From: Caulobacteraceae bacterium
GTDB lineage: Bacteria > Pseudomonadota > Alphaproteobacteria > Caulobacterales > Aquidulcibacteraceae
Direction: 5' to 3'
NCBI GenBank assembly: GCA_009773335.1
Contig: WRPF01000016.1
Location: 1 to 51,587, forward strand
Length of the DNA stretch: 51,587 nt
In this document: in pieces, positions 1-51,587 of the stretch
How positions within the stretch are numbered: the first letter of the stretch is position 1
How the letters are laid out: each line of letters begins with the position of its first letter
Position numbers and translations under genes: made by a program
Notes under the pieces: model-generated
What the model was told of the DNA's origin: nothing
What the model saw: the letters and a program-made list of their open reading frames with translations, nothing else
The model's database searches: none

Positions 1-348
1 GCGGTGCGCGAAGCGTGCGCGGAGGCGAAGTGCATCGTCGTGGCGTATGCGCTGCATCACGGCCGCCACGCCGATCCATTGCCGTCAGAGCGCCCGTGGC
101 GCGCGCGGCGCGGATGCCGCTACACGCGCACTGGCGCGCGCTTACGCGCATTCACGCGGGGTGTTGCAGTGAAGTCGCTGCGCGACCTGCGCGCGCTGTT
201 CGATGATCTCGACCGTGCGATTGCGGCGATGCTGAAACGCTTCCGCCGCGCCCGCGTGCGGCGGCGGCTGGTGGCCGTGAGGCCGCGTGCTGAAGTGGTG
301 ATGTGCATTGCGTGGGCGTGTGCGCCGGACGGGGCGGACACGTCATGA
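1..348 (+). CDS. C-terminal part of a small uncharacterised protein (paralog of the 36536-37012 gene)
   Basis: The frame is open from the window edge to a TGA at 346-348, so the true start probably lies upstream. The C-terminal 65 or so residues align with the complete 158-residue protein at 36536-37012. Both have an LRAFTR stretch, then a leucine/aspartate-rich helix (LRDLRALFDDLDRAIA here, LRDLPELRELLDDMEPAIA there), then a VRPRAE/VAPRAD segment, and both end in exactly ADTS followed by TGA. The protein is very arginine- and alanine-rich. No catalytic motif is visible and I do not recognise a named family. It is followed 90 bp downstream by a palindrome doublet, as is its paralog, so the gene and repeat may form one module. 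Confidence 0.55.
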   Translation, partial: AVREACAEAKCIVVAYALHHGRHADPLPSERPWRARRGCRYTRTGARLRAFTRGVAVKSLRDLRALFDDLDRAIAAMLKRFRRARVRRRLVAVRPRAEVVMCIAWACAPDGADTS

Positions 349-440
349 GCATTCACGCCGGAGAACATCCGAATGCTCAGCCGCGCGAACGCGACGTTCA
401 GCGCGAACGCGGACGCTTGCGCGGAAAATGGAGAGTAGGA

Positions 441-525
441 CCGCGGGCCTATGGCCCGCAAACCGTCGTTGAAACCGATGTAATCGAACGTGAACGATGC
501 ACCGATGCGGGCCATAGGCCCGCGG
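441..525. repeat. Inverted doublet of GGACCGCG-type palindromes (REP/BIME-like)
   Basis: Positions 441-460 (CCGCGGGCCTATGGCCCGCA) and 506-525 are exact reverse complements, separated by 45 bp. Each arm is itself nearly palindromic (GGGCC-TAT-GGCCC), so each can form its own hairpin or both can pair. Upstream of the first arm the sequence reads GGA, giving GGACCGCG, the same prefix found in the 37027-37128 doublet, which has a different palindromic core. The doublet overlaps the 3' end of the ribbon-helix-helix gene and supplies its stop codon. Confidence 0.75.
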
Positions 526-706
526 ACGCCCCTTCATCCTTCTCGGCGTCGTTCGTGCGAATGCCCCGCGTCCGCAGCGCCTCGCGCAGCAGGTATTCGA
601 TCTGCGCGTTCACGCTGCGGAGCTCCGCCGCCGCCAGCCGCTCGACCGCCGCGTGGAGCGCGGGGTCGAGACGGAGCGGGAAGGCCTTGCGGGCGGGCGG
701 CGGCAT
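449..706 (-). CDS. Ribbon-helix-helix (Arc/HicB-type) DNA-binding protein
   Basis: This 85-residue protein starts 8 bp after the SPFH gene stop and shares its transcript. Residues 8-48 fit an Arc/CopG ribbon-helix-helix fold: the beta strand [19 protein letters not shown] is followed by two helices ([18 protein letters not shown]). Such small proteins next to SPFH genes are common in alphaproteobacteria and probably act as a transcriptional regulator or orphan antitoxin (inference). The tail after about residue 60 (GLWPA... to VCGP) is encoded by the palindrome doublet, and the TAG stop at 449-451 lies inside its first arm. The native C-terminus was therefore probably replaced by the repeat. 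Confidence 0.7.
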
Positions 707-714
707 GGCTGCTT

Positions 715-1620
715 CTACTGGTAGAGCGAGCCGGCGTTGACCACGGGCTGCGCGTCACGGTCGCCGCAGAGCACGACGAGCAGGTTAGACACCATCGCCG
801 CGCGGCGTTCGTCGTCGAGATGGACGATGGAGCGCTCGGACAGCTGCGTCAGCGCGTTCTCCACCATGGACACAGCGCCCGCCACGATCGTCTTGCGCGC
901 GGCGAGCACCGCTTCGGCCTGCTGGCGACGCAGCATGGCGCCAGCGATTTCCGGGGCGTAGGCGAGATGCGAGAGCTTGGTCTCGTCGATCTCGACGCCG
1001 GAGACCGCGATGCGCTCCTGCAGCTTGTCGCGCAGGAGGGCGGAGACCTTGTCGCCGTCGGCGCGCAGGGTCGGCTCCTCGTGCTCGGCGTGGTCATAGG
1101 CGAAATGCGAGGCGATCTCGCGCAGCGCCGTCTCGACCTGGATGTTCACGAAGGTCTCGTAGGCGTCGACGTCGAACAGCGCCTGCGCCGTATCCGCCAC
1201 GCGCCACACGACCACCGCGCCGATCTCGATCGGGTTGCCGCGCTTGTCGTTCACCTTGAGCGTCTGGGAGGTGAGGTTGCGGACCCGCAGCGAGATCTTC
1301 TTGCGCGCGTACCAGAACCAGACCCAGCGCAGGCCGGGCTTCTTGTCGGTGCCCTTGTAGTTGCCGAAGAGCGTCACCGCCGCGCCCTCGTTGGGCTGGA
1401 GGCTGTAGAAGCCCAGCGCGATCAGCACGATGCCGACGATGGCCAGGATGAGCGTGAGCACCGCCCAGCCTTCCTCGTTCTCGAGGGCGGGCATGGCCGT
1501 GGAGGCCCAGAAGATCACGAAGCCGATGAGGCCCAGGAGGGCCAGAAGCATCAGGCCGCCATCCATGGTGCCGGCCTTGCGCTCATGTGTCCGGCCGAGG
1601 CTTGCGCGTTGTTCCGCCAT
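715..1620 (-). CDS. SPFH/band-7 domain membrane protein
   Basis: This 301-residue protein has two predicted membrane helices (about 21-40 and 51-73), followed by an SPFH/prohibitin domain (about 74-270, with the typical [21 protein letters not shown] and ALREIASHF segments) and a helical tail. SPFH proteins oligomerise at the inner membrane and organise membrane microdomains or proteases; no specific partner is shown here. The start at 1620 is preceded by GGAG six bases upstream. An internal ATG (codon 19) just before the first membrane helix is an alternative. The ribbon-helix-helix gene follows after 8 bp, suggesting an operon. Confidence 0.85.
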
Positions 1621-1748
1621 ATAGCTCTCCAGTATCTAATCGATATCATCATGATCTTGAATTCCGGCGCCGTCAAGGCAGCTGGGCGCGCGCGCAGGGG
1701 CGGGAAGGACACTCTTAATGCCCTTGGCCTATGCTCCCGGGACCTCAA

Positions 1749-1940
1749 ATGCAGGCCGGACCCGTGACCCTTCTCGCCCGATTCCAGTTTCCCGTGCGCC
1801 GGTTCCGGCGCGACCGTCGGGGCGCGGCGCTCCTGGGGTGGGCGCTGGTCGGCGCGCTGATCGCGGGTCTGGTCGCCTGGACGGTGGATCTCGCCGAACG
1901 CGAAAGCCGGTCCCACGCGACGGCGCAGGCGGCCTGGTAG
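1749..1940 (+). CDS. Small membrane protein resembling a Tad-type N-terminus
   Basis: This is a possible 63-residue protein. A basic segment (RRFRRDRRGAALL) runs into one hydrophobic helix (GWALVGALIAGLVAWTV). The RDRRG-helix arrangement resembles the N-terminus of TadE/TadG pilus proteins and of the TadG-like protein just downstream (RDRRGNVAMIWALAS). It could be a small pseudopilin-like component or a remnant of a duplicated tadG 5' end. The ribosome-binding site is weak, and an in-frame ATG at 1731 is an alternative start. Confidence 0.4.
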   Translation: MQAGPVTLLARFQFPVRRFRRDRRGAALLGWALVGALIAGLVAWTVDLAERESRSHATAQAAW

Positions 1941-1993
1941 GCTAACGGATCTTAACGGTCTGCGTAGGGCCGGACATTAACCGGCCCCTGTCA

Positions 1994-2020
1994 CAATCCG
2001 GGCAGGTCTATCCCGGATTG
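1994..2020 (+). promoter_or_regulatory. 5' leader stem-loop directly before the tadG-like gene
   Basis: CAATCCGGG at 1994-2002 and CCCGGATTG at 2012-2020 form a perfect 9-bp stem with a 9-base loop. It ends 11 bases before the ATG at 2032, and no Shine-Dalgarno sequence is visible in those 11 bases. It may be a terminator for the small upstream gene or a structure controlling translation of the TadG-like gene. Confidence 0.45.
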
Positions 2021-2031
2021 GATACTCGAAA

Positions 2032-3576
2032 ATGCGCGCGTTCCTCGCTTCAACAGGCAAACCGCTGGACCGCCTCGCGCGTGACCGGCGCGGAAACGTG
2101 GCCATGATATGGGCCCTCGCCAGCGTGGTGATGCTGGGCATCGTCGGCCTGTCGATCGACTTCTCGCGCGCGAATACCTCAAAGGCCGCCCTGCAGAATG
2201 CGGTCGATGCGGCGGCGCTGGCCATCGGCGCCAAGCCGAACCTCTCGCAGACGGAACGTGAAGCGCTCGCGGCGACATATCTGCGCGAAAACTTCGGACT
2301 CGACGCGTCGATGGGGACCCCGATCCTGTCGAGCGTCGTCACCAACGACAACGACGTCGTGGTTTCCGCGCGGGTCGACGTGCCGACCACGCTCGGCGCC
2401 CTGTTTACGCCGCGGCTCTCGCCGAACGCGTCTTCCCGCGTTGTCTGGGGACAGACGAAGCTGTGGGTCTCGCTCGCGCTCGACAACACCGGGTCGATGC
2501 TGGAGAAGGACGTCAACGGCGTCACCAAGCTGAGTTCGCTCATCACTGCGACCAACCAGCTCATCGACATGCTTGAAGGCGTCGAGGTCAACCCCGGCGA
2601 CATCGAAGTCTCGCTCATCCCGTTCAGCAAGACGGTCAAGGCCGGCCTCGGCAATGTCGCTGCCGCATGGATCGACTGGACGGACTGGGAAGCGCCGCCG
2701 CTGAACGTCGCGACGACCTACAATGGCCAACCACTTTCCAAGTTCGGCCCGCAGGGAACATACAAGATGTGCCCGTGGCGGAGTTCGTCAAACGGCTACG
2801 CGTGCCAGACCAATTCCACGAACGGCAGCTCGACCTACGGCAGCACCACGACCATCACCAACGGAACGTTCTGCCCGTCGCGTGACAACGGGTCGAAGAA
2901 TGCCGGTCGCGGCAACCGCTACTACAATGGCTGCTACAACAGCGTGAAAACCGTCGCCAGTTGTACGAGCAACTGCACCTACACGCACACCTGGACATCG
3001 AATGCACATGGTACCTGGTCCGGCTGCATCATGGACCGCAACCAGAGCTACGACGTCAACATGACGACGCCGACGTCGGCCGCAACGCGCTTCCCGGCGG
3101 AGAACGGGGCGTCCTGCGTGCCGAGCGAGATGCTGGGCGGCCTGGGTCACAACTGGGGGCTTCTGCGGGCCAAGACTGACGCAATGACGGCTGGTGGGAA
3201 CACCAACCAGACAATCGGGCTGGCGTGGGCGATGATGTCGCAGACCCCGGGCGCGCCGTTCAACGCACCGTCGGTTCCGGAGTTCACGACGCGCTACATC
3301 ATCCTGATGAGCGATGGTCTCAACACGCAGAACCGCTGGAGTTCGTCGCAGTCGGCCATCAATGCGCGTATGACTGCGGCATGCGTCAACGCAAAGCAGG
3401 ACGGTTTTGTGATCTACAGCATCTACGTGGATACGGGCGGCTCGGGCAATTCGGCCGTGATGGAGGCGTGCGCTTCGGACTCGTCCAAGTACTACGCGCT
3501 GACCACGTCCGGATCGATCGTAACGGCGTTCAACCAGATCGGTCAGGAAATCACCAAGCTGCGCGTCGCCCATTAG
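2032..3576 (+). CDS. TadG-like pilus-assembly protein with von Willebrand A domain
   Basis: This 514-residue protein begins with the TadE/TadG-like segment RDRRGNVAMIWALAS and a single membrane helix (about 22-42), followed by the SKAALQNAVDAAALA helix typical of TadG. A VWA domain follows with the metal-binding motif D151-N-T-G-S155-M, and a second VWA strand pair (IILMSDGLNTQN) lies near residue 425. Between them, about residues 245-345 form a Cys-, Asn-, Ser- and Thr-rich insert with repeated CTSNC/CYN-type pairs, which suggests disulfides outside the cytoplasmic membrane. TadG proteins are envelope components of Tad/Flp pilus systems. No other tad genes are in the window, so this is an orphan copy. 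Confidence 0.85.
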   Translation: MRAFLASTGKPLDRLARDRRGNVAMIWALASVVMLGIVGLSIDFSRANTSKAALQNAVDAAALAIGAKPNLSQTEREALAATYLRENFGLDASMGTPILSSVVTNDNDVVVSARVDVPTTLGALFTPRLSPNASSRVVWGQTKLWVSLALDNTGSMLEKDVNGVTKLSSLITATNQLIDMLEGVEVNPGDIEVSLIPFSKTVKAGLGNVAAAWIDWTDWEAPPLNVATTYNGQPLSKFGPQGTYKMCPWRSSSNGYACQTNSTNGSSTYGSTTTITNGTFCPSRDNGSKNAGRGNRYYNGCYNSVKTVASCTSNCTYTHTWTSNAHGTWSGCIMDRNQSYDVNMTTPTSAATRFPAENGASCVPSEMLGGLGHNWGLLRAKTDAMTAGGNTNQTIGLAWAMMSQTPGAPFNAPSVPEFTTRYIILMSDGLNTQNRWSSSQSAINARMTAACVNAKQDGFVIYSIYVDTGGSGNSAVMEACASDSSKYYALTTSGSIVTAFNQIGQEITKLRVAH

Positions 3577-3588
3577 GCGGCGCGCGGG

Positions 3589-3611
3589 CAAGGGCCGCTC
3601 ATGCGGCCTTG
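3589..3611. terminator. Candidate bidirectional hairpin between converging tadG-like and panD
   Basis: CAAGGGCCGC (3589-3598), loop TCAT, then GCGGCCTTG (3603-3611) form a stem with one bulged base. It lies between the two converging stop codons and overlaps the end of panD. No U-tract follows, so an intrinsic terminator is only a candidate. Confidence 0.35.
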
Positions 3612-3958
3612 CGGACGATCTCGTTGGCTTCGTCCAGCATGATGACGGTCGGGTTGTAGTTGCGCGCCTCCTCGGCCGGCAACTGGCCGTAGGTCACCAC
3701 AATGATGCGGTCGCCCTTCTGGACGAGACGGGCCGCTGCGCCGTTGACGCCGAACAAGCGCGACCCGCGCGGGGCTTCGATCGCGTAGGTCGTGAAACGC
3801 GCGCCGGTGGTGATGTTGAGCACGTCCACCTGCTCGTGAGGGAAGATGTCGGCTGCATCGAGCAGGTCGCGGTCGATGGCGATGGAGCCTTCGTAATGGA
3901 GATCCGCCTGGGTGACCGTGGCGCGGTGAAGCTTCGACTTCATCATCGTCAGGAGCAT
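3599..3958 (-). CDS. panD: Aspartate 1-decarboxylase
   Basis: PanD decarboxylates L-aspartate to beta-alanine for pantothenate and coenzyme A synthesis in the cytoplasm. The 119 residues match the family's usual length. The self-cleavage site that creates the pyruvoyl cofactor is at Gly24-Ser25 in [10 protein letters not shown], the same spacing from the start as in E. coli, which supports the ATG at 3958. The conserved [17 protein letters not shown] and [14 protein letters not shown] segments are present. It stands alone, converging on the tadG-like gene and downstream of the TIR-TonB fusion gene. Confidence 0.95.
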
Positions 3959-4071
3959 ATGGGCCTCCAGCCGGTCCGAGGGCGCGCCGTTTGGCGCCTG
4001 CGAACGGCGCGCGTCAGATAGTGTGTCGGAGACCCGAATGCAACCTGTCTCGCCGGTGCGAAGAAACGATG

Positions 4072-5742
4072 TCAGCTCGGCTTGAAGACGATCGCGATGA
4101 TTGTTCTTTCGCCCGCCGCGGGACGTCCGTCCGCCATGGTCGGCTGCGACCTGTACCGCTGCGCTACACGGAGGGCGGCGGCGGCAAAGCCGTAGCCGGA
4201 AGGGGTTTCCGAGGTCGCGCGGCAGCGAATCGCAAGATCGGCCCCGATCAGACAATCAAGGACGACGCGACCTTCGATCTGCCTGCGTGCAGCTGCGTCC
4301 GGATAGGCGGCGGTGAGGTCCCGGGCGCTTGCGCGCTGTGCCCATTGCGGTCGCGAAGGCGCGCGCATGGCGGGCGGAGCGGATACCGTTGCGGGCTGCA
4401 CGGCGGGCGTCTCTACCGGCGGCGGCGCCACATCGCGAAGCAATGCGGATTCAGCTTCCGGATCGCCGACGGTCGTAGGTGGGCGGAACCCAGGAGCGGC
4501 GGGAACGGCGGCCGGAATGGTGCGGAACACCGGCTCCGGCACGGGCTCTTCCTCCACCGGCGCGCGTGCGGCGGGAGGCGTTTGTCGGGTTGCCGGGCGT
4601 TGAGATTGCGACTCGCTGCGGGGCGTCCCTGAGGCAAGCACATTGGCGTCGCCCGCGCTTGCGGGGCCGGCGACGCCGTCGTCGGCGGGATTGGTGGAGG
4701 CGCTGGATGGAACCCAGTCCTCGGCCGTATCGATCGACGCGGGCGCGGGCCCGCGGAACTGTTGGTAGGCGTAGTAACCGCCGCCGCCGATCACCGCCAG
4801 GAAGATCAGGAACGCCAGGCCACGCATGCCGCCGCCTTTGTCGCGGGGCGGCGCGGTCGGCGCCTCGACGCGGGCGCGGGCGGGATGGGGGTCAAGGCGT
4901 GGCGTCGGCTGCGGCGCTGTGCGGGGCATCGGACGCGACGGCGCAGCGCCGCCTGCCGGGAAGCCGCCGCCGCGCGTGACCGGACCTGGGGCGGGACCGC
5001 CGCTCTGTTGATACTGCGGCGGCGGATAGGAGGGGGGCGCCTGACGCGGCGCGGGCGCCGAACGCGCGGTCAGCGCGCCGATCCGCGTCTCGGCGAGCTC
5101 CGCGAAGGCTCCGGTCCGGCCGTAGCGTTCGAGGTAGGCGTAGAAGTCGCCGGGATTGTTGCTGTGCTGGATCTGGCGCCAGAATGCAGCCTCTTCGGCG
5201 AGCGGATCCGAGGACACGGGATCGCGGGCGACGCCGGAGTCCATGCGCTGTTGCGGCTCCTCGGCGGCGCGGGCGCGGGCGGTTGCAGCGCCTCCGGACG
5301 GAAAGCGGTGCACGACGCCGCGCGGCGTCGCCGCTGCTGCGGGGGCGTCCGGCGCCGGGCGCGCGCCCGACACGAGACGGGCGCGGCTCACCAGCCGGTC
5401 AACATGGAACACGATGGAATCTATGTCCTGGGCCTCCGGGTCCCCGGACCAGCGCGACAGGGAATGGGCCTCTGTGCCCGCGAACATCGGCGGGAGCGGG
5501 TCCGAGCCCATCCGCGCGAGCACCATCTTGCCCGAGCGAAACGCGCGATCCGCCGCGTCCACAAAGAGCTTCGAGCGCGCCGCCGCCGGCGTCCACAGCA
5601 CCACGATCGCCGCGCATTCGCCGATCGCGTCCACGACCGAAGACGACCGAGACACGGTCAGACCCGATCCCTGCAAGGCGACGGCAAGCGCCTCGGCATA
5701 GGACTGGTCATCGCGAACGAAGGCTACATATACGTCCGACAT
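4072..5742 (-). CDS. TIR-like domain / transmembrane / TonB C-terminal domain fusion protein
   Basis: This is a 556-residue protein with an unusual layout. Residues 1-125 look like a TIR_2-type domain ([45 protein letters not shown]). Residues 187-221 ([22 protein letters not shown]) match a short helical motif often found after signalling or caspase-like domains. A proline/alanine-rich linker precedes a single membrane helix (306-326), and a second proline-rich stretch leads to a TonB C-terminal domain (about 476-556; [19 protein letters not shown] ... [18 protein letters not shown]). The predicted topology is TIR inside, TonB-C in the periplasm. The catalytic glutamate of NADase TIRs is not obvious; Ala or Asp is at that place. 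The start at 5742 gives MSDVYVAF directly at the first TIR strand. A role in signalling or energy coupling is inference. Confidence 0.75.
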
Positions 5743-5826
5743 GGCCGCTCCCGTGCCGCCGCCACCCAATTGCGCTTGTGGATAGCACGAACGGCGCCGC
5801 GAAACAGTAGCCCCTTCATCAGTCGT

Positions 5827-6429
5827 TTACGTTACGAATTGGAAGGCTCCCGCGGCCCAGTCGAGAATTTCTAGCCTTCCATCGGCCACACCGAAGCGCG
5901 CGCCCTCCAGTTTCAGGCCGCGGTCGCGCATGGCGTCCGCGATGAACGGGAACGCGCGGAGGTTTTCCAGCGAGACTTTCACGGATTCCCGCTCAAGCGC
6001 GGTCAGCGGGTCGGCCTCGTGGGCGCAGCGCTCCAGCGCCGGCTCCAGCAGCGCGACCCAGGGCCGCAGGAAGACCATGTCCTGCCCGATGGTGTGGTCG
6101 AGCGCCGCCATGCAGCCGCCGCACTGGGCGTGGCCCAGCACCAGGATCGTTTCCACCTCCAGCTTGCGGACCGCGAACTCGACCGCCGCCGACGTGCCGC
6201 GAAGCCCGCCGTCCAGCGAGTAGGGCGGCACGAGATTGGCCACGTTACGGATGATGAACAGCTCGCCCGGCCGGGCGTCGAAGATGGTCGCGGGATCGAC
6301 CCGGCTGTCGCAGCACGCGATGATCAGCGTCTTGGGGCGCTGGCCCTCGGCGAGTTCTTCGTAGTGCTGTTTTTCGTACGGCCAGCGCTTGGCGCGGAAA
6401 GCGCGGTAGCCTTCGAGTAGCCGCTGCAT
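5827..6429 (-). CDS. Beta-class carbonic anhydrase
   Basis: The enzyme interconverts CO2 and bicarbonate. The 200 residues contain the zinc-binding CCDSRVDP motif (about residue 40) with its Cys and Asp-Arg dyad, and the HAQCGGC motif (about residue 105) giving the His and Cys ligands. The length fits bacterial beta carbonic anhydrases. The ATG at 6429 gives the typical N-terminus with RLLEGYRAFR. The frame stays open upstream, but that part is the antisense of the next gene and has no domain. Confidence 0.93.
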   Translation of the reverse strand: MQRLLEGYRAFRAKRWPYEKQHYEELAEGQRPKTLIIACCDSRVDPATIFDARPGELFIIRNVANLVPPYSLDGGLRGTSAAVEFAVRKLEVETILVLGHAQCGGCMAALDHTIGQDMVFLRPWVALLEPALERCAHEADPLTALERESVKVSLENLRAFPFIADAMRDRGLKLEGARFGVADGRLEILDWAAGAFQFVT

Positions 6430-6540
6430 GGGGAATTCTTTCGTCGCGGGCGCCCGGTGTCGGGTCGGTCCGCCGCGAGCTAGGCTAGCCGTGGCGTGAC
6501 CGCAAGTGCGGCATCCGCCGGCGGGCGACGGGAGCGTGTG

Positions 6541-7746
6541 ATGGGACGTGTGGCGCGGGCGACGGCGGCGATGGCCTTGAGCGCGGTGGTGCTGGCGGCG
6601 TGCGGGACCACGCCCGCCGCGCCGTTCCGCGGCGAAGGGCTCGCGCGCCAGATCGCAGACGACGCTGTGGCGTTCAACGAAGCCTACGCCCGCGCGGTGT
6701 CCGGCCAGCTGCTGCTCAACGTGTTGCGGGCCCGCGATCGCCAGCCGCGCTACTATCTCTCGATGTCGGGCATCCAGGATGCGCCGGGCCTGCGCTATCG
6801 CGAGAATTTCGGCATCAGCGGCACGCCGCTGGGCGAGGGCGCCTCGCCCTGGGGCTTCGGCAATTTCGGGTTCGAGCGCGAGACGCAGAGCCGGCCGAGC
6901 TACGCCGTGCAGCCGTTGAGCGCGGAGACGCTCACGCGCACGGTCTTCCAGCCCACGCCCTCCAACGTGTTCGAGCACTACTGGCAGAGCGGCTGGTCGC
7001 GCGATCTCCTGTTGTTCCTGATGGTGGAGGAGATCACGCGCATCGATCACGTGGACGGTCCGCCCGTAGTGCGCGAATTCATCAACGACGCGACGCAGCT
7101 GCGCGACGACTGTCGCGGCGATGACGCGTTGGCCGGGTGCGCGTATGTGATCGAGACCCGCCGTTTCCTGGCCGACATCGCAATGCGTGCGCCGGCGCGC
7201 GAAAGGCCCGGCGCGGCGCCGGTCTGCGGTCTCGTGGAGTCCTTCGATACGCCGCAACCGCTGATGGCTGCCCGTGACGGGAAGGGCTGTGAGCCGCGCT
7301 TCGTTGTCGGCGAGACGACATTCGTGCTTTCGCTCCGGTCCTTCGACGACATGATCTTCTACGTCGGCGAGCTCATGCGCCCCTCCACGACGGAGACCGG
7401 AGAAGAGACGACGATGGAAGCGCGTCTCACGGTGTTCGCCGCGGGGCTCCGGTCGGATCGCGGCGTGCCGCTGTTCCGCATCCTGCCGGCGAGCGAGGCG
7501 TCCCGCGCCGCGCCGCGCGACCCGCACCTGCACTACGCGGCGAGCGTGAACTATTCCGGGCGTCGTTTTTTTGCCGGGCCGCCGGTCGGCCGTTCCTGCG
7601 TTCGCGCTTCGCCTGACGGCGTCTGCGCGGACGATCCTGCAGCAGGCGATCGCTCGTCTTCAGTGCTGTCGCTGCTCGCCGAACTGCTCGCGCTCAACCA
7701 GTCGCCAGAGGCGATCCGCGCGCCGAACCGCATCATCGTCGATTGA
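6541..7746 (+). CDS. Predicted lipoprotein, uncharacterised
   Basis: This 401-residue protein has a signal peptide ending in the lipobox LAAC (Cys about residue 21), so it is probably anchored to a membrane facing the periplasm. The ATG at 6541 is preceded by GGGAG with good spacing; an in-frame upstream start would only lengthen the signal peptide. Recognisable stretches are AFNEAYARAVSGQLLLNVLRARDRQPRYYLSM near the N-terminus and several cysteine pairs (DDCRGDDALAGC, CVRASPDGVC). I do not recognise a family of known function. Confidence 0.75.
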   Translation: MGRVARATAAMALSAVVLAACGTTPAAPFRGEGLARQIADDAVAFNEAYARAVSGQLLLNVLRARDRQPRYYLSMSGIQDAPGLRYRENFGISGTPLGEGASPWGFGNFGFERETQSRPSYAVQPLSAETLTRTVFQPTPSNVFEHYWQSGWSRDLLLFLMVEEITRIDHVDGPPVVREFINDATQLRDDCRGDDALAGCAYVIETRRFLADIAMRAPARERPGAAPVCGLVESFDTPQPLMAARDGKGCEPRFVVGETTFVLSLRSFDDMIFYVGELMRPSTTETGEETTMEARLTVFAAGLRSDRGVPLFRILPASEASRAAPRDPHLHYAASVNYSGRRFFAGPPVGRSCVRASPDGVCADDPAAGDRSSSVLSLLAELLALNQSPEAIRAPNRIIVD

Positions 7747-7798
7747 GGCGGCCGTTCGCCCGCAGTAGGGTCCGCTTGATCGAAGCAGGAGAGATCTC

Positions 7799-8434
7799 AT
7801 GGCGCGCTACAAGCTGCACGGAATCTGGGCGTCGGGCCCCACGTACAAGGTCGCGCTGATGTTGACGCTGTGCGGGCAGCCGTTCGACTATGAGCACGTC
7901 GACATGATGACGGGCGCGCACAAGGCGCCTGAGTATCTGGCGAAGAACCGCTTCGGTCAGGTGCCGTGCCTTGAGGACTCGAAGAACGATCTCGCCATGT
8001 GCCAGTCGAGCACGATCCTGGAGTACATCGCCGAGCAGACGGGGCAGCTCCTTCCACCGACACAACAGACCCGTCAGCAGGCGCGCGAATGGGTTTTCTG
8101 GGCATGGGACCGGCTTGCGCGCGGCGTGTATCGCCCGCGCGCCATCAAGCTTGGATTCCTGAAGGCCGCCGCAGAAATCGCCGATCACTATCTCGCCGAC
8201 GGGGCCGGCGCGCTGAAGGCGCTCGACGAACATCTGACGGGTCGTGAATGGCTCGTTGGCGATGCGCCGAGTTTCGCCGACATCGATCTGTACGGCGTGG
8301 TCGCTTATGCGGGACAGGGCGGTCACCTGCTGAACGATGTGCCCAGCGTGGAAGCGTGGATGCAGCGCATCGAACGCCTGCCCGGGTTCAAGGACGTGAA
8401 TACGCTGCTGCCGAAGGAAAGCCGCGCGGCGTAG
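7799..8434 (+). CDS. Glutathione S-transferase family protein
   Basis: This 211-residue protein has a thioredoxin-like N-terminal domain (KLHGIWASGPTYKVALMLTLCG ... NRFGQVPCLED ... QSSTILEYIAEQ, with the cis-proline VPCLED and the glutathione-binding Ser-Ser/Glu region) and an all-helical C-terminal domain (WLVGDAPSFADIDLYG ... VEAWMQRIERLPGF). These are standard GST features. The substrate cannot be told from sequence. It starts 52 bp after the lipoprotein gene, with AGGAGA upstream of the ATG. Confidence 0.9.
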   Translation: MARYKLHGIWASGPTYKVALMLTLCGQPFDYEHVDMMTGAHKAPEYLAKNRFGQVPCLEDSKNDLAMCQSSTILEYIAEQTGQLLPPTQQTRQQAREWVFWAWDRLARGVYRPRAIKLGFLKAAAEIADHYLADGAGALKALDEHLTGREWLVGDAPSFADIDLYGVVAYAGQGGHLLNDVPSVEAWMQRIERLPGFKDVNTLLPKESRAA

Positions 8435-8437
8435 GCG

Positions 8438-8815
8438 TCAGCCTTCCAGCCGCCAAGGCGGATGGGTGCGGTTTTCGCCTGCGTGATAAAGGCAGATCAC
8501 GTTTCCTGCGGGATCGTGCAGGTAGGCTTCGCGCCAGAGCCAGCGCTGATCGGCGGGGTCGCTGTCGAAGGTGACGCCCGCCGCCTTCAGGCGCGCGACA
8601 TGTCCGTCGAGGTCGTCGCATTCGAAGTAGATCGTCGGCGCATTTTCGCCGGGGCCGGCGGCCGCCAGATGCAGCGAGAAAGTCGAGCCGCCCTCCGGCA
8701 GCTCGAACCGCGCGTAGTGCTCCGCCAGCACGATGAGTTTCAGTCCGAGGCGTGTGTAGAAGGCGACCGACGCGCCGATATCCGTGGCGGCCACGGTGAC
8801 CTGGTTCAGCCGCAT
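8438..8815 (-). CDS. VOC (glyoxalase/bleomycin-resistance) family protein
   Basis: This 125-residue, one-module VOC protein has two beta-alpha-beta-beta-beta repeats: residues 1-55 (MRLNQVTVAATDIGASVAFY ... FELPEGGSTFSLHL) and 60-115 (IYFECDDLDGHVARLKAAGV ... EAYLHDPAGNVICLYHA). Glu and His residues are in the usual metal-ligand strands (EAYLHDP). The family includes glyoxalase I, dioxygenases and antibiotic-binding proteins; the substrate is unknown. It converges on the GST gene with 3 bp between stops. Confidence 0.85.
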   Translation of the reverse strand: MRLNQVTVAATDIGASVAFYTRLGLKLIVLAEHYARFELPEGGSTFSLHLAAAGPGENAPTIYFECDDLDGHVARLKAAGVTFDSDPADQRWLWREAYLHDPAGNVICLYHAGENRTHPPWRLEG

Positions 8816-8890
8816 CCGTATTTCTCCCGGGGTTCGCCTCGTCCGCGCGTGCGCTATGCGATGATGCGAATTGAGGTAACACGACGCGCC

Positions 8891-9508
8891 ATGGCCATTG
8901 AAACGTTCTTTCCCACCCATCTCTACCGCGCCCGCCTCGGCGGCGCCGGGGAGAAACAGCTTCTCGCGTCGCTGGCGGACTCCTGCCGCGCCATCGCCGT
9001 CGACGACGGCGCGGGGCAGGCGTGGTGCGCGAAGAACAACTATCGCGGCTACACGTCCTACGGCTCGCTCACCGATCTCGGCTGGCGCGATCCTGCATTT
9101 GCAGATCTGGAAAAGCGGCTCGATCCGCATATCGCGGAGTTCGCGCGCGCGGTCGAATTCGACCTCGGCGGACGCCCGCTGGTGCTGGACAATCTCTGGA
9201 TCAACATCGTCGAACCCGGCGGCATGCATGCCGCGCATGTGCACCCACACTCGGTGATCAGCGGCACGCTCTATCTCGAACTGCCGCCCGGCGCTGCGCC
9301 GCTGAAGCTTGAGGATCCGCGCCTGCCGATGATGATGGCGGCGCCGCCGCGCAAGGCGCGCGCGAGGCCCGAGAACCGCACCTTCGTCACCGTGACGCCG
9401 ACGCCGGGCATGGTGGTCCTGTGGGAAAGCTGGCTGCGCCACGAAGTGCCGCTGAGCGACGCCGAAGCCGAACGCATCAGCGTCAGTTTCAATTACCGCT
9501 GGGGTTAG
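8891..9508 (+). CDS. TIGR02466-type 2OG-Fe(II) oxygenase family protein
   Basis: This 205-residue protein starts with MAIETFFPTHLYRARL, typical of the family in which 2-oxoglutarate/Fe(II) dioxygenases carry the motif YSSYGSL/YTSYGSL and WINIVEPGGMHAAHVHPHS. The His residues in HAAHVHPH and the later LRHEVPLSDAEAERISVSFNYRW supply the likely metal and 2-oxoglutarate ligands. The substrate is unknown. In-frame upstream ATGs exist at about 8861, but the chosen start matches the family's usual N-terminus. Its stop overlaps that of the convergent TetR gene by 4 bp. Confidence 0.85.
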   Translation: MAIETFFPTHLYRARLGGAGEKQLLASLADSCRAIAVDDGAGQAWCAKNNYRGYTSYGSLTDLGWRDPAFADLEKRLDPHIAEFARAVEFDLGGRPLVLDNLWINIVEPGGMHAAHVHPHSVISGTLYLELPPGAAPLKLEDPRLPMMMAAPPRKARARPENRTFVTVTPTPGMVVLWESWLRHEVPLSDAEAERISVSFNYRWG

Positions 9509-10119
9509 GCCTTGCGGGCGTGTGTCTGCATGTCCGCGTACAGCGTGCGCACGTAGGCGATCATGGAGTCCTTCGCCGTCATCAGCGGCGCCGTCGCGTT
9601 GCGCGTGCGCGCCATCATGATCGAGCCTTCGACCGCGCAGATGAAGGCCGTTGCGAAGCGCGCGCCACGCTCGGCGTCGAGGCCCTTGGACATCGCCATG
9701 TCGCGCAACTCGGTTTCCCAGCTCGTGAAGGCGTCATCGGCCGCCTTCTTCAGGGCGGGGGAGGCGGAAGCGGCTTCAAGGCCCACCAGCGCGATGATGC
9801 AGCCGTTCTCGTAATCGGACGCCACAAGGTTTTCCGCCCAGCCGTTGAGGGCGGTGTCGATGTACTCCTCGACCGAGCCGGTGATTGCGCCCCGGGCGCG
9901 AATGCCGTCGCGGACGGCGACGCCCGCCCGGGTGACCGCCTCGATGGCGATCTGCTCCTTGCCGCCGGGAAAGTGGAAGTAGAGGGAGCCGCGCGGGGCC
10001 CCGGAGAAAGCGAGCAGTTCGGCGACCCCCACGCCTTCGTAGCCACGCCGCCGGAACAGCGTCGTGGCCGCCTCGATCATGGCGGCCTTGGGGTCGGTGC
10101 GGCGCGTCATGGTCTTCAT
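9505..10119 (-). CDS. TetR family transcriptional regulator
   Basis: This 204-residue regulator has an N-terminal helix-turn-helix (AAMIEAATTLFRRRGYEGVGVAELLAFSGAPRGSLYFHFPGGKEQI). Its C-terminal part resembles the LmrA/YxaF-type subgroup (TALNGWAENLVASDYENGC). The ATG at 10119 has GAAAGAG upstream. An 11-bp palindrome at 10203-10213 in the divergent promoter region toward the 10248 gene is the likely operator, so self-regulation and control of that small exported protein are plausible. Confidence 0.9.
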   Translation of the reverse strand: MKTMTRRTDPKAAMIEAATTLFRRRGYEGVGVAELLAFSGAPRGSLYFHFPGGKEQIAIEAVTRAGVAVRDGIRARGAITGSVEEYIDTALNGWAENLVASDYENGCIIALVGLEAASASPALKKAADDAFTSWETELRDMAMSKGLDAERGARFATAFICAVEGSIMMARTRNATAPLMTAKDSMIAYVRTLYADMQTHARKA

Positions 10120-10202
10120 GGGCTCTTTCGCGTTCGCGCGCGTGACGGCTTTGTCAGAAGGATGGGGCTTGTTTCCGGATCGGTCCAGCAGTATCAACTA
10201 TG

Positions 10203-10213
10203 ATGACCGTCAT
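10203..10213. promoter_or_regulatory. Putative TetR operator
   Basis: ATGACCGTCAT is a perfect odd palindrome centred on C, flanked by TATG on the left and CATA one base off on the right. It lies in the 128-bp divergent region between the TetR gene and the 10248 gene. A related half (GGATGACGGT) follows at about 10220. Confidence 0.55.
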
Positions 10214-10247
10214 ACATATTGGATGACGGTGCGTCTAGGAGCTTCCC

Positions 10248-10571
10248 ATGTTCTCCCCCCGGATCGTGATTTTCGCCGCCGCCGCCGTTTCCTGCGCCGC
10301 GCTCGCGGCGCCCGCCTTCGCCGGCGACAATGAAGACCGTTCCGCCGGCATGCAGGCCTGCAAGGCGGCCATCGCCCAGCAGCTGCAGATCGACGTCAGC
10401 GGCGTGCGCCTCGACAAGATCCAGACGCGCGGCCGCGTGATCAAGATGCGCTTCGACGCCCGCAAGGACGGTCAGCGCATCTCGTTCGCCGACTGCGTCT
10501 ACACGCGCCGCACCGGCGAAGTGAACGTCGTCGTCGCGACCCCGCCGGCGGCGGTCGCTACGACGAACTGA
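10248..10571 (+). CDS. Small exported protein, uncharacterised
   Basis: This 107-residue protein has a clear signal peptide (FAAAAVSCAALAAPAFA, cleavage after AFA about residue 25). The mature part has two cysteines (MQACKAAI, FADCVYTRR), likely a disulfide, around a small alpha/beta segment, and ends in an Ala/Pro/Thr-rich tail. No named family is recognised. It faces the TetR gene across a palindromic operator, so it may belong to that regulon. A hairpin terminator follows. Confidence 0.7.
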   Translation: MFSPRIVIFAAAAVSCAALAAPAFAGDNEDRSAGMQACKAAIAQQLQIDVSGVRLDKIQTRGRVIKMRFDARKDGQRISFADCVYTRRTGEVNVVVATPPAAVATTN

Positions 10572-10593
10572 TCGCATCTCCTTTGAATATCGG

Positions 10594-10620
10594 GACGCGT
10601 CCGGGGAAACCCGGGCGCGT
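10594..10620 (+). terminator. Hairpin terminator after the small exported protein gene
   Basis: ACGCGTCCGGG and CCCGGGCGCGT pair around a GAAA-type loop with one mismatch, 22 bp after the stop codon. TCTTGCGTTC follows, a weak U-tract. Confidence 0.6.
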
Positions 10621-10643
10621 TCTTGCGTTCCGGGTGCGTGTTT

Positions 10644-11000
10644 TCAGGGCGTGTCGTCGACCTTCAGCGCGTGCAGGACGCGATGAAGCACCGGCGCGAG
10701 AACCACGCCCGACACCAGAACGAAGATGAGCCCGCAGGCCAGCGCGTAGATGCCGGCAAAGAGCTTTCCCGCATCCGTGTGCATCGCATCAACCGGCCCC
10801 ATGCCGCCCAGCAGCATCGCTGCATTGAGGAACGCGTCGAGCCAGCTTAGGTGCTCGATCTCGCGGTAGCCGATCATGCCGATCGCCAGCGCGCCCGCGA
10901 TGATGACGATGGCGGCGAGGATGTTGCCCGCGAGGCGGCCGAGAAACGCCGCATGCGTCGCGACGGGGCGGGTGTGATGCTCGAAGCGGAAAAGGGCCAT
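10644..11000 (-). CDS. Two-helix membrane protein with channel-like layout
   Basis: This 118-residue protein has two membrane helices (about 24-46 and 82-106) flanking a re-entrant-looking segment (LSWLDAFLNAAMLLGGMGPVD). The order helix, pore-like helix, glycine-rich turn, helix resembles two-TM ion channels, but the filter reads GGMGPVD rather than TVGYGD. Channel function is therefore only a suggestion. It lies between converging and diverging neighbours without an obvious operon. Confidence 0.6.
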   Translation of the reverse strand: MALFRFEHHTRPVATHAAFLGRLAGNILAAIVIIAGALAIGMIGYREIEHLSWLDAFLNAAMLLGGMGPVDAMHTDAGKLFAGIYALACGLIFVLVSGVVLAPVLHRVLHALKVDDTP

Positions 11001-11108
11001 GGCCCGCAGGCTAGCGGCGCCGCCGACCGCACGCCAGCGCGATGCAGCGGCGCGCTTGGGCTCTCCGTGCGCGCGGTGCTAGGAACGCAGCGTTTCAGGG
11101 AGATGTCC

Positions 11109-11702
11109 ATGCTGCGCCGCGCCGTGCTTTCCGCCTGTCTTGTGCTTTCGCTCGCCGGCGCCGCGTTCGCGCAGGAAACGCCACCGCCCGCGCCGCCGCG
11201 CGTGACCATCGAGACGACGATGGGCGCGGTCACCTTCGAGATGGACACGGCCGGGGCGCCGAAGACGAGCGCGCACATGCTGCGCCTGTTCCGCACGCGC
11301 CATTATGTCGGCGCGGGCATTTTCCGCGTGGAGCCGGGCTTTCTCATCCAGCTCGGCGATCTCGATCGCAATCTCGTCTATCGCCAGCCGCCCTACACCG
11401 CGACCGTGCCGCTCGAGACGGAGAACAATCGCCACATGCGCGGCGGCGTCGCGCTCGCGCACGGCGACGATCCCAACAGCGGCCGCTCGAGCTTCTATTT
11501 CGAACTCGCCGACAATCCGCACCTGAACGCAACGCCAGGCGCCGCCCCGAACACGACGGGCTTTGCGGTGTTCGGCAAGGTGGTGGAGGGGATGGACGTG
11601 CTCGACCGGATCGCCGCGGTGGAGCTCGATCCCGCGAAAGGCCCGTTTCCGGGAAAGCTGCCCGCGACGCCGATCGTGATCACGGCGGTGCGGGTGGAGT
11701 AG
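11109..11702 (+). CDS. Exported peptidyl-prolyl cis-trans isomerase (cyclophilin)
   Basis: This 197-residue protein has a signal peptide (MLRRAVLSACLVLSLAGAAFA, then QE) and a cyclophilin domain (about 33-195). Bacterial cyclophilin landmarks are present: IETTMGAVTFEMDTAGAPKTSAHMLRL at the start and the core HMRGGVALAHGDDPNSGRSSFYFELADNPHLN. It probably helps fold proteins in the periplasm. Several canonical catalytic residues (FHRV, FMVQGGD) are changed to FRVEPGFLIQLGD, so activity may be altered. The ATG at 11109 is chosen because AGGGAG sits six bases upstream; the ATG at 11103 is too close to it. Confidence 0.88.
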   Translation: MLRRAVLSACLVLSLAGAAFAQETPPPAPPRVTIETTMGAVTFEMDTAGAPKTSAHMLRLFRTRHYVGAGIFRVEPGFLIQLGDLDRNLVYRQPPYTATVPLETENNRHMRGGVALAHGDDPNSGRSSFYFELADNPHLNATPGAAPNTTGFAVFGKVVEGMDVLDRIAAVELDPAKGPFPGKLPATPIVITAVRVE

Positions 11703-11708
11703 GGACGC

Positions 11709-11999
11709 TCAGCGCGGGCGGTTTTCCTTGCCGTGCCAGAGGCGCACGATGGTGACTGCCTTGTCTGAGACCGTGTAGCGGATGACGTAGGCCGAGCGCC
11801 CGTATCGCGTGATCCATTCCCGCAGGGGCGTATCGCGAAGGGGCCTGCCGATGAACGGCGTGCGTCTCAGTCGATCCGTTTCGTTTTCGAGTTTGCGGAT
11901 AAGGGCGTCGGCGATCGATTCCGGCGCCTCGCCGAGAAACACCGCCAGTCTCTTCACGTTCCGCCGCGCCGCCGGCCGGAACTTGAGTGCGCGCGTCAA
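11709..11999 (-). CDS. RelE/ParE family toxin
   Basis: This 96-residue protein has the ParE/RelE fold signature: an N-terminal helix pair (RPAARRNVKRLAVFL ... IADALIRKLENETDRL), then PFIGRPLRDTPLREWIT and YGRSAYVIRYTV followed by VTIVRLWHGKENRPR, which is typical of ParE (RVWHGRE). Family members poison gyrase or cleave ribosome-bound mRNA; ParE-like is favoured from the C-terminus. It starts with TTG overlapping the antitoxin stop by 4 bp (TTGA), so the two genes are translationally coupled. Confidence 0.85.
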   Translation of the reverse strand: MTRALKFRPAARRNVKRLAVFLGEAPESIADALIRKLENETDRLRRTPFIGRPLRDTPLREWITRYGRSAYVIRYTVSDKAVTIVRLWHGKENRPR

Positions 12000-12241
12000 G
12001 CCTTGTCGCGCCGGAACGCCGCCACGTCTTCCCGCAATTCCCGGAAGACGGTTTCGGCGTCGATGTCCTCGCCCGGCTCCTGCAGGCGGCGAAGGTCCTC
12101 TTCGACATCGAGGTCTTCAACATCCGTCCACGCCTCAATCGCCTCCGCAACGATGGCCTCCGCGCTCACGCCCCGCGCCTGCGCCTCGCGCTCCAGCCGC
12201 GCGGCGGTCTCGGGGGGGAGGGAGATGGTGAGGGTGGTCAT
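11996..12241 (-). CDS. Ribbon-helix-helix antitoxin (ParD/CopG type)
   Basis: This 81-residue protein opens with a beta strand and ribbon-helix-helix core (TTLTISLPPETAARLEREAQ, then GVSAEAIVAEAIEAW). A very acidic C-terminal tail (DVEDLDVEEDLRRLQEPGEDID) is the part expected to wrap the toxin. It precedes and overlaps the ParE-like toxin gene, the normal antitoxin-toxin order, and probably represses its own promoter. A 30-bp imperfect inverted repeat pair lies about 20 bp upstream. Confidence 0.85.
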   Translation of the reverse strand: MTTLTISLPPETAARLEREAQARGVSAEAIVAEAIEAWTDVEDLDVEEDLRRLQEPGEDIDAETVFRELREDVAAFRRDKA

Positions 12242-12260
12242 GGAAGCGGATTCTACCACG

Positions 12261-12341
12261 TAGGGTGCATGGAGCGAAGCGGAATGCACCGCGTTGGTCC
12301 GGGCGCCCGATGGTGCATTGCGCTGCGCTTCATGCACCCTA
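12261..12341. repeat. Imperfect inverted repeat pair (TAGGGTGCATG type)
   Basis: Arm 12261-12290 begins TAGGGTGCATGGAGCG and arm 12312-12341 is its reverse complement with 3 mismatches in 30, separated by 21 bp. Each arm also contains its own small palindrome (GGTGCAT...ATGCACC). It fills the space between the antitoxin promoter and the 3' end of the TIR gene. It looks like a dispersed intergenic palindromic element. Confidence 0.7.
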
Positions 12342-12377
12342 TTTGCTGCGTTCACGCCCAGATGTGCGTACCGGGCT

Positions 12378-13139
12378 TCAAAAGTTGAGTGTGTATCTCG
12401 TCGAGCCCGTGCCGAACTGAATTGCGGACGGCAGCGAGTTTAGCCAAATGTAGGCGCTATTCGCTGCATCGACCAAGTTCTCTGTTTGAATGCCCTTCCA
12501 AGTACCATCATTACTCTCGGCATCCCTTCGAGCGACCATGCCGGTGCCTGTGGGGTGCCCGCTCGGCCCGGGCACGACCACACCCAGTTTCGCAATTTCA
12601 TTCGTGGGAACCAGCACGATGAACGGATGCCAGCGTCCTGAGCGGGGACGCACTTCGAGAACGATCTTGCCGTTGAGCTCGTGTAGTGCGTGAGCAAACG
12701 GCGTCACCTCAGGTAGGGCATAATCACCGGAGTTGCCAACAGCGCGCTGCACCTCACTCGCCCAGTTCGGTGCAGTCAAATTCACATACTTCCGCGTCGC
12801 GATCGCAGAAGGAATAAGCGTGCGATCCATTGGTCGCGGAAATATCCCTACAATTGGAAATGACGTGCCGCGAGCGCGCAACGCTCTGTCCAGAGCGTAC
12901 GCCAACTCTTCCAAGCAGGCCTCACTACTCAAGCTGGCTTCGGTGGCAAATATTGCCCACGCTGACGTATTCGGATCAGTTATCCCGGCGTCGATGCGCG
13001 GCCACAGGCGTTGACCCGCCACGATATGTTGTCGGTCAAAGCGAACTTCCAACCCTTGTTTCTTGAGTTCACCGATGACGTGGTCGATGTCTCCGTCGTC
13101 GTTGTCCAGCCAAGCGTAGGTGAGCCATAGCGAGCCCAT
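12378..13139 (-). CDS. TIR-domain protein directly downstream of rpoD
   Basis: This 253-residue protein begins with a TIR domain: [21 protein letters not shown], then [40 protein letters not shown] and [13 protein letters not shown]. Glu77/Glu78 in SSEACLEEL sits where NADase TIR domains carry the catalytic glutamate. The C-terminal half (about 140-253; [21 protein letters not shown]) is an unrecognised, probably sensing or effector, domain. The start codon overlaps the rpoD stop (TGATG), so it should be co-translated with the housekeeping sigma factor. Its base composition is visibly less GC-rich than its neighbours. Bacterial TIR proteins often act in anti-phage NAD depletion; that role here is inference. 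Confidence 0.8.
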
Positions 13140-15082
13140 CAGTTGTCCAAGAAACTCCGCAGCTTCCTTGACCGGCTCGGATGCTTCAGTTTCCGCAACG
13201 CCTTCGCTTCGATCTGCCTGATGCGTTCGCGCGTCACCGAGAACTGCTGGCCGACTTCTTCCAGCGTATGGTCGGTGTTCATGCCGATGCCGAAGCGCAT
13301 GCGCAGCACGCGCTCCTCGCGGGGGGTGAGGGAGGCGAGGACGCGGGTGGTGGTTTCGCGCAAATTGCTCTGGATCGCGGCGTCCACCGGCAGGATGGCG
13401 CTCTTGTCCTCGATGAAATCGCCGAGGTGGCTGTCTTCCTCGTCGCCGATCGGCGTCTCCAGCGAGATCGGCTCCTTGGCGATCTTCATCACCTTGCGGA
13501 CTTTTTCGAGCGGCAGGCCGAGCTTTTCGGCGAGCTCTTCCGGCGTCGGCTCGCGGCCGATCTCGTGGAGCATCTGGCGCGACGTCCGCACGAGCTTGTT
13601 GATCGTTTCGATCATGTGGACGGGGATGCGGATCGTGCGCGCCTGGTCGGCGATGGATCGCGTGATCGCCTGACGGATCCACCACGTGGCGTAGGTCGAG
13701 AACTTGTAACCGCGGCGGTACTCGAACTTGTCCACGGCCTTCATGAGGCCGATGTTGCCTTCCTGGATGAGGTCCAGGAACTGCAGGCCGCGGTTGGTAT
13801 ATTTCTTGGCGATGGAGATCACGAGGCGCAGGTTCGCCTCGACCATTTCCTTCTTCGCCTGACGGGCCTCGCGTTCGCCCTTCTGCACGGCGTGGACGAT
13901 GCGGCGGTACTCGTCCACCGGCACGCCCATTTCCTGCGCGAGCGAGGCGATCTCGCCGCGGAGATCGGAGATGGCGTCCATCTCGTTCTTCACGAACGCC
14001 GCCCACTGCTTGGACTTGATCTCCGCCTTCTCCAGCCACTTCGGATCGAGTTCCGATCCGACATAGGTCTCGATGAACGAGCCGCGCGAGATGCCGTTGG
14101 CGTCCGCGAGGCGCATGAGGCGGCCTTCGAGCGCCAGCAGCTTGCGGTTGATCGTGTAGAGCTGCTCGACGAGGCTTTCGATCCGCGCGTTGTTCAGCTT
14201 GAGCTTCTTCAGCTCGTCGATGATCGTGTTCTGCAGTTCCTCGTAGCGCGCGGTCTGGGCGGCAGGCAGGCCCTTGCCCTTCAGGCGCCAGTCGAGGCGC
14301 TTGTCCTGCAGCTTGCGGAATTCGCCGAAGCCTTCCGCGATCGCGTCGAGCGTGGCCATCACGCCTTCGCGCAGTTCCGCTTCCATCGCCGACATGGAGA
14401 TGGCCGCTTCGTCGTCGAAGTCGGCGTCTTCCTGGGCGGCGGCTTCCGCGGGATCGACGTCCTCGGCTTCCTCGGTGGACTTTTCGGCTTCCGCCACCGC
14501 AGGCGCAGCGGCGCCCGTTTCGGCGCCGTAGGTCGCATCGAGATCGATGATGTCGCGCAGCAGGATCTGCTGCTTCCGCAGTTCGTCGCGCCACACCATG
14601 ATGGCTTCAAAGGTCAGCGGGCTTTCGCAGAGGCCGCGGATCATCGCGTCGCGACCGGCCTCGATGCGCTTGGCGATGGCGATCTCGCCCTCGCGGGAGA
14701 GCAGCTCGACCGTGCCCATTTCGCGCAGGTACATCCGCACGGGGTCGTCCGTGCGGTCGGCGTCCTCGCGCGTGTTGGTGACCATGGGTTTGGCCGGCTC
14801 GTCGCGCGTGACGACCTCGCGGCTTTCTTCCGTGGTGGTCTCGGCTTCCTCTTCGGAGTCGACGACGTTGATGCCCATCTCCGAGAGCTGGGACATGGTG
14901 TCCTCGATCTGTTCGGACGTGAATTCCTCGCTCGGGAGAACCTTGTTCAGTTCCTCGTGCGTGACCCAGCCGCGCGCTTTCGCGGCCTTGATCATCTTCT
15001 TCACGGCGGCGTCGTTGAGATCGAGAAGCGGCCCGTCGGCGTTTTCTTCCTTTTCCGGGGCTTTTTCTTCGGTCTTGCTCAT
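13139..15082 (-). CDS. rpoD: RNA polymerase primary sigma factor (sigma-70)
   Basis: This 647-residue protein directs core RNA polymerase to housekeeping promoters. Region 1.1 (about 15-80), region 1.2 ([21 protein letters not shown]), a long acidic non-conserved region, region 2 ([19 protein letters not shown] ... [19 protein letters not shown]), region 3 and region 4 ([19 protein letters not shown] ... [19 protein letters not shown]) are all present in order. It follows dnaG by 60 bp, the common dnaG-rpoD arrangement. Its stop codon overlaps the start of the TIR gene. Confidence 0.98.
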
Positions 15083-15142
15083 GAGGCGCTTCGTCTCCAG
15101 CGAATTTCAGGGATGGCGCACAGACGCGCGCGGATCAAATGT

Positions 15143-17173
15143 TCAGGCGGCGCGGTCGTCCGGGAGCGGTTCGTCGTCGTGCGACTTCTCCGCCTTGCCG
15201 CGCAGGATCGCCGTTTCCCGCACCGAGCGCCCCGAGGTCAGCAGGTCAAGCGCGGCCTTGAACGCCGCGTCGTCTGAATCGAAGTTCGAGCCGCGCATCT
15301 CATTATACTCTTCGGCGACGAGAGGAGCGGTCACGTCGAAGGCCAGCAGCGCCATCCAGTCCGCCTCGATCTCGTCTCGCACCGCCAGTTCAGCGGCCGA
15401 AAGGGTTTCATCAACGCCAAGACCCGCCGTGCCGGGGTCACCGGCCGGCGGCGCGCCGGGCGAATTCTCGCTGGCCGATCCTGGGACAGATCCCGGAACC
15501 GGGCGGCTCTCACCGGTCTTTCTGACCATGGGCGGGGGCCACTGCGAGATCCGCGCCTGCGCGGTTTCCCATCCAGCGGCTAGCAGATGGTGGCTCAGGG
15601 CCTCGCGGTCAACCGTCTTCGACTCGGCCCAGAGGTCCAGGATCGCATGGCGGATGGCGTCCAGCTCCCGGTCTTCGATGGGGAGCTGGGCGAAAAGGTC
15701 CCCGCCGCGGGCCAGGACATGGGGGTAATCGACCGGCTGGCGGACCATGTGCTCGACCCGGCGGTCCTGGCTCAGGCCGGCGATCCGCTTCAGCGCATCG
15801 GTGGGTCGTGCGGGGGGCGGCCCCTTCTGCCAACCGCCCTTTCCGCCCTTGGCGCCCTTCTGACCCGGCGTCCATGGCGCGCGCGGGGCGGGGGCGAAGA
15901 GCCTCCAGGCGCTGTCGGTCAGCGCGCGCAGGTACTGCTTTTTCGTTTCTTCGTGGGCGATGCGGCCGGCGGCCTCCATCAGGCGCTTCTTCAGATCGGC
16001 CCGCGCCTCCGGCGTATCGAGGCCGCGGCGCGCCCTTTCCCGCTCGAACAGCGCCTCCACCGCGGGACGGGCGTGCGCCAGCAGCGCCACGAGCGCCTCG
16101 GGGCCGGACTTGCGGAACACGTCGTCGGGATCGAGACCGGGCGGCAGCACGGCGATACGTACAGTCCGCTCCGGTCCGAGATGGGGCAGGGCGAGTTCGA
16201 GCGCCCGGTCCGCCGCCCGCAGGCCCGCCGCGTCGCCATCGAAACACAGGATGGGCTCGGCGCCGGATCGCCACGCCAGCGTCAGCTGGTCCTCGGTCAG
16301 CGCCGTGCCCATGGGCGCGACGGCCGGCACGCCCGCGCGCTCGAACGCCGCCACATCGAGATAGCCCTCGGCGACGACGAAGCCTGCCCCCTTGGTCCTG
16401 GCCAGCAGTTCGCGGGCCTCGCGGAGCCGATAGAGCATCGCGCCCTTGTGGAAAATTTCGGTCTCCGGGGAGTTGAGATACTTCGCTGGTTCGTCCTTCG
16501 CGAGCGCGCGGCCGCCGAACGCCACCGTGCGTCCCTGGCTGTCGGTGATCGGAAAGAGGACGCGGTTGCGGAACACGTCGATGGCGCCGTTGCGCCCGCC
16601 TTCCTTGGCGAGGCCGACGGCGATCAGTTCGTCGCGGGTGAAGCCGTCCTTTGCCAGCGCGTCGAGCGCCCAGGTCCAGTTGTCCGGCGCGAGCCCAATG
16701 CCGAATTGCGCCCAGACGTCGGGGCCGAGATCGCGCTTTTGCAGATACTCGCGCGCCGCGCGGCCTTCGGGGCCGTGGAGTGCCTTGCGGTAGAGTTCGT
16801 CGGCGCGCGCCATCAGCTTCAGGAGGCGCCCGCGCCGGTCCATGGCCACGCGCTCTCCGGGCGTGGATTCCGGCGGCTGCAGGCCGGCTTCGGAGCCGAG
16901 CTTGTCGATGGCTTCTACAAAACTCAGGCCCTCGAGCTTCTGGCAGAGCGTGAACACGTCGCCGCTCTCACCGCACCCGAAGCACTTGAAGACGCCCTGA
17001 CGGTCGCGGATGTGGAACGAGGCGGATTTTTCGGTGTGGAAGGGGCACGGCGCCCAGTAGTCGCCGGCCTGCGGCTTCGACTTGCGCCGGTCGAAGGTGA
17101 GCCGCTTGCTGGCATAGTCCGCGATCGAGGTGCGCTCGCGGACTTGCTTCACATACCAATCCGGGCGCCTCAT
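15143..17173 (-). CDS. dnaG: DNA primase
   Basis: This 676-residue primase makes RNA primers for replication and binds DnaB helicase. The zinc-binding domain (C43, H46, C64, C67 in CPFHTEKSASFH and FKCFGCGESGDVF), the RNA polymerase/TOPRIM core (VVAEGYLDV, ILCFDGDAAG) and the C-terminal helicase-interaction domain are present. The ATG at 17173 gives MRRPDWYVKQVRERT, the usual alphaproteobacterial start. A low-complexity Pro/Gly/Ser-rich segment (about residues 545-575) interrupts the C-terminal domain and is encoded by DNA containing a GGGACAGATCCC palindrome. Confidence 0.97.
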   Translation of the reverse strand: MRRPDWYVKQVRERTSIADYASKRLTFDRRKSKPQAGDYWAPCPFHTEKSASFHIRDRQGVFKCFGCGESGDVFTLCQKLEGLSFVEAIDKLGSEAGLQPPESTPGERVAMDRRGRLLKLMARADELYRKALHGPEGRAAREYLQKRDLGPDVWAQFGIGLAPDNWTWALDALAKDGFTRDELIAVGLAKEGGRNGAIDVFRNRVLFPITDSQGRTVAFGGRALAKDEPAKYLNSPETEIFHKGAMLYRLREARELLARTKGAGFVVAEGYLDVAAFERAGVPAVAPMGTALTEDQLTLAWRSGAEPILCFDGDAAGLRAADRALELALPHLGPERTVRIAVLPPGLDPDDVFRKSGPEALVALLAHARPAVEALFERERARRGLDTPEARADLKKRLMEAAGRIAHEETKKQYLRALTDSAWRLFAPAPRAPWTPGQKGAKGGKGGWQKGPPPARPTDALKRIAGLSQDRRVEHMVRQPVDYPHVLARGGDLFAQLPIEDRELDAIRHAILDLWAESKTVDREALSHHLLAAGWETAQARISQWPPPMVRKTGESRPVPGSVPGSASENSPGAPPAGDPGTAGLGVDETLSAAELAVRDEIEADWMALLAFDVTAPLVAEEYNEMRGSNFDSDDAAFKAALDLLTSGRSVRETAILRGKAEKSHDDEPLPDDRAA

Positions 17174-17269
17174 GGGGCGTTTGTCCTCTGATCCTGAGTC
17201 CGGAAGGTAAACGATTCGCGGCCGAATTCGTTGCGAAGGCGGAATTTGGTTTGGGCGGCCCCAAAAGGA

Positions 17270-17298
17270 ACAGGCCGACGCTCGTGGCGCCGGCCTGT
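17270..17298 (-). terminator. Intrinsic terminator after mlaC
   Basis: On the minus strand ACAGGCCG and CGGCCTGT form an 8-bp stem with a 13-base loop, followed by TCCTTTTGG. It lies 24-52 bp after the mlaC stop, separating the mla pair from dnaG. Confidence 0.6.
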
Positions 17299-17321
17299 GA
17301 ATAACCTGTGGGCGAAGAGGA

Positions 17322-18002
17322 TCAGGCGCGGCGGCCGGCCTGACGGGCGGTGATGCGCGTGCGCATGGTTTCGGTCTGCTGCCGCACGGCGGCGATGAGA
17401 GCGCGGACATCGCCGCGCGCGCCGAGGATGTTGGCGAAGTCGCGCTGCTGGCGCTGCGCCAGCCAGACTTCATTGCGGTCGAGGACGAGGGACACATCCA
17501 CGACTTTCCAGGCCTGACCGCGCTTCACGATGCGCCACTGCACCGGCATGGCCTGCGACGCGCCGCGCGGCGTGATCGTCGACTTCACCACCACGTCGCG
17601 TCCCGGCACCCGGTCGATCGAACCGACCACCCGGACTTCATTGCCGCGGAACTGGTCGAGCTGGTCCTCGTAGACCGCCACCGAGTAGTCCATGAATACC
17701 TGCTGCCATTCCCGGTTGAGGGCCGGGTTGGCGCGCAGTTGACCGGCGGCGTTGGCGCCGAGCACGAAGTTGGAGATGCTCGGTACGTCGGCGAAGCGCT
17801 GCATGAGCGCACGGAAGCGCGCCTGACGGTCGGCCGACGTCAGATTGCCGTCCGACAGGGTCGCAAGCGCCTGGTTGGCGTTCTGGGCGACGTATTGCTC
17901 GGCCACCGGATCGGCGGCCGAGACTGGCGGCGCGACCGTCGCCGTCAACAGAACGGCTGCGGTGGCTGCGGAAAGGCTCGAAAAGAGGCGGCGAGAAATC
18001 AC
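17322..18002 (-). CDS. MlaC/Ttg2D-family periplasmic phospholipid-binding protein
   Basis: This 226-residue protein has a signal peptide (AATAAVLLTATVAPPVSA) and the MlaC fold: LTSADRQARFRALMQRFADVPSISNFVLG, then LNREWQQVFMDYSVAVYEDQL and a beta-rich end with VQWRIVKRGQAWKVVDVSLV. MlaC shuttles phospholipids between the outer-membrane MlaA complex and the inner-membrane MlaFEDB transporter. It starts with GTG, 3 bp after the mlaA stop, which supports a joint Mla function. The inner-membrane components are not in the window. Confidence 0.88.
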   Translation of the reverse strand: MISRRLFSSLSAATAAVLLTATVAPPVSAADPVAEQYVAQNANQALATLSDGNLTSADRQARFRALMQRFADVPSISNFVLGANAAGQLRANPALNREWQQVFMDYSVAVYEDQLDQFRGNEVRVVGSIDRVPGRDVVVKSTITPRGASQAMPVQWRIVKRGQAWKVVDVSLVLDRNEVWLAQRQQRDFANILGARGDVRALIAAVRQQTETMRTRITARQAGRRA

Positions 18003-18005
18003 GGG

Positions 18006-18842
18006 TCAGTTCCCCTGGCGCGAGTTGGGCGGCGGTGTAGGCGTGGGCTGCGGCTGCTCTGGCGCAGGTTCCGCGGACGGCGTCTCGTTCGATGGCTGGA
18101 CCCCCGGGTCCGATATTCCCTGAGATGGTATCTCTTCAAATTCCGGCAAGTCTTGGACGTTCGTCAGGCCGTTCCGGACGGCGGATTCCCGCAGGATTCC
18201 ATAGGTTGTACGGATCGATACATAAGGATCGATGGAGCTTTCACGAAGGTTCTGCACCGCGTCCAGAGCGCCTTCGCGCGCGTCGATCGCGCCCACGACC
18301 GTGCGGCTGACGCGGAATGCGTCATCGCCGTCGAACTGCGCGTAGTTGATGGGATTGAGCGCGACATCCACGACGGAGCCGGTCGCATCGCGGACCGAGG
18401 ACGGTCCCAGCAACGGCAGGACGAGGTAGGGGCCGGCGGCCAGACCCCACCGTCCGAGCGTCTGCCCGAAGTCCTCGTTGTGCTTTTCCAGCCCCATGGT
18501 CGAGGCGACGTCGAAAATGCCGGCGATGCCGATGGTCGAATTGATGCCGAACCGCGCGACCGTCGCGCCTGCGCGCGTCGGCGCCGCCTGCAGGACATCG
18601 TTGGCGAAGATCACCGGCGACTTGAGATTGTGGAGCATGTTGCCCACGCCTTCCCGGAACGGGGCGGGCGTGATCGCCCGGTACCCGCGGGCGACCGGCT
18701 CCAGCGCATACTTATCGACGGCCTCGTTGAACGAATACATCGCTCGGTTGAACTTCTCGAACGGGTCGTCGGTCGCTGCCTGCGCATGCGCTTCACCCGC
18801 CAGGCCGACCGTCAGCGCGGCCAGAACAAAGTGCATTCGCAT
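18006..18842 (-). CDS. mlaA: MlaA/VacJ-family outer-membrane lipid asymmetry protein
   Basis: This 278-residue protein has the MlaA core: DPFEKFNRAMYSFNEAVDKY, then PFREGVGNMLHNLKSPV, GRWGLAAGPYLVLPLLGPSSVRDA and NPINYA. MlaA removes mislocalised phospholipids from the outer leaflet with MlaC. The start at 18842 has GGAGG upstream. The signal peptide (HFVLAALTVGLAGEAHA) ends in AHA-Q with no cysteine, so unlike the usual MlaA it seems not to be a lipoprotein. The tail after about residue 235 is Pro/Gln/Thr-rich. It is the first gene of the mlaA-mlaC pair. Confidence 0.92.
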   Translation of the reverse strand: MRMHFVLAALTVGLAGEAHAQAATDDPFEKFNRAMYSFNEAVDKYALEPVARGYRAITPAPFREGVGNMLHNLKSPVIFANDVLQAAPTRAGATVARFGINSTIGIAGIFDVASTMGLEKHNEDFGQTLGRWGLAAGPYLVLPLLGPSSVRDATGSVVDVALNPINYAQFDGDDAFRVSRTVVGAIDAREGALDAVQNLRESSIDPYVSIRTTYGILRESAVRNGLTNVQDLPEFEEIPSQGISDPGVQPSNETPSAEPAPEQPQPTPTPPPNSRQGN

Positions 18843-18927
18843 CAAGCGATCCTCCGCTGAGGCCAGATATGGCGGCAACACGGTTAATCAACCCTTTTGG
18901 GGCTATGCGAATATCGCCAACTATGTC

Positions 18928-18947
18928 ATATAAAGATATGTTTATAT
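18928..18947. promoter_or_regulatory. Near-perfect 20-bp palindrome, probable operator of the ArsR-MTase/metF operon
   Basis: ATATAAAGATATGTTTATAT is a palindrome with a single mismatch (ATATAAAGAT against ATCTTTATAT). It is strikingly AT-rich inside GC-rich DNA and sits at the start of the ArsR-fusion gene. ArsR-family regulators bind such palindromes, so autoregulation together with control of metF-metH is the natural reading. Confidence 0.65.
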
Positions 18948-19933
18948 CTCCAACCCCGCCGGGAGACCGGGCGACCGCGGCGAGAATGGTCGCGGCGCTG
19001 CGCGGGGCGGGGGAACAGACGCGGCTGCGGGCGCTGGCGCTTCTGGTGCGCGGCGAGCTGTCGGTGGGGGAGCTGGCGGTGGCGCTAGGGCAGAGCCAGC
19101 CGCGGATCAGCCGCCACCTGCGCCTTCTGACTGAGAGCGGCCTCGTCGAGCGCATCCCCGAAGGGGCGTGGGTGTTTTACCGCATCGCCGGCGAGGGATC
19201 GGCCGAGCGGAGCCTCGTGGATGCGATCGTCGGCATGCTCGATGGCGCGGAGCCGGAGCTGGCGCGCGACGCCGAGCGGCTTGCCGAGATCCGCCAGTCC
19301 CGCGCAGACGCCGCCGCCGCCTACTTCGCCGCCAACGCGCAAGACTGGGAGCGGCTGCAGAACCTGCATCTGCCGGAAGAGGATATCGAGTCCGCCATGC
19401 GCGCCGCCGCCGGCGCCGGGCCGTTCGACTTCATGGTCGACGTCGGCGTCGGGCAGGGCCGCATGATCGAAGCGTTCGCCGACCGCGTGCGTCGCGCGGA
19501 AGGTTTCGACACCAGCCGCCAGATGCTCGCCGTTGCGCGCGCAGCGCTGTCGCGTCTGCCGGATGGCAAGGCCACCGTGCGCTTCGGCGATGTCTACGAA
19601 CCGCCCGTGGCGCCCGGCGCGGCCGATCTCGTCACCATCCATCAGGTGCTGCACTTCCTGCCCGATCCCGGTCGCGCGGTGATGGAGGCGGCGCGGCTGC
19701 TGAAGCCGGGCGGGCGTCTGGTGATCGCGGACTTCGCGCCGCACGGACATGAATTCCTGCGTGAGAAACACGCACACCGGCGTCTCGGATTTTCGGACTC
19801 GGAAATGGCGCTCTGGTGCGCCGCCGCCGGCGTGCCGAAGCTGAAGGCGACGACCTTGAAGGGCCGCGAACCCGGTGCGCTGACGGTGAAGATATGGGCG
19901 GGCGATCGCGTCGTCCCTGAAGTGACCAGATGA
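18938..19933 (+). CDS. ArsR-type HTH fused to SAM-dependent methyltransferase
   Basis: The protein has about 331 residues from this start. An ArsR winged helix (RGAGEQTRLRALALLVRGELS ... GQSQPRISRHLRLLTESGLVERI) is followed by a linker and a class I methyltransferase fold (FMVDVGVGQGRMIEAFADRV, FDTSRQMLAVARAAL, then LKPGGRLVIADFAPHGHEF). Such fusions upstream of metF are known from alphaproteobacteria and are thought to sense S-adenosylmethionine or S-adenosylhomocysteine. The start is uncertain: the frame is open from 18869, ATGs occur at 18923, 18938 and 18987, and none has a good ribosome site. The operator palindrome overlaps the first two of these. It is followed by metF after 13 bp. Confidence 0.88.
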   Translation: MFISPTPPGDRATAARMVAALRGAGEQTRLRALALLVRGELSVGELAVALGQSQPRISRHLRLLTESGLVERIPEGAWVFYRIAGEGSAERSLVDAIVGMLDGAEPELARDAERLAEIRQSRADAAAAYFAANAQDWERLQNLHLPEEDIESAMRAAAGAGPFDFMVDVGVGQGRMIEAFADRVRRAEGFDTSRQMLAVARAALSRLPDGKATVRFGDVYEPPVAPGAADLVTIHQVLHFLPDPGRAVMEAARLLKPGGRLVIADFAPHGHEFLREKHAHRRLGFSDSEMALWCAAAGVPKLKATTLKGREPGALTVKIWAGDRVVPEVTR

Positions 19934-19946
19934 TCGGGATAGCGCG

Positions 19947-20882
19947 ATGACTGCAGTGCAGAAGACCCAACCCGTGCAGGCCGTGTTCGACGCCGCCGCC
20001 GCGCGCCTCGGCCGTGTGGGCGGGCCGCGCGTGTCATTCGAGTTCTTTCCGCCGAAGTCCGACAAGCTTGAGGAACAGCTCTGGGCCGTGATCCGCCGGC
20101 TTGAGCCGCTTGCGCCGTCATTTGTGTCTGTGACCTACGGCGCGGGCGGCTCCACGCGCGACCGCACGCACCGCACGGTGTCGCGCATCGTCGAGGAAAC
20201 ATCGCTGACGCCGGCCGCGCATCTGACCTGCGTCGCCGCGTCACGCGGCGAAGTCGATGACGTGATGCGCGCTTACTGGGACGCGGGCGTGCGCCATATC
20301 GTGGCGTTGCGCGGCGATCCGCAAGGCGGGGCGGGCGCGGCGTACGAACCGCATCCCGATGGCTACGCCTACGCCGCCGATCTCGTTGCAGGCGCGCGCA
20401 AGATCGCGCCGTTCGAGGTGTCGGTGGCCGTGTACGCCGACAAGCACCCCGACAGCGCGACCTGGCAGACCGAGATCGACAACTTCAAGCGCAAGATCGA
20501 CGCTGGCGCCACGCGCGGCATCTCCAACTTCTTCGTCGATGCGGACTCGTTCCTGCGTCTGCGTGATCGTCTTGCGGACGCGGGGATCACAGCGCCGATC
20601 GTGCCGGGCGTGATGCCGGTGTCGAACTTCAACGGCTTCAAGCGCATGGCGGCGGTCGGCGGCGTCTATGTGCCGGACTGGTTCGCCGCCATTTTTGAAG
20701 GTCTCGACGACGACCCGGAGACGCGGCTTCTTGTTGCTGCAGCAACGACGGGCGAACTCTGCGCGCGGCTCGCGGCGGAAGGCGTCGAGGATTTCCATTT
20801 CTACACGCTCAACCGCGCCGAACTCACGCTCGCCATTTGCCGGATGCTCGGCGTCAAGGCGCAGAAGGAAGTCGCACAATGA
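19947..20882 (+). CDS. metF: 5,10-methylenetetrahydrofolate reductase
   Basis: MetF reduces methylene-THF to methyl-THF with a flavin cofactor, supplying the methyl donor for methionine synthase. The 311 residues show the TIM-barrel family landmarks VSFEFFPPKSDKLEEQLW, FVSVTYGAGGSTRDRTH, AHLTCVAASRGEVDD, RHIVALRGDPQ, then VPGVMPVSNFNGFKRMA and EDFHFYTLNRAELT. The length matches the prokaryotic enzyme. It lies between its probable regulator and the two methionine synthase genes it feeds. Confidence 0.97.
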   Translation: MTAVQKTQPVQAVFDAAAARLGRVGGPRVSFEFFPPKSDKLEEQLWAVIRRLEPLAPSFVSVTYGAGGSTRDRTHRTVSRIVEETSLTPAAHLTCVAASRGEVDDVMRAYWDAGVRHIVALRGDPQGGAGAAYEPHPDGYAYAADLVAGARKIAPFEVSVAVYADKHPDSATWQTEIDNFKRKIDAGATRGISNFFVDADSFLRLRDRLADAGITAPIVPGVMPVSNFNGFKRMAAVGGVYVPDWFAAIFEGLDDDPETRLLVAAATTGELCARLAAEGVEDFHFYTLNRAELTLAICRMLGVKAQKEVAQ

Positions 20883-20899
20883 CAGCGCCGATAATTCTT

Positions 20900-21010
20900 C
20901 TCCCCCTGCAAGGGGGAGATCGAGAGGGGGTCTGCCGGTTCGGGAACGCCGCTGACCCCAAAATCGAACACCGAGCCGGACCCCCTCCTGCCTCCCCCTT
21001 GCAGGGGGAG
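20900..21010. repeat. Inverted repeat element between metF and metH1
   Basis: CTCCCCCTGCAAGGGGGAG (20900-20918) and its exact reverse complement (20992-21010) bracket a second, imperfect pair (GGGGGTCTGCCGGTTCGG near 20926 and CCGAGCCGGACCCCC near 20971). The whole 111-bp region can fold into one long hairpin. This is the form of the C/G-run intergenic palindromes common in alphaproteobacteria. It ends 26 bp before the metH1 start and could attenuate or stabilise the operon mRNA. Confidence 0.75.
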
Positions 21011-21036
21011 GAAAGAACCTCGCGCGGAGCCGCCAC

Positions 21037-22098
21037 ATGAACCGGAAAGAGCGCTTCGCCGCGCTGGAGCAGATCGCCGCCGAACGCATCGTCATTCTCG
21101 ACGGCGCGTGGGGCACGATGATCCAGACGTATGATCTGACGGAGGCCGATTTCCGCGGGACGCATTTCCCGGAGCACAACCGGCCGCTGAAGGGCAACAA
21201 CGATCTCCTCGTGCTGACGCGGCCCGACATCATCCGCGACATCCACGACCAGTATCTCGACGCCGGCGCCGACATCGCCTCGACGAACACGTTTTCGGGC
21301 ACGACCATCGCGCAGGCGGACTATGCGCTGGAACACGTGGTCGACGACATCAACATCGCCGCCGCTCGCATCGCGCGCGAGGCCTGCGATGCGGCGACCG
21401 CGAAGGACGGCCGCGTGCGCTGCGTCGCCGGCGCCATCGGGCCGACCAACAAGACGCTCTCGCTCTCGCCGGACGTGAACGATCCCGCGCGCCGTGATGT
21501 CACTTTTGAAGAAGTGGCCGACGCGTACAAGCAGCAGGCGCGGGGGCTCGTGGAAGGCGGCGCCGACATCATCCTCATCGAGACGATCTTCGACACGCTC
21601 AACGCCAAGGCCGCGATCTTTGGCGTCGAGGAATTCTACGACGAACTCGGCGAGCGCCTGCCGATCATGATATCCGGCACCATCACCGATCTCTCCGGGC
21701 GCACGCTGTCGGGGCAGACGGTGGAGGCGTTCTGGCATTCCGTGCGCCACGCCAATCCGTGGAGCGTGGGGCTCAACTGCGCGCTGGGCCCGAAGGACAT
21801 GGACGCCCACATCCGCTCGCTCGCGCGCGCGGCGAACGTGCGCGTCAGCGCCTACCCGAACGCGGGGCTCCCGAACGCCATGGGCGGCTACGACGAAGGC
21901 CCCCACGACATGGTGCGCATCATGGAGCCGTGGGCGGCGGGCGGCGTCGTCAATCTCGTCGGCGGCTGCTGCGGCACGACCCCCGCGCACATCCGCGCCA
22001 TCGCCGACGCAGTGAAGGGCAAGAGCCCGCGCAAGACGTGGACCTGCGAGCCGGTGATGCGGCTGAGCGGGCTCGAACCGTTTACGGCAGCGGCGTAG
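21037..22098 (+). CDS. metH: Methionine synthase, homocysteine-binding half
   Basis: This 353-residue N-terminal module of cobalamin-dependent methionine synthase activates homocysteine on zinc. It opens with ERIVILDGAWGTMIQTYDLTE and contains DIASTNTFSGTTIAQADY, ETIFDTLNAKAA and the three zinc cysteines (VGLNCALGP and GGCCGTTP). It ends after the first domain, so the enzyme is split in two polypeptides, as in several Caulobacterales and other alphaproteobacteria. Here the second half does not follow directly: an unrelated gene starts 9 bp after the stop. Confidence 0.95.
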   Translation: MNRKERFAALEQIAAERIVILDGAWGTMIQTYDLTEADFRGTHFPEHNRPLKGNNDLLVLTRPDIIRDIHDQYLDAGADIASTNTFSGTTIAQADYALEHVVDDINIAAARIAREACDAATAKDGRVRCVAGAIGPTNKTLSLSPDVNDPARRDVTFEEVADAYKQQARGLVEGGADIILIETIFDTLNAKAAIFGVEEFYDELGERLPIMISGTITDLSGRTLSGQTVEAFWHSVRHANPWSVGLNCALGPKDMDAHIRSLARAANVRVSAYPNAGLPNAMGGYDEGPHDMVRIMEPWAAGGVVNLVGGCCGTTPAHIRAIADAVKGKSPRKTWTCEPVMRLSGLEPFTAAA

Positions 22099-22107
22099 GA
22101 GGCTGGA

Positions 22108-22793
22108 ATGGCGAGTGGGATTTTTTCGAGTGCCGCCGATCTGGCCACAGCAGCAGGTGTCATGATTGGTGCGGTTTCTCTTGTTGCTGGTGTGGCGAAT
22201 GCGAGAGCCCAGCAGCATTTTCTTCGTTTGGAGCGCGAAGCAGCCGCGTTGGGGGTAATGAATTCGCGGTTTCAAGATGTCGCGGAGATTCGTCGCCAAC
22301 TGACTGCGAGATCGAGTGATCTGGATGGGGTTTCCGGAGAAGAAGTGTATTCGTTTTATGCAAAATACTGGGCGCTACAGATAGATCAGTGGGAGCACTA
22401 TCGGCTCGGAGTCATATCGAAGTCCGTGTACGTCACTTGGCTTTGCTACCTCTACGATTCTTTGAGTGGATTTCATACCATTGGCTCTATGGACTCACGA
22501 ACCTCATGGGAAGCGATTGGCCGATCGTTGTCGCGCAATAGTGTTGAATTTCGGTGCTTGGTTGAGCAACTCTACATTCTCAATCGTCAAAATCCCCTGC
22601 CTGACACCGAAGGGAGTGTATTCACGGGTCGCCCTGGGCGAAATCGCGGCTGCATTTCCAAGAGCGGACTGACGCAAGAGCTTCAGGAGCGATTGGGGCT
22701 TAGATCCAGCATCAATGAGATATTGGCGAGAACGCCAATGTGGGTGGTGAGTGGGCGGTTGCCCGCCGACCTAGCGCGCGCGATTTCCATTCA

Positions 22794-22797
<4 letters not shown>
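22108..22797 (+). CDS. Uncharacterised membrane-anchored protein inserted between metH halves
   Basis: This 229-residue protein has one N-terminal membrane helix (about 8-30; [20 protein letters not shown]) and a soluble helical part ([52 protein letters not shown]). Single-span proteins with a YYWALQ/WELYR-type segment exist as uncharacterised families, but I assign none. Its codons are clearly less GC-rich than those of both metH genes, suggesting recent arrival. It begins 9 bp after metH1 and its stop overlaps the metH2 start by ATGA, so translation of metH2 is now coupled to it. Confidence 0.75.
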
Positions 22798-25430
<2,633 letters not shown>

Positions 25431-25504
25431 GACAGCCCCGCCCGAAACCCGAGGCTGACGCCGTTGTTAATGGTGCGGCCAAACCTCGCGTGTAGAGAAG
25501 AGAC

Positions 25505-26062
25505 ATGTCCGATTCCGCCCGCTCCTCCGGCCGTCCCTCCGGTCGCGCTTCGGCGACGCTGGCCCTCGCGGCTGTTCTGGTCGCCGCGTGCTCGACGGTG
25601 GCCTCGCCCGTCGGCCCCTATCCCGTCAGCCGCGCGCCCTCCTACCCGGGCGGGCCGTTCGAGGCCGGCCCGCGCTTCCTGTCTGCGCCGCCGTCGCAGT
25701 GCGTTCCCTTCGCGCGCGAAATTTCCGGGATCGCGATCCGCGGCGACGCCAACACCTGGTGGACGCAGGCGGAGGGCCGCTATGAGCGCGCCGGAACGCC
25801 GGCGGTGGGCTCGGTCATCGTGATCCGCACCTATGGCGACGGCTCGCGCGGCCATGTCGCGGTGGTGACCCGTATCGTCTCGGACCGGGTGATTCTCGTC
25901 GATCACGCGAACTGGCACGGAAGAGGCGAAGTCGCGGTGGCGGTTCCCGTCAGGGATGTTTCTGAAGACCACAATTGGTCGCAAGTTAATGTCTGGTGGC
26001 TCGACACGAATAGGTGGGGATCCAGAGATTATACAGTCGAAGGCTTCATCCGCCCCCGTTAA
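25505..26062 (+). CDS. CHAP-domain lipoprotein (peptidoglycan hydrolase-like)
   Basis: This 185-residue protein has a lipobox (LVAACS, Cys about 36) and a CHAP domain: the catalytic Cys in SQCVPFAREISG (about 66) and the His in GSRGHVAVVTRI (about 120), followed by VILVDHANWHGRGEV. CHAP enzymes cleave peptide bonds in peptidoglycan. It is a close paralog of the next gene, with the same spacing of Cys, TWW, GHVAVV and DHANW motifs, so the pair arose by tandem duplication. Confidence 0.88.
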   Translation: MSDSARSSGRPSGRASATLALAAVLVAACSTVASPVGPYPVSRAPSYPGGPFEAGPRFLSAPPSQCVPFAREISGIAIRGDANTWWTQAEGRYERAGTPAVGSVIVIRTYGDGSRGHVAVVTRIVSDRVILVDHANWHGRGEVAVAVPVRDVSEDHNWSQVNVWWLDTNRWGSRDYTVEGFIRPR

Positions 26063-26072
26063 CACCTATGAA

Positions 26073-26088
26073 TTAACCTTGAAGTAAC
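26073..26088. promoter_or_regulatory. CtrA-like binding site upstream of the second CHAP gene
   Basis: TTAACCTTGAAGTAAC fits the CtrA consensus TTAA-N7-TTAAC with one mismatch, and another TTAA lies 12 bp upstream. CtrA times envelope and division genes in Caulobacterales. The match is by eye only. Confidence 0.4.
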
Positions 26089-26219
26089 CACTAGGGCACT
26101 TTATAGGCTCGACGCTTGCATGTGTCCTCGTGTGGAGAAACCGCAGAGGGCCGAAAGCAGGCCAGATCCACGTAGGCCCTGACGGCAGAACGCCGGCTGG
26201 TCGCAACGGAGGCGGAGCG

Positions 26220-26882
26220 TTGATCGAGACGAGAGCTTTCCCGCGCTGGAGCGCGTCCGTGCGGACTCTGGTCCGTCTGTCGGCCGCAGTCGGCGCCACG
26301 GCTGCGCTTGCCGCAAGCCCGGCGTACGCGGGCGATATCGACGGTGCGCCGGTCGAGGAGACCGCCACGCTCACGGGCGCGCCGCTGATGGCCGCGCTCG
26401 CCCCTGCAGAAGCCGTCGCCCAGGAAGCAACCCCCATCGACGCCCCGGCGGTGCACAGGCTCAGCGCCCGCCTGCAGTGCGTCCCTTACGCCCGCGACGA
26501 GAGCGGCGTCGAAATTCGCGGCAATGCCTCCACGTGGTGGGCGCAGGCGCGCGGCATGTATGTGCGCGCCCGCAAGCCGGACTCCGGCAACGTCATGGTC
26601 ATGCGCGGCTACCGCAATCCGGGCCGCGGCCACGTGGCGGTGGTCCGTCAGGTGCTGTCGGAGCGTTCCATCATCGTCGACCACGCCAACTGGCTGAACA
26701 GCGGCGAGGTCACCCTCAACGTGCCGATCGTCGACGTCTCGCCCCGCAACGACTGGACGCAGGTCCGTGTCTGGCACATCCCGACCCAGTCCTGGGGCGT
26801 GCGGGTCTACAACGTGCAGGGGTTCATCGTCCCGCAGCCGCTCGGCGCGCAGGGCGGCGCTGTCAGCCATATCGCCCGTTAG
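26220..26882 (+). CDS. Exported CHAP-domain protein (paralog of the preceding gene)
   Basis: From a TTG start with a strong GGAGGCGGAG upstream, the 220-residue protein has a signal peptide (LVRLSAAVGATAALAASPAYA) and a CHAP domain with the nucleophile in LQCVPYARDESG and the His in GRGHVAVVRQVL, then IIVDHANWLNSGEV and NDWTQVRVWHIPTQSWG. A GTG at 26130 would add 30 basic residues and has no ribosome site. Roughly half of its CHAP residues are identical to those of the 25505 gene. Unlike that one it has no lipobox, so it should be soluble in the periplasm. Confidence 0.85.
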   Translation: MIETRAFPRWSASVRTLVRLSAAVGATAALAASPAYAGDIDGAPVEETATLTGAPLMAALAPAEAVAQEATPIDAPAVHRLSARLQCVPYARDESGVEIRGNASTWWAQARGMYVRARKPDSGNVMVMRGYRNPGRGHVAVVRQVLSERSIIVDHANWLNSGEVTLNVPIVDVSPRNDWTQVRVWHIPTQSWGVRVYNVQGFIVPQPLGAQGGAVSHIAR

Positions 26883-26982
26883 GAGTTCTGGGGCCCGCCT
26901 GGCCTGCGCGGCGCATTGCGTCTTGCGATGCCTAGGCGGCTCGCGTTAGTCCCAGCATCCGAGATCGGAGAGCGGGGCGGAC

Positions 26983-27960
26983 ATGACTCCCGAGCAACCC
27001 CATAATTTCGCAGGCGAAACAGCCGGGGCCGCAGCGCCGAACGACGCCCCGCGCGCGCGCGTCGGGCGGTTCGTCCATTCCGAGGGATTCCGGAACGCCA
27101 TCCTCGCAGTGATCGTGGTCAACGCGATCCTCCTGGGGATCAACACCGACCACGGCTTTCACGATCGCTACGGCCGCCTCATGGCCCAGTTCGACCTCGC
27201 CGTGACGGCTATTTTCGTCTGCGAGATCTCGATGAAGCTCTACGCGGACCGCCTGAAGTTTTTCAGGGACGGCTGGAACGTCTTCGACTTCCTGATCGTG
27301 TTCGCCTCGGTGCTGACCATAGGCTCCACGGGCGTGGCGGTGCTGCGGGTGTTCCGCGTGCTGCGTGTGGTGCGTGTGTTGCGCGTGTTCCGCCTCTTCA
27401 GCGTCGTCAAGGAACTACGCCGCGTCGTGGAGGCCTTCCTCAACGCCATTCCGGGCATGAGCGCGATCATCGCGGTGTTGCTGCTGATGTTCTACGTCTC
27501 GGCGGTCATCACCACGGACCTCTTCGGCCGCGAGCAGCCGGAGCTGTTCGGCTCGATCGGCGCGTCGTTCTTCACGCTCTTTCAGGTGATGACGGGAGAC
27601 GGGTGGTCGGAAATCGTGCGTCTGCTGGACGGCAATTTCCCCTGGGCGTGGCTCTTCTTCGTGCCGTTCATCACGCTGACCAGCTTCGCGGTGCTGAACA
27701 TGTTCATCGCGGTGATCGTGGATTCCCTGCAGCGCGAACAGGTGCGCGCCATCGAGACCGCGAGCGCCGATCTCAGGGCCGGCATGACCGAAGTCAGGGA
27801 AACGCTGGAAGGCGAAATTGGCGACGTCTCCGCGGACGTGCAGGAGATCGAGGACGCGGAGGTGATCGCTGCGCGCGAACGCGCCGAGATCATGGCGTCG
27901 ATCGCCGCGCTCCGCGAGGAGCTGCGCGAGATGCGCGCGGGGATGGCGAAGCGGGAGTAG
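26983..27960 (+). CDS. Voltage-gated ion channel (NaChBac-like fold)
   Basis: This 325-residue protein has six membrane helices: S1 NAILAVIVVNAILLGIN, S2 AQFDLAVTAIFVCEISMKLY, S3 WNVFDFLIVFASVLTIG, an S4 with five or more regularly spaced arginines (VLRVFRVLRVVRVLRVFRLF), and S5-S6 around the pore. The filter reads T204-G-D-G-W-S-E210, where NaChBac has TLESWAS. The extra acidic residue and glycines resemble calcium-channel repeats, so selectivity is uncertain. After S6 a long coiled coil (about 255-320) should form a four-helix bundle, as in bacterial sodium channels. Confidence 0.9.
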   Translation: MTPEQPHNFAGETAGAAAPNDAPRARVGRFVHSEGFRNAILAVIVVNAILLGINTDHGFHDRYGRLMAQFDLAVTAIFVCEISMKLYADRLKFFRDGWNVFDFLIVFASVLTIGSTGVAVLRVFRVLRVVRVLRVFRLFSVVKELRRVVEAFLNAIPGMSAIIAVLLLMFYVSAVITTDLFGREQPELFGSIGASFFTLFQVMTGDGWSEIVRLLDGNFPWAWLFFVPFITLTSFAVLNMFIAVIVDSLQREQVRAIETASADLRAGMTEVRETLEGEIGDVSADVQEIEDAEVIAARERAEIMASIAALREELREMRAGMAKRE

Positions 27961-28126
27961 GGGGTAGGCTTTCAGCCCGGGCGCCGGACGAAGACATTCA
28001 CGGCTTGTGTCGTGAAGGTTTCCGGTGCGGGTACGGATCGCGACTTGTGTTTCGATCGCGAGCGACCGCCGGTTCATGATCGACCGGGCAATCGTTGTGA
28101 GCTAGCTTCGGCCCGTGGAGGCCTTC

Positions 28127-28783
28127 ATGAAACGACGTGACCTGATCTTCGGTGCTGTGGCTGCGGGAGCGGGGGGCGTCGCAGGTTTTGCGCACGCTGC
28201 GCAAAGCGTGAAATGCGTGATCGTTGGCGATCCCTTGGTCGGCAAGACATGGGCGCTCTCGTCTTTCGCGCAACGCTCCACCCCGGCCACTTACGTTCCG
28301 ACGGTCATCAGCGCACCCTATACCGTTCAGGTCACGCTTGTTGGGCAACCTCTCCAGGTGAGCCTCCAGGACACGTCCGGGGACGAGGGATATTCGACCC
28401 TTCGCCCCCTCGTATATCCACAGACGGACATATTCATCGCTGCTTATGCGATCGATTCCATGAGCAGCATGGACAATGTGACGGTGAAGTGGGTGCCGGA
28501 GATCAGATTCCACAATCCCGATGCGCGGATCGTGTTGGCGGGGCTGAAGTCCGACCTTCGCGCCGGCATGTCATCCAACCCCGTCCCCAGAGAGGCCGCG
28601 AAGGATGTTTCGGAGCGCCTCGCCCTGCAAGCCTACCGAGAGTGCTCAGCAACGACCCGGATCGGCCTCGACGATCTGTTCGCTACCGCGCTCGGCGTCG
28701 CAGTAGGACGGGCCTCAACCCCGTTGGGCAGCCTTCAGCGGACGCCGATCGGCCGTCGGCCCATGCGACGGCCTGGCAACTAG
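28127..28783 (+). CDS. Rho/Cdc42-like small GTPase with a twin-arginine signal peptide
   Basis: This 218-residue protein begins MKRRDLIFGAVAAGAGGVAG, a twin-arginine (R3-R4) hydrophobic signal ending in AHA-AQ. A Rho-family G domain follows: P-loop G34-D-P-L-V-G-K-T41 (Cdc42 GDGAVGKT), switch I YVPTV with Thr59, switch II D82-T-S-G-D-E87 (Cdc42 DTAGQE), then STLRPLVYPQTDIF, VKWVPEI, a G4-like LKSD143 and G5 C173-S-A. The positions of Gly12 and Gln61 carry Pro36 and Asp86, so GTP hydrolysis may be weak or lost. The Rho insert is shortened and there is no CAAX box. The ATG at 28127 has GTGGAGG upstream. Similarity to eukaryotic Rho is unmistakable; origin by transfer and an export-linked role are inference. 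Confidence 0.88.
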   Translation: MKRRDLIFGAVAAGAGGVAGFAHAAQSVKCVIVGDPLVGKTWALSSFAQRSTPATYVPTVISAPYTVQVTLVGQPLQVSLQDTSGDEGYSTLRPLVYPQTDIFIAAYAIDSMSSMDNVTVKWVPEIRFHNPDARIVLAGLKSDLRAGMSSNPVPREAAKDVSERLALQAYRECSATTRIGLDDLFATALGVAVGRASTPLGSLQRTPIGRRPMRRPGN

Positions 28784-29179
28784 TCGGTTGGGACGATGCG
28801 CGATCAAATAGCGGCGTCCCAGCTTGCGCACCGCGGCAGATATCAGGAGCCGTACGCAGCGCGTTTCACAAACGGTTGGTCGCTCCGACCCGCCGCGAGC
28901 GCCTCGTCAGCGTTCGCAGTTCTGCACAATGCGGAAGGAACACGCTCCGCACTGCTGTGAGGAATGAGCCATCCCTACCTGGCCGCATATTCTGACGGAT
29001 GGCCGGGTCGCTCCAGACCTGCCACTGGGCTTGCTGCACCCGCGAAGGCCGGTTCTCGCCGAATGCCGCCGCCCAAGATTAGCTGCGGCTCTAGGAGCAC
29101 CGTTCGATTGATGCGACCTATGGTGAACCCGAAGGAGCCAGGGCAGTCTGCCGTGGAAGAAGCTCGACGGTGACACAAC
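28784..29179. other. 396-bp stretch without a convincing gene
   Basis: Between the GTPase gene and the 2H phosphoesterase gene no frame shows a domain, signal peptide or good ribosome site. The short open frames here have arginine/serine-rich, non-protein-like composition. It may be decayed accessory DNA. A promoter for the next gene must lie here, but I cannot place it. Confidence 0.5.
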
Positions 29180-29692
29180 GTGCTAGTGATCGTTTCCAGG
29201 CTCGATATCGGAGCGGCGGATCGCAAGTGGATCGAGGGTATCAGGCGCGACCACGATCCACAGCGCGCCATCATCGATGCACACTTCACGCACGTATTCC
29301 CGTTCGCTTTTAGCTCCACCGCCGAGGTTATCTCACACGCTGCGACGATTGCTGCCTCGACTGACGTGGTCACCTTTCAGCTCTCAAAGGCAGCTGCGGT
29401 GCGCGACGCGACGGCTCCGAGAAGTCTTGTCTTTCTCCTGCCGACCGAAGGAGAGCTGGAAATCCGTCGCCTCCATGATCGGCTCTATTCAGGAGTTCTT
29501 GCGCCGATGCTGCGCGCGGACATCCCTTTCGTTTCTCACGTAACCGTGGCGGCGTTCGATCGTAACGACGAGGCCGAACGGATGGCCAGAGAATTGGAGC
29601 CATTCAATACCCAGGGGAAACTGACTGCGATGGATTTGTTGGAGTTCGACGGTGCCACCGTCACGGAACTACATCGCTTCCAGTTCCGGTGA
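29180..29692 (+). CDS. 2H phosphoesterase (2'-5' RNA ligase-like) family protein
   Basis: This 170-residue protein has the two HxT/S motifs of the 2H fold: H-F-T in DAHFTHVFPF (about residue 35) and H-V-T in VSHVTVAAF (about residue 119), separated by the expected 80 or so residues. These enzymes hydrolyse or ligate 2'-5' or cyclic phosphate bonds in RNA or nucleotides. It starts with GTG, and an in-frame GTG two codons later is possible. It is the neighbour of the Rho-like GTPase, and both lie in what looks like a small accessory insertion. Confidence 0.75.
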   Translation: MLVIVSRLDIGAADRKWIEGIRRDHDPQRAIIDAHFTHVFPFAFSSTAEVISHAATIAASTDVVTFQLSKAAAVRDATAPRSLVFLLPTEGELEIRRLHDRLYSGVLAPMLRADIPFVSHVTVAAFDRNDEAERMARELEPFNTQGKLTAMDLLEFDGATVTELHRFQFR

Positions 29693-29862
29693 TCCGACCA
29701 GACAGACACGGTCCGCAACGGGCCAGATCCGTTCATCGCCTCTCAGAGTTACGAACGGCCGCGTCGCCCGGGCGTCGCCGTCGCTGAGAAGGGGGCGGGC
29801 CAAACCTCCCCCTAAAACACCACCCCGCTTGGCTCCGCGCGCGGATCGCGCGAGAATGGGCC

Positions 29863-30564
29863 ATGTCCGTCTGGTCGCGCATTGTCGAACTGGCCGCGCG
29901 CGCCTTCGATCCGGCGGGCGATGAGCCCGCGCAACCCACCAACGAATGCGCCCCTGACGTCAACGATGTTGGCTTCACGGCGGCCGTGATCGGGCTCGCG
30001 GCGAAGATGGCCAAGGCGGACGGGGTCGTCAGCGATACCGAGATGCTTGCGGCCGCGCGTGTGTTCCAGCCGCCGCCGGGGGAGGAGGTCGCGTTCCGCC
30101 GCGCCTTCCTGCTCGCCCGCCAGACGGTGCTCGGGTTTGAAAGCTACGCCCGCCAGATCGGGCGCAAGTACCGCGCGCGCCCGTGCCTGCTGGAGGACGT
30201 GCTCGACGGCCTCTTCCACATCGCTGCGGCGGACGGCCACGTCGGCCCGCAGGAAATCGAATACCTTGCGCGCGTGGCGGAGCTGTTCGGGTTCAGCGAG
30301 CTGGAGTTCCGCCGCATCAAGGCCAGCAACCTCGGCGCCGACAGCGACGATCCCTACGCCGTGCTCGGCCTCCTGCCGGGCGTGACCTTTGAGGAGGCGC
30401 GACACGCGTGGCGCCGGCTCGTTGCGGAAAATCACCCCGACCAGATGGCCGCGCGCGGCGCGCCGCCTCAGTTCGTGGCGATCGCTGCTGAAAAAACAGC
30501 CGCCATCAACGCCGCGTGGGCCGCGATTCGTGAAGAATTCTCCACCCCGGTTGCAGCCGATTGA
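29863..30564 (+). CDS. DjlA-like TerB-DnaJ co-chaperone
   Basis: This 233-residue protein has a TerB-type helical domain (about 37-150; VIGLAAKMAKADGVVSDTEM and LFHIAAADGHVGPQEIEYL, both with acidic metal-binding-like loops), followed by a C-terminal J domain (about 167-228; DPYAVLGLLPGVTFEEARHAW) with the HPD motif at H191-P-D193 that stimulates DnaK. DjlA proteins act at the membrane, but no membrane helix is obvious at the N-terminus here. ATG at 29863. Confidence 0.88.
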   Translation: MSVWSRIVELAARAFDPAGDEPAQPTNECAPDVNDVGFTAAVIGLAAKMAKADGVVSDTEMLAAARVFQPPPGEEVAFRRAFLLARQTVLGFESYARQIGRKYRARPCLLEDVLDGLFHIAAADGHVGPQEIEYLARVAELFGFSELEFRRIKASNLGADSDDPYAVLGLLPGVTFEEARHAWRRLVAENHPDQMAARGAPPQFVAIAAEKTAAINAAWAAIREEFSTPVAAD

Positions 30565-30610
30565 CGCCGGCCTCCCAATTCCCGCCATGATGCGGGGAGA
30601 GGTTTTCGTC

Positions 30611-30898
30611 ATGACCACCGAGACCGCACCGATCCACCCCGTCGCGTCCGCGCCGCAGATGCCGCGCGCAGGCTCCAGCCGCGCGCTGGCGTGGGCGATC
30701 GCGGCGGTGTTCGGCGTGCTGGTCGCCATCGCGCTGGTCGTGGCGCTCGCTGCGGCGCTGGTTGTCGGCGCGGTGGTGGCGGTGGCGGCCCTTGTGCTGC
30801 GCCTCTCGCCCCGGCGTCGCTCCGGCGATGGCCCGACGACGCTGGAAGGCCGGCGTACGCCGGACGGCTGGGTGGTCGAGGCCGCCCTGCGTCGCTGA
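30611..30898 (+). CDS. Small single-span membrane protein
   Basis: This 95-residue protein has a polar N-terminus, a long hydrophobic stretch (about 25-63; LAWAIAAVFGVLVAIALVVA and onward, one long or two short helices) and a basic tail (RLSPRRRSG). The ATG at 30611 is preceded by GGGGAGAGG. No family is recognised. It lies between the DnaJ-like gene and the transporter gene, all on the same strand. Confidence 0.55.
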   Translation: MTTETAPIHPVASAPQMPRAGSSRALAWAIAAVFGVLVAIALVVALAAALVVGAVVAVAALVLRLSPRRRSGDGPTTLEGRRTPDGWVVEAALRR

Positions 30899-30960
30899 GC
30901 GCGCCTTTCCGTACGTGACCCCGATTTCACAGACGCGGAAAGCAGGCTAGGCCTGCACGC

Positions 30961-31851
30961 GTGACGCTGCGCGACTTCGGGCTCCTTTCGCTGATCTGCC
31001 TGTGCTGGGGCCTGAACCTCGTACTGACCCGCTGGGTCGTGCAGGACGTGCCGCCGTTTTTCTACGCGTTCATGCGCTTCGGGCTGATCGCCCTGGTGCT
31101 GACGCCGTGGCTGCTGCCGGCGCCGCGCCAGCTCGGCACGGTCGCGTTGGTCGGCCTGTGCATCGGGGCGTTCAACTTCCTGTTCCTGTTTCTGGCGCTG
31201 AAGCTCGGCACGGCGTCCTCGGTGGCGTTGGCGGGGCAGGTGGGCCTGCCGTTCACCACCATCCTGTCGATGATGTTCCTCGGCGAGCGCATCGGCTGGC
31301 GGCGCGGCGTCGGCATGGCGCTCGCGTTCGCGGGCGTCGTCATCATCGCCTTCCGGCCCGACAGTCTCGGCTTCTCGGCGGGTGTCATCCTGGCGATCGC
31401 GGCGGCGTTCGTCGGCTCGGTCGGCGGCGTCGTGATGAAGCGCATGGAGCCGATCCCCATACTCACGCTGCAGGCGTGGGTGGCGATGGTGTCGTGGCCC
31501 GTGATGCTGGTGGCGTCGGGCGCATCGGAGACCGGGCAGATTGCCGCTGTGAGCGCGATGGGCGCGCCGTTCTGGTATGCTGTGGCGTTCTCGGTGTTCG
31601 GCGTCTCGATCTTCGGCCACGGCATGTTCTACGAACTCGTGAAGCGCTACGAGGTCACGCAGGTGGCGCCGCTGACGCTGATGACGCCGGTGTGGGCGGT
31701 GGCGATCGGCGCGTTCGCGCTGCGTGAGCCCCTGACGCCGCAACTCTTGACGGGCGGCGCGCTCGCGCTCACCGGAGTGTTCATGATCGCCGTGCGCCGC
31801 AATATCCGCCTGCCGGACGCTGGCGCCATCTGGCGGAGATGGACGGCGTGA
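30961..31851 (+). CDS. EamA/DMT-superfamily transporter
   Basis: This 296-residue protein has about ten membrane helices in two EamA repeats (first LLSLICLCWGLNLVLTRWVV; second GVILAIAAAFVGSVGGVVMK). The conserved FMRFGLIALVLTPWLLPAPR and the motif APLTLMTPVWAVAIGAFALRE are typical of drug/metabolite exporters such as YdcZ/RhaT-like amino-acid or metabolite permeases. The substrate is unknown. GTG start. Its 3' end overlaps the amidase gene by 13 bp, so the two are co-expressed. Confidence 0.9.
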   Translation: MTLRDFGLLSLICLCWGLNLVLTRWVVQDVPPFFYAFMRFGLIALVLTPWLLPAPRQLGTVALVGLCIGAFNFLFLFLALKLGTASSVALAGQVGLPFTTILSMMFLGERIGWRRGVGMALAFAGVVIIAFRPDSLGFSAGVILAIAAAFVGSVGGVVMKRMEPIPILTLQAWVAMVSWPVMLVASGASETGQIAAVSAMGAPFWYAVAFSVFGVSIFGHGMFYELVKRYEVTQVAPLTLMTPVWAVAIGAFALREPLTPQLLTGGALALTGVFMIAVRRNIRLPDAGAIWRRWTA

Positions 31852-32660
31852 AGATCATCGATCGCCTCTCGCCGAATTTCGACGCGCGCAAGACGCCGGT
31901 CTGGTTCGTCGTGCTGCACTACACCGGCATGAAGGATGCGGAGACCGCGCTGAAGCGCCTCACCGATCCGGCGCCGAAGGCCGGCGATTATCCGGGGCCC
32001 TGGCAAGCGCCTGACATCGATCCCGCAACCCCGCTCTCGCGCGTGAGCGCGCATTATGTGGTCGGCGAGGACGGAACCGTGTTCCGCGTGGTCGACGAAG
32101 AACACCGCGCCTGGCACGCGGGCGTGGGAAGCTGGGCCGGGCAGACCGATCTCAACGCCTGCGCCATCGGCATCGAGATCGCCAACGGCGGCCACGACTA
32201 CGGCCTGCCGCCGTACCCGGACGCGCAGATCAACGCCGTGATCGAACTCGTCGGCGACATTCTCTCCCGCCGCGGTCTCCTGCCGGAAAGCGTCATCGGC
32301 CACTCCGACATCGCGCCCGCGCGCAAGGACGATCCCGGCGAACACTTCCCGTGGAAGCGCCTCGCGGACGCCGGCGTCGCCATCTGGCCCGACGCCGACG
32401 GCGTGGCGCGGATCGTGTGCAAGCGCGGCGACCGCGGCGAAGCCGTCCACCATCTGCACGCCGCACTCTCGGCCTTCGGCTACGACGCGCCGGAAGATGA
32501 AAGCGCAAAGAAGGCGCAGTTCACCGAGACCACCGAAGCGATCGTGCGCGCCTTCCAGCGCCGCTTCGAGCCAGACGCCTGCGACGGCGTCGCCCGCGAC
32601 AGCACGATGATGAAACTTGAGGCGCTGGTGGAGATGATCGAGGCGGGCGACGAAGATTAG
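31839..32660 (+). CDS. N-acetylmuramoyl-L-alanine amidase (AmiD type)
   Basis: This 273-residue protein cleaves the amide bond between muramic acid and L-alanine in peptidoglycan fragments. The amidase_2 domain (about 20-175) has zinc ligand H27 in VVLHYTG, the RVSAHYVVGEDG and AWHAGVGSW segments, and GHSDIAPARKDDPGEHFPW with further ligands. A peptidoglycan-binding repeat lies at about 190-270 (CKRGDRGEAVHHLHAALSAF). There is no signal peptide, so it is probably cytoplasmic recycling or exported by another route. GTG at 31848 is an alternative start with an ATGA-like overlap. Confidence 0.92.
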   Translation: MDGVKIIDRLSPNFDARKTPVWFVVLHYTGMKDAETALKRLTDPAPKAGDYPGPWQAPDIDPATPLSRVSAHYVVGEDGTVFRVVDEEHRAWHAGVGSWAGQTDLNACAIGIEIANGGHDYGLPPYPDAQINAVIELVGDILSRRGLLPESVIGHSDIAPARKDDPGEHFPWKRLADAGVAIWPDADGVARIVCKRGDRGEAVHHLHAALSAFGYDAPEDESAKKAQFTETTEAIVRAFQRRFEPDACDGVARDSTMMKLEALVEMIEAGDED

Positions 32661-32681
32661 CGCGCCGCAACGATCGAGGAT

Positions 32682-33989
32682 TCAGACAAGCTCGCCGGTG
32701 TCGCGTGGCTCCGCAGGGGCGGCCGCGGCGCCGGCTGGCGCGCGCACGTAGGCGCTGGCGAGGGTCACGCTCATCAGCGCGATCCCGGCGAACAGCGCCG
32801 TTCCGAACACCGGAAATCCGATGAGCGCCACGTCACGCAGCTCGCGATACGCGAAGTACTCGGCGTGCGTGCGCCCCACGCCTTCGATCAGCCCGTCCGC
32901 GCCCAGCGAGACCCACAGTCCGATGAGCGCGCCGTTGACGAGGCGCATGCCCCAGTTCGCGCGCGCCCAGTCCGTCGCGGCAGCGCGCGGCGCCAGCCGC
33001 AGTCCGCCGGCGACGACGATGAACACGCCCACGCCGATCATCGACCCCATGGCGTGGATGACGATGAGGTTGGTGCCGTGCACCAGGAGATTGACCTGCG
33101 GGATTGCGAAAAGCACGCCGCTGGCGACCGAGACGAGGGTCCAGCCCTCGACGCTGCGCCACAGGCCGTCGTCGGGCGCGCGCTCGTGCGCCGGCGGTTG
33201 CTTGGCCGCGAACGCCGGCCAGCGCCGCACGAAGGACATGACGGCGAGCATGCTCGCGCCGAGCGCCAGCACCTTGAAGATCATCGGCTGCGGCGAGATG
33301 TAGTGGTGGTGCGCGAAGGTGAACAGCACGCCGATCGCCGCGATCGCGAACAGCGGCGCGCTGCGCAAGGGCTTGGGCTTGCCGCTGACGATCAGCACGC
33401 CGCATCCGTAGAGAAACGCGTTCAGCCCCGCAAACAGCGTATCGATGCTGTGCCATTGCACCGAGAGGTCGCGGACGACGTCGCCGGACACCGACGGCAG
33501 GATCCAGAGCGCCGATTCAATCGCGCTCGCCAGCACGAACACGGCGCCGAATCCGATGAGCCACAGTCCCTCCGGCGAACGGTCGCACAGCAAGCGCCAC
33601 GCGCGCGCGATCTCCAGCAGGATCAACGCGAAGGCGAGGCCGAGCAGTGCGTTCGCCGCCGCCGGCCAGGCGAAGTATTCCCGGCCGCTTCCCAGGTGGA
33701 AAAGAACGGCGAGTGGCCCAAGCGTTGCGAACGCGATCATCACGCAGGCGACAGGCGCTCCGGCAGGCTTGCCGCCGGCATCCGACATGACGCGCAAGAC
33801 GAGGCCTGCGGCGCCGCTCAGCAAACCTCCGAGCGCCAGCGTCTCATGCAGCGGACGCAGCATCTCGAACGGCGGAAGCCACGCACCTGCGTCCGGGACG
33901 ACGAGGCGCACAGCCCCGGCGAGGCCTGCGCAGCAGGCCAGGAGAAATGCGCCCGCTGCCGCCAGCAGGAGCGCGCGCGAACCGCTCAT
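32682..33989 (-). CDS. NorB-like haem-copper oxidase superfamily subunit
   Basis: This 435-residue protein has about twelve membrane helices. Candidate haem and metal ligands are visible: H48 (LRPLHETLALGG), H180 (VQWHSIDTLF), H227-H229 (FAHHHYISPQ), and H304/H312 in PQVNLLVHGTNLIVIHAMG. The last aligns with the NorB motif PQVNYYTHGTQ...AHGH. It is therefore nearest to the nitric oxide reductase large subunit. The glutamates next to the first active-site His in NorB (HLWVEGVWE) are replaced (HSIDTLFAG). It is translationally coupled to the cytochrome c gene (ATGA overlap). A divergent or unusual NO reductase is the best reading. Confidence 0.8.
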   Translation of the reverse strand: MSGSRALLLAAAGAFLLACCAGLAGAVRLVVPDAGAWLPPFEMLRPLHETLALGGLLSGAAGLVLRVMSDAGGKPAGAPVACVMIAFATLGPLAVLFHLGSGREYFAWPAAANALLGLAFALILLEIARAWRLLCDRSPEGLWLIGFGAVFVLASAIESALWILPSVSGDVVRDLSVQWHSIDTLFAGLNAFLYGCGVLIVSGKPKPLRSAPLFAIAAIGVLFTFAHHHYISPQPMIFKVLALGASMLAVMSFVRRWPAFAAKQPPAHERAPDDGLWRSVEGWTLVSVASGVLFAIPQVNLLVHGTNLIVIHAMGSMIGVGVFIVVAGGLRLAPRAAATDWARANWGMRLVNGALIGLWVSLGADGLIEGVGRTHAEYFAYRELRDVALIGFPVFGTALFAGIALMSVTLASAYVRAPAGAAAAPAEPRDTGELV

Positions 33990-34519
33990 GGATGCGCCGT
34001 TGCGGAGGGCGGCCCGGCAGCCGGCCCGGCAGCCGGCTCGGGGGGTTGCCCGGCTCCGAACTGGCCGAACGAGTCCTGGGTCAGCGATGGAAGCGGGTAG
34101 GTCGCGAGGCTGTCGATGTGGGCGAGATAGGCGTTCACGGCATTGATGTCTTCGGGAGCCAGCCCTCGCGGCGGCATGCGCCCGAGGCCGTGGGTGAGGG
34201 CGGCGGCGATGTAGTCGGGTCCGCGCCGGCGCGTGACGTTGGTGAGATCGGGCCCCATGTGCCCGCCCAGGCCGAAAAGCGCATGACAGCTCGCGCAGCC
34301 GTTCTCACGCCAGACGGCCTGACCGCGGCGTGCGGCGGCGTCGAGCGCAGGCGCGCGCGCAGCGTCGGCGCTCCCATGCGCCGCGAGATACACCCACACG
34401 CCAATGAACGCCTGCGCCAGCCCCAGCACCGCGATACGTGCGCCCACGCCCAGGGCCATCCACTTCCTCTTGCTCTTCGCGGGACGCCGCTCGCCGGGCG
34501 GCCTCAGGTTGGCCTGCAT
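33986..34519 (-). CDS. NorC-like membrane-anchored cytochrome c
   Basis: This 177-residue protein has one N-terminal membrane helix (about 21-46) and a monohaem c domain with C75-A-S-C78-H79. The surrounding sequence GQAVWRENGCASCHALFGLGGHMGPDLTNV is characteristic of NorC (VWxxNxCxxCHTLxGxGAYxAPELTNV). The sixth ligand is probably Met88 or Met115. It passes electrons to the NorB-like partner encoded immediately downstream. The last 30 residues are Ala/Gly/Pro-rich. A GGGGACA hairpin lies in the 217-bp region upstream. Confidence 0.85.
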   Translation of the reverse strand: MQANLRPPGERRPAKSKRKWMALGVGARIAVLGLAQAFIGVWVYLAAHGSADAARAPALDAAARRGQAVWRENGCASCHALFGLGGHMGPDLTNVTRRRGPDYIAAALTHGLGRMPPRGLAPEDINAVNAYLAHIDSLATYPLPSLTQDSFGQFGAGQPPEPAAGPAAGPPSATAHP

Positions 34520-34736
34520 AGGGAGTGAAGCGGCCTCGCTCCATGCGCTGGGATGTCGCAAGCGGGGCAGGGGCGGGCGGGCGGGGGGCAAACCCGGCTT
34601 TCGCGGAAGTCCCGCGCAGGGAAGCGCGGCATCGCGCGGAGCTAGAAGGTGTGGGGACAAGATTTCCCGCGCCGCCAATGCGCGCGCCGCCGGCCATTGT
34701 ATCCGCCAGGCGCGTGATCCGCGCTGCACCATGTCG

Positions 34737-35174
34737 TCACATAATTGTGACACCGAGGCGCTTCAGCCGGAAGAAGTAAGCCAGGAAAATGGCCACGAAC
34801 AGGACATCGCCGGCAATGACCACGATCGCGAAGTCGGAGGTCCAGCCATTCTGGCGCATGTGGAACAGGTTCAACGCGAACAGCGCCTTGCCCGCGCCGC
34901 CCATCGCGACGATGCCGGAATGGCGCAGCGGGTTGTAGGCGACCATGAGGAAGCCAAAGCCGTAGAGCAATGCCGTGCCCCACGCGCCGCGATAGACAGC
35001 CACCATCACTGGATCTGTCAGCGGGCGGCCAAACTCGCGCGCAAACATGCCGGCGCTGTCGATGAGGCCAGGCGCGGCGCCGGCGAAGTTCCATAGCGCC
35101 GCGATCACGAAGAAAACCCGGAAGAAAATGAGTTCGCTGCCCGCCATACGGGGGTCGTCAGAGACCATCGACAT
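34737..35174 (-). CDS. Small four-helix membrane protein
   Basis: This 145-residue protein has about four hydrophobic helices (FFRVFFVIAALWNFAGAAPG; WGTALLYGFGFLMVAY; KALFALNLFHM; AIVVIAGDVLFVAIFLAYFF). Its start overlaps the stop of the DUF2147-like gene (TGATG), so they are one transcript. The norC-norB pair follows after 217 bp on the same strand. It may help assemble or regulate that pair; no family is assigned. Confidence 0.7.
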   Translation of the reverse strand: MSMVSDDPRMAGSELIFFRVFFVIAALWNFAGAAPGLIDSAGMFAREFGRPLTDPVMVAVYRGAWGTALLYGFGFLMVAYNPLRHSGIVAMGGAGKALFALNLFHMRQNGWTSDFAIVVIAGDVLFVAIFLAYFFRLKRLGVTIM

Positions 35175-35623
35175 CACAGGCCTTTCTGTTGTGAGGGCGT
35201 GACGCGCGTCCACACCTCGGTGCGACAGAGCGGGCCAAGGCAGCCGGTGACGTGCAGCTGGCGGGCAGACGTCAGGCGAAGCGAGGACCGGAATGTTTGC
35301 CCCGTATCTGGATTGTAGAGACGTCCGTCTTCCCAACCGGCTTTCGCTGGAGTCAGGCCCCATAGGATGGGTAATCCGATCAAGGGCCTGCGCCGAAGCG
35401 AACGATCAGGGTTGCGCTGGTCGGTCACGACCCCGCGCGTTGTCGCCGGGGCCGCCCACGCAAGCACGCCGCAGGGCGAACGGTCGCTGCATTCCTGGAT
35501 GTCGACGAGGGCCCCGTGTCGCTCCGTGCGCCAGCGACCGGTCACGCCCGCGACCCCTTCGGCGCTTGCGATCCCGCAGAGCAGGAGGGCGGCTGTCGAC
35601 GCTGTGGCGACAAGGAAACGCAT
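35174..35623 (-). CDS. DUF2147-type exported protein
   Basis: This 149-residue protein has a signal peptide (ATASTAALLLCGIASA) and a beta-rich domain with VTGRWRTERHGALVDIQECSDRSPCGVLAWA and GWEDGRLYNPDTGQTFRSSL, the hallmarks of DUF2147 proteins. The last part has a Cys pair (GCLGPLC). These proteins are periplasmic and may bind small ligands; function unknown. It is the first gene of a short minus-strand operon and divergent to the TetR gene. Confidence 0.82.
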   Translation of the reverse strand: MRFLVATASTAALLLCGIASAEGVAGVTGRWRTERHGALVDIQECSDRSPCGVLAWAAPATTRGVVTDQRNPDRSLRRRPLIGLPILWGLTPAKAGWEDGRLYNPDTGQTFRSSLRLTSARQLHVTGCLGPLCRTEVWTRVTPSQQKGL

Positions 35624-35650
35624 GGTTCATCCAATTAAAGTATACCGCGT

Positions 35651-35664
35651 TATATTTTAATATA
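35651..35664. promoter_or_regulatory. AT-rich palindrome in the divergent DUF2147/TetR promoter
   Basis: TATATTTTAATATA is a 14-bp interrupted palindrome (TATATT-TT-AATATA) in the 93-bp region between the divergent genes. It stands out from the GC-rich surroundings and probably combines a promoter with the TetR operator. Confidence 0.45.
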
Positions 35665-35716
35665 TCCCCCTGTCAAGAGTTCGGTGCGCGCGGTCGTGCG
35701 CCTAAAGGTTTCGCAG

Positions 35717-36346
35717 ATGAGTCCGCCGCCTGATCCCAAGCCCCGTGGAAGGGGGCGTCCCGCCAGATCGCAGGCGCACATCGAGGATGTGCGCGCGCGC
35801 ATTGCTGCGTGCGCGCTCAAGCTGTTTCGCGAAGAAGGCTACGCCGCCGTTTCCATGCGCCGGCTTGCGCAGGAAGCCGGCTGCACGGTGGTGACGCTCT
35901 ACAAATATTACGATCGCAAGATCGACGTCCTGCGCGATCTCTGGGCGCAGGTGTTCAATGAGTTGTTTGACGAACTGGACCGCCAACTCGTTGCCGACCG
36001 CGATGCTGTCTTGCGGCTGAACGTCATCGCGATCGGATATGTCGAATACTGGCTCAAGCGTCGCGATCACTACTTCATGGTGTTTATGTCGAGCGGCCTC
36101 ACGCAATCGGACGTCAGCGTATTCGTGCAGAACGATGCGCTGTTGCAGCGCTTCGCCATCTTCCGGGACACGCTCGCGAAAGCGCTGGATGAAAAGGTGA
36201 GCGAAGCCGAACTCACGTTGAAATCAGACCTGCTCCTATGCGTTCTCAACGGCATCGCGCACAACCTGATCACGATCAGCGCCTATCCATGGACCAGGCC
36301 GGAAAAGCTCGTGCGTGCTGCCGTGCAGGGGATACTCAGGACCTGA
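35717..36346 (+). CDS. TetR family transcriptional regulator
   Basis: This 209-residue regulator has an N-terminal HTH (ACALKLFREEGYAAVSMRRLA, then AGCTVVTLYKYYDRKIDVL). The C-terminal ligand domain (residues 65-209) has EYWLKRRDHYFMVFMSSG. The ATG at 35717 has AAAGG upstream; a GTG at 35684 would overlap the operator region. It is divergent from the DUF2147/membrane-protein/norCB-like block and is the natural candidate to control it. Confidence 0.9.
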   Translation: MSPPPDPKPRGRGRPARSQAHIEDVRARIAACALKLFREEGYAAVSMRRLAQEAGCTVVTLYKYYDRKIDVLRDLWAQVFNELFDELDRQLVADRDAVLRLNVIAIGYVEYWLKRRDHYFMVFMSSGLTQSDVSVFVQNDALLQRFAIFRDTLAKALDEKVSEAELTLKSDLLLCVLNGIAHNLITISAYPWTRPEKLVRAAVQGILRT

Positions 36347-36512
36347 AGCGATCAGGCTCCATCGGGCGCCGACTTTGAAAATGCGTGGAAAATACGGGGA
36401 CAGATTCCCCACGTCGCCGCACATTTTTCCCCACGCTCTCATGCGCGCCATGGGAAAAAGTCACGCCGACCGTGAATCTATCCGACCGGACTCCGCCGCA
36501 TGAGATCCTGCG

Positions 36513-36531
36513 CCTTCGCATGAGGCGAAGG
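36513..36531 (+). promoter_or_regulatory. Hairpin that partly hides the ribosome-binding site of the 36536 gene
   Basis: CCTTCGC (36513-36519) pairs perfectly with GCGAAGG (36525-36531) around an ATGAG loop. The Shine-Dalgarno AAGGAG (36528-36533) shares four bases with the stem, so folding would limit translation of the gene starting at 36536. Confidence 0.45.
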
Positions 36532-36535
36532 AGCC

Positions 36536-37012
36536 ATGAAACACATCATCCACAAGAAACCCGACATCGCCAGAGTGAACGCCATCGCCCAGTCGCTGCG
36601 ACTGTGGGTGCTGGAGATCGCCGCCTGGGTCGCGCGACTTGTCGGCGTGAAATTCCGGCCCGACATCGCGGAGGAAATCTACGCCGCGAAACTCTGCGTG
36701 TTTCTCCACGCGATTGATCGCTGCGACCAGCGCGGCCGCGCCTTCGCGCGACGTCACTGGCGCGGCGCGCCGCCGGGATTCCGCTACGCCTTCAAGCGCG
36801 GCAAGCTGCGCGCGTTCACCCGCGTGGTGAAACTCCGCGATCTCCCGGAACTCCGTGAACTCCTCGACGACATGGAACCCGCCATCGCCCGGGTTGTCGC
36901 GCAATTGAAGAAAAAGAGCATCCACACCTGCCTCGTCCCCGTCGCGCCCCGCGCCGACGATTGCATCGCCGCGTGCGCGCACCTCGCGCCCGAATGCGCC
37001 GACACGTCATGA
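36536..37012 (+). CDS. Uncharacterised small protein (ADTS-ending family), complete copy
   Basis: This 158-residue protein is a paralog of the partial gene at the left edge. A basic N-terminus precedes helices LRLWVLEIAAWVARL, EIYAAKLCVFLHAIDRC and LPELRELLDDMEPAIARVVA, with several arginine/tryptophan motifs between (ARRHWRGAPPGFRYAF). It ends ...CADTS, as its paralog does. There is no transposase (HUH or DDE), nuclease or membrane signature. It may be an all-helical nucleic-acid- or membrane-associated protein, but the function is unknown. A palindrome doublet begins 15 bp after its stop, repeating the arrangement at the left edge. Confidence 0.7.
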   Translation: MKHIIHKKPDIARVNAIAQSLRLWVLEIAAWVARLVGVKFRPDIAEEIYAAKLCVFLHAIDRCDQRGRAFARRHWRGAPPGFRYAFKRGKLRAFTRVVKLRDLPELRELLDDMEPAIARVVAQLKKKSIHTCLVPVAPRADDCIAACAHLAPECADTS

Positions 37013-37026
37013 CAATCACTCTCGAA

Positions 37027-37128
37027 GGGACCGCGCGTCTTCAGACGCGCATCCGCTCTTTCATCCACGCGAGATTCCGCTGGAGTCTGGCGCCGCCCGC
37101 CCATGCGCGTCTGAAGACGCGCGGTCCC
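37027..37128. repeat. Second inverted doublet of GGACCGCG-type palindromes
   Basis: The 26-bp arm at 37027-37052 (starting GGGACCGCGCGTCTTCAGAC) has an exact reverse complement at 37103-37128, separated by 50 bp. Each arm contains its own palindrome CGCGTCT-TCAGACGCG. The prefix GGACCGCG is shared with the 441-525 doublet, but the palindromic core differs. It sits between the ADTS-family gene and rnpB. Confidence 0.8.
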
Positions 37129-37177
37129 GGCCGGCGCGGCCATGGCGCAGGCGGCGCGCTTGACCTATATGGGCAGA

Positions 37178-37594
37178 GCCAGACGGTCGGACGATCGCGC
37201 GTACAAACTCGAAAGGGTGTGCGGGAGGAAAGTCCGGGCTCCACGTCGACACGGCGGCGGGTAACGCCCGCCGGGACCGGTTCGCAAGCGCCGGTTTCAG
37301 GGAAAGCGCCACAGAGAACAGTCTGCCTATGCGCCCCAAGTGAAAGCTATGGGGCGCAGGCGATGGTGAAACGGTGGGGTAAGAGCCCACCGCCCCGACC
37401 GCAAGGAAGGGGGCACGGCAAGCCCCGCCGGGAGCAAGACCGAATAGGGATGCATCCAACCCGAAGCGATTTGGGGCGGAAGGCCTGTCGCGGGCCGCAT
37501 CCGGGTAGGTCGCGAGAACCGCGCAGCGATGCGCGGTCCAGAGGAATGATCGTCACGCGCAAGCGTACAGAACCCGGCTTACAGACCGTCTGGC
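37178..37594 (+). ncRNA. rnpB: RNase P RNA component (bacterial type A)
   Basis: This catalytic RNA removes the 5' leader of pre-tRNAs. GCCAGACGGTC at the 5' end pairs with GACCGTCTGGC at the 3' end (helix P1). Conserved landmarks are GGAGGAAAGTCCGGGCTCCA (about 37223), the CAGGGAAAGCGCCACAGAGA region, GCAAGACCGAATAGGGA, the AGAGGAATGATCGTCAC block and ACAGAACCCGGCTTACA near the end. The length of about 417 nt is usual for alphaproteobacteria. A T-containing tail follows. Confidence 0.95.
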
Positions 37595-37617
37595 AATTTG
37601 TTTCTGGGCATTTTCTC

Positions 37618-38412
37618 TTATTCGGAGAGCGCTTCGGCGATCCGCAGCACGTCCTCGAACGCCTGGCTCTGGGGATGGCGCACGCACAGCGGCGTCTGCG
37701 CGCGGATGGAATCGCCCACCCGCGGATCGCGGCAGATCACGCCCGCCAGCGGCGGCCGGATGCCGAGATAGCTCTCGGTCGCCTTCGCAAGTTGCTCGTA
37801 CACCCGCCGCCCCGAAGCCCGCGTGTCCGCGAGATTGACGATGATCCACGGCTGCGCCGTCGGTTGCGCGAGACGGAGCAGCTTCAGGAACGCATAGGCG
37901 TCAGTCAGGGCCGTGGGATCTTCCGTCGTCACCACGACGACCCGGTCCGCAGCGCGCGCAAAGCGCATCACGTTCGCATCGACGCCCGCCGCGCAGTCGA
38001 GGATGATGCGGTCATAAAGCGGCGCGAGCGTGGAGATGCCTTGCGCGATGCGGTGCACCTCCTCGAGCTTGAGGCCCGCGAGCGCGCCCGATCCCGAATG
38101 GCCGGGGAGAAGGTCGAAGCCGCCGGGGCGTCCCGGCCCGCCGAGGATGGGCGTCACCGCCGCATCGAGCTCGAGCCAGCCGCGCATGACCGAGGAAAGG
38201 TCCGCCTCCGGCCGCACGCCCAGCTGGACGTCGACGTTGGCGAGGCCGATATCGCAGTCGACAAGGAGCGCGCGCCGGTTCGTCCGCCCGAAGGCGCAGG
38301 CCAGCGAGACCGAAAGCCAGGTCTTGCCGACGCCGCCCTTGCCCGACGCGATCGCGGTGATCGGCGCCTTCGAGGTGCGGGACGCGACGGCGCGTTTTGC
38401 GGCCACGGCCAT
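37618..38412 (-). CDS. MinD/ParA-family ATPase (FlhG-like)
   Basis: This 264-residue protein has a deviant Walker A motif GKGGVGKT (24-31), ALLVDCDIGLANVDVQLG (switch I region), YDRIILDCAAGVD (Walker B) and the C-terminal Rho-like loop RVVVVTTEDPTALTDAYAFLK. These, with IGLANVD, place it near FlhG/FleN/MinD-type proteins that position flagella, pili or the division site. There is no flhF, minC or parB in the window, so the cargo is unknown. It converges on rnpB with 23 bp between them. Confidence 0.88.
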   Translation of the reverse strand: MAVAAKRAVASRTSKAPITAIASGKGGVGKTWLSVSLACAFGRTNRRALLVDCDIGLANVDVQLGVRPEADLSSVMRGWLELDAAVTPILGGPGRPGGFDLLPGHSGSGALAGLKLEEVHRIAQGISTLAPLYDRIILDCAAGVDANVMRFARAADRVVVVTTEDPTALTDAYAFLKLLRLAQPTAQPWIIVNLADTRASGRRVYEQLAKATESYLGIRPPLAGVICRDPRVGDSIRAQTPLCVRHPQSQAFEDVLRIAEALSE

Positions 38413-38738
38413 GTCTTCCCCTTGTTGTGTTCTGGAACAGGACAATCGGCCAAGGGCGTTGCCGAGCCGTTGACGAATTCGGGTGTGACGGCTTTTTGCG
38501 TGTCTTTTCAGTAAATTGTGCGCGAAACTTCGTTGCCGGCCAGCAACCATCGTGAGCGGCGCATTAAGCATGTCCGGCGTGGCAAGGCGGAACAACGGCA
38601 GGCGCAGATCCGGACGGCTGGCGCTGTTGGAGCTGCAACCGGGGGGCACATTTCGACGAGCGACCCTCCCGATGCGACGAACGACACGACGTCCGGCTCC
38701 GCCGCGCACTAGCGTATCGGCTGGAGGAAGATCAGCGC
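38413..38738. other. 326-bp divergent intergenic region
   Basis: Lies between the ATPase gene (minus) and the LytS-like kinase gene (plus). Short open frames here have no protein-like features. A strong GGAGGAAG ribosome site for the kinase is at 38723-38730. No clear operator is visible. Confidence 0.5.
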
Positions 38739-39923
38739 ATGCGCCAGTCCCCGGCACCGAAGGCGCCTCGCGTGCTCCTCCTTGCGGAGCGACATCGCAG
38801 CTTTGCAATCTTCCAGATATGCTTCTGGACGGCTGTTTTCGCAATGCGCACGATCGCGGCCATCCAGGTGAAACCTGAATACGCCTGGAGCTTCATGCCG
38901 AGCCGCGCCGCCATCGCCGGCGCGGGCGCAGTCGCGACGACCGCGATCCACCTTGCGCTTTCGAGATTTGAAGGGTGGTCGATGCTCCGCCGCCTCGCGC
39001 TCGGCCTTGCGTTGAGCCTTGTAGCCATCGAGCCGATGCGGCGCATTGAATCGTACTTCACCGCAACGGCCGGTGTTGATGTGAGCCGGTCGACATTTAC
39101 CGAATATGTGCTCCAGTTCGGCTGGCTCATCTTCATGTGGGCCGGTTACTACTTCGCCCAGGAATACGCGTTTCGGGTCAGGCGGCAGGCGCAGGAACTG
39201 GCGGAGGTCCAGTCCGCAGCGCTCAACGCCCACGTCAGGATGTTGCGCTACCAGCTCAACCCGCATTTCCTGTTCAACACCCTGAACGCCATCTCGACGC
39301 TGGTGCTCGATGGGCGCAACGTCGACGCCGAGCAGATGATCCTGCGCCTGTCGCGCTTTCTGCGACATGCCATCGACATCGACCCCGAACAGCTGGCCCC
39401 GCTCGGCGATGAGCTGCAGGTGCAGAAACTCTATCTGGAGATCGAGCAAGCGCGGTTCGGGGACCGTCTGCAGCTGATCTGGGAGGTGCCGGAGTCGCTG
39501 GAAAACGCGTTGGTGCCTTCATTGATCCTGCAACCGCTCGTGGAAAACGCCGTCAAGCATGCGATAGCGCCAGCGCCGCGAGGCGGGACGATCGCCCTTC
39601 GCGGCAGCAACTCCGGCGGCAGACTCCGTCTGTGCGTCGACGATTCCGGCCCGGGCATCGCAAAGGATACTAGCGCCGGGGTGCACATCGGGCTGCGCAA
39701 TACGCGCGAGCGTCTTGAGGCGGCGTTCGGCGGCGCGGCGTCGATCGCGTTTGCCAGGTCGCCCGAAGGTGGTTTGAGCGTAGTGCTCGACATGCCGCTT
39801 CAGGTGTCGTCTGGCGAACAGGCGTCAGTCGACCAGACTGCGGGTCGTGCGCCGCCGGATCCCGTGACGCCAGTCCAGCCGCCCTCCCGCGGCCCCCCGC
39901 CGGTTTCATCCACGCCAACGTGA
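38739..39923 (+). CDS. LytS-type sensor histidine kinase (His_kinase family)
   Basis: This 394-residue protein has four membrane helices in the first 150 residues, then the LytS/YehU signature RMLRYQLNPHFLFNTLNAIS with the phospho-accepting His, and a HATPase domain (SLILQPLVENAVKHA; VDDSGPGIAKD; GLRNTRERLEAAFG). The last 40 residues are Pro/Thr-rich. It has no response regulator on its own strand but points at the LytTR regulator gene on the other strand, which lies beside a second LytS-like kinase. It may share that regulator. Confidence 0.9.
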   Translation: MRQSPAPKAPRVLLLAERHRSFAIFQICFWTAVFAMRTIAAIQVKPEYAWSFMPSRAAIAGAGAVATTAIHLALSRFEGWSMLRRLALGLALSLVAIEPMRRIESYFTATAGVDVSRSTFTEYVLQFGWLIFMWAGYYFAQEYAFRVRRQAQELAEVQSAALNAHVRMLRYQLNPHFLFNTLNAISTLVLDGRNVDAEQMILRLSRFLRHAIDIDPEQLAPLGDELQVQKLYLEIEQARFGDRLQLIWEVPESLENALVPSLILQPLVENAVKHAIAPAPRGGTIALRGSNSGGRLRLCVDDSGPGIAKDTSAGVHIGLRNTRERLEAAFGGAASIAFARSPEGGLSVVLDMPLQVSSGEQASVDQTAGRAPPDPVTPVQPPSRGPPPVSSTPT

Positions 39924-40145
39924 TTTTCATGCGCCACTGCGCCGTTGCTGGCATGCGCATGTCGATGGACGCGCTGCATCTACGTCGGTCTCATCGGTCG
40001 CGCATCCCGTCGCATCGGTCGTGCGGCGCGGGCGGGACCCGCTATCAAGGATGCAGACGTTGTGTAACGTCCAATCCGAAACCCCTTGATGCGCGATGCC
40101 CGAAACGTCGCGCATCATTTTCGGCGCGTCGCCGCTCGCGCGGAG

Positions 40146-40946
40146 TCAGTTGTCGCCGGCGCGGCCGGAAGGGTGCATCTGCCGCACGACCGTCTGCATG
40201 TATGCGCGACCCACAGGCATTTCGACGCCGCTCGATGCGCGCAACATGAGCCCGCCCGTCTGGGTGCGTCTCAACGCCGTCACGCGGCTCCGGCGCACAA
40301 GCACGGAGCGATGTATCCGCAGCCACTCTGTGGGGTCGAGCGCCGCTTCCAGGCTGCTCATCGTGATCCGCATGAGGTGACTTCGCGCGCCGCAGTGCAG
40401 CCGCATGTAGTCCCGCTCGGCCTCGATCCAGTCGATCGTGTCCACCGGCACCCGCAGCCATTGCCCGCGGTCCTTCAGCCAGAACTCCCGCTCGTAGCGC
40501 TTCTGTGTCGGCATTCGGGCGTCCTGGCGCAGGATCTCCATGACTTCCGTCAGCTCCTGGACCCGCACGCGCGCTTCACGGGAGGATCGGGCGCTCCGGG
40601 CGCGGTCGATCGCCAGAGCGAGGCGATCAAACTCGACTGGCTTCAGGAGATAGTCGATAGCGCGTGCATCGAACGCGCGCACGGCGAAGTGGTCGTAGGC
40701 GGTGACGAAAATGAACTCCGGGCCACGGCCACCCAGCGATCGCACCACGTCGAATCCGTCGAGCAGCGGCATCTTGACGTCGAGCAGAACGACATCGGGC
40801 GAAAGGGTCCCGATGAGGCGCAAGGCCTCCTCACCGTCCCCCGCGGCGCCCGCGCAGTGCACATCGTTCAGCTCTGCGAGCGCAAGCTGCAACCGTCGGC
40901 GAGCGAGCGGCTCGTCGTCGACCACAAGGACCGAAAGCCTGTTCAT
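40146..40946 (-). CDS. LytTR-family response regulator
   Basis: This 266-residue protein has a receiver domain (LSVLVVDDEPLARRRLQLAL; phospho-acceptor Asp in VVLLDVKMPLLDG; FVTAYDHFAVRAF; YLLKPVEF) and a C-terminal LytTR DNA-binding domain (FWLKDRGQWLRVPVDTIDWI, YMRLHCGARSHLMR, WLRIHRSVLVRRSRV). Such proteins bind direct repeats upstream of target genes. Its start overlaps the kinase stop by ATGA, so it forms a two-component operon with the 40943-42025 gene. Confidence 0.94.
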   Translation of the reverse strand: MNRLSVLVVDDEPLARRRLQLALAELNDVHCAGAAGDGEEALRLIGTLSPDVVLLDVKMPLLDGFDVVRSLGGRGPEFIFVTAYDHFAVRAFDARAIDYLLKPVEFDRLALAIDRARSARSSREARVRVQELTEVMEILRQDARMPTQKRYEREFWLKDRGQWLRVPVDTIDWIEAERDYMRLHCGARSHLMRITMSSLEAALDPTEWLRIHRSVLVRRSRVTALRRTQTGGLMLRASSGVEMPVGRAYMQTVVRQMHPSGRAGDN

Positions 40947-42025
40947 TGCGCACGCTCCAAGGGCAATTCGAGTTCTACGCGGACCCCGCCTTTGCGCCCG
41001 GCGCTGACCCGCATGGTCGCGTGTGCGCCATAGAGCGTGTCCAGTCGCTCCCGTGTGTTGCGCCAACCGATCCCTTGCCGGCAGTCGGTCCCGGCAAGGC
41101 CCGGTCCGTCATCCTCGACAAAGAGGAGAAGGCGATCACCATGCGATTGAGCGCCGATCCAGAGCCGCGTGGCGCGGTCCGATTGCGCCACTGCATGTTT
41201 GATCGCGTTTTCCACGATCGGGTGGAGGAGCAGACTCGGTGCAAGGCAGTCGCGCAGGCTTTCGGGAACGTCGCACGAAACAGTCAGCCGCTCGCCGAAG
41301 CGGGCCTTCTCGATCTGGAGATATTCGCGTTGCACCGCCATTTCGACGCCGAGCGTCGACATGTGCGAGGAGTCTGAGTCCACGGTGTGGCGCAGGAAGC
41401 GCGAAAGCCGCAGCAGCATGGTTTCGGCCTCGTCGTTGCGTCGGTCGAGCACCAGGGATGAGATTGCGTTCAGGGTATTGAACAGGAAATGCGGGTTGAG
41501 CTGGTAGCGCAGCATGTTGAGCTGCGCTTCCTGCGCCATGAGGTGCGCGGCCGCGGTGCGCTCCCGTTCGCGCGCAAGATCCAGGAGCGCGTGCATGGCG
41601 AGGTAGGCGCTGAGCCAGGCTGCAAACACCCATGAAAACTGCAGGAGGTAGGTGAGGAAGGCCTCGCGCAGGTTCATGCTCGGCGATACGGGATCAATCA
41701 GATAGAAAACAACAACGCTGCTCGCGCAAAATACGAGCCATCCCGTGACGGCGCCTGCGCCCGCCACAATGGCGCGCTTCCTCAGGGGACCTCCTATCGC
41801 GACGGTCGCCAGATGAACTGCGATCGTCGTCGTTGCGCCGACAAGCACGCAGGCCAGTCTCCGCAGCACGAGATCGAGGTGCGGCGCTGCGGGATCCATG
41901 GCCATCCACGCGCTGGCCTGGACAAAATAGCCCAGCCAAAAGACAGCGATCAGCGACAACCCGGGCAGCAGGGCAGTCGCTCTCCGGGCTCCTGACCTAG
42001 ACGCAGGAACTGTCGCGTCGCTCAC
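40943..42025 (-). CDS. LytS-type sensor histidine kinase, partner of the LytTR regulator
   Basis: From a GTG at 42025 preceded by GAGAG, the protein has 360 residues. Four membrane helices (LLPGLSLIAVFWLGYFVQAS; LACVLVGATTTIAVHLATVA; GWLVFCASSVVVFYLID; FLTYLLQFSWVFAAWLSAYL) are followed by LNMLRYQLNPHFLFNTLNAI with the active His, and a HATPase domain (PSLLLHPIVENAIKHAVAQS; VEDDGPGL; GIGWRNTRERLDTLYG). It resembles the 38739 kinase throughout, so the two are paralogs. The signal sensed is unknown. Confidence 0.9.
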   Translation of the reverse strand: MSDATVPASRSGARRATALLPGLSLIAVFWLGYFVQASAWMAMDPAAPHLDLVLRRLACVLVGATTTIAVHLATVAIGGPLRKRAIVAGAGAVTGWLVFCASSVVVFYLIDPVSPSMNLREAFLTYLLQFSWVFAAWLSAYLAMHALLDLARERERTAAAHLMAQEAQLNMLRYQLNPHFLFNTLNAISSLVLDRRNDEAETMLLRLSRFLRHTVDSDSSHMSTLGVEMAVQREYLQIEKARFGERLTVSCDVPESLRDCLAPSLLLHPIVENAIKHAVAQSDRATRLWIGAQSHGDRLLLFVEDDGPGLAGTDCRQGIGWRNTRERLDTLYGAHATMRVSAGRKGGVRVELELPLERAQ

Positions 42026-42349
42026 TTTGGTCTCTCTCGTCGCGGTCTTCCGGCAGGAGGCGCCTGGCCGGGAATTTCCCGGACCACTATACCGCGCCCG
42101 ATCGCACAGACTGCTCCATTCGTCGCGCCGAGGCGCCGGTTCGTCGCAACATTGCAATCGCCCCCTTGGGAATGAGGGCCAACGGAGGAACCTGCGGCGG
42201 CGGCGTGCGCGACGGGGAGGGCCAGCCGTTCGTCCGGTGGAACCTGTGGACGCCCTGGCGTTTGAAAGCAGCGTCGGCCGGAAATCCGGATCGGATTGCG
42301 CTGGCTACCTCGGTCCCGCATGCGCCGATGTGCATGCGGGACCGTCAGA
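42026..42349. other. 324-bp intergenic region between the kinase and the TonB receptor
   Basis: Contains the 42312-42343 stem-loop behind the receptor gene and probably the kinase promoter. Open frames here run antisense or lack protein-like features. Confidence 0.5.
42312..42343 (-). terminator. Stem-loop after the TonB-dependent receptor gene
   Basis: GGTCCCGCATGC and GCATGCGGGACC form a perfect 12-bp stem with an 8-base loop, 7 bp beyond the receptor stop codon. No U-tract follows on the minus strand, so it may protect the mRNA end rather than terminate. Confidence 0.6.
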
Positions 42350-45289
42350 TCAGAACCGCGCAGTGGCGCCGACGGTGAAGACCCGTCCCAGAACATCGTA
42401 GGTGCCGGGGTAGGTGTTTCCGCTGTTGAAGGTTGTCGATCCCGTATCGTTGCCGATGAGCGGAGGATCCTTGTCGAGGACGTTTGAGACGCTTGCATTG
42501 AGCTGAAGTGCCTTGGTGACATCCCAGCCGAAGGCGAGGTCGACGTAGTCGTAGGCCTCGATCTTCGAGAAGCGATCGAGAATGCCGCCCGTACCCGCGT
42601 CGAGCGTCACTTCGCTCAGGTGACGCCAGCGATACGAGAGGTCGAACGGCCCCACCGACCAGGTCGTGCGCTGCACCCAGCGGTCCTCGGGGTTTGGGCC
42701 GCCCACCGATCCGGTCGCCGTGGACGGAAGCCCGCACACCTGACCGTACTTGCCTGCGCACGAGATCGTCGCGCTTGACGGGCTTGGCTTGTAGTCCGCG
42801 TCGAACACGTGCGTGCCCTCGAAGCTGAACGTGACGTCTCCCCAACCCGGGTGGCCCAGCGCCTCAAGGTCCAGCCGGTATCGCACCCCGAGGTCGAGGC
42901 CGGAGGTTTCAATCTCGGCGATGTTCTGGAACGCCTGCACGACGCCGAACTGGAGATCGCCGCTCAGATCGCCCGACAGCGTGTTGCGACGGATCAACAG
43001 ACAGTCCGCAACTGCGGGGTTCGCCGTGGGGTTGCGCGCGGCGCTGTAGCATCCTGCGAGGATGTCCGAGGCGGGACGCAGCGCAATCGCATCCTCGATC
43101 TTGATATCGTAGTAGTCGAGGGTGAGGGAAAGGCCTTCGAGGAACGACGGCTCAGCGACAAAACCGAACGTCACGGTGTCGGATTTTTCCGGATCGAGCG
43201 TTGTGCTGCCGCCGACGAAATTGTTGATCTGTCCGGAGATCGGACCCGGCACCGTGCCGGCGTTGAGACGCGCCGCCGGCGCGCCCGTCGCGAGACACAG
43301 CGTGTAGAGCGGCCCGGACGAGAGCGGCGTCAGTGCGCAGGGATCGACCGTCAGGTTGCCGGTTCCCGGCGTGAGCGGCGTGAAGAGTTCGGCGAGGTTC
43401 GCCGCCCGGACAGCGCGCTGGAACATCCCCCTGAAGCGCAGCTCCTCCAAGGGGCGCCATTCGAGGCCGTACTTGTAACTGTCGACCTCGCCGGAGGACG
43501 AATAGTCGGACACGCGGTAGCCCAGCTCGAGATTGAGCGCGCGCGCGAAGGGGGCGTTCTCGACCAGCGGCACAAGGGCTTCGCCGTAGTATTCGCTGAC
43601 GTCGTACTCGCCGGAGACGGGCAAGGTCTGGCCAAAGCCAGGCGAAACGCCGCTCGCGGACGCCGCGTCGGGTCGGAAATCCGACGTCTCGCGCCGGTGT
43701 TCGGCGCCGAACGAAACCTCGATGGGCGATTGTGCGAGCGGACTCCGGAACGAGCCGAGGTTTCCGGTCATGTTGCCGATCACGTAGTTCTGCGTGGTCA
43801 GCGATTGCACCTGCAGGTCGAGGCGGATGAACGCGAGCGCGGCCACCGAGATTGGCGTGGAGGGATCGAACAGATTGAGCGGCGCGCAGCCGTTGGAGGC
43901 GTCGACGCAGGTAGTGGTGTTGGTCGCGAACAGCGCCTGCTGTACCCGGTTGGCGTCGATGTCATTGCGTTGTTGCCGCTTCAGGCTGTTTTCACCGTGC
44001 GCGTATGAAAGGTCCCACGACCATCCCTCGAGCGCGCCCGAAAGCGAGCCGCGGAGGCCAGCGAGCGCCTGGTAGGTGTCGTAGTCAAATTCATACTGAC
44101 GCGGTCCGAGCTCGAGCATGCGACGACGCACGCCGACCTGCACGCACTGCGAGGTCCCGACCGTGCAAGGCGCGAGCGTATTGTCCCCGGCAAGAAAGCT
44201 CGATTGAGCCGCGGACAGGAAGGGGTTGTCCACGGGGATTTCGAATGTGAAGCCGAATGTCGCCGTGGATGCGAGCGCGGGGGCCGTCGTCGAGGAGGAG
44301 AAGAGGAAACGTCCGTACGCTTCGACGAGATCGTTGATTTCGTATCTGGCTAGCGCGAGACCCTGCCAGCGGTTCTGGGGCCCCTGGTAGAGATTCTGCG
44401 GGTTGAAGTTGAACGGGGTGATCGTGCTCGACAACCCTGTCGCCGCCCCGGGGTTCACCTGCACCTGGCCGCCGCCGGAATCGATCACGGATGGAATGCT
44501 GTTCGAGCTGCCGCCAGGCGTTCCGGTGTCGGAATCGAGCGCCACGGCGCCGTAGCTGCGCGCGTCCTGGTTCACCTGGTCCTGATCGAGGTGGCCGATG
44601 TAGAGCGCGACGTTGCCGCGGCCATTGTCGAGTTCGGCGCCGAGGGTGACGCCATAGGCGTTGCGCCGGCCGTCCTGATGGTCGGTCACCGAATAGTCGG
44701 CGTCGAACTGGGCGCCGTGGAAATCGTCCTTGAGGATGAAGTTGACGACGCCGGACATGGCGTCCGACCCGTAGACCGCCGAGGCGCCGCCGGTGACGAT
44801 GTCCACGCGTTCGAGCATGGACACGGGGATCGCGGTCACATCGACAAGGCCGTTCGGGTCGAAACCGACCATGCGTTTCCCGTCCACGAGGACGAGTGTG
44901 CGCGGCGTGGTCAGGCCCCTGAGATCGACGGTCGATGTGCCCGAAGACCCGTTGTTGAGGTTGGAGCTGTTGCCGGAGAGAAACTGCGGCATCGCGCGCA
45001 GCGCCTGTTCGACATCCACCGGCATCGTCAGCTCGAGCTCTTCGCTGTTGATGGTCGCGATGGGGCTGTTGGAGGTGAAGCCGGGGCGCGGGATGCGCGA
45101 TCCCGTGACGACGATGGTCTCGTCTTCCGGCGGCGTCGGCGGTTCGGCGGCGTCCTGGGCGAATGCCGATCCCGAAAAGACGCTGGCGAGAGCGGCGGTA
45201 AGGAAGAGGTTGGTGCGGCCGGGAGCCCGCCCGGGAACGGTGGCAATGGAGCTGCCGGAAGGAGTGGTGAAATTGGCGCGCGCGCGCAT
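42350..45289 (-). CDS. TonB-dependent outer-membrane receptor
   Basis: This 979-residue protein has a signal peptide (FLTAALASVFSGSAFA), a TonB box-like DETIVVTGSRIPR, a plug domain (VEQALRAMPQFLSGNSSNLN; VDLRGLTTPRTLVLVDGKRM; IPVSMLERVDIVTGGASAVY) and a 22-strand barrel ending in a terminal aromatic (GATARF). It imports a large substrate energised by TonB. The ATG at 45289 has GAGGAA upstream. Being divergent from the rhamnose aldolase and rhamnosidase genes suggests rhamnosides or pectic oligosaccharides as substrate, which is inference. Confidence 0.93.
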   Translation of the reverse strand: MRARANFTTPSGSSIATVPGRAPGRTNLFLTAALASVFSGSAFAQDAAEPPTPPEDETIVVTGSRIPRPGFTSNSPIATINSEELELTMPVDVEQALRAMPQFLSGNSSNLNNGSSGTSTVDLRGLTTPRTLVLVDGKRMVGFDPNGLVDVTAIPVSMLERVDIVTGGASAVYGSDAMSGVVNFILKDDFHGAQFDADYSVTDHQDGRRNAYGVTLGAELDNGRGNVALYIGHLDQDQVNQDARSYGAVALDSDTGTPGGSSNSIPSVIDSGGGQVQVNPGAATGLSSTITPFNFNPQNLYQGPQNRWQGLALARYEINDLVEAYGRFLFSSSTTAPALASTATFGFTFEIPVDNPFLSAAQSSFLAGDNTLAPCTVGTSQCVQVGVRRRMLELGPRQYEFDYDTYQALAGLRGSLSGALEGWSWDLSYAHGENSLKRQQRNDIDANRVQQALFATNTTTCVDASNGCAPLNLFDPSTPISVAALAFIRLDLQVQSLTTQNYVIGNMTGNLGSFRSPLAQSPIEVSFGAEHRRETSDFRPDAASASGVSPGFGQTLPVSGEYDVSEYYGEALVPLVENAPFARALNLELGYRVSDYSSSGEVDSYKYGLEWRPLEELRFRGMFQRAVRAANLAELFTPLTPGTGNLTVDPCALTPLSSGPLYTLCLATGAPAARLNAGTVPGPISGQINNFVGGSTTLDPEKSDTVTFGFVAEPSFLEGLSLTLDYYDIKIEDAIALRPASDILAGCYSAARNPTANPAVADCLLIRRNTLSGDLSGDLQFGVVQAFQNIAEIETSGLDLGVRYRLDLEALGHPGWGDVTFSFEGTHVFDADYKPSPSSATISCAGKYGQVCGLPSTATGSVGGPNPEDRWVQRTTWSVGPFDLSYRWRHLSEVTLDAGTGGILDRFSKIEAYDYVDLAFGWDVTKALQLNASVSNVLDKDPPLIGNDTGSTTFNSGNTYPGTYDVLGRVFTVGATARF

Positions 45290-45664
45290 GACTTGTTCCT
45301 CGCTTGATATCCCGCCGTCGGGCGGGCGACCGGAGGAATTCAAGAGGGCGTCACGCGCGCTGGAACGCACTCAGCGATCAAGGGTGCGCCTTTTCCGGCG
45401 ATCGTGGATCCGCCGCGACGAACGACCGGCATCCGGCGACCGGAAGCGTGGCAGCCGTTGCATGCAGCCCGCACCCGGCCGACCTAGCCCGGCCGAGGGA
45501 AACGAGTTCGCCGCCGCATCGGGCATCTGCGACGGATCGCACCCGGAAGCGGATGTCGAAACCAGAAATGATCGAAAAAGCGCAATATGTGCAAGAGTGT
45601 GATTGTCCGTGAGCGAACGCCTTGCTATGGTTGAGCGCGAACGGACTGTGAACGGAGCGCGCGG
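45290..45664. promoter_or_regulatory. 375-bp divergent control region of the rhamnoside locus
   Basis: Lies between the TonB receptor (minus) and the aldolase/dehydrogenase gene (plus). It holds promoters for both. A CCCGCC-GTC-GGCGGG hairpin at 45311-45326 falls in the receptor leader. No copy of the 51376/51420 inverted repeat was found here. Confidence 0.45.
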
Positions 45665-47761
45665 ATGGATGGGAGCCTGCCCTCGAAAGGCGCGACGCCG
45701 CTCAGCGCGCCTAAATCACGATGGCGCCCCGAAGACTGCGGCGCGATGAGCGAGCCCGATCTGCTTGTCTATCGCTCGCGTCTGCTGGGGAGCGACCTGG
45801 CGGTGACCAATTTTGGCGGGGGCAACACCTCGGCGAAGATCGCATCTGACGACCCGCTGACGGGTGAGCCGACGACCGTCCTTTGGGTGAAGGGGTCAGG
45901 CGGCGACCTGGGATCCATCGAGACGTCTGGATTTGCGACCCTGGATATTGCGCGTTTGCAACAGCTCGACACGCGCTATCGGGGCGTTGACCAGGAAGAC
46001 GCCATGACCGGATATCTGGCGCATTGCACTTTCAACCTGAACCCGCGCGCCGCCTCAATCGACACTGCCCTGCACGCGTTGTTGCCATACGCCCACGTCG
46101 ATCACATGCACCCAGATGCGATCACCGCGCTCGCAACGTCGAGGGACGGAAAGGCCCTCACGCGAGAGGTGTTCGGCGATGCGATCGGATGGTTGGCGTG
46201 GCGGCGCCCCGGATGGGAGCTTGCACGCGAACTGGCCGCCTTGGCTCATGCAAGGCCAAAGATGCTGGGCGTCGTGCTGCAGAACCATGGTCTGGTCACC
46301 TGGGGCGACACGTCCAGGGACTGTTACGAGTCGACGATCGAGACGATCGGCCGGGCGGCCGGGTTCGTGAATGCGCATCTGGGCAACGGGGCCGCCTTTG
46401 GCGGCGCCCTAGTCGCCGTCATGGAACAAGCGGCGCGCCGGGTTGCGGCCGTCAGCACGATGGCGCGCCTGCGCCCGTTGCTCTCCGAAGCATCACCAAA
46501 GGTGGGACATTTGGTGGATTCCCCCGAAGCGCTGGAGTTTGTCTGCAGCGCCGGCCTGGAGCGGCTCGCCAACATAGGCACCTCTTGCCCGGACCATTTC
46601 CTGCGCACGAAGGTCCGCCCGCTCGTCATCGGTCCGGACACCGATGTTGACGGCATGACTGCCGCCATTCGTCGTTATCGCGACGACTACGCTGCGTACT
46701 ATGCGCGATGCAGACGGCCCGATAGCCCCGCGATGCGCGATCCCTATCCGGTGCTTGTCGCCGTGCCGGGCGTCGGATTGATCTCGTTTGCCAAGGACAA
46801 GGCCACGGCCCGGATCGCGGGTGAGTTCTTCGGCAACGCAATAAACGTCATGCGCGGGGCTGAGGCGGTGTCGCGCTACTGCGGCCTTCCCGAACAGGAG
46901 GCGTTCGATATCGAGTACTGGTTGCTTGAGGAGGCAAAATTGAAGCGCATGCCGGCGCCGTTGCCGCTCCAGGGACGCATCGCCCTGATCACAGGGGGCG
47001 CAGGCGGCATCGGGCGGGCGATCGCCGCGCGACTGCTCGAAGATGGAGCCTGTGTTTTTCTGGCGGACCGGTCGCAGTCTTCGCTTGAAGAGGCGCTCGC
47101 CGAACTCAAGGCGCGCGGCGATGGCGATCGCATGGCCGGTCTCACGATGGATGTAACAAGCGAATCTCTGGTGGAGGAGGCATTCCAGGCGTGCGTGCTT
47201 GAATTCGGCGGTCTTGATATCCTTGTCGCAAACGCCGGTCTTGCGTCATCGGCGCCCATCGAGGAGGCGACGCTTGACCAGTGGCGCGCCACGTTCGCGG
47301 TTCTGGGCGATGGCTACTTCCTGGCCGCGCGCGAAGCATTCAAGATCATGAAGGGTCAGGGTGGAGGGTCCATTGTATTCGTGGTCTCGAAGAACGCGCT
47401 CGCCGCGACCCCCGGCGCCTCAGCGTACGCTTCGGCGAAAGCTGCCGAGCTTCACCTTGCACGGTGCCTTGCGCTGGAAGGTGCGCCGCACGGCATTCGC
47501 GTGAACGCGGTGAACCCCGATGCTGTCATAAAGGGCTCGCAGATCTGGAACGGGAGCTGGCGCGCGGAACGCGCCACTGCATATGGTATCGAGGACACGG
47601 ACCTGGAGGAGTTCTATCGCAAGCGTTCACTGCTGCAACGATCGGTCTTGCCAGAGGACGTCGCAGAGGCGGTCGCTTTCTTTGCCGGTGAGCGCTCGGC
47701 GAAGTCGACGGGGAACATCCTCAATGTGGACGGCGGTAATACCATTGCGTTCGTGAGATAG
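45665..47761 (+). CDS. rhaD: Bifunctional rhamnulose-1-phosphate aldolase / short-chain dehydrogenase
   Basis: This 698-residue fusion has a class II aldolase domain (about 25-420) with zinc histidines in HVDHMHPDAI and QNHGLVTWG, followed by an SDR domain (about 435-698) with the cofactor motif TGGAGGIGRA, NAG in ILVANAGLAS and the catalytic Tyr-x-x-x-Lys in SAYASAKAAE. Such fusions cleave rhamnulose-1-phosphate to dihydroxyacetone phosphate and lactaldehyde and oxidise the lactaldehyde. Isomerase and kinase genes are not in the window. It is the first gene of the operon with the rhamnosidase and DeoR genes. Confidence 0.93.
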   Translation: MDGSLPSKGATPLSAPKSRWRPEDCGAMSEPDLLVYRSRLLGSDLAVTNFGGGNTSAKIASDDPLTGEPTTVLWVKGSGGDLGSIETSGFATLDIARLQQLDTRYRGVDQEDAMTGYLAHCTFNLNPRAASIDTALHALLPYAHVDHMHPDAITALATSRDGKALTREVFGDAIGWLAWRRPGWELARELAALAHARPKMLGVVLQNHGLVTWGDTSRDCYESTIETIGRAAGFVNAHLGNGAAFGGALVAVMEQAARRVAAVSTMARLRPLLSEASPKVGHLVDSPEALEFVCSAGLERLANIGTSCPDHFLRTKVRPLVIGPDTDVDGMTAAIRRYRDDYAAYYARCRRPDSPAMRDPYPVLVAVPGVGLISFAKDKATARIAGEFFGNAINVMRGAEAVSRYCGLPEQEAFDIEYWLLEEAKLKRMPAPLPLQGRIALITGGAGGIGRAIAARLLEDGACVFLADRSQSSLEEALAELKARGDGDRMAGLTMDVTSESLVEEAFQACVLEFGGLDILVANAGLASSAPIEEATLDQWRATFAVLGDGYFLAAREAFKIMKGQGGGSIVFVVSKNALAATPGASAYASAKAAELHLARCLALEGAPHGIRVNAVNPDAVIKGSQIWNGSWRAERATAYGIEDTDLEEFYRKRSLLQRSVLPEDVAEAVAFFAGERSAKSTGNILNVDGGNTIAFVR

Positions 47762-47767
47762 AGCGGG

Positions 47768-50383
47768 ATGAACGCCGACCCTCCGACGAGCCGGTCTCGC
47801 GCCTCATCAGCGCGCGCGCCGTTCATCTGGACCTCCAAGCAGAAGATCGACGCGGATGGCTTTTTTTCCGCGATCCGCGGCGCGCCGCCGCGATCGGACG
47901 GCCTCAATCGCTGGTTTCTCTTTCGCCGCCGCATAAATCTTGATTGCCGGCCGGATCGCGGTTGGCTCGACGTGACATGCGACGGCAAGTACCAGCTCTT
48001 CATCAACGGCGCTCGTATCGGTCGCGGGCCGGTGCGGTGTTCGCCGTTGTTCCAACGGTATGACCGCTACGAGGATGTCTCCTGCTTTCGCGCAGGGGAA
48101 AATGTGATTGGCCTTCTGGTTCACACCTACGGCGCCGATACGGCTTTCTATGAAGGCGTGCACGGCCATTGGCGTGAAACATTTGGCGATGGCGCGCTCT
48201 GGATTGACGGCGAACTTGGCTTCGGCGCGCCGGACGACAATCGCGCGAGCGTGATGCTCAGATCCGATCTGGACTGGCGCGCCTATGACTGCGATGCGTG
48301 GGACACGGACACGCCGCAAGTCAATTCGGGGCTGGGCTTCGTGGAGTCCATTGATGCGCGGCGGTTTCCGGTGGGGTGGTCGCAGGCGGGATTCGACGAT
48401 ACGCATTGGGACGAAGTGCAAATACTGACGGCCGGCGGCGGCGGGCCAGAGGCGCGCTTCGGCGGCGCGGTCACGCGCCCCTATCCGCTGCTGAAGCTCT
48501 CCGAGATGCCGCAACAGTCTGAAGTCTTTGTGCCGCCGGTCGCGATCGCCTGGGCGCGCGACGTCGAAGTACGTGCGGCGCCGATCATCGAACAGGCCTA
48601 CGCGGAACCGCTTGGGTCGCGTCTCGCCGAGGTGGAAGCGGAGTGCGCCGTTCTTGCGCGAGCCGGCGCCGACGGTGCGCGGATCGTGACGGCGCCGGGG
48701 CGAGGCGTCGCCATCCTGTTTGACTTTGCCGAGATCCAGGCGGGGCGTCCGACGCTGGAAATCCATGCACGGGGCGGGGAAGTCTTCGATATCGTCGTTT
48801 CGGAGCGCCTGCCGGGAGAGTTCGAGCCCGGCGGAATTGGTGAAACCGCGCGGATCGAACGCAAGCCATTGCTCGGGCTCGATGCGCACGTCTCGCGTTA
48901 TGTGGCGCGCGCCGGGCGTCAGGTGTTCGAGACATTCGAGTGGGATGCGGTGCGCTGGCTCCAACTCACCGTACGCGAGGCGCCGCAGGGCGTGCAGGTG
49001 CGGAATCTCGGCGTTGTCGCCACTCGATTTCCGGCGCGGCCTTCGGGACAGTTTGAATGCTCCGATGCGCTGCTGACGCATCTGTGGGGTCTTGGACGAA
49101 AGACCATTGATCTCTGCATGCATGATGGGTGGATTGATTGCCCCTCACGTGAACAGCGCCAGTGGCTTGGGGACGCGACCGTTGAGCATCTTGTCGGCGA
49201 GGCCGTTTACGGGCCGCAGATCCACCAGCTGAACCGCCACTTCCTTCGCTCTGCAGCGGAGAGTCAGCGTCCGGACGGACTGCTTGAGATGTTCGCGCCG
49301 GGCGACCACCGGCGATTTGGCTGGCTCATTCCGGACTTCACCCTGCAATGGATATTCAACGTCGCCGATCACTTCGATCATTCGGGAGATCGCGAACTTC
49401 TCGTTGAGCTTTTCCCCGCGTTGCTCAAGGCGATCGGCTGGTTTGAGCGTCTGCAGGGTGAAGATGGCCGCATCGCGGATCTGCCGTACTGGCATTTCCA
49501 GGACTGGGCGGCGGTCGGGCGGACCGGATTTGCAACGGTGCTGAACGCCGAGCTGCTCGGGGCGCTGCGCATTGCAGGGCGACTTTCGATTGCGCTCGGG
49601 TGGCCGGGGCGTGCGGCGCAATTTGCGGGAAATGCCGAACGACTTGCGCGCGCTCTGGAGGCGCACTGGGACGAGGAGCGTTCGGTCTATGTGGATGTCG
49701 TGGATCCGCAAACCGGCGCGCTTGAGCGGCGCGTCTCCCAGCACGCGAACGCCGCAATGATGCTCTGGGCCGATCTGACGCAGGAACGGATGACCGTGCT
49801 CGCGCAGGCGATCGGCGACCGCGCCCGCCTGCGGTTGACGCCGGCGCCGCCGGTCACCCTGGTCGGCGAACCGTTCGATCCGGAAATCGACATCGTTCTC
49901 GCGAATACCTTTTTCAGCCATTTCGTCTATGAGGCTCTCGCCAGGGCGGGTCGCCTGGACCTTGCCCTTGCGCTGATGCGGGAACGCTACGGCGGCATGG
50001 CGTCGAGAGGGGCGACGACTTTGTGGGAGGGCTTTGAACCGCACACCAGTCTCGCGCACGGGTTTTCCGCGACGCCGACATGGCAGTTGTCGCGTCACGT
50101 GCTTGGCGTAATGCCGGCGGCGCCGGGGTTTGCCCGGGTCCGGATTCGGCCGAATCTCGGCGATCTCGACTTCGCGCACGGGATATTTCCCACGGTCAAT
50201 GGGGATGTGGCCGTTGCAATAAAGCGAGTGGCTGACGACCTCGACGTGGAGGTGTCGTTGCCGCAGGGCATGTCAGGCATTATCGAGCCTCCCGCTGGCT
50301 ACCGTCTTGAGGGTGACGGCGTGCTGGCCTCCGGTCGAAATCGCCGCCGGCTCCGTGCTGTGTGGCGCGCGAAGACGAATTAG
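47768..50383 (+). CDS. Alpha-L-rhamnosidase (GH78 family)
   Basis: This 871-residue enzyme removes terminal L-rhamnose from glycosides. It has N-terminal beta domains (LFRRRINLDCRPDRGWLDVT; YQLFINGARIGRGPVR; FDFAEIQAGRPTLEI) and the (alpha/alpha)6 barrel with the GH78 motif IDCPSREQRQWLGDA (about residue 457). A C-terminal beta domain follows (PGFARVRIRPNLGDLDFA). There is no signal peptide, so it probably acts in the cytoplasm on imported oligosaccharides. It starts 6 bp after the aldolase gene stop. Confidence 0.93.
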   Translation: MNADPPTSRSRASSARAPFIWTSKQKIDADGFFSAIRGAPPRSDGLNRWFLFRRRINLDCRPDRGWLDVTCDGKYQLFINGARIGRGPVRCSPLFQRYDRYEDVSCFRAGENVIGLLVHTYGADTAFYEGVHGHWRETFGDGALWIDGELGFGAPDDNRASVMLRSDLDWRAYDCDAWDTDTPQVNSGLGFVESIDARRFPVGWSQAGFDDTHWDEVQILTAGGGGPEARFGGAVTRPYPLLKLSEMPQQSEVFVPPVAIAWARDVEVRAAPIIEQAYAEPLGSRLAEVEAECAVLARAGADGARIVTAPGRGVAILFDFAEIQAGRPTLEIHARGGEVFDIVVSERLPGEFEPGGIGETARIERKPLLGLDAHVSRYVARAGRQVFETFEWDAVRWLQLTVREAPQGVQVRNLGVVATRFPARPSGQFECSDALLTHLWGLGRKTIDLCMHDGWIDCPSREQRQWLGDATVEHLVGEAVYGPQIHQLNRHFLRSAAESQRPDGLLEMFAPGDHRRFGWLIPDFTLQWIFNVADHFDHSGDRELLVELFPALLKAIGWFERLQGEDGRIADLPYWHFQDWAAVGRTGFATVLNAELLGALRIAGRLSIALGWPGRAAQFAGNAERLARALEAHWDEERSVYVDVVDPQTGALERRVSQHANAAMMLWADLTQERMTVLAQAIGDRARLRLTPAPPVTLVGEPFDPEIDIVLANTFFSHFVYEALARAGRLDLALALMRERYGGMASRGATTLWEGFEPHTSLAHGFSATPTWQLSRHVLGVMPAAPGFARVRIRPNLGDLDFAHGIFPTVNGDVAVAIKRVADDLDVEVSLPQGMSGIIEPPAGYRLEGDGVLASGRNRRRLRAVWRAKTN

Positions 50384-50398
50384 GGCAGGGCAAGCAGC

Positions 50399-51169
50399 AT
50401 GCGTCAGAGCGAACGACGACGGGAAATCCTCAACCGGCTGAGCCAGGAGCCGTTCGCCTCGGTGCAGGAGCTCCAGGCGCTGGTGGGCGCGTCGGAAGCG
50501 ACGGTGCGTCGCGACCTCAAGCAGCTTGCCGACGACGGGGCGCTCAAGCGTGTGCATGGCGGGGTCGAGCGACCGGAAACCAGCGCCTCCCACCTGGCCG
50601 GCGCGCCCCTGGCGCGCAACAAACAGATTAATGTGGCGCAAAAGCGCGCCATCGCACGGGCTGCCGCGGGGCTGGTTGAATCCGGAGACACCATCGTCAT
50701 TGACGGCGGGTCGACGACCGCCATGCTGTGTCCGTTTCTGGCGGATCTCGACCTTCAAGTCCTGACGAATTCCTTGCCGATCGTGGAGCAACTCCTGCTT
50801 GCGCCGCGCACGCGACTTCTGGTTCCGGGAGGCGAGATATTCCGGGAGCAGAACATCATCCTGTCGCCGTTCGAAGATGACGGCACTGCGGAGTGCTTTG
50901 CGTCGAAGATGCTGATGGGCGCGCAGGCGCTCGCGCCGGCAGGGCTTCTGCAGGCGGATTCCATTCTAATACGCGCCGAGCGAAGACTGATGGCGCGCGC
51001 TGAGAAGCTCATCGTGCTGGCCGACAGTTCCAAGTTCGACCGTCGCACGGGGCTCGTGCTCTGCACGCTGTCGGAGATCGATGTGGTGGTGACCGATTCC
51101 GGCATTGGCGCAAAGGACCGCGCCATGCTTGAGAAGGCCAATGTGGAAGTTGTAATCGCCGAGGATTGA
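50399..51169 (+). CDS. DeoR/GlpR-family transcriptional regulator
   Basis: This 256-residue protein has an N-terminal winged helix (ERRREILNRLSQEPFASVQEL; SEATVRRDLKQLADDGALKRVHGG) and a sugar-phosphate-binding DeoRC domain (about 75-250; GDTIVIDGGSTTAMLCPFL; AEKLIVLADSSKFDR; IDVVVTDSGI). Most relatives repress sugar catabolism until a phosphorylated intermediate binds. It is the last gene of the rhamnoside operon and its likely regulator. The inverted repeat at 51376-51430 is a candidate operator. Confidence 0.93.
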   Translation: MRQSERRREILNRLSQEPFASVQELQALVGASEATVRRDLKQLADDGALKRVHGGVERPETSASHLAGAPLARNKQINVAQKRAIARAAAGLVESGDTIVIDGGSTTAMLCPFLADLDLQVLTNSLPIVEQLLLAPRTRLLVPGGEIFREQNIILSPFEDDGTAECFASKMLMGAQALAPAGLLQADSILIRAERRLMARAEKLIVLADSSKFDRRTGLVLCTLSEIDVVVTDSGIGAKDRAMLEKANVEVVIAED

Positions 51170-51375
51170 TCGCCTCGGCTGGACTGCAACGCCAGCGCGC
51201 GCGTCCCGGCGCGGCCATTGCGACTGCGTGACCAGCTTCCAGGAGAAACTGCCTGCCGCCCGCGTCCCTTCAGGCGCGTCAGGCGTCGATGAATCTCGGG
51301 CAATCGGAAAGCAACGCGTGGCGGTCCCCAGCGTGTCGGAAATGGCACATGAGCGCATGGATGCGCGCCCAGTCG

Positions 51376-51430
51376 TGACCGAATGTGACAGAATATGGAC
51401 ATATCGCTCACATATGCGTACATTCGGTCA
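51376..51430. promoter_or_regulatory. Long-spaced inverted repeat upstream of the right-edge gene
   Basis: TGACCGAATGT (51376-51386) and its exact reverse complement ACATTCGGTCA (51420-51430) are 33 bp apart, about three helical turns. The region between is AT-rich, with CATAT/CATATG elements. It is a good candidate for cooperative binding by the DeoR-family protein encoded just upstream. It lies 30 bp before the GGAGGAAGAG ribosome site of the next gene. Confidence 0.6.
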
Positions 51431-51460
51431 TCCGCGTAGACGGTTCTGAGGGAGGAAGAG

Positions 51461-51587
51461 ATGAGGACGACCAAGGGTAAAGGCTTGGGTCTTATAGGTG
51501 CGACAGCATTGGCTGTTGTGTTTGTGGCTCCGTTGTTTCCGGCGTTTGCGCAGGAGTCCTCGGGTGCGATTGGCGATGGTGCGTCCG
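51461..51587 (+). CDS. N-terminus of an exported protein, cut by the window edge
   Basis: The ATG at 51461 is preceded by an excellent GGAGGAAGAG. The first 42 residues hold a signal peptide (LIGATALAVVFVAPLFPAFA, then QES). The position after the rhamnoside operon and the leader form suggest another TonB-dependent receptor, but only the leader is visible. Confidence 0.6.
   Translation, partial: MRTTKGKGLGLIGATALAVVFVAPLFPAFAQESSGAIGDGAS

What the first reader, a model, noticed from the sequence alone, without database searches (positions are those of the whole stretch)
28127..28783. Exported Rho/Cdc42-like GTPase in a bacterium
The G domain matches Rho-family proteins far more closely than it matches bacterial Ras-like proteins such as MglA: GDPLVGKT, YVPTV, DTSGDE, then LRPLVYPQTDIF, KWVPEI and CSAT. 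Two features are odd. A twin-arginine signal peptide predicts export as a folded, possibly nucleotide-loaded protein, where GTP is normally absent. The positions of Gly12 and Gln61, which set GTP hydrolysis, are Pro and Asp, as in constitutively active or hydrolysis-poor variants. There is no CAAX box. It could be a secreted mimic, a nucleotide carrier or a structural protein derived from a captured eukaryotic gene.
Basis: partly seen in the sequence, partly recalled or inferred. Interest (0 to 1): 0.9.

Follow-up and report, generated by a model that had tools for sequence, protein, structure and literature searches.

The report
Exported Rac-like GTPase in bacteria
A few bacteria carry a close relative of Rac, a molecular switch otherwise known from animal, plant and other complex cells, fitted with an export tag that should send it out of the cytoplasm already folded; what it does there is unknown.

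Summary
Window 28127-28783 (+) encodes a 218-residue Ras-superfamily G domain (Pfam Ras E 4.5e-30) behind a twin-arginine leader with a Shine-Dalgarno site. It belongs to a family found in 13 genomes of its order, the window's included; all 13 have the leader and TatC. Eleven relatives are 60-69% identical to human Rac1; the window copy is 41%. Trees place the family in or beside the eukaryotic Rho family, apart from bacterial Rup-like GTPases; nesting inside eukaryotic Rho is the best tree but not statistically resolved (p-AU 0.24). Two genomes of another class encode leaderless Rac-like proteins. The exported clade shares a shortened Rho insert, a bulky residue at Rac Thr115, a basic tail and no CAAX box. 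In 11 relatives the partner face is 86% identical to Rac1, the back 49%; the window copy has mostly lost that face. Best reading: a captured Rac, folded around nucleotide and exported by Tat, most likely to meet eukaryotic Rac partners. Export, nucleotide state and target are inferred. Ten paper searches listed no description of it.

The parts
28117..28121 (+). Shine-Dalgarno-like GGAGG, 5 bases before the ATG
   Evidence: sequence; GGAG just upstream in 11 of 12 distinct family genes printed
28127..28783 (+). Tat-leadered Rac-like GTPase gene (218 aa plus stop)
   Evidence: family
28127..28198 (+). predicted Tat signal peptide MKRRDLIF...AHA (residues 1-24), probable cleavage after AHA
   Evidence: own pattern, written after seeing the family, met by 12 of 12 intact members and 1 of 204 other ORFs; Pfam TAT_signal below cut-off in 7 of 13 aligned rows and absent for the window copy
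28211..28690 (+). Ras/Rho G domain (residues 29-188)
   Evidence: Pfam Ras; AF2 model and Foldseek to RhoA/Rac1/Cdc42
28226..28249 (+). G1 P-loop GDPLVGKT, Pro at the Gly12 position
28292..28306 (+). G2/switch I YVPTV (Thr35 kept; the rest of switch I diverged)
28370..28384 (+). G3 DTSGD, Asp at the Gln61 position
28544..28555 (+). G4 LKSD; Leu at the Rac Thr115 position
28640..28654 (+). G5 ECSAT
28703..28780 (+). basic C-terminal tail (6 K/R, 0 D/E), no cysteine, no CAAX box

Best explanation
This is a Rac gene that most likely came from a eukaryote and, in the order of the window (Caulobacterales, inferred), acquired a twin-arginine signal peptide. The protein is made in the cytoplasm, folds around GDP or GTP with magnesium (the nucleotide motifs are kept), is exported folded through the Tat translocase because a small GTPase could hardly be threaded unfolded and reloaded outside, and is cut at the A-x-A site. 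Outside the inner membrane it presents a Rac partner face, with a basic tail in place of the prenyl anchor. Most likely its targets are Rac-binding proteins of eukaryotes that graze on or host these bacteria. Shown by sequence: Rho/Rac kinship, leader, conservation under purifying selection, kept partner face in 11 relatives. Inferred: direction of transfer, export, nucleotide loading, crossing the outer membrane, and the eukaryotic target. The window copy is a fast-evolving, probably later transferred member that has lost most of the Rac face and may be changing or losing that function.
For: Kinship: 11 members 60-69% identical to Rac1, 30-34% to HRas, at most 23-29% to any Rup-like row; Rho clade including all bacterial Rac rows 100/98, Tat clade 97/90; AU rejects window+Rup (p 0.0049) and all bacterial rows together (p 0.0084). 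Leader: twin-arginine start with A-x-A in 13 of 13 genomes, own pattern met by 1 of 204 other ORFs; TatC in 13 of 13. Function kept: G-domain dN/dS about 0.11-0.28 in five pairs. Face: 37 partner-face sites 86% identical to Rac1 against 49% for 75 back sites; plant ROP 78/59, Cdc42 81/64, RhoA 62/55, RhoU 59/57. No RhoGAP or RhoGEF match in 13 genomes and no neighbour shared by more than 3 of 13 loci. Precedent: 184 Legionella genes predicted as eukaryotic-like small GTPases (PMC11323580, one passage read).
Against: No route across the outer membrane or into a eukaryotic cell was identified; secretion systems were not searched. Direction of transfer is not resolved by the tree: eukaryotic Rho as one clade without bacterial Rac is not rejected (p-AU 0.236, and 0.275 without long rows), and Rac1/Rac3 with bacterial Rac has only 42/6 support. 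Pfam TAT_signal matches 7 of 13 aligned rows, all of those shown below its cut-off (best 21.6 against 22.7 bits), none for the window copy. Leader dN/dS is 0.08-0.18 in three close pairs but 0.38-0.50 in two others, on 30 codons. Cysteine loss (mean 1.8 per G domain against 4-5 in leaderless Rac) is not distinctive, since Rup-like rows hold 1-5. RhoGAP and RhoGEF searches rang in no control genome. The face/back site lists are recalled and were drawn up after the alignment had been seen. The window copy is 43% on the face. One of 13 copies (G199) has an in-frame stop.
Confidence: 0.42

Rival explanations
1. Envelope switch: the exported Rac works for the bacterium itself in the periplasm or at the outer membrane. 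It leaves the cytoplasm loaded with nucleotide, cannot be reloaded, and so acts as a one-shot timer or a fixed scaffold that a bacterial partner reads.
For: One match per carrier genome, G domain under purifying selection; the whole clade shares a bulky residue at Rac Thr115 and a shortened insert, and Gln61 is lost in 6 of 12, changes that fit a protein that no longer cycles; basic tail could hold the envelope.
Against: No neighbour or partner gene shared by more than 3 of 13 loci; a new bacterial partner would not obviously keep the Rac face at 86% identity.
Confidence: 0.33
2. Membrane tether: the leader is not cut and serves as an inner-membrane anchor that replaces the lost prenyl group, with the G domain left in the cytoplasm.
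For: No CAAX box in 12 of 12; two leaderless Rac-like proteins in another class have no signal for export.
Against: Twin arginines in every member and A-x-A-type sites are more than an anchor needs; the leader is weakly hydrophobic and glycine-rich, as Tat signals are (recalled).
Confidence: 0.1
3. Decaying or accidental gene: Rac DNA that spreads among these bacteria and is being lost, without a function worth naming.
For: Patchy: 12 of 398 order genomes, 1 of 60 in its own family; G199 copy broken; window copy on a long branch.
Against: G-domain purifying selection and a leader in 13 of 13.
Confidence: 0.1
4. Bacterial origin: these are not captured but are bacterial relatives that lie outside, or at the root of, the eukaryotic Rho family.
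For: Eukaryotic Rho as one clade is not rejected (p-AU 0.236 and 0.275); PMC2651865 (abstract and passages) argues for a bacterial root of the Rho family.
Against: Best tree puts them next to Rac; 60-73% identity to Rac1 but 48-56% to RhoA and 49-62% to plant Rac; very patchy.
Confidence: 0.04
5. Ordinary bacterial Ras-like GTPase (Rup-like) with chance resemblance to Rho and an unrelated N-terminus.
For: Weak: Rup-like proteins exist in the phylum and match the family model at E 1e-10 or weaker.
Against: At most 23-29% identity to Rup-like rows (window 24%) against 60-69% of relatives to Rac1; tree and AU tests.
Confidence: 0.01

Closest known systems
Eukaryotic Rac (Rac1/Rac3; Rho family)
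   Same: G1-G5, switch I and II in the relatives, Trp56 in 10 of 12, 60-69% identity in 11 members
   Different: Tat leader, no CAAX, insert stretch 5-9 residues shorter, bulky residue at Thr115, basic tail; in bacteria
Leaderless Rac-like proteins of genomes G877 and G977 (found here)
   Same: Bacterial, 71-73% to Rac1, no CAAX
   Different: Full-length insert, no signal peptide by my pattern, end at helix 5; other class of the phylum
Eukaryotic-like small GTPases of Legionella (Rab-like and others)
   Same: Eukaryotic-like GTPases in bacteria, thought to act on hosts (PMC11323580 and PMC7542358, passages read)
   Different: Host-adapted pathogens with an injection system; the passages read do not mention Tat leaders; not compared by sequence here
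Prokaryotic Rup and MglA families
   Same: Small GTPases in bacteria (PMC4316618, passages read)
   Different: Rup-like rows fall apart in the tree, at most 23-29% identity; MglA was not compared

Membership tests
Rho family (Rac) | Ras-type G domain with G1-G5 | tested here: met
Rho family (Rac) | Groups with Rho, apart from Ras and bacterial Rup-like GTPases | tested here: met
   clade of 6 eukaryotic Rho and 14 bacterial Rac rows 100/98; AU tests
Rho family (Rac) | Nested within eukaryotic Rho, next to Rac | tested here: inconclusive
   best tree, but 42/6 support, and eukaryotic Rho as one clade not rejected
Rho family (Rac) | Rho insert of full length between G4 and G5 | tested here: not met
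   21-25 residues in 12 of 12 against 30 in Rac1, Rac3, Cdc42, RhoA, RhoU and the leaderless rows, 28 in plant Rac; hence filed as Rac-related, not as a canonical Rac
Rho family (Rac) | C-terminal CAAX prenylation site | tested here: not met
   no cysteine in the tail of 12 of 12
Rho family (Rac) | Rac-like switch I and II | tested here: inconclusive
   11 relatives on average 90 and 94% identical to Rac1; the window copy 40 and 70%
Rho family (Rac) | GTP/GDP cycling with GEFs and GAPs | not testable with these tools
   needs biochemistry; no RhoGAP/RhoGEF matches in 13 genomes, without positive control
Tat substrates | Twin-arginine n-region, uncharged h-region, A-x-A-type site | tested here: met
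   12 of 12 intact members by own pattern; 1 of 204 other ORFs
Tat substrates | Pfam TAT_signal above its cut-off | tested here: not met
   7 of 13 aligned rows match, best 21.6 bits against 22.7; none for the window. A detection threshold, not a biological requirement
Tat substrates | Tat translocase in the genome | tested here: met
   TatC in 13 of 13; TatA and TatB were not searched
Tat substrates | Tat-dependent export | not testable with these tools
   needs a reporter or localisation
Rup | Groups with prokaryotic Rup-like GTPases | tested here: not met
   AU rejects window with 11 Rup-like rows, p 0.0049; the label Rup-like is my reading of their motifs
MglA | Groups with MglA | not tested
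   no MglA sequence was in the tree
Injected eukaryotic-like GTPase effectors | Delivery by a secretion system into eukaryotic cells | not tested
   no secretion-system search was made

The most novel reading that the evidence does not exclude
A GTPase that works outside the cytoplasm: Rac exported by Tat with its nucleotide aboard, acting once and without recharging, either as a Rac mimic released toward eukaryotes or as a one-shot switch in the bacterial envelope, with the Thr115 and Gln61 changes tuning how long it stays loaded.
Probability: 0.45. Interest if true: 0.9.

Novelty: new variant of a known kind. Interest (0 to 1): 0.77.

Why it matters
Small GTPases are treated as intracellular switches, because GTP and their regulators are inside cells. 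A conserved family of Rac-like proteins with a Tat export signal would be, as far as the ten paper searches here show, the first sign of a small GTPase selected to leave the cytoplasm. It would be a natural test of whether nucleotide-loaded switches can act without recharging, and of Tat as a route for folded nucleotide-bound proteins. It would also add to known traffic of signalling genes between eukaryotes and bacteria that are not known as intracellular pathogens.

Tried and rejected
Viral, phage and plasmid carriers: no relative of P0001 in viral contigs, phages or plasmids, of L009 in plasmids or phages, or of alignment A3 in viral contigs. Giant-virus GTPases match the fold at 11-24% identity in the 50 rows shown. 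A conserved operon or partner gene: among 216 ORFs of 13 neighbourhoods the GTPase is the only cluster in more than 3 loci (11 of 13; my simple ORF caller mis-picked it in L033 and the window); several neighbourhoods are cut by contig ends. Cysteine depletion as proof of an oxidising compartment: dropped, because Rup-like rows are also poor in cysteine. NCBIfam TAT_signal_seq: 2 of 13 rows, best E 0.035. Eukaryotic contamination: rejected, since the window neighbours that have Pfam matches look bacterial (other neighbourhoods were not annotated), the gene has ribosome-binding sites and it recurs in 13 genomes. Donor: not resolved; eukaryotic rows came only from solved structures (human-type animal proteins and one plant). 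One or two captures: not resolved; the bacterial Rac clade has 90/96, 65/96 and 53/95 support in three trees, and leaderless with Rac1/Rac3 is narrowly not rejected (p 0.054). Legionella genes were not fetched or compared. The broken G199 copy was left out of the alignments A1-A3, the trees and the residue counts; G110 (L007) is in the trees and residue counts but not in A1-A3.

Full report
Observation. Residues 29-188 match Pfam Ras at E 4.5e-30, and the best solved structures are RhoU, Cdc42 and Rac. It is the only Pfam Ras match at E up to 0.001 in its genome. GGAGG lies 5 bases before the ATG of MKRR.

Family. Searching with the protein found matches in 2 of 61 close relatives and in 12 of 398 genomes of the order, the window's own included each time. 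An alignment search found 11 of 137 genomes of family f4, 1 of 60 of the window's own family (that one is the window's genome, and its two genus mates lack the gene) and 1 of 62 of family f5. Together these are 13 genomes of the order. A public contig of Robiginitomaculum NORP55 (L004) appears to be genome G434, since the contig lengths agree; the tool lists it under Robiginitomaculaceae, which PMC11556061 (abstract in a listing) puts in Caulobacterales, hence my name for the order. In the class sample 6 of 385 genomes matched; besides the window the matches are weak (E 3e-8 or weaker) and are other GTPases. In the phylum sample 30 of 398 matched, but besides the window only G877 and G977 are Rac-like, at E 1e-83 to 1e-86; the others are E 1e-10 or weaker, and I read the sequences only of those for which loci were given. 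In the class of G877, 13 of 78 matched; apart from those two the matches are E 3e-10 or weaker. None were found in viral contigs, phages or plasmids.

Leader. All 13 members of the order start with M-[KQR]-R-R followed by a short stretch with few charges and an A-x-A-type site. G320 has an extra stretch of about 27 residues between leader and G domain. My pattern for a Tat leader, written after I had seen the family, is met by 12 of 12 intact members, by neither leaderless Rac, by none of 11 Rup-like rows, and by 1 of 204 other ORFs of the neighbourhoods. That background is crude: the pattern misses some leaders that look like Tat signals by eye (two ORFs of L040), and the simple ORF caller often starts too far upstream. 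Pfam TAT_signal matches 7 of 13 aligned rows, below its cut-off where shown, and not the window copy. TatC is present in 13 of 13. AlphaFold leaves residues 1-22 and 209-218 of the window protein under pLDDT 50 around a G domain with block means of 61-94, which Foldseek matches to RhoA, Rac1 and Cdc42 (best E 4.8e-18, TM-score about 0.69 of the query).

Kinship. Over 167 columns, 11 members are 60-69% identical to Rac1, 56-65% to Cdc42, 48-53% to RhoA, 30-34% to HRas and at most 23-29% to any Rup-like row. The window copy is 41% to Rac1, 45% to Cdc42 and 24% to the best Rup-like row. The L009 protein hits human RAC3 at E 5e-74. In a tree of 32 rows the Rho clade, bacterial Rac included, has 100/98 support, the Tat clade 97/90, and all bacterial Rac 90/96. 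Without the long rows the Tat clade keeps 97/90, and in a Rho-only tree 97/92, while the support for one bacterial clade is 65/96 and 53/95. AU tests reject the window with Rup-like rows and all bacterial rows together, but not the leaderless rows with Rac1/Rac3 (p 0.054). The best tree puts bacterial Rac next to Rac1/Rac3, but with 42/6 support, and a tree with all six eukaryotic Rho rows in one clade is not rejected (p 0.236; 0.275 without long rows). So kinship with Rho and distance from Rup-like proteins are well supported. Capture from a eukaryote is the simplest reading of the higher identity to Rac than to the other Rho proteins and of the patchy distribution, but neither its direction nor the number of captures is settled. 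One survey of 1,611 prokaryotic genomes describes MglA and Rup as the prokaryotic families (PMC4316618, passages). PMC2651865 (abstract and passages) argues that the roots of the Rho family are bacterial.

What sets the clade apart. In 12 of 12 aligned members the stretch with the Rho insert is 21-25 residues instead of 30; Thr115 of Rac is Tyr, Leu, Phe or Met; the tail has 6-11 K/R, 0-6 D/E and no cysteine. Gln61 is kept in 6 of 12, Gly12 in 9 of 12, Thr35 in 11 of 12, Trp56 in 10 of 12; the P-loop Lys-Thr, Asp57, Gly60, Lys116, Asp118, Ser158 and Ala159 in 12 of 12. From recall, changes at the matching Ras Asn116 speed nucleotide release; whether that holds here is unknown. G-domain dN/dS is about 0.11-0.28 in five pairs; for the leader (30 codons) it is 0.08-0.18 in three pairs and 0.38-0.50 in two; for the window copy against L008 the G domain gives about 0.33 with dS 1.6.

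Face and back. On 37 recalled partner-face sites that do not touch nucleotide, the 11 relatives average 86% identity to Rac1 (76-95), and on 75 back sites 49% (41-54). Plant ROP has 78 and 59, Cdc42 81 and 64, RhoA 62 and 55, RhoU 59 and 57, HRas 22 and 26. The site lists were drawn up after I had seen identity by stretch. So the partner face was kept harder than in plant ROP while the back drifted further. This favours continued contact with Rac partners. The window copy has 43 and 31.

The window copy. Its branch is long (1.47 changes per column), it groups with the f4/g29 members at 97/92 (77/49 in the Rho-only tree), and its GC3 is 0.72, third lowest of 16 genes in its surroundings and like the 0.65-0.74 of four g29 genes. 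I read it as a later transfer within the order that is evolving fast.

Mechanism. Shown: sequence, kinship, leader, conservation. Inferred: direction of transfer, folding around nucleotide, Tat export, cleavage, contact with eukaryotic Rac partners. There is no match to RhoGAP or RhoGEF in 13 genomes, but those searches rang in no control genome. No neighbour is shared by more than 3 of 13 loci. The envelope-switch rival is close in probability. How the protein would cross the outer membrane is unknown.

Literature. Their listings show no paper on a Tat-exported small GTPase or on Rac in these bacteria; most subscription journals are not held, and long listings were cut. Legionella is the nearest precedent (passages of PMC7542358 and PMC11323580; abstract and outline of PMC9757750).

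Noticed in passing
L045 1010-1627 and L046 1474-2088 (genomes G977, G877): Leaderless Rac-like proteins, 71-73% identical to Rac1, in another class of the phylum, ending right after helix 5 without CAAX.
   Followed up: partly
L005 1464-2166 (-) (genome G199): A copy of the exported Rac gene with one in-frame stop in the middle of the G domain; leader intact.
   Followed up: partly
window 26983-27960: Ion-channel gene (Pfam Ion_trans E 1.7e-45) directly upstream.
   Followed up: no
window 25505-26062 and 26130-26882: Two neighbouring CHAP-domain proteins, probably a duplication.
   Followed up: no
window 21037-22098, 22108-22797, 22740-25430: Methionine synthase appears split in two genes (the second named by eye), with a 229-residue ORF of low GC3 (0.54) and no Pfam match between them.
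   Followed up: partly
window 29180-29692: 2'-5' RNA ligase-like gene just downstream with low GC3 (0.66); may have arrived with the GTPase gene.
   Followed up: no
L032 11761-15166, L033 16428-16799, L034 13988-15417: Related proteins, most of which start MILRR..., lie a few kb from the GTPase gene in three genomes, in tandem in two of them.
   Followed up: no
L041 5903-6598 and L040 15068-15397: Related transposase-like ORFs (label by eye) near the GTPase gene in two genomes.
   Followed up: no
L014 1339-2100: About 27 extra residues, with many Pro and Arg, between leader and G domain.
   Followed up: no
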